DNA of 64,000 nt from Henckelia pumila. Its lineage: Eukaryota > Streptophyta > Magnoliopsida > Lamiales > Gesneriaceae. Both the position numbers and the translations under genes were made by a program. Below are positions 1 through 64,000 of this stretch, in pieces. Position 1 is the stretch's first letter; each line of letters starts with the position of its first letter. The notes under the pieces were generated by a model that ran no database searches, was not told the DNA's origin, and was given only the letters and a program-made list of their open reading frames with translations. The stretch covers positions 136,732,242 through 136,796,241 of the forward strand of contig NC_133123.1 in NCBI RefSeq assembly GCF_033568475.1. The letters run 5' to 3'.

Positions 1-218
1 ATGATAATCCTGATTAGACATTCTCTATGAATCTTGTGAGATTCGGGGGACTCGAATTTATGGAAATTTTTTGGTAAACGGATAAATCAGGAAATAATGA
101 GACATAATCATTAATGCATTTGTTGATTTTTCATCAGTTAAGTCTATATTCGCGAGTTTGAGATTTATTTGCATATTTTAGTTCTATCAACGTGCCTCAA
201 TGCTGTTTCTTCTAATAG

Positions 219-2808
219 GAGGCTACATCTTCCTTATCTACTTTAGCAAGATTTCCATGGGGTTCAAGATCACTATCTGACGTCTTAAACGATCAACAGA
301 AAGTAAACCTGCCACTGCGTCTGCAACTTTTTGAATTCGGTAAATTCCTGTTATTCTTGTGTAAGTAGCTAACCCGCATAATTAATTGATATTTCATGTG
401 TTATTAATCTTCTGAGCCCTATCTTTAAAAATCTTCATCTAGGGAACTGTTGTCAGTAATACTCAGTTATATTCTTGAGTTGAACGGTGATCATCTGGAA
501 CATTTGATTAATCACTCACTGTATCTGATTTCTTATTGCTTTTGCCTTTGGATTAACTTAATATTTATGACTTGTCAACAGAGGCATGCCCCTTCTGCAG
601 GAGGGTTCGAGAAGCCATAACGGAACTTGACCTATCTGTAGAGGTACTAAAACTTTGGCATGTTTGCGTTATGTCATGATTATTTGATGATACATTATTC
701 AACTTGAGAAGATATATATTGTTCATTTAAAGTATTTGAGGCCTTAGGCGATCACAAACTATCCACTCTTCAAGATGGCTGATCATTTGTGCAGATCTTC
801 CCGTGTCCTAAAGGATCAATGCGTCACAGGGAAATGGTTAGAAAACTTGGTGGCCGGGAACAGTATGTTTTCTAATATCTATAACCAATAATCTGTTATC
901 ATGTGCCCTTACAATCGTATCACCTGTTTCTGGACATTTAAGATCCAAAAAGATGATGTCGTCCAGATATGTGCAATTTAATTCATATTATTGTCTTCCC
1001 TGAAGTGAAGTTATGAGTATTTTTGCTGCTTAACTTGAATTTCATAGTATCTTGCAGGTTTCCTTTCCTTGTAGATCCCAATACTGGAATTTCAATGTAT
1101 GAAAGCAGTAAGTAAATAACCCGTTTTCCAGCCAAATACTCTTTACAAAACAAATGAAATTCCCTTGAAAGGAATTGACTAAAGTTACGTCAAAAGATCC
1201 CAGCGAAAATTATTATAGATATTCTAGCCATTTACACAATGATGGCTATGGATGGTGTAGGTTTGCATGTACTTGTGTTCCCAACTAGTTATCTTTCTAT
1301 ATATGTTTGTATGTAACAGTAGTTGAGTATTTTTCTAGGATGAGTTAAGTTTTCTTCAGAAAAAAAAAATTGTAAACTAGTATATTGGAGGATCTGAGTT
1401 TCATCAATACAAATAATTTCAGCTATTTCACTCAAGGAGACTTTTGTTGGCTGATGCCTTAATATCTTTCCTGATCATATTCCTTGGCTGAGAATGATGA
1501 TTAATTTTTAGGTGACATCGTAAAATACTTATTTCGTCAGTATGGTGGAGAAAGAAGTCCATCATTTGGCATCTTGGAGAGGTATTTTGTTTGCTAATTT
1601 ATTGGATAATGGCTTAGATCTTGGTGGGAATGATGGCTAATTGTTAGTGTTTATCATAGATATGTTTATATATTAATCTTGTTCCTAAATTGTTCATGAT
1701 TAAGTTATTCTTAAAAAGTTGTTAGGATTATGAGGGCTAGTGGGATATTTTTTTACAATAGAAGTATACACTTGCATACATGCATGTTCCGTTATCTTCT
1801 GAATTATCTGCTTTTTATCCCAAGGAAAAGGTCAGTACAAACACTTCTATTTATGACCCTTTGAGCAATTATATATTACAAGGCAGCTGATTTCTATGGA
1901 AATGCAGCACATTGTTGACAGGATGGATGCCTACCCTGCTCCGAGCAGGCAGAGGAATGACACTCTGGAAAAATTCTGCCAAAGAACCACCACCTGAAAA
2001 ATTGGAACTCTTCTCCTTTGAAAACAATCCGGTAAGCCTTTAAATTATAAATGCAATCAGTACGTTCTCAACGCTTGTAGCTTATTGTTTATTAGCTGTC
2101 TATCCATGAAATTATACACTCTGGTACCTCACGTCAAATTATCAATATCTGCTGCTTTTCGAATGAACCTGATTAATTATATCATTCTCTATATCTGGGA
2201 TGCTCTACATAAACATGTTACCTACACAAAGTGCACAGTGCATGCTCTATATCTGGGATTGAGTTATTGATGTCTCAATGGAACCAATTTGATGTATTTT
2301 AATCGCAGTATGCACGAATTGTTCGTGAGGTGCTTTGTGAATTGGAGCTTCCATACATACTGCAGAGTGTAGGGCAAGGGTCAAGGCGAGCTCAGTTACT
2401 TTTGGAGTTATCTGGATCATACAAGGTCAGCTTATATATTAAATTAGTGTTTGTACTGCATCTGCCATTAGGTCCTTCTTGAAATATAAATAAATTACTA
2501 ATTTGTTACAGCCCAAAAACTTAGTCAATGGGTCCTGCCGGTTTGTGGTATAAAGACAGTTTATATAGTGGTGTGCATTGGACTTTGGTTACAGGCTCAG
2601 AAAAGAACAAAAGGACCATAAATAGAACTAATGGCATAGAGGGTGCTTTCCCCTTTGCTTCATGCAAATTTTCGCCATAATATATTCGGTCGAGTATAAT
2701 TCTGTGCAGGTTCCTTACCTTGTTGATCCTAATACCGGGATGGAAACTGGCGAGTACAAGAAGATTATGGCCTACTTGGTCCGGACGTATTCTATTGCGA
2801 GCACCTAG
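219..2808 (+). CDS. Tandem GST-N/thioredoxin-fold protein, 5' partial
   Basis: Eight exons can be joined in phase with GT-AG borders: 219-339, 582-643, 795-862, 1058-1107, 1512-1581, 1908-2031, 2309-2425 and 2710-2808 (TAG). The translation has two glutaredoxin/GST-N-like repeats. The first has a CPFC redox motif (exon 2), PFLVDPNTG and a YLFRQYG helix; the second begins LELFSFENNP, lacks the CxxC and repeats PYLVDPNTG. The architecture and wording match the family of Arabidopsis At5g03880, a predicted chloroplast thioredoxin-family protein; this is recognition from memory. In the family, CPFC would serve dithiol redox chemistry or glutathione binding; the substrate is unknown. The N-terminal exon(s), including any transit peptide, lie before the window. 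The start at 219 assumes a phase-0 acceptor (ctaatag). Confidence 0.85.
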
Positions 2809-3147
2809 TTGGGAGATCTGTATTCTGTATTTCCTTGTGTAGTGAGGCTAAGAGATGGATGTGGTCACTGGTCAGCATTTTTAATGAGCAAAGCAATGTA
2901 ACTCAAGGGTGGTGCATTGTGCCTTGTGGACTGTGGTATATTCCCGTCGTCTTGTATTTTTCGAATATTTAATTAATTAATTTTTTTAAAACTTTGCAAA
3001 TGTAATATAATGTATGGTTATAACTGTTTCATTAATCCAACTCAAACAAATAATTTTTTTCATTAATAAAAATTTTAGAATAATGATGGTATAATTGAAT
3101 GTGGACTGATGTGTAAATGTAATTTCTGAGATAGACTTTTAGAAATA
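2809..3147. other. 3' UTR and AT-rich flank
   Basis: After the stop codon of the GST-N-like gene comes about 130 bases of mixed composition, probably its 3' UTR, and then AT-rich sequence up to the Helitron-like terminus at 3148. No other gene is visible. Confidence 0.4.
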
Positions 3148-4734
3148 CTATAAAATTGCACGTGCGTTGCACGTGACACGTTATAATAATTTTATTAGTT
3201 GATTGCTTAAATTTTTTAATTAAGTGTTATATATTTTACTATCAATTTCAAACTTTGGTTATAATGATTTGATCTCTAATTATTATTGAAGTGAGAACAT
3301 TATGTTTTAATTTTTTCTTTTTACGATCGATTTGTGGTATCTAATCTATGCTTTTATGTTTTATACCTTGGATTTAATTTATTTTTTTAATTAATGACTT
3401 TAAAACAATAACATATGTTATATATTTGCCGAGAAATGTAAAAAAATACATTGATTTTTTATAAACCGTAAGACTGAGCGTTTGAATTTTATTAAAAGTT
3501 ATATATAATTGATATATAATTGTGCAATTCAAATATTTTAATATGCGTAACAGTTCAAACACTACATTTTGATTGTTTTACATAGCAAAGAGATAATTAT
3601 TATACCCAATAATCTCCTCCCAATAATTATGCTTGCAATCAATGTGAATTGAAGTTATGACCTTCACTTTGATACATATTGTATGGTCGAATGCTTATTG
3701 CATTTTCAATAATTATAGTCATTGGTAACAATACTAATCCAATATTTTAAACTATGTTGTATCTTAAACATCATGTTTCGATTGTTCTTCTCAGTATGAA
3801 TAGTTATTGCACTTCAACAAAAGTAATATCTATTAAATAATAATTTTACTTCTATTGATTTGTAAGTTAAAACAGTAATTTATTTGAAAGTTAAAACAAT
3901 AATTTATTTGAAAGAAAATAATTTTTTTAGTTTCATTAATACATCACATTTTGATTTTTAGTCAATTGATTTGTCAAATTTAAGTTTTAATACACTAACT
4001 TTTAATTTTGACTGTTTTTAATCCAATTGTTGACGTGACATTTAATAAGTCAAAAAAAATTTAAGTTGCATCATTATTATAATGCCCATGTCAGTATTTT
4101 TCGATGCAAAATAAAGCATTTTCAAGTGTCACCACAACAATTAGGTATAAATAGATTAAAATAAAATTTAGTATAAAAAAACAAATTTTGAAAACTTAGT
4201 GACCAAAACCTAAAATTTAAATAGTTAGTGAAAAATAATAATAATTTTTTAATTTAAAAGTTTTAGTTGTAGATAAAATTTGATCTTCTATGAATAAAGT
4301 GCATCTAAATCATATATATTTTTTACGTCTGATAAAACATGATGTCTATATGACTTGCTTTGATTTTCAAGTTTTTTGCTCAGGCATAATACATTTACAA
4401 TTTTGTGTATATTTTTTAGCGTATTGAATAACTTTGTTTCGTTAGCTTTGAAAATCAAATTTAATATACATTGAATAATATTTAGCATATAAAATAATTA
4501 ATGTCCTAACAAAAATACAATACAAAATAAATTTTTCTAATATAAACTCTTATGTTAAAGTATTAACAAATTTATGCCAAAAAAATAATTTAGTCATACA
4601 ATTATTTATTTAATTAATGATAAACATAATTGTTTCATAATTTTGTCATAATATTATTTTAAAATAAAAAATATTAATATGTAAATGTCTCTTTTTTTTT
4701 CCTTTTTTTGAAAAATCATATACATATAATATGC

Positions 4735-6950
4735 AATAATCAAGGTAAACTTTTTTTATTTCTTCAAATCTTGTAATATTTTTTCAGTAAACTATCATAG
4801 TTAGATTACATAGTCATCACCATTAGTTTTATAATATTATTCCTACAATCTAGAATACCAAAAATTTTAGTTAGATTACTAAATTCAAAAAAAAAAAAAA
4901 ACGAATTAAAACGAATTGATTGGATAAAATATGAAAATATCTTTCATTTATATGTGAAATATAGTCTCAATTATTCATGATCTGATTTACTTGTCTTGAA
5001 CCAGATGACTAAATTAATGATTCAATTTATTTTTTTCGCGAAACTATAATGATCGAAATATTATGTTAAAAAGTTTAGAAGACTAAAACATAGGGATGGT
5101 GATAAAGATTGAAAGTAAGTTGTAAAATTAATATATAATTTTTAGATTAAAATAACTTTAAAACTTTAACTTTAGAACATGAATTAAATATTTATAATTA
5201 ATTCACATAAATAAATAAATAGACATAAAATTAAATACTCATTGAAAAAGCTACAAAATGACATAAAATAACCTTGAAAATGACAAAAAGTTAGTCATTG
5301 AATGAAATAAAATAAATACAAAATTGTAAATTCATAACTAAATAATCACTTTTATATAGGTAAATATTATATTATAATGTAGTTCAAACATCAACATGAA
5401 AGTTGGTTATAATTATATATTTTTTAATTTGGACAAAAAAATATCAGTGTTGATTACACTTTTAGTTCAACACTAAAATATTTTTAATCCCAAATTTTTT
5501 TTAAAGGATTAGATAGTTAGTTATCACCATTATTTTTGTAGTCCCCCCTCTTAAAAAATGGAATTCCAAATATTTTTGTTAGCTTACCAAATGCAAAAAA
5601 ATAAACTAATTGATTGAATAAAAAAGTATAATACATTTCTAATACAAGTGAAATAAAATCTCGATTTATGATATGATTTTATTTATTTTGAACAAGTCGA
5701 TAAAAGTTAATAACTCGATTGAAATTTTTTGTTTTCTAAAAGTTTAATACTAAATGATGTTAAAAATTTAAAAGACTGAAAACATAGCGATGAAGATAAA
5801 ACTTGAAAGTAAGGTAAAAAAAAGTAATAATTTTTTTAGATTTATAGACAAATAAAAAATATAGCTTTCAATTGATAAAGCTTTCGTTTCGAACATTAAT
5901 TAAATATTAGCAATTAATTTTATCTACAATAAATACATAGATATATACAAATTAAATACTCGTTGAACAAAACTATACAATGAATAAAAAACTTCAAAAA
6001 CCTTAAAAATGACAAAACTAATTATTAAATTCATAAATAAAGTGCTACTTTTATATAGATATAGATATATAGATATAGATATAGATATAGATAAATTTTC
6101 AGTTATATATATATATATATATTATTAATTATAAGTATTATACTATAGTTCAAATATCAACATGAATATTTGTTTACCTTCGATTCGATAAAAAAACATA
6201 AATGTTGTTGATTACACTTTTAGTTTATCACTGAAATATTTTTGGTCCCTAAAGTTTTCTAAGATATTACTTAGTTATGAATCATTGTTAATTTTATAGT
6301 TATTCTTCGTAAAAATAGGAATACAAGAAATTTTAGTTAAATTACCAAATTCTAAGAAATAAACGAATTGATTGAATAAAGTATGAGATATGTTTCCTAT
6401 ATAAGTAGAATACAATATCGATTTATGATTATGATATGATTCTACTTGTTTTGAATCAGATGATTAAAATTAATGATTTGATTTAATTTGTTATTTGTTT
6501 AAAAGTTTAATAATCAAAATATTATGTTAGAAGAATGAAGACTAAAAGCATAGCGTTGAAGATAAATGTTGAAAATAATTTCACAAAATTAATAAATTTC
6601 TTTGATGTAGATAAATTTTTTTTTAATATAGCTTTCAATTAATAAAACTTTAATTTTAGGACATAGGTTAAATATTAGCAATTATGTTTACTTATAATAA
6701 ATAAATAGATACAAATTAAATACTCACTAAATAAAACTACAAAATGACATAAATAAATTCAAAAAGTATTTGGAATGACAAAAAAATTAACCATTAAATG
6801 AAATAAATTGAGAATAAAAATAAAACTTTAATTTTAGGACATGAATTAGAATAAATGAATAGTGACATGCAAATTAAATACGCATTGAATAAATTTATAG
6901 AATGACCTCAAAAACCTCAAAAAGTCTTGGAAATGACAAAAAATTAACTA
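4735..6950. repeat. Degenerate ~0.7-kb tandem repeats in Helitron 1
   Basis: Landmarks recur in the same order: an 'aagtgaaata..atctcgatttatgatatgat' type block near 4940, 5636 and 6390; an 'agttcaaa.atcaacatgaa' type block near 5382 and 6149; and 'ttgattacacttttagtt' near 5449 and 6209. Spacing is about 700-770 bp with many mismatches and indels. CTTTTATATA-type sequences like the element's own terminus sit near 5350 and 6050, suggesting head-to-tail copies of Helitron ends. Confidence 0.5.
6052..6121. repeat. ATAGAT / TA microsatellite
   Basis: Repeated (AGATAT)n-like units followed by a (TA)n tract; low complexity only. Confidence 0.8.
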
Positions 6951-7112
6951 TGAAATGAATTAAAATGATGATAAAAATGTAAATTAACAACTAAACTTTA
7001 ATTTTAGGGCATGAATTAAATATTAACAATTAATTTTACCTAAAATAAATAAATAGTGACAAATTAAATATGCATTGAATAAATCTATAGAATGACATAA
7101 AAAACCTCAAAA

Positions 7113-7271
7113 AACGACCCACGTCCTTCCATCGCAACTCTCCCCAGCCCGTAGCATGGGCTCGTACCGCATTATTCGACGGGCATCGCACTCATGACCT
7201 CCCAACTCCTGTCAGTGGGTTTTTGCCCTCCCCAGGAATAGAACCTTGCACCTCCAGGCTTAAGGACTTAA
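7113..7271 (-). mobile_element. SINE-like GC-rich insertion
   Basis: An island of roughly 50% GC lies in otherwise very AT-rich sequence. On the minus strand it begins with a tRNA-like A-box (GCCTGGAGG) followed about 8 bases later by a B-box-like GGTTCTATTCC, as expected for a tRNA-derived SINE head. It interrupts the local degenerate repeat. I could not find a convincing target-site duplication or tail, so it may be a fragment. Confidence 0.35.
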
Positions 7272-8230
7272 ATCAATATGACATTAACGTATAAGTAACA
7301 AACGAGCAGACGGTATTTATAATACAAATAATAATTAAAAAATAAAAAAGAAAAAAAAGAGATAAACAATAGATAAAGAAAGATAAAAATAATAATGTTA
7401 ATTTTTTGTTTAGGTAAATGATAGCAGTTATTATTATAATAAAAATATGTCTATGAATCTAATTTGTAAAAATTTGAATTCAGTCTAGTGAAAGCAAACT
7501 TTAAAAACAAAATTCGAAATTAATCATCGCAAAAGAAAATGGGGAACAAATAGAAGAAAGATAAGTGACTAAGAATTAATTAACTTATAAAAGCATAAAA
7601 TACAATACTAAAATAAAGGAAAGTTCAATATGCACATGTAAATAATAATAGTTTATTAAAAAAACACAAACCAAAAATAAAGTAACAATCTACGAATAAT
7701 AATAATAATTATAATAATAAATTATATTAAAAATAAACACAAACCAAAAATACAGTGACAATCTACGAATAATAATAATAATAAATTATAATAATAGTTA
7801 TCATGAGGATAATGTGTTAATTTGTAAATTTAAGAATTCAATCTACTCAAAGAAAAATGTTAATTTAAATCTTTTTTTAAACAAGTAAAAGCAAAAAAAA
7901 AAAATTTAAAAAAATAAAAAGATAAGATATATGGGTAAGCGATAGTGTGTGTTTATTTATCAAACTCTTAATTCAAATTCAATGTAGAAAAAACAAAATA
8001 CAAAACTGAAATAACTAAAAAAAATTGAAATTCATGAACCATAATCAGTGAAGCAGACCTTGTGACAAAAAGCTGATACTACAGTGGGTCGCCTGTCGTG
8101 GATTGTTGAAAGTTTAATGAAAGATGTATGAGCAATTAATATAGAAAAACTATATAACCAAAGTCAATAAGAAATAATAATTAATGAAACGGATTTAAAT
8201 GTATTGGAATTCCAAGAATGCAGAATAAGC

Positions 8231-8520
8231 TGCATTAATTGGGCAGACATAGGAAATATGCTTGGAACTTTATTATGGCAGCTAAAGGGAATTATGCAAT
8301 TACGTGTATAACCTCAAAAACCAAAAAAAATATGTGCAAATTATTATATAAAATGGTGAAAATGTAAATTCACAATGCATTAATTGGGCAGACATAGGAA
8401 ATATACTTGGAACTTTATTATGACAGCTAAAGGGAATTATGCAATTACGTGTATAACCTCAAAAACCAAAAAAAATATGTGCAAATTATTATATAAAATG
8501 GTGAAAATGTAAATTCTCAA
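8231..8520. repeat. 145-bp tandem duplication
   Basis: The block beginning tgcattaattgggcagaca at 8231 recurs at 8376 and both copies run for about 145 bp with only a few mismatches (for example atgcttgg/atacttgg). It lies just inside the Helitron 1 5' terminus and is much younger than the surrounding degenerate repeats. Confidence 0.85.
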
Positions 8521-8911
8521 TGGTGTGTGAGACTTTTATATATATATATATAGATAAGGGGGACTTTTTTTCTTAATAAATTGGAAGATATATGTTTATT
8601 TATACTATTAGTTACTATTAATTAATATTGAGTTCCATGTACTAACTTTAATTAATTTGGTGACAATTTATTTAAAACAACAATTAGATCTTTATTATAT
8701 ATATTTTTAATCCCCTATATTATATTATAACTTTTTTGATTTTTTGATTTTCCTGAAATGGTTTTTTTAAAAAAAAACATATTTCAATCCTATTTTTTAA
8801 TCATATATTTGGAAATATAAAATAATTAATTTGAAAACAACAAAAATTATCACATGTATATCATTATTATTATTATTTATTAACAAGTGCAAATGGATAC
8901 TATCGTGTGTG

Positions 8912-8915
<4 letters not shown>

Positions 8916-8981
<66 letters not shown>

Positions 8982-9097
8982 ATATTATGAGCACCCATGA
9001 TGTGCACTTTTGTGTGCATCGCTGACGTGACATCCTCTACATCTAATAGATGAACGCCACATCAGCAGATGCACATGATAGGTGTTCATCATATCAA

Positions 9098-9144
<47 letters not shown>
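8916..9144. mobile_element. (TA)n microsatellite holding a 123-bp MITE-like element
   Basis: Two (TA)n tracts (8916-8977 and 9100-9144) flank a non-TA island at 8977-9099. The island ends are imperfect inverted repeats of about 29 bp (left TTTGATATTATGAGCACCC; right end complementary with about five mismatches), with a GC-richer centre. It looks like a short MITE that inserted into a TA array, and TA target duplication would be invisible there. No coding capacity. Confidence 0.5.
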
Positions 9145-9145
<1 letters not shown>

Positions 9146-9814
9146 CAAATATGTTTGAAGTAAGTCCTTGATCTATATAAGTGTGACAAATATTCAATTT
9201 ATATAGTAAAAAATAATGTTTTGATATAAATATAAAACAAATCTCATATGAAACAATCTCACAAATTTATATCTGCGAAAGTTTTGTTAATTTAATTTAA
9301 TACCTGAAGTTTGAGGTTTAATTACTGTTAATTATAATTATATAGCTTTCAAAAAAAAAATTACTGTTAATTATACATATGTTTATATATTTTGCGGGTG
9401 AATTTCTAATTATATTTAATTGAACTGATAAAAAAAAATGTGGTTTGCAAAATCAGTTGTGCTTGCTGCGTGTGCCGTCCATTCAATAAAGTTTCAATTT
9501 TTCGAACATTACGGTCACAAATCTGATCGTATAATCGCAGCATCACCAGACACCTTTCTTCCCAATATTTTTCAATTCTTTTCTCGTAATTTCAAAACTC
9601 GAGCTCAGACATTTCAAATCTTCCTGAAACCCTAATTTCCATTTGAATCGATTCATACACTCACAGATAAAATTGCATCATCGCGTTTCCTTGACTCGAT
9701 CTCCTCCCATTCGATTGGATCTGCGGTTATTGCCGCTTCGATCCACTGGGTTAAGTGATACATTCATATATTTATCCGAGCGATTCATTCCGGGGAGGAT
9801 ATTCGTTGGAGTCG
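9145..9814 (+). promoter_or_regulatory. Upstream region and 5' UTR of the DRP2 gene
   Basis: AT-rich sequence turns to balanced composition near 9440. Pyrimidine-rich runs such as aaaccctaatttcc (9628-9641), typical of plant 5' UTRs, precede the ATG at 9815. No certain TATA box was identified. ORFs here are short and have no family resemblance. Confidence 0.35.
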
Positions 9815-22324
<12,510 letters not shown>

Positions 22325-23714
22325 ATTTGTATGGATAATTTTTGATAATTCGATTCTTGCAAGTCTTGTTGGGAGGCCGGTTTATTTAAACATGTCAGGA
22401 GCTCTCATCGAGCTCAACTCTCGTTATACTAGGTCTGTAGAATTGGTATACACGTCTTTGTAGATAATATAACGATTGATGTTGTCACATTTTTATGTAT
22501 GCGGTCGCTACATTTTTGTTGTTTGGAAACACTTCATCTTTCGTTTGCCCGTTTTGGAAGACGACGTATGTATTGCCCTTGATACAGGATAATAGGATTG
22601 TATTTCTTCTATACATACATTTTGCGAGTTACGACTGTGTTACTAGTTACTTCCGGCGACAGGCAGTTTACCAAAAAGGGGGAGAAAAAAATACTACTGA
22701 GTGTCAGCTAAATTATCATGTATCACTTAAAATTAGTTATTATTAATCAACCAACCGAATTAATTACTCGAATCCCTGGAAATGTTGATTGAGTCGAATT
22801 TTGATTACATGTATAAAACTTATGGCATGGTTCCCTGCATTACCCTGCACTGTTGCTGAGGAATAAATCATTGCTAGTGCGATAAATATTAAATTTAACC
22901 AAAATGAAAAAAGGAAAGGAATCAACAACACGATTTGGCGTAAACCGAGGAAAACATTAAATTTAATCTCTGAAATCATTCTTCACTTTTGCTACATGTA
23001 AAGACATTAGACATTGTCTTGACATACATTTAAGTGTTGATATTTATCAATACATGCGGGATCCACTAGCATGTATCCACTACATTATTGGATCCGGCAT
23101 GTATTGATGAATAATTTATCTTTAGATCTATCATAGGGTAGTGTTCTTATAGGTAGCCTGAAATATTCCTATAGACAGCAAGAAACTGAACTACTCAATG
23201 AAATTAGGAGGAGAAAACTCAATTATAGAGAATCATATATTAAACTTTAATTTTCTTCTTCTACTTCTTCTTTATTTATTTTTTGGTTAAAGTAAAGAAA
23301 ATCATCTTCTTACTACAGATGGATCCACCCTTGCTTCAAAAGTCAATTTGTTCGATTGGATCTAACAATCACGGTATCACCTAATATCCAACTACTATAA
23401 CTTCACTTTAAAAAAAAATTTATGCCTAAAACAAAGATGCAACAACTTATCTGCCTTGCACGCTAGAAACCACCATTAGTTGTTTAGTCCCCATCAAACA
23501 ACAGCTCTTTTCTTCATTTTCAAGGGAGATGAAAAGTTCCAAATAAACTCATCATATTCATGCACTATTTTTCTAGCAATCGATCAAGAAACTTCATCTT
23601 CAAATCTTCCCTCCCCTTTCTCTCATTGTAGACCTTGTCGGGATCGACCAAGAATTCTTGGAATTTGGTTTGATCAGTATTTCACTAAAAATTATCGACA
23701 TAGGACTCGAAAAC
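22325..23714. other. Intergenic region between DRP2 and GXM genes
   Basis: It contains the DRP2 3' UTR (to about 22500), AT-rich sequence, one short inverted repeat (separate entry) and the GXM upstream region. No convincing gene was seen; ORFs are under 90 codons and without family resemblance. Confidence 0.5.
23041..23113. repeat. Short inverted repeat (hairpin)
   Basis: The arms 23041-23065 and 23088-23113 share ATCAATACATGC-GGATCC in inverted orientation (about 22 of 24 bases pair) around a 22-base centre. It could be a minimal MITE or a transcribed hairpin. No flanking duplication was recognised. Confidence 0.6.
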
Positions 23715-24602
23715 ATGAGAGGTAAACCACAATACCCCATTAATCTCAAGATCGTTTCGATTTGCTTTTTATTCCTTTTCTTCCTCTTCTTGATCATGAG
23801 AACGGGTTTCTCCTACTCTAAACAGATTACAACGCTCGATTCCTCGATCCTACGGACGAATTCGTCTGATGTTCATGAAGAACAACTGCCAGCAGATTGC
23901 CCAACTCTTCCTTTGTTGCCAACTTGCGACAAAATCCCATCTTCTTTGGCACGCTCACTAGTTCACTACGCAACCTTAAACATCACTCCACAACAAACCA
24001 TCAATGAAATATCCGTATCCCTGAAAGTACTCGAAAAGAAGTCACCATGCAACTTCTTGGTATTTGGTTTAGGCCATGACAGCCTAATGTGGACATCGCT
24101 GAACCATGGAGGCCGCACCGTTTTCCTTGAAGAAGACAAGTCATGGATCGAGCAAATCCAAAGGCAAATCCCATCCTTAGAATCATACCACGTCGTGTAC
24201 GACACGAAGTTGACACAAGCCGAAGAGCTCCTGGAAATTGGCGTGAAAGAAGAGTGTAAAGAAGTCAGTGATCCAAGATTCTCAAAATGTCAACTTGCTT
24301 TAAAAGGTTTACCAAATGAAGTGTATGATATTGAGTGGGATCTGATCATGGTGGACGCGCCCACCGGGTACTTTGATGGAGCACCAGGGAGGATGAATGC
24401 AATATACACTGCTGGATTGATGGCAAGAAACAGGGAAAATGGCGAGACTCATGTGTTTGTGCATGATGTGAACAGGGAGGTCGAGGATAAATTCTCCATG
24501 AAATTCTTGTGTGAAGGATATTTTATAGAGCAAGAAGGCAGATTAAGGCATTTCACAGTACCAAGTCATAGGACTCGTCTAGGAAGATCTTTCTGTCCAT
24601 AA
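23715..24602 (+). CDS. Glucuronoxylan 4-O-methyltransferase-like (DUF579)
   Basis: Single-exon gene of 295 residues. The family methylates O-4 of glucuronic acid side chains on xylan using S-adenosylmethionine in the Golgi, in secondary wall synthesis. Seen here: a short basic N-terminus, one signal-anchor segment (~residues 12-30, Phe/Leu-rich), a variable stem, CPTLPLLPTCDKIP, the SAM-fold strand-loop FLVFGLGHDSLMW (~113-125), FLEED, and DLIMVDAPTGY (~213-223) followed by GAPGRM. These are DUF579/GXM hallmarks. The frame is open 19 codons further upstream (23658), but MRGK at 23715 matches the usual family start immediately before the anchor. The GXM1/2/3 group is more likely than IRX15 because of overall wording; this is not proven. 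Confidence 0.9.
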   Translation: MRGKPQYPINLKIVSICFLFLFFLFLIMRTGFSYSKQITTLDSSILRTNSSDVHEEQLPADCPTLPLLPTCDKIPSSLARSLVHYATLNITPQQTINEISVSLKVLEKKSPCNFLVFGLGHDSLMWTSLNHGGRTVFLEEDKSWIEQIQRQIPSLESYHVVYDTKLTQAEELLEIGVKEECKEVSDPRFSKCQLALKGLPNEVYDIEWDLIMVDAPTGYFDGAPGRMNAIYTAGLMARNRENGETHVFVHDVNREVEDKFSMKFLCEGYFIEQEGRLRHFTVPSHRTRLGRSFCP

Positions 24603-25482
24603 AAACTAGTCCACCCCACGAAATTCTATGCTGCAAAGATATTTTTGCTACTCATTCATTGATGATTGTTGATATCTGAAGGGGGAATTCAAGAGGGAGA
24701 TTGTTTGCTGTTTTACTTGTCCTGTCAGTCTTTGATATTTGAAATCCTATATGTTTTTTCTACTGAGTAAAGGATTTAATGGAGTCAGCTAGCATTTCAA
24801 ATCCCTTTTTGATTTTTGAAAAAAAAAATGATATAAATTCTTATACAAATATAATATATGCAAACGTTGAACTAATGTAAGAAATACCCTGTCCCACTTT
24901 GCAATATTAGGGCAATGCAAATGAGACTATAAGGGTAATAGGCACAACCCTCATGACTCACCATACATGTCCTAGGAATGCCACAAGAATTCTAATCCCA
25001 AAATAAACGATTATGCTTGGAGAGAGATTGCATCAGACCAAACATAACTTCAAGAAACAAATGATGCATCAGAAGCTTCAGAAATTTGAGAAAAAAACTG
25101 GAAGCAACGTGGTCTATGGGCTGTCCAATTCGTCGTATAAAGATACTTGACAAGCTTTTTTAGATTGAGATTTTGATACGTTGAGACTGCTGGATTATTT
25201 TTAGAGCGTTCTGTGATATTTATTTGATCCAACTTCGATTAACTTGAATGAAACGTAAACAAAGACTTTAGGTGTAAGATAAGCTAAAAACTGATATACA
25301 TTATGGCTGATAGCATGGTACATTTGCTTAACAGCAAACAATTACAGTACAGATATGATATTTGCCATCAAACTTTCACTTTTCGGAACCACAGATCATT
25401 TAAAATAAAAGTGAAATACTAATCACCTGTAATCAGGGTACAAAGAAATCAAATATTTTTCATTCGAATGTTATTTATTATT
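24603..25482. other. Intergenic region, convergent 3' ends
   Basis: It holds the presumed 3' UTR of the GXM-like gene (+) and of OPR-like gene A (-). No ORF of note and no recognised repeat. Confidence 0.5.
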
Positions 25483-27726
<2,244 letters not shown>

Positions 27727-27980
27727 CTCACTTGATCCACAATAGCAAAGAGGGTCTCAATATATAGCAAAAAAAAGAGAGAGAAAGAGAGTGAAAGAGG
27801 ATACAAAGTAGCTCCAAAATCCATTCAAGACTTTAGTAGTGTCATCAGTTGTCAATTGTCAGCGATGAATTTTGCCGCCCCCGCTGACGTCATTGATGAC
27901 TTCAAGACGTACGATTAACCTGTTTAGGGTTTGGACCATCCTTAGAAGAGCCGGTTCAGGGTTGGCCTGCCTAACCCGTG
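27727..27980 (-). promoter_or_regulatory. OPR-A promoter with TGACGTCA element
   Basis: This 5' flank is essentially identical to 35376-35629 upstream of copy B. A perfect palindromic TGACGTCA (27885-27892) with a second TGAC five bases further (27897-27900) lies about 160 bp upstream of the ATG. TGA-class bZIP factors are known to bind such as-1-like elements and drive oxylipin- and xenobiotic-induced OPR1 expression in Arabidopsis. That these sites are used here is inference. Confidence 0.5.
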
Positions 27981-29487
27981 TATCCGTCGGATTAAACGGC
28001 GGGTCATAAGTTTTTTTTGGATTCGTTGTTTTTTATTTTTACTAGTAAAAAAACACGTGCTACGCACGTGAGAACACTTTGTTTGTGTCATGTTAGTTAT
28101 TTGATTGAATAAAAAATGATGTTATGTCAATTTTTTTGGAAATGGAATAATAGTTACACAAATATTGCTAACAATATCCATAAATTAATTATTTTTTAAA
28201 AAAATATTCATGACTTATAATTCTTGATCTTTTTATTGTTTATTTGTCTCTTTCTCTCGATGATGTTGTTGACATACCAATTTTTTTATTATTAAATTTT
28301 GATGCCTATGATGTGTTGGTTATCAATGATCTCTGAGTTTTTCTTATTTTGACATCAATATATTGAATTTTTTATTACTGTAATTGACTTCAAATAATTA
28401 ATGTATTTATATCAGTATTCTTTTTTATTCTATAATTTACATACAATTGATTTTAAATAGTGACATGTTCTTTATATGTTGTCAAACGTTGTATGAATTT
28501 CCAATTTTCATTAACATCTCTATCTAATTCACATTATTTCAAGAAGAGTGATTAAATTCGATATACACAAATAATAAACCATACCATAATGTATTTTTTT
28601 TGCTTCGTTAAATATTGTGTTTGACAAACTATACTTATAAATATTGGGTACAATTAAAGATAAAACAAATTACAGGTGAAATTTTTTGTAGATATGAATA
28701 TAATCACGGATATATTTTATAGATTTATGAAAAAAAATTATAGATATAAATATAATCACGTTATATAGTTTATAGATTTATGAAATTTTATATTTATAAA
28801 TATTTATTCACGTTGGAGAAAACAATTAGTGACTTCTCAATAATCAATATTAATTCATGTCATATTACCTTCCGCACATTGAAAAATCATCATTCGAATA
28901 ATATATATAATTATTGGTTTTATATTAACTGATTGTTAAGACATCTTAACTTTTCTTATTCCTACTCTTCTTCTTATATACTCTAAAAAAAAAAAGTTTT
29001 GAAATATAACTTGTATCTGGTGTGAACATAGAGAGTTAATAAATAAATTTGTACTCTGAAAGCATGTACGAGCAAGGTTATGATGTTCGATATTTGAAAA
29101 TCAAAATCACAAACAGATCTTCGAGACTAAAATTAATTAATTAATTGCATATAACACTTCTATGAAATTCAAAAATTGCTAAAAAATAATAATATTCTAT
29201 TAATTTCCAGTGTTTTCAAGTCTTGTGCACGTATATCCTCATGTTTTCAAATTTTGACAGCACACCCTTTGTCCGTAATGTGTGCTCAAAATTAGAGGTA
29301 CCAAAATGAGCTAGCGATGTGGGTCAGTCCAAAATTCGTCGAAACTCACCATTATATATTTGATTTAAAAAATAATTTATTGTCATTAATTGAATCTACA
29401 ATAATGTATTAAAACTAAATTATTAATTTTGTTTGCATTTCTTTTCTCAAAGAGAAGAAATAAAGGGAAAAATTATCTCGACTATAT

Positions 29488-29590
29488 TGTTCTTTTTCTT
29501 TGACGTCATTGAAAATTATAAGCTAAAGCAGAACAACTATGATCTTTTTCTTTGACGCCATTGAAAATTATAAGCTAAAGCAGAACAAAC
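29488..29590. repeat. ~52-bp tandem duplication
   Basis: A unit containing tctttgacg.cattgaaaa followed by ttataagctaaagcagaaca occurs twice in direct succession inside Helitron 2, with one or two mismatches. Confidence 0.85.
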
Positions 29591-31514
29591 CGACGTTGTT
29601 TAGATGTCAAATCCAAAAAAAATATTAATTAAATTGATCATTTCTTGTGACAATGGGGATTTCATCTATCAAATTTTACCCGTTCTTCTTTGTTTTTTTT
29701 GTTATGTTCAAGGGCCCAATCCACAATTTATTATCTAATATTAATTTAACCATTTTATGTCCATTTTTTTTTTAATTTCGGATAACTTCATATGTGAGTC
29801 TCTTTTGTTGTCCTAACTCCTAAATCCTAATAATTTCTTTTTTTTTTCGGGTGAAAGTTGATATGTTCTCATCATCCCTAATTACCTCAATTAATTGGCT
29901 TTAGTGCTCTTGTTTTTCTTGGTTAACTCATAAAATCTTCTTTTTTTGGTCATTTTTGCCTCTTGTATTTTTGTTCGCGTTCAATTGTGTTTGTTTTCGT
30001 GTTCTTCTGTTATTTGGAATCATATGCCAATGTATTTGATTTTTGACAATATATATGCTTCTACTATCAAAAAATATTTGGATTTGATTATGATGGTTAT
30101 ATGTGGTGAATTATTTATTATTATTAGTAAGTTGGTTTTTAACAATGTTATGATTCAAAATCTATCCATTGGATCAATGACATTATCAAAAGATTGCAAG
30201 AATGTCAGCTGCTATCTTCAAAACCCTGAAACCGTGCTGATAAATTTGGTCAACTTTCAATTTATTAGAGACATGATGACATATTATTTAAAAACTTTTA
30301 AATAGTTGACGATGGTCAAAAGAAAACTTATAAAATTATAATCATGAAAACTAAACTAAAACGAATTGTAAAACACAAGAACAAATGATCTGGAAATACA
30401 TACACACACACACACACTCTAAACTTCAAACATATTTCTATAACTTTCGTTTTAGGAACAAATGATCTGGAAGAACACGTGACACGGTGAATCACATTCA
30501 CATAGACTTGTGCATGTAATAAGAGATATGGTTAGAGTATTGTAAAAAATATAAGGCTGAGTTTGAAATTTGGATAGAAGGATTTGAAATCATATATTTA
30601 AATATATTTTTATTGTTTAGATAACTTACATACAAAAATTTTAATTCATCTCCATATTTATTTAATTATACTATAATTGATCTAGTCACAATGAATTTCA
30701 ATTTCTTAAAATATTAGAACCATATGAAATCCATCATGGTAAGTATAAATAGAATGTAAATAAATATAATATTGATTTGGTTTTATATTGTTGAAGTAAT
30801 TGAATAATGAAGATGAATTCAAAATTCATGAATTTCAAATAAGTCAATCTAAATGCAAACTAATAATCAAATTAATTTATAAGAATAGAACATAAACTAT
30901 TAATAAATAATTATAATGTGAAATAATTTATGTAAAAATATTATGATAAAATAATGAAAATAATGCTTAAAGTCGAAATTAATTAATTTCTCTTTAACTT
31001 GGAATGTATTAATTTTGATTCATTAATTTGACTACCAATAACTAAACATGTTCTCATTGACTACACGACACATAAATGATAATATTTTAGACGTTGAAAT
31101 CATATTGGGAACATAAATAGATCAACGTTACGTAAAATATTTAAATTTTAACATTATTTAAATTATAAATTTTTTTTAATTATTTATTTATAATAAAGTA
31201 TCACATATAATTAACCAACTAAAAAGTCACTCATTCCTAAATGATGCAAACTATAAATGAAACACAAACAACGAAATTGTCTGTTACGTAAATTGTGCAA
31301 ATTAATTAATTTAATTAAATTTAATATATGAAACACACAAAATTAAAAAAACATTGACCAATCTTAAAAATCAATAATCCAAATTTACCTTTATTTTTGC
31401 TCCAATTTTTTCACACATTATCCATTCCAAAAGCACACACCAAGAACCAATAAAGTGTTCAATCGGAAATTCATAGTAAAATTTTTTAAACCATTTATTG
31501 GCTCTTTTAATTGA

Positions 31515-31554
31515 ATAATAATAATAATAATAACAATAATAATAATAATAATTC

Positions 31555-31601
<47 letters not shown>

Positions 31602-31653
31602 GTTTTTATTTTTTGAATCTTATTTTTATATTGGTTGATATTTTGATTGCCCA

Positions 31654-31723
<70 letters not shown>

Positions 31724-31725
31724 TA
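31515..31725. repeat. (AAT)n/(TTA)n compound microsatellite
   Basis: Triplet arrays in both orientations, interrupted by about 60 bp. They create poly-Asn and poly-Ile pseudo-ORFs on both strands that are not genes. Confidence 0.95.
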
Positions 31726-31737
31726 TTATTAATATCA

Positions 31738-32492
31738 ATATTATTATAATTAAAATTATATTTAATAGCCGCAAAATTGACAAAGTTTGACAAAATTTTG
31801 ATATTCAATGTTTTGCCCTTATTTTTTCATATATTTACCAAAACATATATTAAAAAATATAATCATTAAAAGATATTAATGACATATCACAATTCTAAAC
31901 ATTGGCTCTTTACCAAAAATATATTGAAAAACCTAACAATTGAAGGATATTAACGATAATGATAAAAATAATAGAATAATAGATTATTATTATTATTAAT
32001 TTTTAAATCTAATCATTGAAGGACGTATAATAATTCTAAACATTGTCTCCTTTATATTATTATTATTATTATTATTATTATTAAAATTATTATTATTATT
32101 ATTATTAATTTTAATATTATTATAATTAAAATTACATTTAATAGCCACAAAAGTTGACCGAATTTGACAAAATTTTGATATTCAATGTTTTTTATATTCA
32201 ATGTTTTGCACTTATATTTTCATATATTTACCAAACGCTTATCGAGAAATCTAAACAATGAAGGGCATTAATTTATTAATATTATTATTAATTTTAATAT
32301 TATTATAATAAAAATTACATTTAATAGCCGCAAAAGTTGACCAAGTTTGACAAAATTTTGATATTCAATGTTTTTTATATTCAACGTTTTGCCCTTATAT
32401 TTTCATATATTTACCAAACACTTATTGATAAATTTAAACATTGAAGGGTATTAATGACATATCACAATTCTAAACATGAGCTCTTTTATATA
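31738..32492. repeat. Tandem repeats near Helitron 2 5' terminus
   Basis: Three diverged copies of a block (tttaatagcc.caaaa.ttga, then tttgacaaaattttgatatt, then catatatttaccaaa) start near 31765, 32138 and 32318. Each is followed by a version of the element's subterminal sequence (cacaattctaaacat.g.ctctt). They look like head-to-tail accumulations of Helitron 5' ends. Confidence 0.65.
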
Positions 32493-32501
32493 AAAAATAG
32501 A

Positions 32502-33300
32502 TTTTTAATTACTATTCGTCTCTCGATGTTCTCATAAATGCTTGGTCTATTATTTAGTTTGAATTTTAATTTATCAACAATTTTATTGGGAAATTCAAGT
32601 GATTGGTTATGATGTAGACTTGTAGTACGTTTGAATGTAATCCAGGAAAAATGATAAATTTATATATTTCTCTTCATTAAAAAAAACTACGATCAAATGT
32701 CAGACAGATATTCTTGATTGGTAAACAGCTCAATAATTTAAGGTTGTATTTATAACTTTTTGTCTGACATTCTTGATTGGTAAACAATTTACGGTTGTAT
32801 TTATAAATTTTGAAAATAAATGATTATAGATTTTTTATTCACAAATTTGTTAAAAAAAAAAAATCAATAATCACTTATTTTTAAAAATTGTAAATATTAT
32901 ATTAAGTGTTGAACAACTTTACTTAGTAGCAAGGTTAGTACTAGAATTAATAATGATTTATGGCCAATAAATTATTTTATTTTTATGCAAAGTCAAATAT
33001 AAATTTCATGTAGATCAATAATTATAAATTTCATGTAGATCAATAATGATCTAGATCGAGACTACTATAAGATCTCGTAAACTATAAATATGAATTTCGG
33101 TCATATTTATAATATACATTTTCAAGGGCACATTATCCCACGAATATGTTGAATGATGTGAAAATATTGATGAAAATGTACTCTAATGTCAATATTAGTA
33201 ACTTTATAGCATGATTCGGCGAGAATGAGGTGATATCACGGAAATGATGTTCAGACTACGAAGCAATCCATCATATAACAATCAACATAAAGACGATTTT
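32502..33300. other. Region between Helitron 2 and OPR-B
   Basis: AT-rich. It contains the right half of the Helitron target (32502-32637) and copy 1 of a ~110-bp dispersed repeat (32638-32750, beginning atccaggaaaaatgataaat) that recurs at 35631 and 36145. It then holds the 3' flank of OPR-B. No gene seen. Confidence 0.5.
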
Positions 33301-35375
<2,075 letters not shown>

Positions 35376-35630
35376 CTCACTTGATCCACAATAGCAAAGA
35401 GGGTCTCAATATATAGCAAAAAAAAGAGAGAGAAAGAGAGTGAAAGAGGATACAAAGTAGCTCCAAAATCCATTCAAGACTTTAGTAGTGTCATCAGTTG
35501 TCAATTGTCAGCGATGAATTTTGCCGCCCCCGCTGACGTCATTGATGACTTCAAGACGTACGATTAACCGGTTCAGGGTTTGGACCATCCTTAGAAGAGC
35601 CGGTTCAGGGTTGGCCTGCCTATCCCGTGT
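35376..35630 (-). promoter_or_regulatory. OPR-B promoter (duplicated)
   Basis: Almost base-for-base identical to the copy A flank, including TGACGTCA at 35534-35541. Identity stops after gcctgcctatcccgtgt at about 35630, where a dispersed repeat (aatccaggaaaaataat) begins; this is the duplication breakpoint. Confidence 0.5.
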
Positions 35631-36265
35631 AATCCAGGAAAAATAATAAATGTATATATTTCTCTGCATTAAAACTACGACCAAATGCCAGACATAAACA
35701 GATCCATAATTTAAGGTAATAATTATGATCAAAATAGCTATCTGAAATCAGGTTTAGTACATGCTACCCGCAAGGCACTACCCTGCGGGTGATGTGTAAC
35801 CCGTCAAAATTAGTGGGTCCCACGTGAGGCTCATTAATTTTAACCAATCATGAGCCGCCACATCACCCGCAGGACTCTGTGCAAATCCATGAATGGACGG
35901 GTTTCTTCAAAAATCGATTCCTGCGTCTTGATTCTTGAACCCATGGATCCATCGTTTAAATGGTGGGTACTCATAAGTTTTTTTTGCCTGATTTATTTTT
36001 ATTATTATTAATGTAATTAATATTCCTTTCTCAATATTCTCATAAATATTTGGCCTATTCTTTAGTTTAGATTTTAATTAGCAGCGATATATGATTGAGA
36101 AATGCAAGTGATTGGTTATGATATAATAATGCGTTTGAATGTGTGATCCAGGAAAAAAACGATAAATTTATACATTTCTCTACATAAAAAATAAAAGATA
36201 CGACCAAATTCCAGCCGCCAGATATTTTGATTGGTAAGCAGTTGGATAATTTAAGTGGTAGACAA
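35631..36265. repeat. Dispersed repeat copies and Helitron empty site
   Basis: 35631-35722 and 36145-36265 are copies 2 and 3 of the repeat also seen at 32638-32750. Between them, 35970-36145 matches the joined flanks of Helitron 2, with the insertion point at 36001/36002. The arrangement suggests the tandem OPR duplication involved recombination in these repeats. Confidence 0.6.
35778..35875. repeat. Imperfect ~98-bp palindrome
   Basis: CCTGCGGGTGATGTG (left) pairs with CACATCACCCGCAGG (right), and the interior also pairs (aaaattagtgggtcc with ggctcattaatttt). This forms a long stem-loop typical of a small foldback MITE. No clear target duplication was seen. Confidence 0.6.
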
Positions 36266-36673
36266 CTCTAGTTTTTTTTTTTTTTTTTTTTTTTTTAAGA
36301 AAGGTAGACAACTGTAGTTAGTAGCAACGTTAGTCCTAGAATTTAGAATTTAGTACTAGGATTAATGATGGCCAATCAATTATTTTATTTTTATGTAATT
36401 CCTTTTTTTTTTTTTTTAAGGAAGTGAAATGTGAATTTCATGTACGTCAATAATGATAAGCAGGTTTACGTTATATCATACCACGAGCAATGATTTGACA
36501 CTTATTGGTTTCATATATTTAACATGGTTCTTACATCACATCTCAAAATAATGACAATATCATTTGTCCACGTCTGGCCAATCGTAGCCCAAAAAACTTT
36601 ACTAGATCGATTTTGTTTTACGTTTTTTTATGTAATATTGTAAATATGGTTTAAGATTAAATAAAATATTTTC

Positions 36674-36735
<62 letters not shown>

Positions 36736-37542
36736 CTTACAGCTCTGGATGATAATGCAAAATGGAATAATTTCTCCCAGGAAGAATCGCCAAACAAAGA
36801 TACAATCTCCAATCTATATGGGCTCGCGGTTATATCAAGGTGGCGGGCTTGATGTAGGACTTAATGGATTGGGCTTTGGATATGCTGTCTTGGACTTGAG
36901 ATGATCATCATGATTTCCCCGTGGTCTAACTAAGTTGCACTTATTTGTAAAGAAAAGTTTTATAAATATTTATTTTTAGAAGTTATAAACAATATTTATA
37001 AATAGTAAAATAGATCTTATGAAATGCTCTTTGGAGCTGTCCCATGCATCATGTGTCCACATACATGTTGCGGAATTTGTATCGTATATTATTGAATTTA
37101 AGTCCAGTCCACACCACTTAATCAATATATTTCATTATCATTAGTTGATATTTAAATCTTAAAATAACTCTACTAAGTATAACTTAACTCAATTTCAAAC
37201 TAAAAAAATGGTTAAACTATGAGGTTAATTGAGATCGGTTTAGTATCCTAATAAGAAAGTTAAAATTCCTCCGGAAAGGTACCCGATTAGCTAGTTCGAC
37301 CCGATTCGTACTCATTCTTGGTTGGGTCGGGTGTGGTAGGGCCCGAGTTTTTCGGGTGGAAATAAGAATTTAGAAAAGTCTTCGGCATGGTGGATGGATG
37401 AGTGGTGCCTGCCTTGGCGGACATCACAATTCACGAATTCCTTTTTTTAAACCGCAGCCGACAGCGAATTAACCCACCAACGAACGAAGCTTCAGAGTAG
37501 CAGAAGAAACAAGAAAGCACGGAAAGGAGAATTTACGCAATA
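36266..37542. other. Intergenic region upstream of small TM gene
   Basis: Poly(T) tracts (36271-36297 and 36403-36417) and an (AAT)n microsatellite (36678-36735) precede ordinary AT-rich sequence. From about 37440 the composition changes to a purine-rich leader that is probably the 5' UTR of the next gene. No other gene visible. Confidence 0.5.
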
Positions 37543-39444
37543 ATGAGCACGATGATTAGTAGAAACTCGAGTGTCATCTCTCCGCAATATCTGTCGTTCC
37601 TTTTCGCTTCGTTTTCGCTTCTGCCAATTCCAGGTTAAAATCACGAACTCAGAAGTTTTGGTTGTGTAATCTTTTATACCAGTTGTTTTGATGAAAAAGA
37701 CGGAAACTTTGTTATACCGGAACCAAGATTGCATGGAAAGAACTCCACAATGGTGATTTCGAGACTAGATCCGAAAGTCCTTGTGTGGGTTCTTGTTTTT
37801 ATGAACTATCCGTAGCCACCGTGAATTTGTTGTGTTGGAACAGTTGATTACAGGGAGTATTTTAGAACCCGTTGAAAGGCTAAATCTTCAATCTTTCTTG
37901 ATCTTGTTTAGCCAGATATTTTTGAAGTTTGATGTTTTTTTTTTTGGTAGATCATTACTATGTAAAAACTGGAGTAAGATTGGTATTAACTTTCTATCCT
38001 CCTTGTTAATTTTTTTGCATAAAGTAATTGGTAGCTGAAAAGTAGTTGTAAACTTTAAGCTTTTGTTTGGTTGTTGGAGCCAATTCAACTGATTATAAGA
38101 TTTCCTTTATTAGTCCAATTGATGTCGTAATGAAGCAAGATTATCGAGCTAAGCTCGTCCCAGTTGTCGTTCTCGACGAACTTGAGTTGAATTCCACATA
38201 GCTTTAGATTTCCCAAATTCTAAGCGACTAAAGCGAGTCAATATGCTATTCTGTTCAAGATTATTGAAGATCTGGTCATTTATTGTTCATGCTAAACCTC
38301 AATGAGTTGAATCCTAACTCCTGGATGACCTGAAGCAGCTTGTAGTAGCGATTACATTTAGCAATTGAAGGGTTATTAGCGGCTATTACTAGCCTATAGA
38401 TGTTTTTAATGCTGATTAGATTTTAAATGGTTCTGAGTTCAAATTGGTTTCTTTGGATCAGATCAGACCCCTCTCTGTGTTGGATGTTGCATGTTCGTCA
38501 TCTATAAACAAAGATACAAAATGATATAAATATTATTTTCACAGATTTGCAATGTCCCTGGTTTTCAGTACTCTTGGATAAGATTCGAGAAGTATACTAG
38601 AATACACACATACACACACACCAACACACTAAAGTTGCATCATTTTCTTAAGGCTCCGCTTGGATTGAAGTATTTCAAATCCATGGATTTCAAATGCATT
38701 TTTGTTGTTTAGAGAAGTAGCACCACAAACATCAAATCCACTTTTTTTATGTTTATATAGTAATTCATGATAGTTGTGATGGATTTCAAGTTCATCCAAT
38801 AAAGTGGTGATTTAAAATCCTTTTTACTCCATCTAAGTAATGTGTAAATAATTAAGCTATGAATTTGAGATTTTTCTATGTTACATTGTTAACACTAAAA
38901 TTATAATCGAAATCCATTGATTTCAAATCCTTCAATCCAAGCGCAACATAACTGAATTCGGGATAGTTGGCATCAATATCTTTGCTGTAAAACTTATTTC
39001 CTGACTATTCATCTTGAGTAGCAAGCTGACATGGGGGCTTTTGATGCACATTTCCAAGAGTGATTTATTTAATGCCAGATATGAGTATATAATTTTTTGG
39101 GAATTGTGGAAAGTATACACCAATATGTAAGCCCAATTGAAGAATTGGTTACTTCCTCTCTCACTTGTAAAAGGTTTGGGACCTCTTTATATGCAGGATT
39201 AGCTGACGTCTCGTCATCATCAAGTTCTACAAATGAAAATACAATCGAGAAAAACAAGTCGTCCAGAAGCTCCACCGGATTAATAATCTTGATCTTATGC
39301 CTCGGACTCATTGCTGTTGTCGCATTTTCTGTTTTCTTGTACAAGCTGTGGCAAAAGAAGAAGAGAGAAGAACAACATGCCCGCCTTCTCAAGCTTTTTG
39401 AGCAAGACGATGATCTTGAGGTCGAACTTGGTATTCGGGATTGA
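37543..39444 (+). CDS. Small single-pass membrane protein, unknown function
   Basis: Two exons, 37543-37633 and 39197-39444, join in phase (CCA G|gttaaa ... atgcag|GA) to 112 residues. The N-terminus (~1-31) has a hydrophobic stretch LSFLFASFSLLPIPG resembling a signal peptide. A Ser-rich linker follows (LADVSSSSSS), then one strong transmembrane helix (~60-81, LIILILCLGLIAVVAFSVFL), a basic stop-transfer KLWQKKKREEQ and an acidic tail EQDDDLEVELGIRD. It resembles small uncharacterised plant membrane proteins; no function can be assigned. An alternative ATG at 39097 within the intron would give 115 residues without the signal, but the exon 1 join gives the better topology (short outside, long cytosolic tail). 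The 1,563-bp intron holds nothing recognised beyond an (AC)n run. Confidence 0.65.
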
Positions 39445-39953
39445 GATTTGGGTATTGATTGAGTTTTATATATATTGTTGAAACCGGAAAAGAGTGGTGA
39501 CATGTTACGTGCATCATCACACCGTAGCCTTGTTTTGTGGTTGATATTTGAAATTTGGTGAGAAGAAGCTGAGTAGGTCTTCATTTTGCGATTTTATTTA
39601 GTGATTTGTTGATTTGATCCTGTTCATAAACACATATATGTATTTGAACTTGTCATGAATAGTTCAAAGATGTATCAATAATTTGGTAGTAATACTCTAG
39701 GCTTTTTGTTATTTCTCTCCTGCAGTACAGATTTTTTTTTTGGGCCATTTCTTGGTGTTTTTTTGGGCCTAGTTTGTATAATGAGCCCAAACGTTGCTTT
39801 GCGTTAGAGATGGGTGCACGGCTTTCAAAATATGGCCTTTTGAATTCAATTTATCCACGTCTCAACTTTGCGTGCTTCTTTCCGAAAAAACAAAAATTGT
39901 GAGATTTTTTTCGACACAAATTTGTCATTTCAAGGAATTTAATTCTTAGGACA
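39445..39953. other. 3' flank of small TM gene
   Basis: Probable 3' UTR followed by AT-rich intergenic sequence. No gene seen. Confidence 0.4.
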
Positions 39954-40075
39954 ATTTCAGCACTTTACTTTAAAAAAAAAAAAAAAAAGGTTGACCCTGA
40001 AGGAACCCCATTCCACATGAGTCAGAGGCCCATTGGCTCATGCGGAGGGTAAATCGAGGATTTCAGCACTTTACT
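39954..40075 (-). mobile_element. SINE-like insertion with 16-bp target duplication
   Basis: ATTTCAGCACTTTACT occurs at 39954-39969 and again at 40060-40075. Between them (39970-40059) is a compact GC-rich sequence adjoining an A16-type tract. On the minus strand the unit reads as a body beginning CCTCGATTTACCCTCCGCAT and ending in poly(T), the polarity of plant Au-like SINEs with T tails. At about 90 bp it is either 5'-truncated or a very short SINE family. Confidence 0.7.
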
Positions 40076-41691
40076 ATTAATTGCCACCCTAGCGATTAAT
40101 CTTTAGATTTTTTTAAAGTATAATCTTTGATTCGAATCTTGTAAATACGGAATATTGGGGAAGTTTTTTCATAATAGGCTTCACCTTATTTTATTTCGTA
40201 TTGTCTTATGCTCAAATACAGGGAATCTTAGCTAAAACAAAAGGAAAAGAAAACATATGCCAAGTAAATAGCGAAAGATTCCGTTTGACGAATTCAAAAG
40301 TCACATGAGGAGAATTGAATTGAGGCTAAAAACCATAAAGAGGGAGGGGGTGGGTGTTCACCTTTGGACCACATTTCAACATCTTCAACACTTTTCCTTT
40401 TCAATGGTTTTAATTTTCGAAATCAATTCTCTCCCCAAAAAAAATGCAAATAAAATTATTTCATAAAAAAACATAATAACACAATCAAACATTGACACAT
40501 CACATTTCAACATCTTCAACACTTTTGTTTTGTATTTTGGTCTTGTAATTAGTACTCAAATTAATTTAGATTATCTTCCTATAAAGTAGGTTATATTTTG
40601 GTTTTTGTGTTTTTTTTCTCTTTTGTTTGTTCATCTCAAAATGTCGTCAGTGTGGTGGTATTGGGAATTTCTGACACTTCATCTAAAAAATGACAAAATT
40701 TTCAGAACACAAGTTAATTTACACAACAAAAAATCCAAGATTAGGATATACACAAGAACAAAACACAATATAAGCAAAATTAAAGGTCATTTTGATTATT
40801 ATCTTTACTTATTTGCAAATATCAATTATTGCATGTATTTCAACAACTTTACTCGATAACTTTGTTACAATTCTTCACATTTGAAGCATAAAATTTTGCA
40901 AGACTTGCTCGATATCATATTATCATCCATTATTGTTGTTGTTACTTGTTATGGAAGAGAGATTGATATGTACAACAAATTTTGACTTGCATATTGTCTT
41001 GGAACCAATTTTAGAAAAGAAATTGACTTTGATATTACTGTGGAATCGAAACCACTATAAAGAATGCAACGTGACACGGTTACGCAACTCAATTAAAATG
41101 TTCTAATTATAACAACATCGAAAATCATTTTCCAGGTCCCATTGTCTTAATTTACTACCAACTTTATTTTTCTTCTTCTGTTTTTCCCCCTATTGCATAA
41201 ATTGGAAAATCAATTTTAGATCTTGTCGGATTCTTTATTTTAATAAAATTTATGATACAACTAGAGATAAATTAATTTCCATAAATGAATAAGTTTAATT
41301 AATGTTCAAGTGTATAATTAAAATTATAGGGAAAAAATAAAAATGTTTTTTCCCCCCATAAACTTATCATTTGGTTTACGTACGTAATGGACCGGATTGA
41401 TTACACAAATTAGGAAATTTCCGGATTGAATTAATTTTATGGATTCAAAACAAAATTTCAAAGTCTAATTTGCATGATTTACGTTCATCCAAGTCAAGAA
41501 AAAATTCCTTGCGCGTGTTCGATCTCACCAAATTTATAGTTAAATTAATAAATTACAATTTTGATCGTGTATGTTCGTCACTTTACAATTTCGGTGTTCT
41601 ATGTAGGCAAAGGTGGCCACTTGGTATTAATTAAGGCAGAAAACTTTGAATCAGGACAAAGAGGTGGCAGGCCAAGTGGACGGCAAATATA
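40076..41691. other. Intergenic AT-rich region
   Basis: No gene or repeat was recognised. An 84-codon ORF at 40605-40859 has no family resemblance and biased AT composition. Confidence 0.4.
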
Positions 41692-42059
41692 TGATGGAAA
41701 TTCATAATTGAATTTCCTTTTTCATTTGCACCGAGGAATTGCACTATAAATAGGTGCATCCTCTCGACATTCCAGTATCCCATTCTGAGTTTCCTTTTCA
41801 GTTTAATAACATTCAAATATTTTGAGTGTGCTTTTATATATATTTGTGAGATAGGTTTTCTCCAGTATTAAGAGAGTGAGTGTCTCTTTGGAAACACAGA
41901 GAAAAGTTGTAATTCTCCAAATATTATAATGGAATCTTTTGGTCTTGTCCGTGGTTTTTACCTTAATAATTTTTGGGGGTTTTTCACGTAAATCTTGGTG
42001 TCTATTTATTCTTTAATTTTCATAGTTTTTATCTCGTAATGCCGTACCTGAGGCCAACA
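41692..42059 (+). repeat. Copia 5' LTR
   Basis: It starts TGATGG and ends CCAACA (imperfect terminal inverted repeat, TG...CA). It contains a TATA box (ctataaatagg, 41744-41754) and is followed after two bases by the primer-binding site. The left edge is inferred because the matching 3' LTR is not in the window. Confidence 0.6.
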
Positions 42060-42061
42060 AG

Positions 42062-42079
42062 TGGTATCAGAGTCTTGAC
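42062..42079 (+). promoter_or_regulatory. Copia primer-binding site
   Basis: TGGTATCAGAGTCTTGAC directly follows the LTR and matches the initiator-Met tRNA 3' end used by plant copia elements (TGGTATCAGAGC core). Confidence 0.85.
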
Positions 42080-42189
42080 ATAAAATTTCTTAAAATTCTG
42101 AGTATGCTCTGTGGTTGCAGCTGTGACTGATCTTCCACATCAGAAAAAGATTTTTTGAAATTTTATAAGGCAGGATTCTTGTAGTCAAG

Positions 42190-42554
42190 ATGTCGGCAAA
42201 ATACGAGATAGAAAAGTTCAATGGGAGCAATTTTTTGCTATGGAAATTGAAGGTGCAAGCAATTCTAACAAAGAAGCGTTGCTTGACAGCTATTGGAGAT
42301 AGACCGGTGGACGTCACGGACGATCAAAAGTGGAACGAGATGAATCACAATGCTGTTGCCAATTTGCACTTGGCTATAACGGATGAAGTTTTGTCAAGTA
42401 TCTCTGAAATAAAAAGCGCAAAAGTTATTTGGGATACTCTGACAAAACTGTACGAGGTCAAGTCACTACACAACAAAATTTTTCTAAAGAGAAAGCTTTA
42501 TACTCTTCGGATGGCGGAATCCTCATCGATGACCGACCTTATCAACACATTGAA
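42190..42554 (+). pseudogene. Copia gag, 5' part (interrupted)
   Basis: This encodes a typical copia gag N-terminus (EKFNGSNFLLWKLKVQ; IWDTLTKLYEVKSLHNKIFL). The reading frame is open until codon 121 at 42550, where the Tekay element inserted; TTGAA at 42550-42554 is the target duplication. It continues at 52760. Confidence 0.85.
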
Positions 42555-45277
42555 TGTAACACCCGGTATTTTAATACGTAAATTCGCATGCATAATTAGG
42601 AAATTTATTTATTTAAAATTTTAGATTTATGGGTTAAATTATTATGTGAATTATTTGTGCATGTTTTAAGATTTATTTTCAAGCATTTAACCCATAATTT
42701 GAGATTTTTATGATTTTTGGTATTTCAATTATTTTATCGCGTAGACGGGACCGTGGACGGACGAGATGACAACTTTCTATCCAATGTATTTCATGAGCCT
42801 TTTAAGAGCCCAAAAATATTATTTTGAGTTTTATCTCCTCAAAATTATCAGTATTTAATTTTATATAATTTTAGGAGTCCATTTTTATCCAAATTTAGCC
42901 AAAATATTGACTTTTAATTACCTTTAAAATTCCCTAAAATTCATATTTCGAGATTTTAAATGAGTTATCAGATTCTTAACTTTTATTTGGAGTTTTAAGT
43001 TGTATATTTTATATTTAAAACCCTTATTAATATTTTAATTACCCTATATTCTAAATTAATCAAAAATCACCAAAAAAAAAAAAAAACCCCAACCCTACGT
43101 TCAATCCTTCAGCCGCCACCCCCTCCCTTGTTCTTCATCTCCTTCATCGTGCCAGGCCAGAAAACTTCTTAGGAGATCGATTTTAAGCTTCCAAGGTGGT
43201 TGATCATCGTTCCGTCGTCCCGGAATCGTCATCTACGCTTACTTCTCTTCAATCTTCGGTGCTAGGCATGTTTCCTTTCGATTTTTTGATGCCATATCAG
43301 TGTTTATGCATGTGTGTGTGTGATTATCAGAATTATTCAAGAAATTTTCAGAAAAATCGATTGGTTTTGTTGTTATGCGCCTTGTTCTTGGATGGGTTGA
43401 ATCATGCTCACATTTTTTTAGCCATGGGTGTGTCCAGCTACTGGCCAGGGGTTCCTAGGCTGTGTGAGGGTGGTTTGGACTCGAGTGGCTCGAGTGGTTC
43501 GAGCCAAACGAGCCCAAGAAAGGGCTGGTGCAAGATCGGCCTTGTGTGTGCGCAGGTTAGGGTTCGATGGAAGGGGGTTCGACCTCTATGCGTGGGGCTG
43601 CATGGGGTCGGGGCCTTGGTCAGGTTAGGACATCGAGCGAGGTGCTCCGATTTTAAAATTTTTTTTTTAATTCTTTTGTTTAGACATTGATATTTGTCTA
43701 CTATTGTTGATTAATTGATTATGAGAGATTAGAACTCGGGTCGTCACAACAGGTGGTCGGCCAGGGGCGGCCGGAGCAGGCCGGTAGCTGCTGCTCGCGG
43801 CCGAGAGGCATAGAGGAGGGGTGATGGGTTTAGGGTTTCAGTGATGGGTCCGGGTCGGGTTGGTGGTCCGGGTCAAGTCAGTGGGTCTTGGGTTATGTTA
43901 GTTGGGTCCGGGTCCGGGTCAAGTTAGTTGGGCTCGGGTATTTTATTTTTAAGTTAATTAATAAGTCTAAGTGTTTAATTGGGCTAATTAGTTTAATTAA
44001 ATTAATGGGCTATATTAAATTTTCTTAGTGGGCTTAAATAATTAATTTAAGTTAGTCCACTAATTTTTTATGGGCTTTAGAGCCCATGGAAATTATTGGG
44101 CCAGTCTTTGGGCTTTTGGGCCCATTGGGCCAGAATAGAGTGTTATTGGGCCAGAAAATTTTATTGGGCTTAGAAATGTGTTAATGGGTTTAAGTATGTT
44201 AATGGGTCAGTCTCAGTGTTAATGAGCCAGAATTTAAGAAATTGGGCTTGAGTGTTAGGGCCAGCAGTTCAGTACAACCCATGAAAAATTGCATGTGTCC
44301 TGAATATATATTTAATTATTTTTATGCATGGAAGTTATTTTTAATATTTATATGTTAGTATGAAATTAAATTAAATATATATGAAGGACACACATTTTAT
44401 TTAAGTACATGCATTCATGAAATAATTTTTATGCATGATTTAATGTTTAAGGTTGAGCAAAAGAAAATAATTTTTATGTTGGAAGTTGAAGTAGTGTGAC
44501 AATTTAAGGGGGATTCGTCCCCATATGTGAACTATTGAAGGGCAGTTTACTGCCAATTTAAGAGGTGATTCGTCACCGCCACGTACGTTGGTTTACCACG
44601 CTGATCAGTATTTAATGTATGTATGGTTACACTATGGATACGACCTTTCGATGTTAGAAAATACTTTGCTCAACAATGTTTATGTATTATTATGATATTC
44701 AAGTTTAATTTAAGTTTATGTTATGTTCATGATATTTTTAAGCATGCTCATTCATGTATATTATGTATTAGTATTAAAGTGATTTAAATTATTTTAAACC
44801 CTTGTTATATTAGCATGTTGGGCCTCTAGGCTCACTACACTGATATGGTGCAGGTGAGTACGTAGAGGAGGATGTAGTACCCACCGGCGGCGAGGACCTA
44901 TGAGCGGACATGCAGTGACCCCGTGACCGTTGTCTGAGTCTATATGCATGTTTCGAATATTTTATCATGTTATACATTTTTATTTATTTTCAGTAATTGA
45001 CACTATTGTATGTTTTTATTTAAATATTTTCAGTGCATGTAAACTTTAATTTATTTTGCTTTTGTCAGTATTTTATTAAATGCATGACTCAGATATTTAA
45101 TTTATGAAATATTAAAGTTTCGAATTGTTGCATTATTTTATTCAAGTTATTTATTTTTAAAAACTACTTATTTTGTGCATATATGTATGGACATGTATGT
45201 ACATATTTTTACTTAGTAAGTATATAAAAAAAATTTTCCGCATATTTATTTACATTTAGAGAGTTAGGGTCGTTTCA
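42555..45277 (+). repeat. Tekay 5' LTR (mosaic)
   Basis: It begins TGTAACACCCGG and ends GTCGTTTCA. It matches the 3' LTR throughout except that 43632-43757 (126 bp, AT-rich, ending gggtcgtcacaacaggtggt) replaces a GC-rich hairpin segment of the 3' LTR, and a 17-bp piece (cagcagccatggggtgg in the 3' LTR) is missing. ORFs inside (for example 43196-43690) are not genes. Confidence 0.92.
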
Positions 45278-45279
45278 GT

Positions 45280-45295
45280 TGGTATCAAAGCATGG
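45280..45295 (+). promoter_or_regulatory. Tekay primer-binding site
   Basis: TGGTATCAAAGCATGG lies two bases after the LTR end and is complementary to an initiator-Met-type tRNA 3' end with small differences. Confidence 0.75.
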
Positions 45296-45463
45296 TTCTT
45301 GGAGGGGTCATTACTGCTATGCGAGCTCAGAAATCCACGCTACCGGTCTATAAGTTTTAAGTGTTTATAGCATGATTTACTTTTAAGAATTTAAGTTAGC
45401 ATTAATGTTAAAGAACTTAGCTATGCATGGCGATTTACGTAGAGATATATGTGGTGGTGCAGA

Positions 45464-46475
45464 ATGCCTCCCAGACCTGTGAACAGACGTGAGGGATCTC
45501 CACCTCCACCCCAGGATCCACTTGCAGCATTGGAGCAGGCCAATGCTAATATGATGGCAGGGATTACTGCTCTGTTGGAGCAGCAGGCTGCACGTCCTAG
45601 ACTGTCCCACGAGGAGGACGTAGCTGAGCGGTTCCAGAAGAAGGGACCGAAGGAGTTCACTGGTACCACCGATCCATTGGTGGCTGAGGGGTGGATTCGC
45701 TCTTTGGAGTCCATCTTTGCATACATGGGGATTACTGACGCCGACAGGGTGAACTGTGCGACTTATATGATGAAGGGAGATGCAGCTCTTTGGTGGGAGG
45801 GTGCTGCCAGGGGAGTACATCTTCCTACATTGACTTGGGCGGAGTTTAGGCGTATCTTCTACGCCAAGTATTTCACGGAGGATGTGCGCAGTTGCATGAT
45901 CCGGGAGTTTATGAGTCTCCGGCAGGGGAACAGGTCAGTGATTGAGTATGTGAGACAGTTCGAGAGGGGCTGTCATTTTGTGCCTCTGATTTCAGACAGT
46001 CCACCGGAGAAGATGAGGCAGTTTGTGGAGGGACTGAAGGCGGATATCAAGCATGACGTACATATGATGGACGTCGCTACATATGAGGCGGCAGTTAGTA
46101 GAGCACTGAGGTCAGAGGAGGGTAGGAGAGAGATACAGCGAGAGAAGCAGGGGAAGATACAGATTCAGTCTGGATTTCAGCGACCATCTTCGCAGCCTCC
46201 TACGAAGAAGCAGTATACTGGGCCGTCTAAGGGCCCGAATCAGCAGCAGAGGCCACAGCAGCCGAGGGGCGGGGCCCCTAATACTGGAGGTTTTCCTACT
46301 TGCCCGAAGTGTCAGAAGATGCATTCGGGACCTTGTTTTCTGGGAGCAGAAGTTTGTTTCCACTGTAGAGAGCCAGGGCACCAGATAGCTAATTGCCCGA
46401 GGAAGAAGAACACCACTGGTAGAGTGTTCGTTATGCAGGCAGAGAAGGCAAACCCAGATACCTCCTTGATCACCG
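45464..46475 (+). CDS. Tekay gag polyprotein (nucleocapsid)
   Basis: It starts at the MPPRP methionine typical of Tekay (the frame is open slightly upstream to 45449). It contains the gag capsid region (WIRSLESIFAYMGITD; ALWWEGA; FRRIFYAKYF; FMSLRQGNRSVIEYVRQFE), a Gln/Pro-rich linker and a CCHC zinc knuckle CFHCREPGHQIANC near residue 305, for RNA packaging. The continuous frame ends at a stop (46490-46492), but the protease frame resumes after an intron-like segment from 46476, so 46475 is given as the exon end. Confidence 0.85.
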
Positions 46476-46689
46476 GTATATCTTACCCTTAGTATTTTAT
46501 GATTTCTTCCTTTGGTTAAGAATTTCGATTTTTTTTTCTTGTGGAATATTTGTTATTTGGGATTTCTTATCTGCATGTTAGAATAAGAAGCATGTTTTAC
46601 TTGTGATTAGAATTAAGGGTTATTAGTGACTCATCTTTGGGGGAAAGTTTAGTAGTGGTATGAAATTGTTGGGATTCTTCTGCGTGCAG
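46476..46689 (+). other. Intron-like segment between gag and protease
   Basis: These 214 bp begin gtatatc and end ctgcgtgcag, are AT/T-rich (notably a T-rich stretch around 46527-46540) and interrupt an otherwise continuous gag-PR reading frame: phase 1 before, phase 1 after. The segment contains stop codons. Removal by splicing would put gag and protease in one frame. It could be a true retroelement intron controlling the Gag to Gag-Pol ratio, or an insertion that mimics one. Confidence 0.55.
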
Positions 46690-48221
46690 GGAGAATTCTA
46701 GTTGGAGGCAACTCCACATTTGCGTTGCTAGATTCAGGGGCTACACATTCGTTTATCTCCCTGGAGTTTATCAGACGGATAGGCATCACACCTGAGATTG
46801 TTGACAGTGGTTATGATGTCACTATACCGTCAGGACAGATTATTTCTACCTCTAGTGTCATTCGAGAACTGGAGTTGGAGCTTCAGGGGCACTCCATTCG
46901 CGCAGATGTGGTGGTTTTGCCGTTGAGTGGATTTGATTTGATATTGGGTATGGACTGGTTGACAGTCAATGGAGCTTCGATTGACTTTCGTCGGAGATCA
47001 GTGTCAGTGAAACCATCAGAAGGCGACCCGTTTACCTTCCATGCATCTCAGAGCAGTGATATTCCTCAGGTGATATCTCTTATTCAGGCGAGGAAGCTTT
47101 TGAAACGGGGTTGCCAAGGTTTTCTAGCAAGTATTGTCACGGCCTCAGGACCATCTAGCAGATCATTATCAGAGATAGAGGTGGTTCGTGACTTTCCGGA
47201 CGTCTTTTCGGAGGATGTTGCAGGAATTCCACCAGTGAGAGATGTGGAGTTCAGCATCGACTTAGTGCCAGACACCGTGCCTATCTCTAAGGCACCATAC
47301 AGACTTGCTCCTACCGAGATGAAAGAGTTGAAGGAGCAGATACAGGAGTTATTAGAGAAAGACTTTGTTCGTCCTAGATTTTCTCCATGGGGAGCTCCAG
47401 TATTATTTGTGAAGAAGAAGGATGGCAGTATGAGATTGTGCATCGATTATCAAGAGCTCAACAGGGTCACAGTGAAGAATAAGTACCCACTGCCGAGAAT
47501 AGAGGACCTATTTGATCAGTTACAGGGAGCTTCGGTGTTCTCCAAGATCGACCTGCGATATGGTTATCATAAGCTGCAAGTTAGAGATGCAGATGTGTCC
47601 AAGACTGCTTTCCGGACACGTTATGGGCATTACGAGTTCTTAGTGATGCCATTTGGGATGACCAATGCTCCAGCGGTTTTCATGGATCTCATGAACCGGG
47701 TTTTTCAGCCGTATCTTGATCAGTTCATCATAGTCTTCATTGATGATATCTTGATCTACTCTAGGAGCGTTGAGGAGCATAGGCAGCATCTACAGACAAC
47801 CTTGCAGACTTTGAGGGAGCATCGTTTGTATGCCAAGTTCAGCAAGTGCGAGTTTTGGCTCGAGCAGGTGGCATTTCTTGGCCACATTATTTCGAGAGAT
47901 GGGATTGCAGTGGATCAGTCGAAGGTTGAGGCAGTGCAGAAATGGGGTATTCCGAGGAATGCTTCGGAGATTCGCAGTTTCTTGGGTTTGGCAGGATATT
48001 ATAGGAAGTTCATCAAGGATTTTTCCTCTATTGCAGTACCCTTGACTTCCTTAACCAAGAAGAACGCGAAGTTTATTTGGAGTTCAGACTATCAGAGGAG
48101 CTTCGATCAGCTGAAGGAAGCACTCACTACTGCATCGGTTTTAGCGATGACAGTACCACACGAGGAATTAGTGGTGTACACCGACGCGTCTAAGCTAGGT
48201 TTAGGCGCAGTACTTATGTAG
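46690..48221 (+). pseudogene. Tekay pol, N-terminal part (PR-RT-start of RNase H)
   Basis: Protease active site [10 protein letters not shown] (46722-46751), then RT with CIDYQELN, the FxDL-like [12 protein letters not shown] and catalytic [11 protein letters not shown], followed by the RNase H start [14 protein letters not shown]. It ends at an amber codon 48219-48221 that interrupts a domain continuing in the same frame afterwards. The stop is consistent with a C-to-T transition at a CHG site. Confidence 0.88.
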
Positions 48222-50063
48222 TGTGGTAAGGTTATTGCTTATGCGTCGAGGCAGTTGAAGATTCATGAGCAGAACTACCCGACACATGACTTGGAGTTAG
48301 CAGCAGTGGTCTTCGCTTTGAAAATCTGGAGGCACTATCTGTATGGCAAGAAGTGCAAGATTTTCGCTGATCACAAGAGCCTCAATTACTTCTTCACTCA
48401 GAAGGAGTTGAACATGAGGCAACGGAGATGGTTGGAGTTGGTTAAGGATTACGACTGTGACATTAGCTACCATCCGGATAAAGCTAATGTAGTGGCCGAT
48501 GCTTTGAGTCGGAAGTCGTCAATGGTATCATGTTTGTCAGTGCAGTTACCACTGCAGAGTGAGATTCAGAGGTTTGATTTGGAGTTTTACTCGAGTGGTC
48601 ATGCACTGAGCTTGTCAGTGTTGACGGTGCAGCCAATTTTACGGGATCGGATCAGAGAGGGACAGTCTACTAATGAGGAGTTGCAGCGTTGGAGACAGAG
48701 AGATGAGGCCAAGGGTAGTCTTCTGTATACAGTTGTGGATGGCATTGTTCAGTACCGTGGTAGGATGTGGGTACCGAACGTCGATCAGTTGAGAGCTGAG
48801 ATTCTAGCAGAGGCTCACACATCTCCGTACTCCATTCACCCCGGAAGTACGAAGATGTACCGAGATTTGCAGCTATTGTATTGGTGGCCCGGGATGAAGA
48901 GAGACATCGGGAGAGTTATGTCAGAGTGCTTGACTTGTCAGCAGGTCAAGGCTGAGCATCAGCGTCCAGCAGGACTTCTTAGACCTCTTCCTATTCCGGA
49001 ATGGAAATGGGAGAACATTACGATGGACTTTGTAGTTGGTTTACCGAGGAGTTCCAGAGGTTGCACAGCTATTTGGGTGATCATGGATAGACTCACCAAG
49101 TCAGCTCATTTTTTACCGGTGAGGACTACTTACTCGTTGACACAGTATGCAGAGCTTTACATAAAGGAGATTGTTAGACTGCATGGCATACCAGTGTCGA
49201 TAGTATCAGACAGAGATCCGAGATTTACGTCTGCGTTTTGGAAGAGTTTGCACACTGCATTGGGGACTAGACTTTTGTTCAGTACAGCGTTCCATCCCCA
49301 GATAGATGGACAGTCTGAGAGGGTGATACAGATTCTTGAAGATTTACTGAGAGCCTGTGTCATCGATTTTCAGGGCTCATGGGAGACGATATTGCCGTTA
49401 GTGGAGTTTACCTATAACAACAGTTTTCAGTCGTCTATAGGTATGGCTCCTTATGCAGCATTGTACGGGAGGAGATGCAGATCTCCTGTGCATTGGGATG
49501 AGGTTGGTGAGAGGATTTTACTTGGTCCTGAGATCGTGCAGCAGACAGCTGACATTGTGACTCAGATTCGGGATCGAATGAGGACTGCTCAGAGTCGTCA
49601 GAAGAGTTACGCAGATACTCGACGACGAGAGTTGGAGTTCGCAGTAGGTGATCACGCGTTTCTGAGAGTGTCACCTATGAAGGGAGTGGTACGATTTGGC
49701 CGGAGAGGGAAGCTTAATCCTAGGTATATAGGGCCATTCAAAATCTTGGAGAGAGTTGGCACGTTGGCCTACCGTTTAGCTCTACCGCCAGGGCTTGCAG
49801 CAGTGCACAACGTCTTCCATGTATCCATGCTTTGGAGATATGTCTCTAACCCGTCGCATGTGTTGGATTTCAAGCCCTTGCAGTTGCCACCTGATCTAGT
49901 TTATGAGGAGAGGCCAGTACGGATCTTGGCTAGGGAGGAGCGGAGACTTAGGACGCGAGTCATATCGATGGTCAGAGTCCAGTGGCTGAATCACTCGGAG
50001 GAGAAAGCTACTTGGGAGACCGAGGCAGACATGAGGACTCGCTACCCGGAGTTGTTCGGGTAA
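48222..50063 (+). pseudogene. Tekay pol, C-terminal part (RNase H-INT-chromodomain)
   Basis: Same frame as the upstream part, after the internal stop. RNase H continues ([30 protein letters not shown]). Integrase has the H2C2 zinc-binding domain ([11 protein letters not shown] ... [11 protein letters not shown]), a DDE core ([21 protein letters not shown], and Glu in DGQSERVIQ), the GPF/Y module ([20 protein letters not shown]) and a terminal chromodomain-like segment ([14 protein letters not shown]...YPELFG). It stops at TAA 50061-50063, about 45 bp before the 3' LTR. Confidence 0.88.
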
Positions 50064-50108
50064 GTACTTTAATTTCGAGGACGAAATCCAATTTAAGGGG
50101 GGGAGAAT

Positions 50109-52759
50109 TGTAACACCCGGTATTTTAATACGTAAATTCGCATGCATAATTAGGAAATTTATTTATTTAAAATTTTAGATTTATGGGTTAAATTATTATG
50201 TGAATTATTTGTGCATGTTTTAAGATTTATTTTCAAGCATTTAACCCATAATTTGAGATTTTTATGATTTTTGGTATTTAAATTATTTTATCGCGTAGAC
50301 GGGACCGTGGACGAACGAGATGACAACTTTCTATCCAATGTATTTCATGAGCCTTTTAAGAGCCCAAAAATATTATTTTGAGTTTTATTTTCTCAAAATT
50401 ATCAGTATTTAATTTTATATAATTTTAGGAGTCCATTTTTATCCAAATTTAGCCAAAATATTGACTTTTAATTACCTTTAAAATTCCCTAAAATTCATAT
50501 TTCGGGATTTTAAATGAGTTATCAGATTCTTAAATTTTATTTGGAGTTTTAAGTTGTATATTTTATATTTAAAACCCTTATTAATATTTTAATTACCCTA
50601 TATTCTAAATTAATCAAAAATCACCAAAAATTAAAAAATAAACCCCAACCCTACGTTCAATCCTTCAGCCGCCACCCCCTCCCTTGTTCTTCATCTCCTT
50701 CATCGTGCCAGGCCAGAAAACTTCTTAGGAGATCGATTTTAAGCTTCCAAGGTGGTTGATCATCGTCCCGTCGTCCCGAAATCGTTATCTACGCCTACTT
50801 CTCTTCAATCTTCGGTGCTAGGCATGTTTCCTTTCGATTTTTTGATGCCATATCAGTGTTTATGCGTGTGTGTGTGTGATTATCATAATTATTCAAGAAA
50901 TTTTCAGAAAAATCGATTGGTTTTGTTGTTATGCGCCTTGTTCTTGGATGGGTTGAATCATGCTCACGTTTTTTTTAGCCATGGGTGCGTCCAGCTGCTG
51001 GCCAGGGGTTCCTAGGCTGTGTGAGGGTGGTTTGGACTCGAGTGGCTCGAGTGGTTCGAGCCAAACAAGCCAAGGAAAGGGCTGGTGCAAGATCGGCCTT
51101 GTGTGTGCGCAGGTTAGGGTTCGATGGAAGGGGGTTCGGCCTCTATGCGTGGGGCTACATGGGGTCGGGGCCTTGGTCAGGTTAGGACCGCCCAGACGTG
51201 AGCTACGTCTGGGCGGCGGAGCTCCGGCCAGGGGCGGCCGGAGCAGGCCGGCAGCAGCCATGGGGTGGCTGCTGCTCGCGGCCGAGAGGCATAGAGGAGG
51301 GGCGACGGGTTTAGGGTTTCAGTGATGGGTCCGGGTCGGGTTGGTGGTCCGAGTCAAGTCAGTGGGTATTGGGTTATGTTAGTTGGGTCCGGGTCCGGGT
51401 CAAGTTAGTTGGGCTCGGGTATTTTATTTTTAAGTTAATTAATAAGTCTAAGTGTTTAATTGGGCTAATTAGTTTAATTAAATTAATGGGCTATATTAAA
51501 TTTTCTTGTGGGCTTAAATAATTAATTTAAGTTAGTCCACTAATTTTTTATGGGCTTTAGAGCCCATGAAAATTATTTGGTCAGTCTTTGGGCTTTTGGG
51601 CCCATTGGGCCAGAATAGAGTGTTATTGGGCCAGAAAATTTTATTGGGCTTAGAAATGTGTTAATGGGCTTAAGTATGTTAATGGGCCAGTCTCAGTGTT
51701 AATGAGCCAGAATTTAAGAAATTGGGCTTGAGTGTTAGGGCCAGCAGTTCAGTACAACCCATGAAAAATTGCATGTGTCCTGAATATATATTTAATTATT
51801 TTTATGCATGGAAGTTATTTTTAATATTTATATGTTAGTATGAAATTAAATTAAATATATATGAAGGACACACATTTTATTTAAGTACATGCATTCATGA
51901 AATAATTTTTATGCATGATTTAATGTTTAAGGTTGAGCAAAAGAAAATAATTTTTATGTTGGAAGTTGAAGTAGTGTGACAATTTAAGGGGGATTCGTCC
52001 CCATATGTGAACTATTGAAGGGCAGTTTACTGCCAATTTAAGAGGTGATTCGTCACCGCCACGTACGTTGGTTTACCACGCTGATCAGTATTTAATGTAT
52101 GTATGGTTACACTATGGATACGACCTTTCGATGTTAGAAAATACTTTGCTCAACAATGTTTATGTATTATTATGATATTCAAGTTTAATTTAAATTTATG
52201 TTATGTTCATGATATTTTTAAGCATGCTCATTCATGTATATATTATGTATTAGTATTAAAGTGATTTAAATTATTTTAAACCCTTGTTATATTAGCATGT
52301 TGGGCCTCTAGGCTCACTACACTGATATGGTGCAGGTGAGTACGTAGAGGAGGATGTAGTACCCACCGGCGGCGAGGACCTATGAGCGGACATGCAGTGA
52401 CCCCGTGACCGTTGTCTGAGTCTATATGCATGTTTCGAATATTTTATCATGTTATACATTTTTATTTATTTTCAGTAATTGACACTATTGTATGTTTTTA
52501 TTTAAATATTTTCAGTGCATGTAAACTTTAATTTATTTTGCTTTTGTCAGTATTTTATTAAATGCATGACTCAGATATTTAATTTATGAAATATTAAAGT
52601 TTCGAATTGTTGCATTATTTTATTCAAGTTATTTATTTTTAAAAACTACTTATTTTGTGCATATATGTATGGGCATGTATGTACATATTTTTACTTAGTA
52701 AGTATAAAAAAAAAAATTTCCGCATATTTATTTACATTTAGAGAGTTAGGGTCGTTTCA
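50109..52759 (+). repeat. Tekay 3' LTR
   Basis: 2,651 bp, TGTAAC...TTTCA. It includes a perfect GC hairpin at 51188-51216 (12-bp arms CCGCCCAGACGT around GAGCT) that is absent from the 5' LTR. ORFs inside (50752-51325) are LTR-internal and not genes. Confidence 0.95.
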
Positions 52760-53014
52760 TTGAATACTCTATTTTCTTGGCTCACGTCTATGGGGCATAA
52801 AATAGAGGAAAAAGAACGTGCGGAGCTTCTTCTTCAAAGTCTACCAGATTCATACGATCAGCTCATCATCAATATTACCAACAATGTTCTTTCGGATAAT
52901 TTAAATTTTGACGACGTCTTAACTGCGGTTCTTGGAGAAGAGAGTCGTCGAAGGAACAAGGAAGATAGGTTGACAACGTCGAAGCAAGCAGAGGCTTTAC
53001 CACAGATATGGTAG
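52760..53014 (+). pseudogene. Copia gag, 3' part
   Basis: It continues the copia gag after the Tekay insertion in the original frame (FSWLTSMGHKIEEKERAELL; LLQSLPDSYDQLI). The frame ends at TAG 53012-53014. The following zinc-knuckle coding sequence lies in another frame, so a small indel occurred near 52985-53000. Confidence 0.85.
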
Positions 53015-53480
53015 ATCCAAGTCAAGAAGTAAGAAGAAGAATATTTACTGTTTTAAATGTGGCGGTAAAGGGCACTTCAAAAGAGAGTGTACGAAGAGCA
53101 TCGAAAAGGGATCCGAAATATTATTCAGCGAAGCAGCAATGGTTGTGGAAGGTAGACACAAATTTTGTGATGCATGGATTATGGATTCAGGAGCGACGTG
53201 ACACATGACGTTAAGGAGAGAATGGTTCGATCAGTATGAACCAGTCTCAGGAGGATCTGTATTCATGGGAAATGATCATGCCTTGGAAATCGCTGGGGTC
53301 GGTACCATTAAAATCAAAATGTTTGATGGTACTATTCGCACCATACAGGAGGTACGACATGTGAAGGGCTTGACAAAGAATCTTTTGTCTTTGGGGCAAT
53401 TGGATGATATTGGGTGCAAAACCCGTATCGAGAAAGAGATCATGAAAATTGTGAAAGACGCTTGTAGTTATGAAGGCAAA
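53015..53480 (+). pseudogene. Copia nucleocapsid knuckle and protease (broken)
   Basis: In a frame shifted from gag, 53049-53090 encodes the CCHC knuckle CFKCGGKGHFKREC. The protease motif DSGAT follows at about 53184-53198 and is immediately cut by an opal codon at 53199-53201. The frame then continues (LRREWFDQYEPVSGG ... KNLLSLGQLDDIG) to about 53470, where the integrase reading is taken over by another frame. Confidence 0.8.
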
Positions 53481-54606
53481 AAAGGTTGCTGCAAATCTGT
53501 ATGTATTGTTGGGGGAAACACACAAAGAGGCGGAACTAGCTGTTGCATCAATTGGTTCGGGAGAAGAATCAACAGTGTTGTGGCATAGAAAGCTCGGGCA
53601 TATGTCAGAACGAGAAATGAAGATTCTCTCAGAACGAAAGCTGTTGTTGGGGCTTACAAAAGTGACTCTACCCTTTTGTGAGCATTGTGTTACCAGTAAA
53701 CAAAACAGATTAAAGTTTGGCACATCTACTACCAAAAGCAAAGGCATATTGGAGCTGATTCATTCTGATGTTTGGCAAGCACCTGTGGTATCCCTAGGAG
53801 GAGCGAGATACTTTGTCTCGTTTATTGATGATTTCTCTAGGAGATGTTGGGTGTATCCAATCAAGAAGAAGTCAGATGTTTTCAAAGTTTTCGAAGTTTT
53901 CAAAGCGCGGGTTGAACTTGATTTTGATAAGAAAATCAAGTGTTTGAGGACTGACAATGGAGGAGAATATATCAATGATGAGTTTGATGCATTTTGTCAG
54001 CACGAGGGCATCAAAAGACAGTTCACAACGGCTTACATGCCTCAGCAGAATGGAGTGGCGGAGCGGATGAACAGAACTTTGTTGGACAGAACAAGGGCCA
54101 TGTTGAGTACTGCGGGTCTACCAAAGTCATTTTGGGCAGAAGCAGTCAAAACCGCTTCTTACATCATCAATCGTTCTCCTTCAGTGGCGATTGATTTGAA
54201 GACTCCGATGGAGGTATGGACTGGCAAGCCAATTGATTATTCTCGGCTACATACATTTGGAAGTTCGGTGTACGTTTTGTACAATGAGCAAGAAAGATCA
54301 AAGTTGGATTCCAAATCCAGAAAGTGTATCTTCTTGGGTTATGCTAATGGAGTAAAGGGGTTTCGCTTGTGGGATCCCACTATCCACAAGCTTATCATTA
54401 GCAGAGATGTTATCTTCGAGGAAGATAAAGTGAAGGGAGACAAAGACACACTGAATTCAGAAACTACTATCATTCAGGTGGAAAATAATACAGACGAAGA
54501 TCAAATTTCTTGTGAAGCAGTACCAGAGCACGAGGAACAAGAACCAGTTGAGTCAGAGGTTTCCAAAGTGAGGCAGTCAATTCGAGAGAGAAGACCACCA
54601 GGTTGA
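53470..54606 (+). pseudogene. Copia integrase
   Basis: GAG-pre-integrase segment (LWHRKLGHMSEREMKILSER with CEHCVTSK forming HHCC), DDE core (IHSDVW, RTDNGGEY, and Glu in QQNGVAERMNR) and the C-terminal region ending RQSIRERRPPG. An in-frame opal codon stands at 54604-54606, after which RT-encoding sequence continues in the same frame. Confidence 0.88.
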
Positions 54607-55420
54607 CTTTTAGATTATGTCACTGAAAGCAACATTGCATATTGTCTATTAACAGAGGATGATGAGCCATCGAGTTTCCATGAGGCTACTCAAAGCTCGG
54701 ATGTATTCCTGTGGATGACAGCGATGCAGGAAGAATTGGAAGCATTGAACAGGAATAAAACTTGGGATCTTGTTACACTACCACGAGGAAGAAAAGCTAT
54801 CGGTAACAGATGGGTCTACAAGATCAAGCGTGATGGAAATAACCAAGTGGAGCGGTATCATGCAAGATTGATTGTCAAAGGGTACGCTCAGAAAGAAGGA
54901 ATTGACTTCAATGAGATATTTTCTCCTGTGGTTCGAATTTCAACAGTCAGAGTAGTATTGACATTGTGTGCGGTGTTTGACCTACATCTGGAATAGCTAG
55001 ATGTGAAAACAACATTTCTTCATGGCGATCTTGAAGAAGAAATCTATATGCTCCAGCCAGAAGGTTTTGCAGAAAAAGACAAAGAGAACTTGGTTTGCAG
55101 GTTGAATAAATCTTTGTACGGTCTCAAACAGGCGCCGAGGTGTTGGTACAAGAGATTTGATTCCTATATCATGAGCCTTGGGTACAACAGACTCAGTACA
55201 GACCCTTTTACGTATTTCAAGAGGTCTGGTGATGATGATTATATCATTTTGCTGTTGTACGTGGACGACATGTTGGTAGCAGTCCCCAACAAAGATCGGG
55301 TCCAAGAATTGACGGCACAGTTGGCTAGGGAATTTGATATGAAGGACTTGAGACCAGCAAACAAGATTCTAGGGATGCAAGTTCACCGAGATAGAAGCAA
55401 TAGGAAGATTTGGCTTTTCC
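54607..55420 (+). pseudogene. Copia reverse transcriptase, truncated
   Basis: Contains RGRKAIGNRWVYKIKRDG, LIVKGYAQKEGIDFNEIFSP, LNKSLYGLKQAPRCWYKRF and the catalytic YVDDM. An amber codon at 54994-54996 precedes LDVKTTFLHGDLEEEIYML in the same frame. The ORF is cut at 55420, where unrelated LTR sequence starts. RNase H is missing. Confidence 0.88.
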
Positions 55421-56548
55421 TGTAGTAGCCCGTGCCCTAATTGAGTAATTAAAGGATTAATGCTAATTAATTGAATTAGGTATCGGACGGATCGGAAGCT
55501 CCGAAGGCACGATCGAAAGCTCCGAACAGGATCGGAAGCTCCGATGAGCGATCGGAGGCACCGATGTTATTACGTCAGGCATGACGTGTGGTTGGATCGG
55601 AAGCTCCGATCAGGACCGGAAGCTCCAATCACCCCTATCCGGAGTCATCAAGTGATATTTTGACGCGTGGCAGATCAGGATCTTCGGAAGCTCCGATGAC
55701 AGGATCGGACATTCCGATCGAGGTTCGGACGTTCCGATCAAGGATCGGAAGTTCCGATCGTTGTCTATAAATAGAAGGCCGAGACTTCACTTTCATTTGC
55801 CAATTTCGAGTTCTCCTTTCTTTTCTAGTCCTTTTGGAGTTGTTCTAGTCTTCTTAGGCTTGGTCCGGAGGTCGGAGAGGCATTCGGTAGTCGTAGCGGA
55901 GTCGTGCCCAAGTTCTGGAGGCATCGACATCAAAGGGCTAACGACGGACGAAGGTATAGCTTTTGCTCCCTATAAATATTAGGAGTATGCAATAGCTTAG
56001 TTAAGGCTTTTAGAGCACTTTAATGATAGTAGTATCATTTGGCAGTGTAGAGCAGACTATAGGCGTGGACCTAGAGTTGGTAGAGCTTTCACTGTTTTGA
56101 GATACGAAAGTACTGTTCGAGATATCCTGACTGAGTACGCATGTATTATATGACTGCATGATTTATATGCCATGATATTATGCTGCATTCATTTGCATCT
56201 TGCTGTATCTCCTTCGAGATGTCTGTAGTAGGGTTGTACCCTATCCTGTTAGTGGATGGACTTCCATCGATTTGGGTCCGGCGTATCCACGGTTATCTCG
56301 GTATGGGAGCCACCTCCTGAAGCGACGGCACAGCGTGCTACATACCAGGGCCCGGTCTGTCTCTGTTATCTGATCCTTGACCTCGAGTCTATAGGGAGTT
56401 CACTTTGCATGCATGTATACTCATACTCTCGCACTGAGCGTTTTATGCTCACGTCTCGTACTCTGTATTTTCTGGACACCCTATTCCATGGGGCAGGTTT
56501 GCGATTGGACGAGGAGGGTGGATCCAGGAGGGGCTAGTCAGTGGTTGG
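55421..56548 (+). mobile_element. Partial LTR of another gypsy-type element
   Basis: It begins TGTAGTAGCCCG exactly where copia RT stops and is cut at 56549 by the Athila LTR. A U3-like part holds many copies of a near-palindromic unit (GATCGGAAGCTCCGATC and variants, 55490-55760). Then comes a TATA box (ctataaatag, 55765-55774) and a GC-balanced stretch resembling the 3' part of long Tekay-type LTRs (catggggcaggtttgcgat, about 56488). No coding region; the rest is probably beyond the Athila insertion. Confidence 0.65.
55490..55760. repeat. GATCGGAAGCTCCGATC repeat cluster
   Basis: About nine imperfect copies of a 15-17-bp near-palindrome with irregular 5-40-bp spacing, in the U3-like region just upstream of the LTR TATA box. 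They resemble enhancer or transcription-factor arrays. Irregular spacing and the LTR context exclude a CRISPR array. Confidence 0.85.
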
Positions 56549-56789
56549 TGCTACAACTTAAATTGTAATTCACCCAAGTGTAGGTTGTCTGCAAGTAATA
56601 TACTCGTGAGTACGAGATCGATCCACGGAGAGGATGTTGTAAGTTTAATTTTAGCAATAATATATTATAGATGAAAATATTATTATAAAACTTCAAATAC
56701 ACAAATTATGAAATTGTCAAGGTTTCAAAGGTTCATTGTTGGTTTAATTAAGATTGCTAAATAAAAATAAATAAAAGAAACTAAAATAA

Positions 56790-57038
56790 AAATAAACATA
56801 AAAGAACAATGAAATATTTAAACAAGTATATCATATAATATAGTTCCCACTATATTAATATCCACCGATATTTAATACATGGTACCCATAATATATATAT
56901 AAATGAATAAATATAAACATAAAAAGAACAATTAAATATTTAAACAAGTATATCATATAATATAGTTTCCACTATATTAATATCCACCGATATTTAATAC
57001 ATGGTACCCATAATATATATATAAATGCATAAATATAA
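56790..57038. repeat. 122-bp tandem duplication in Athila LTR
   Basis: Two copies containing atatttaaacaagtatatca and ccgatatttaatacatggta, offset 122 bp (for example gaaca at 56804 and 56926), with very few differences. Confidence 0.85.
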
Positions 57039-57042
57039 ATTG

Positions 57043-57350
57043 ACATAAAAGTAAATGTTAGATCAAATCACAATATTTTATTTAGAACAACCGGCAGAGC
57101 CACGCTATCGTCTAAATAAAATATATGACTTTATGTTAGATGCGATAAAGTAAATGTTAGTTGCGGAAAAGTAAAAGTTAGATGCGAGAAAGTAAATGTT
57201 AGTTGCGGAAAAGTAAATGTTAGTTGCGATAAAGTAAAAGTTAGATGCGATAAAGTAAATGTTAGTTCAAATCACAATATATTATTTAGAACAACCGACA
57301 GTGTCACGCTATCGTCTAAATAATATATATGACTTTATTATAAATAATAA
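57043..57350. repeat. Minisatellite and ~210-bp repeat in Athila LTR
   Basis: A 19-20-bp unit (gcgataaagtaaatgttag and variants) repeats about seven times at 57140-57260. It is flanked by two copies of a ~90-bp block (tcaaatcacaatat.ttattt, then cacgctatcgtctaaataa) starting near 57061 and 57267. Confidence 0.8.
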
Positions 57351-58337
57351 TATATTTATAGTATATAATTATTGTAGTAATTATTGTATCATATTTGACA
57401 ACAAATCAAGGTAACCACATTCAAGGTACCAAGCATTTGATGTAAATAGATAACAACAAATCATCCAAAATTATACCTACAAATAAAGATCAATTAGTAA
57501 AAATAAAAATAGAAAAGAAAAGAATATACAAAATATAGACAATCTTACTTGACCAACAATGAAACCTTTTCACCTTGACATAAAAAGATTTAGCTTTCCA
57601 TGAACATGAAACTCAAGAATAAAGATAAAAGAAATTTCATACTTGAACTTGAGAAACTTGCACACTCAAACTTTTATTCTCACACACACAATATTTATTT
57701 TACAAATGAAGAATTCTCTACACTCTTGCACACTACAAAGCTTATACAACACATCTATTTATAGGCCAAATGAGAGGAAGAGTCCAAGGCTCATTAAATG
57801 TGAAATAGTAAAGTTGGTGGGTGCTTGTCTCCTTGAATGTCAATACCATGACCCAACTTTAATTGGCATGTTTGATGCCTTAGACCACCGATTCAGCCTT
57901 TCTTTTCAACATAGAACACGTAGGATATTTTTTGTAGATGTGTTTGGACAACTCATTCACCCCTTTTGGATAAAATATGAAATACTTATGATATTTTTAC
58001 TCCAAGCTGGTCATAGTAAAAGTAAATCTATCTCCATTTTGATGTTTTATTATTTTGATCATCTTAATGAAGTTTTTGGAATTTCTTGTCTTCTACAAAG
58101 TTGAAGATGCCTCTTTTGTGATTCTACAGGTTTTGAGATTACTCCATTATGACCACTGTAGCTTGAGTAATTTTATTTTTACCAAACCTGCGCAAACCGT
58201 AAAATACAACATTTTAGTAAAACATTTAAATATAAACACATAACACTAAAATAATACAACTTCATAATTTTAATTAAACTTAAATTTTAAAACACACTTT
58301 TTAACATATAAATAATTACAAATTTTAAGTTTCATCA

Positions 58338-58349
58338 CACCCCCAAACC
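58338..58349 (-). promoter_or_regulatory. Athila polypurine tract
   Basis: The minus strand reads GGTTTGGGGGTG immediately before the LTR start TGATGAAA; it primes plus-strand DNA synthesis. A second similar purine run (GTTTGGGGGAGGG, complement near 59650-59665) lies upstream. Confidence 0.65.
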
Positions 58350-59790
58350 GGCTAATTACTAGTCCCTTAGTAATAAAATATCATAAAATATCATAAAATC
58401 ACAAGTTAGATTTTTATTCCTTAATATATATATTCAAATTTGCAAACTTTAAAATTTTAAAAACACACTTGTGAGGAGATCATATGTTTATTTATAAATC
58501 TCATTATCAACCAATATATTAATATGTAATTGGATGGGCTATACATATATATTTCACACAATATCAAAATAGTAAATATATATAATTTTTTTTTTTTTTT
58601 TTTTTACATAAATATTTTCTAAAAACTTTGAGAATAATATAATTAAAAGGATAATAGAAATCATTTTCATAACATGTATATCATCAGGAATATTAATGTA
58701 AAAGTCTCAACTCCATATTCTCTCGGGTTAAAGTATTTCATATATAGCTGTTTTTCACTCGTGGAGTTGGAAGAAAATTATACACTCTTTGAAAATGGCT
58801 AGTAAAGCAGACAATCAAATAACCTAATATTGAAAATAAGATAGGATGATTTACAAAGAATAAACCCATTTTGTTTTTGTTTTTTTGTTTTTTTGTTCTT
58901 TTGTTTTTTTTTGTTTTTGCTTGGCTGCAAAATTGTTTTTACATAATCAAATACCTCCAATAAACTTTGAAAATGTAACATTTTTTTTTCAAAGTTTATT
59001 TATTTTTTTATTTTTTATGAGGTAAATCTATTACATTAATAATTATAGTAGAGATATTAATACTCTACATCTTTACAATCAAACTTCAAACAACTTTGCA
59101 GCCAATTTTCATTTTTTTTTCTTTTTTTTTTTTCAAAATGGGTTTAATCTAGTAATCAACCATTTCTTAATAATCAATAAAAGCTTATAAGTTGTTTTCT
59201 CAATTCTTACCCCTCACTCACAAAATTTATGTGAGTAACTATTGCACTTTTACAAATTAATTCCCTCAATTATACATGTTATTATTTATTCAAGCAATAT
59301 CACTTTAATTATATACTCATAAAAGTTTTAAAAAATATGTATTTGAAAACACACAATTATATATTATTTATAACTTATATCCCATCAATTATATATTTTC
59401 TATTAAATTGATAAAAAGAAGAATAAATAAACATCTATACAAAAAGACTTCATTTTCTTAGTAGTTTGCAATTTAAATATATACGGAATATTAAAATCTA
59501 ATCTATTGTGATAAGATGATAAATAAAAACTAATGCGTGTCAGGAGTTTTTGACTCCTTACTCTGCCATTGAAAAAGAAAAATAAATATTATTATAGAAA
59601 TATATTTTTTTAAAAAAATTTTAAATTTTTTTTTTTTTTTTTTTAGAGATAAACCCTCCCCCAAACCTGAATATGACATTGTTTTTAATTTTTTTTTTTT
59701 AAGAAAAATAAAGAGTACATGATGAAAGAGATATCACCTGGAATTATTGAAGATGAGGAACAAACACAAACCATTTCATGACATGTTGAA
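58350..59790 (-). other. Non-coding region between LOG-like ORF and PPT
   Basis: AT-rich with several long poly(T) runs on the plus strand (near 58590, 59110 and 59640) and a PPT-like purine run. No ORF of note. Confidence 0.5.
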
Positions 59791-60429
59791 TCAATGATCC
59801 AGTTTTCTTTTCTTACTGGTTGGTTGAGACCAATTGATCTTTGTTATAGCTGAATCAGGTTGATGAACAAAAGCTTGGAGATCATCAATTAATTGGTCTT
59901 CATTCGAAGCAGAGATGAGCATCCTTCGTGAATTTTCTGAAATAAAATTTTGTTCCACGGCTACATCGAGAAAAGTCAACAAACCATCATAATAGTTATT
60001 GATATTCAACAAGCCAACAGGTTTATTATGGATATTAAGTTGTGCCCAAGAAACAACATGAAAAATTTCTTCTAAAGTACCAAAACCAACAGGTAAGGCA
60101 ATAAAAGCATCAGAATTTTCTATCATTTTAGTTATTCTCTCGTACATTGATGAAACTTTCAACTCTTCCCCAACCGTAACACCTGTAATATTTCCTTCAG
60201 CTAAAGCTGTAGGAATAATACCCAAAACCTGACTACCTCCAAGATGAGCTGCTGTTGAAATAGATCCCATTAACCCAATATTGCCTCCTCCGTAAACCAA
60301 GTGAATTTTTCTCTCTGCTAAATTTTTTCCAAGATTAATTGCTGCATCAACAAATATTTCATTCTTTCCAGTATTAGAACCACAAAAGACACAAATATTT
60401 TTCAATTTTTGTGAAGAAGATCCTGTCAT
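59791..60429 (-). CDS. LONELY GUY-like phosphoribohydrolase in an Athila element
   Basis: Uninterrupted 212-codon ORF, the usual LOG length. LOG enzymes hydrolyse cytokinin riboside 5'-monophosphates to free active cytokinin plus ribose 5-phosphate. Seen: a Rossmann-like start VCVFCGS-type (NICVFCGSNTGK, ~11-22), LVYGGGNIGLMG (44-55), IIPTAL, MYERI with the conserved Arg (~98), LPVGFGTLEE (112-121) and WAQLNIHNKPVGLLN (128-142). The signature PGGxGTxxE is altered: the first Gly is Val, and the Lys normally after the Arg is Ile; the catalytic-type Glu is present. The C-terminus SKKRKLDH resembles a monopartite nuclear-localisation signal. Plant LOG genes have several introns, so an intronless copy suggests capture through RNA. 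It lies between INT and the 3' LTR on the element's strand. The open frame argues for recent capture or selection; activity is uncertain. Confidence 0.88.
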   Translation of the reverse strand: MTGSSSQKLKNICVFCGSNTGKNEIFVDAAINLGKNLAERKIHLVYGGGNIGLMGSISTAAHLGGSQVLGIIPTALAEGNITGVTVGEELKVSSMYERITKMIENSDAFIALPVGFGTLEEIFHVVSWAQLNIHNKPVGLLNINNYYDGLLTFLDVAVEQNFISENSRRMLISASNEDQLIDDLQAFVHQPDSAITKINWSQPTSKKRKLDH

Positions 60430-60619
60430 GTTTTTTTCTTTTCTTTTAAAAAATATAGAGAGAGTTGAGTGATTTTATAAGGAAAACAAGGAATAAGACA
60501 GAAATAGGAATACAGATGTGAACAAAATGATGAAAATAGTAAAAAAAAATAATATATAATAATAACATGCATGCGTATAAACAGTGATGTGATTGTGGCT
60601 CACAGTGTTCCTTCAATAT
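60430..60619 (-). promoter_or_regulatory. Spacer with TATA-like box upstream of LOG-like ORF
   Basis: On the minus strand, TATAAAA (complement of 60473-60479) lies 44 bp upstream of the LOG ATG and is followed by tcactcaactctctc and an A-rich leader. This could be a separate promoter or merely AT-rich leader. No ribosome re-initiation signal is evident. Confidence 0.3.
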
Positions 60620-61171
60620 TTATGAGTCGAGGGTTGGCTTACCATCCAATTTTCTTATAAATTGGCAAATAGGGTCTTTTTTAGTCAGATTCCCAAGACC
60701 ATCACCATGACGCTGCGCTTGGAATAGTTTCCATAAACGGAGAAGTTGACCTTGTACATCTCCACTAGAATGCGTCTCAAGAGTCAATGAGATATCATCC
60801 AATGACTCTTTACTCAGCCCATTCTTAATGAAATCAATTTTATCTTCTCTATTTGTGGAAACATATCCCAAAGATCTGCATTGTCTATTACAAGTCCATC
60901 TGGCACAATTATGACAAACATCTAACCTTTTAGCCCTTCTTTTCTTCGCATAGGTACTTTTTCCTAGTCCAGACATATTTCGAACAAGTAAGAATTTTGG
61001 AACTTCACCACCTAATCGAACCTTGGCTTCAATTATAAGACGAATATCCTCCGGGATTCCTTTTTGCATAAGCATTCTCAATCTTTCACATCTGCCTTCA
61101 TAAATCATTCTCAGAACTTTTTTAGAAACAGATGGAAAATATTTACCAAGTTTTTTGATAGCTTCATCCAT
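60620..61171 (-). CDS. Virus-like Cys-rich nucleic-acid-binding protein ORF in Athila
   Basis: Uninterrupted 183-codon ORF. The central region has a basic run KSTYAKKRRAKRL (71-83) followed directly by a Cys cluster (C86, C89, C94, C98; CHNCARWTCNRQC) and then DFIKNG. This order, basic GxSxYAxxRRA followed by CxxC...C...C, is that of the small Cys-rich nucleic-acid-binding proteins of carlaviruses and relatives (Betaflexiviridae; Carla_C4 type), known as RNA-binding/silencing-suppressing or transcription-modulating factors. The N-terminal 60 residues (GIPEDIRLIIEAKVRLGG) also resemble their helical lead-in; the C-terminal 60 residues are unassigned. Identification is by pattern from memory; alternatives are a divergent element-specific zinc-finger protein. 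Any suppressor function is inference. Confidence 0.55.
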   Translation of the reverse strand: MDEAIKKLGKYFPSVSKKVLRMIYEGRCERLRMLMQKGIPEDIRLIIEAKVRLGGEVPKFLLVRNMSGLGKSTYAKKRRAKRLDVCHNCARWTCNRQCRSLGYVSTNREDKIDFIKNGLSKESLDDISLTLETHSSGDVQGQLLRLWKLFQAQRHGDGLGNLTKKDPICQFIRKLDGKPTLDS

Positions 61172-61317
61172 AATATATATTTATATATATATATATTCAA
61201 TTATTTTGGGAAATTGAAATAAAACCGACTGAAAGTAGTCACGGAGTACCGTTATCCGCCACTTAACCGGGAAGTGAACTCAATTCTGCAAAAATAAAAT
61301 AAAAATATAAGTAACAA
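61172..61317 (-). other. Spacer between INT and Cys-rich ORF with candidate splice acceptor
   Basis: After the INT stop the minus strand has a pyrimidine-rich tract ending tttttgcag (acceptor AG at 61286-61287), about 115 bp upstream of the Cys-rich ORF ATG. Env-like ORFs of retroelements at this position can be expressed from a spliced RNA, so this may be the acceptor of a subgenomic mRNA. The donor would be outside the window. Confidence 0.35.
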
Positions 61318-63210
61318 TTAAGTTGGATCATATAAAGGCATAAACTCTTCATTAAGAACTTCATTTTCTATAAACGGTTTAAGTCTTTGCCCATTAACTT
61401 TAAATACATTATTATTTTTAGGATTTTCAACATCAACAGCACCATGAGGATAGAAAAATTTAACAATAAATGGTCCAGACCATCGCGATCTAAGTTTTCC
61501 TGGAAACAAATGCAAGCGATAATTATAAAGTAAAACTTTTTGTCCGATTTCAAAAGATTTTCTCATAATATTTTTATCATGAAATGCTTTTGTTTTATCT
61601 TTATAAATCTTTGCATTTTCATATGCATCATTTCTTAATTCTTCTAGTTCATTTAATTGCAATTTTCTTGATTTAGATGCATCATCTAAATTAGTATTAA
61701 ACGCTTTAATTGCCCAATAAGCTTTATGTTCAATTTCAACAGGTAAATGACAATGCTTTCCAAAAACTAATCTATATGGTGACATCCCCAATGATGTTTT
61801 AAATGCAGTTCTATATGCCCATAATGCATCACTTAATCTTAAAGACCAATCTTTTCGATTTGGATTGACTGTTTTTTCCAAAATTTGTTTTATTTTTTTA
61901 TTTGCAAGTTCAACCTGACCATTCGTTTGAGGGTGATATGGAGTAGAAACTTTATGTGTAATACCATATTTTCTTAACAACGAAGAAAATGATTTATTTA
62001 TAAAATGACTTCCCCCATCACTTATTATAGCTCTAGGTATTCCAAATCGACTAAAAATATTTTCTTTCAAAAATTTTATCACAACTTTATGATCATTAGT
62101 TCTACATGCAATTGCTTCAATCCATTTTGAAACATAATCGACAGCTACTAAAATATAAGTGAATCCAAAAGATAATGGAAATGGACCCATAAAATCTATT
62201 CCCCAACTGTCAAATATTTCAATAATCATGATTGGATTTAAAGGCATCATGTTTCGTTTTGAAATTGAACCCATTTTCTGACAATTTTCACAAGATTTGC
62301 AAAATGAATGTGTATCTTTGAATAAAGAAGGCCAATAAAATCCACATTGAAAGATTTTTGCAGCTGTTTTCTTTGACGAAAAATGACCTCCACATGCCTC
62401 AGAATGACAAAATTTAATGACACTACTTACCTCATTGTCGGGTATGCATCGTCGAAAAATTTGATCAGGACAATACTTAAACAAATAAGGATCATCCCAA
62501 TAAAATTTTTTGACCTCTTTCAAGAATTTATTTTTATCTTGTGAACTCCAATGAGAAGGCATTTTATTTGTCACAAGAAAATTTACAATATTAGCAAACC
62601 AAGGCATAGTAGTAGCATAAAATAGTTGATCATCCGGAAAATTTTCATTTATTGGTATTTCATTTTGAGATGATTTAGAAATTATTCTTGATAAATGATC
62701 GGCTACTACATTTTCTTTTCCTTTTTTATCTTTTATTACAAGATCAAATTCTTGTAACAACAAAATCCATCTTATTAATCTCGGCTTAGCATCTTGTTTA
62801 TTTGATAAATATTTTATGGCAGAATGATCAGTGTAAACAATAGTAGTAGAACCAATTAAATAGGATCGAAATTTATCTAATGCAAACACTACTGAAAGTA
62901 ATTCTTTTTCAGTTGTTGAATAATTGATTTGAGCACTATTTAAGGTTCTACTTGCATAATAGATCACATAAGGTTTACCTTCTTTTCTTTGTCCTAACAC
63001 GGCTCCTACAGCATAATCACTTGCATCACACATTAATTCAAATGGTAAAGACCAATCAGGAGGTTGTAAAATAGGTGATGTAGTTAAAAGATTAATTATT
63101 TTTTTAAAAGCAGTTTCACATTCTTGAGTCCATTCAAATTGTGCATCTTTTGTTAAAAGATTTGAAATTGGTTTCGATATTATGCTAAAAATTTTTAAAT
63201 CGTCTATAAA
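61318..63210 (-). pseudogene. Athila pol, RNase H and integrase part
   Basis: The frame is open from at least 63324 to the stop at 61318-61320, but homologous sequence begins near 63210 after the frameshift. RNase [57 protein letters not shown]. Integrase: H2C2 (HSEACGGHF ... CKSCENCQK), catalytic Asp in [10 protein letters not shown], Asp in ISDGGSHF and Glu in [10 protein letters not shown], then GPF-like [20 protein letters not shown]. No stop codons inside, so apart from the shift the copy looks young. Confidence 0.9.
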
Positions 63211-64000
63211 ATCCCGCATGACCCAAAAATGATCGAATTTCTTTGATCGTGTTTGGTGATGGTAGATTAGCAATAACATCAACCTTAGCTTTATCAACTT
63301 CAATTCCTTTTTCAGATATGACATGCCCTAACACAATTCCGGATTTAACCATGTAGTGACATTTTTCCCAATTTAAAACAAGATTTTTTTCTTCACATCT
63401 TTTTAAAACTTCTTCCAAATTTTTAAGACAGTTTTCAAATGAGTTTCCAAAAACAGTTATATCATCCATAAAAACTTCCACAAATTCTTCAATCATGTCA
63501 CTAAAAATACTTAGCATGCATCTTTGAAAAGTAGCCAGGGCATTACATAAACCAAATGGCATTCTTTTAAAAGCAAAAGTTCCGAACGGACAAGTGAAAG
63601 TAGTTTTTTCTTGATCTTCTAATGATATTGGTATTTGATAATACCCCGAATACCCATCAAGAAAACAATAATAAGGATTACCTGCCACTTTCTCTAAAAT
63701 TTGATCTAAAAATGGTAACGGAAAGTGATCTTTTCTAGTTGCATCATTTAATTTTCTATAATCAATGCACATACGCCAACTAGATGGAATCCTAGCTTGT
63801 AATAATTCTCCCTTTTCATTTTTTATAACAGTGATGCCTGATTTTTTTGGTACTACTTGTGTTGGACTTACCCATTTACTATCCGAGATTGGATAAATAA
63901 TTCCGGCATCTAATAGTTTTAAAACTTCATTTTTAACAACTTCTTTCATGTGTGGATTTAATCTTCTTTGTGGTTGTTGATATGTTTTAGCATTTTCTTC
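63185..64000 (-). pseudogene. Athila pol, reverse transcriptase part (5' partial)
   Basis: Continues beyond the right edge (the frame is open through 64000; the methionine at 63949 is internal). RT motifs: YPISDSKWVSPTQVVPKKSG, MCIDYRKLNDATRKDHFPLP, FLDGYSGYYQIPI, FKRMPFGLCNALATFQRCM, catalytic VFMDDITVF, and [13 protein letters not shown] at the end of the thumb. The frame is lost near 63200 (FKNF stop) while the homologous sequence continues in the overlapping frame below, indicating a small indel in an A/T run. Confidence 0.9.

Follow-up and report, generated by a model that had tools for sequence, protein, structure and literature searches.

In the 64,000-nucleotide stretch of Henckelia pumila DNA analyzed here (hereafter the window), an intact LOG-type phosphoribohydrolase ORF lies downstream of the integrase of a Ty3/gypsy LTR retrotransposon, on the strand of the element, and is separated from the integrase by an ORF resembling the nucleic-acid-binding proteins of carlaviruses (NABP-like ORF). 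The explanation we prefer, for which we see about an even chance, is that this element carries, next to the NABP-like gene, a captured LOG with a remodeled pocket, which would act on a non-cytokinin nucleotide, and that the two genes would favor the element against host control.

Gene order in the window and in a related contig

The reverse transcriptase part of pol (63185..63949) and the RNaseH and integrase part (61318..63324, a 668-aa ORF) are both encoded on the minus strand and follow the RT-RNaseH-integrase order of Ty3/gypsy LTR retrotransposons; the element is presumably of the Athila type. Since these two ORFs are in different frames, pol is broken by a frameshift near 63.2 kb in the window copy, which for this reason is probably inactive as an element. 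On the same strand, the integrase is followed by the NABP-like ORF (60620..61171, 183 aa), a spacer (60430..60619), the LOG ORF (59791..60429, 212 aa) and a G-tract. The spacer contains TATAAAA, which starts 50 b ahead of the LOG ATG; in DNA this rich in A+T, it may occur by chance. We identified a candidate polypurine tract with an ACAATG...GGTTTGGGGGAGGG motif (59654..59682, minus strand), as well as a second G-tract, GGTTTGGGGG, followed by TGTGATG (58333..58349, minus strand), the tract itself being at 58340-58349, as an alternative candidate for the polypurine tract and the LTR start. Self-comparison of the window did not delimit the 3' LTR of the LOG-bearing element, whose 5' end is beyond the window, and no Rfam matches were found at gathering thresholds. 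A cluster of 122-b, 63/21-b and 94-b repeats at 56785-57345 is possibly in or near this LTR.

The LOG ORF is intronless, ends in KKRKLDH and was assigned to the LOG family by its matches to Pfam and to NCBIfam TIGR00730. Its best PDB sequence match is AtLOG3 (At2g37210, 8.4e-63), a structure model predicts the Rossmann LOG fold, and its identity to 16 host rows is 46-50%. At 212 codons it is far longer than the longest ORF found in 500 first-order Markov sequences (116 aa).

Using an alignment of NABP-like proteins to search genome contigs, we found a 3.3-kb plant-like retrotransposon contig (L002, 1-3330) in a public MAG record for Candidatus Nomurabacteria, where it is evidently a contamination. 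This contig encodes an integrase 73% identical to that of the window, followed by an NABP-like ORF, with a DNA identity to the window of 72.6% over 2363 columns. An ACAATG...GTTGGGGGG motif (2584-2608) is located about 240 b past its NABP ORF, and the window has a like motif downstream of LOG. The window LOG thus sits between the NABP-like ORF and a motif common to L002, which places it inside the element: the first-pass annotation, which had described a full LOG ORF on the element strand, 3' of the integrase and within a retrotransposon, is borne out on these points. No LOG ORF was present in the last 0.98 kb of L002, after the NABP ORF, so that some relatives are without LOG, which counts against our preferred explanation. 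Between the window and L002, dN/dS was 0.36 (NG86) or 0.14 (YN00) for the NABP-like ORF and 0.155 (NG86) for the integrase, values that come from one pair and are rough because dS ranges from 0.65 to 1.4. The NABP-like ORF is under purifying selection in this single pair.

The window holds further genes and repeats. A second gypsy element (45449-50063, plus strand) encodes gag, protease, RT, RNaseH and an integrase zinc-binding domain, with a chromodomain match below the cut-off; the same 26-b GGGTCAAGTTAGTTGGGCCCGGGTCC tandem flanks these genes at 43890-43939 and 51371-51420, perhaps, as a guess, within the two LTRs. At 53470-54606 (plus strand), an ORF that we take to be copia-like contains a GAG-pre-integrase domain and an integrase core domain. 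Two minus-strand ORFs (25483-26121 and 33301-33936) match the second half of Oxidored_FMN (NADH:flavin oxidoreductase), suggesting a duplicated gene, and an ORF of the IRX15/IRX15L/GXM family is found at 23658-24602 (plus strand). At 15145-15247, ATTCCC is repeated in 17 copies with 98% matches.

A carlavirus-like neighbor

The NABP-like ORF contains a basic stretch (KKRRAKR) followed by a C-x2-C-x4-C-x3-C finger. It matched Viral_NABP (PF05515) with 25.9 bits (Pfam cut-off 23) over 84 residues and Carla_C4 (PF01623) with 23.1 bits (Pfam cut-off 20.9) over 29 residues. A protein search yielded 229 relatives, and the 120 listed include proteins from Populus, Xanthoceras, Acer, Rhamnella and Orobanche. 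When the aligned NABP-like proteins were compared to the same profiles at E 0.001, 60/67 matched Carla_C4 and 57/67 matched Viral_NABP, and the basic stretch and four-Cys finger are common to the aligned relatives. The predicted structure was of low confidence (pLDDT 64.4) and too uncertain for a fold search. One Rhamnella protein (P0207) consists of an integrase tail fused to an NABP-like sequence that is missing its first ~21 residues; the fusion may be due to a deletion or to a gene-model artefact. By joining these two parts, it shows the linkage of integrase and NABP outside the window.

The order of a basic stretch and then a Cys finger is shared with the carlavirus Cys-rich or nucleic-acid-binding proteins covered by PF01623 and PF05515. 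The NABP-like ORF differs from these proteins in its length of 183 aa, its location in a retrotransposon and the spacing of its finger. This spacing, the limited span of the two profile matches and the low pLDDT count against our preferred explanation. According to the excerpted text of PMC12172455, viral Cys-rich proteins of the carlavirus kind suppress RNA silencing, and the chrysanthemum virus B protein is also a transcription factor that induces hyperplasia. Searches of viral contigs with the NABP protein, the LOG and NABP alignments and the integrase returned only one sequence, which was LOG-like (L001, 44% identity over residues 119-197) and was left out of the subsequent analysis. The presence between integrase and LOG of a gene resembling a carlavirus nucleic-acid-binding protein, which was absent from the first-pass annotation, seems to be new, and none of the titles and abstracts found among open papers describes a carlavirus-like gene within an LTR element of plants.

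Conserved and changed residues of the LOG relatives

The LOG search yielded 6240 matches, and all counts of LOG relatives given in the following refer to the best 120 of these. Named rows in this sample came from Reevesia (26), Diplodiscus (8), Populus (6), Xanthoceras (5) and Paulownia (4), with one row each from Pterospermum, Primulina, Parasponia and Melia, and thus from both rosids and lamiids. The 26 Reevesia rows are separate clusters, clusters standing for more than 200 sequences occur, and the one from Pterospermum represents 327 sequences. LOG and NABP matches were found on contigs of identical size between 2 and 20 kb in 2 cases, against 0.13 expected (length-jitter null, P 0.0056). 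Coincidences at 905 and 1386 b, which are likely due to chance, were disregarded, and a 22-Mb Xanthoceras contig common to both sets of matches is uninformative as linkage. From the copy number and the two shared contig sizes, we infer that the LOG relatives reside in elements. They look like amplified families and not like a one-off.

In CgLOG, catalysis was attributed to Arg99 and Glu122, adenine binding to Met96, Lys100 and Glu121, and binding of the prenyl group to Met96, His97, Lys100, Glu125 and Trp129; replacement of AMP-binding and catalytic residues by Ala nearly abolished AMP hydrolysis, with the exception of one Ser (excerpted text of PMC4979012). In the numbering of the window LOG (CgLOG number minus one), Arg98 was kept in 115/120 relatives, Glu120 and Glu121 in 117/120 each and Trp128 in 119/120. 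Lys99 was replaced by M, I or L in 112/120 and retained in the other 8, Glu124 was lost in 112/120 (Q or H in 109/120, E in 8/120) and His96 was kept in just 53/120. In contrast, Lys99 and Glu124 were both present in 120/120 host rows, which are close kin of AtLOG3, and AtLOG8 and a bacterial LOG have the same residues at these two positions. Relative to the plant cytokinin riboside 5'-monophosphate phosphoribohydrolases LOG1 and LOG3, the element LOGs have the base/prenyl Lys and Glu, and also the C-terminal tail, replaced. Replacement of Tyr116 by F, L or I was dropped as a diagnostic, this motif position being variable among LOGs.

The window LOG has the catalytic Arg98 and Glu121, its residues 99 and 124 are Ile and His, and it reads M, Y, I, H, W at the positions that are Met, His, Lys, Glu and Trp in the cytokinin-specific base/prenyl pocket. 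Its PGGxGTxxE motif is PVGFGTLEE, with Val in place of a Gly that is kept in 114/120 relatives. With the NCBIfam cytokinin-LOG equivalog model it scored 119 bits (cut-off 300), a weak test because a HERK protein, which has the classic pocket, also falls below the cut-off (132 bits).

The eight catalytic and phosphate-loop sites had a mean of 0.375 changes compared to 5.3 for random sets of eight sites, none of 20000 of which were as low; the PGGxGT phosphate loop and the catalytic sites of the LOG relatives are under constraint. On a 43-row tree, position 99 changed 8 times and is never other than I, M or L, which argues that it was re-constrained rather than decayed. The pattern suggests that a different pocket is under constraint, not that the pocket is decaying. 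The rows are related, so that row counts are not independent events. The combination of a changed base/prenyl pocket with a kept catalytic Arg/Glu and phosphate loop seems to be new.

At the C-terminus, 98/112 non-HERK relatives, 0/8 HERK rows and 0/120 host rows have LxLxL within the last 12 residues, a feature that also seems to be new; the corresponding counts for a basic cluster within the last 22 residues are 108/112, 5/8 and 1/120. Among representatives sharing less than 80% identity, 19/23 have LxLxL as their very last residues, with a variable linker before it; positions -10 and -8 are basic in 19/19 of these. The EAR repressor motif has the form LxLxL, and we take the basic cluster to resemble a nuclear signal. 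The window LOG and the four rows that make up the rest of its 5-row clade have kept KKRK and have no LxLxL, so that the EAR-type motif is absent from the window copy; this counts against our preferred explanation, as does the Val in the PGG motif of this copy. Peroxisomal tail signals have S, A or C at -3, and such a signal was rejected because none of these residues is found there.

To place these sequences, a tree of 67 rows was used, comprising 42 changed-pocket relatives and the window copy, 4 HERK rows, 18 host LOG1/3-like rows, AtLOG8 and one bacterial LOG. All 43 changed-pocket LOGs, including the window copy, are held by one branch with a support of 99/98, and the four HERK rows join them at 96/91, apart from the 18 host LOG1/3 rows and AtLOG8; the bootstrap is unsettled and several branches are long (the bacterial row, AtLOG8, R0120 and others). 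The phylogeny that the first-pass annotation had proposed thus returns the sampled changed-pocket LOGs as one clade, and this single clade apart from host LOG1/3 genes seems to be new. The tree, whose host rows are LOG1/3-like genes and AtLOG8, does not place the element clade within the LOG1/3 rows and so does not show the donor. The HERK rows, which number 8 among the best 120 relatives (five of them from Xanthoceras), are possibly host genes.

Prior reports, rival explanations and a possible role

The first-pass annotation, which knew of no described example of LOG in an element, was overtaken here by earlier reports. Steinbauerova et al. are said to have described in 2011 two Athila-like elements similar to LOGL4. 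A 2022 paper, which cites Steinbauerova 2011, reported YgdH/LOG domains in the consensus sequences of gypsy elements from two Citrus species and, when its filter was not applied, in Populus gypsy elements as well (excerpted text of PMC9289625). These Ty3/gypsy elements have a LOG-domain ORF as in the window; in the excerpted text of that paper there is no mention of a carlavirus-like ORF, a changed pocket, an LxLxL tail or further LOG-bearing species. The same excerpt describes gypsy elements of Phalaenopsis that carry an AlkB m6A demethylase and are likewise a case of a captured enzyme retained over many copies, although the enzyme is another one and its activity was demonstrated in vitro. 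Judging by the titles and abstracts of open papers, PMC9289625 is the single one that concerns LOG in elements. The words "LOGL", "lonely" and "cytokinin" are absent from the review PMC7264820. The earlier literature on LOG domains in gypsy elements consists of passing mentions.

The first-pass annotation proposed that the element raises active cytokinin. If the element LOG still activated cytokinin, with catalysis kept and the pocket changes tolerated, free cytokinin would go up on expression, and the predicted LOG fold, the kept PGGxGT loop, Arg98 (115/120), Glu121 (117/120) and the prenyl-pocket Trp128 (119/120) are all consistent with this. The proposal is weakened by the loss of the adenine/prenyl Lys99 and Glu124 in 112/120 relatives each, the retention of His96 in 53, the deviant PGG motif of the window copy and the near abolition of AMP hydrolysis by Ala at AMP-binding and catalytic residues (excerpted text of PMC4979012); the equivalog score of 119 against 300 bits points the same way, weakly since the HERK protein also fails. 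We consider this reading possible yet somewhat disfavored, and a captured LOG re-tuned for another nucleotide or a nuclear role fits better. That LOG is a chance passenger which does nothing for the element appears unlikely: the broken pol and deviant PGG motif of the window copy and the missing LOG ORF of L002 would agree with it, but conservation of the catalytic sites far exceeds that of random ones, the pocket residues look re-constrained, the tail is conserved behind a variable linker, and the sampled changed-pocket LOGs form one clade with named rows in rosids and lamiids.

We regard it as improbable that the clade represents an old host LOG subfamily, or a non-plant LOG, picked up by elements secondarily or several times. 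The tree on which the clade is not nested had no more than 18 host rows of LOG1/3 type, AtLOG8 and a single bacterial LOG, and the eight classic-pocket HERK rows may be host genes, which would suit such an origin; the many related clusters per genome, some above 200 sequences, and the 43 changed-pocket rows on one branch (99/98, bootstrap unsettled) speak against it.

According to the explanation that we prefer, the Ty3/gypsy element would carry two accessory genes downstream of pol, with the carlavirus NABP-like gene coming first and LOG second. The LOG-fold enzyme would have been captured, a single time so far as the sample goes, the likeliest donor being a plant LOG gene. Because the catalytic Arg/Glu and the phosphate loop are kept, this lineage most likely still cleaves a nucleoside 5'-monophosphate, and with its base/prenyl pocket and C-terminus apparently remodeled, it most likely acts on some nucleotide used instead of cytokinin riboside monophosphates or in addition to them, perhaps partly in the nucleus. 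By analogy with the viral proteins, the NABP-like partner resembles an RNA-silencing suppressor and might act as one, and the pair would favor the element against host control; an NABP-like gene beside a remodeled LOG looks like a host-manipulation set. A more specific version, which we hold to be rather doubtful, is a retrotransposon lineage with a two-gene set of a carlavirus-type silencing suppressor or nuclear factor and a nuclear LOG cleaving a different nucleotide signal, whose EAR-like LxLxL tail, seen in most members, could bring in the co-repressor TOPLESS.

Taken together, a single clade among the sampled rows, catalytic sites that are conserved, a re-constrained pocket, a new C-terminal signal and a virus-like neighbor suggest a functional module that acts on the host. 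Whether retrotransposons, as viruses do, carry genes for counter-silencing and nucleotide signaling is a question that can now be tested.
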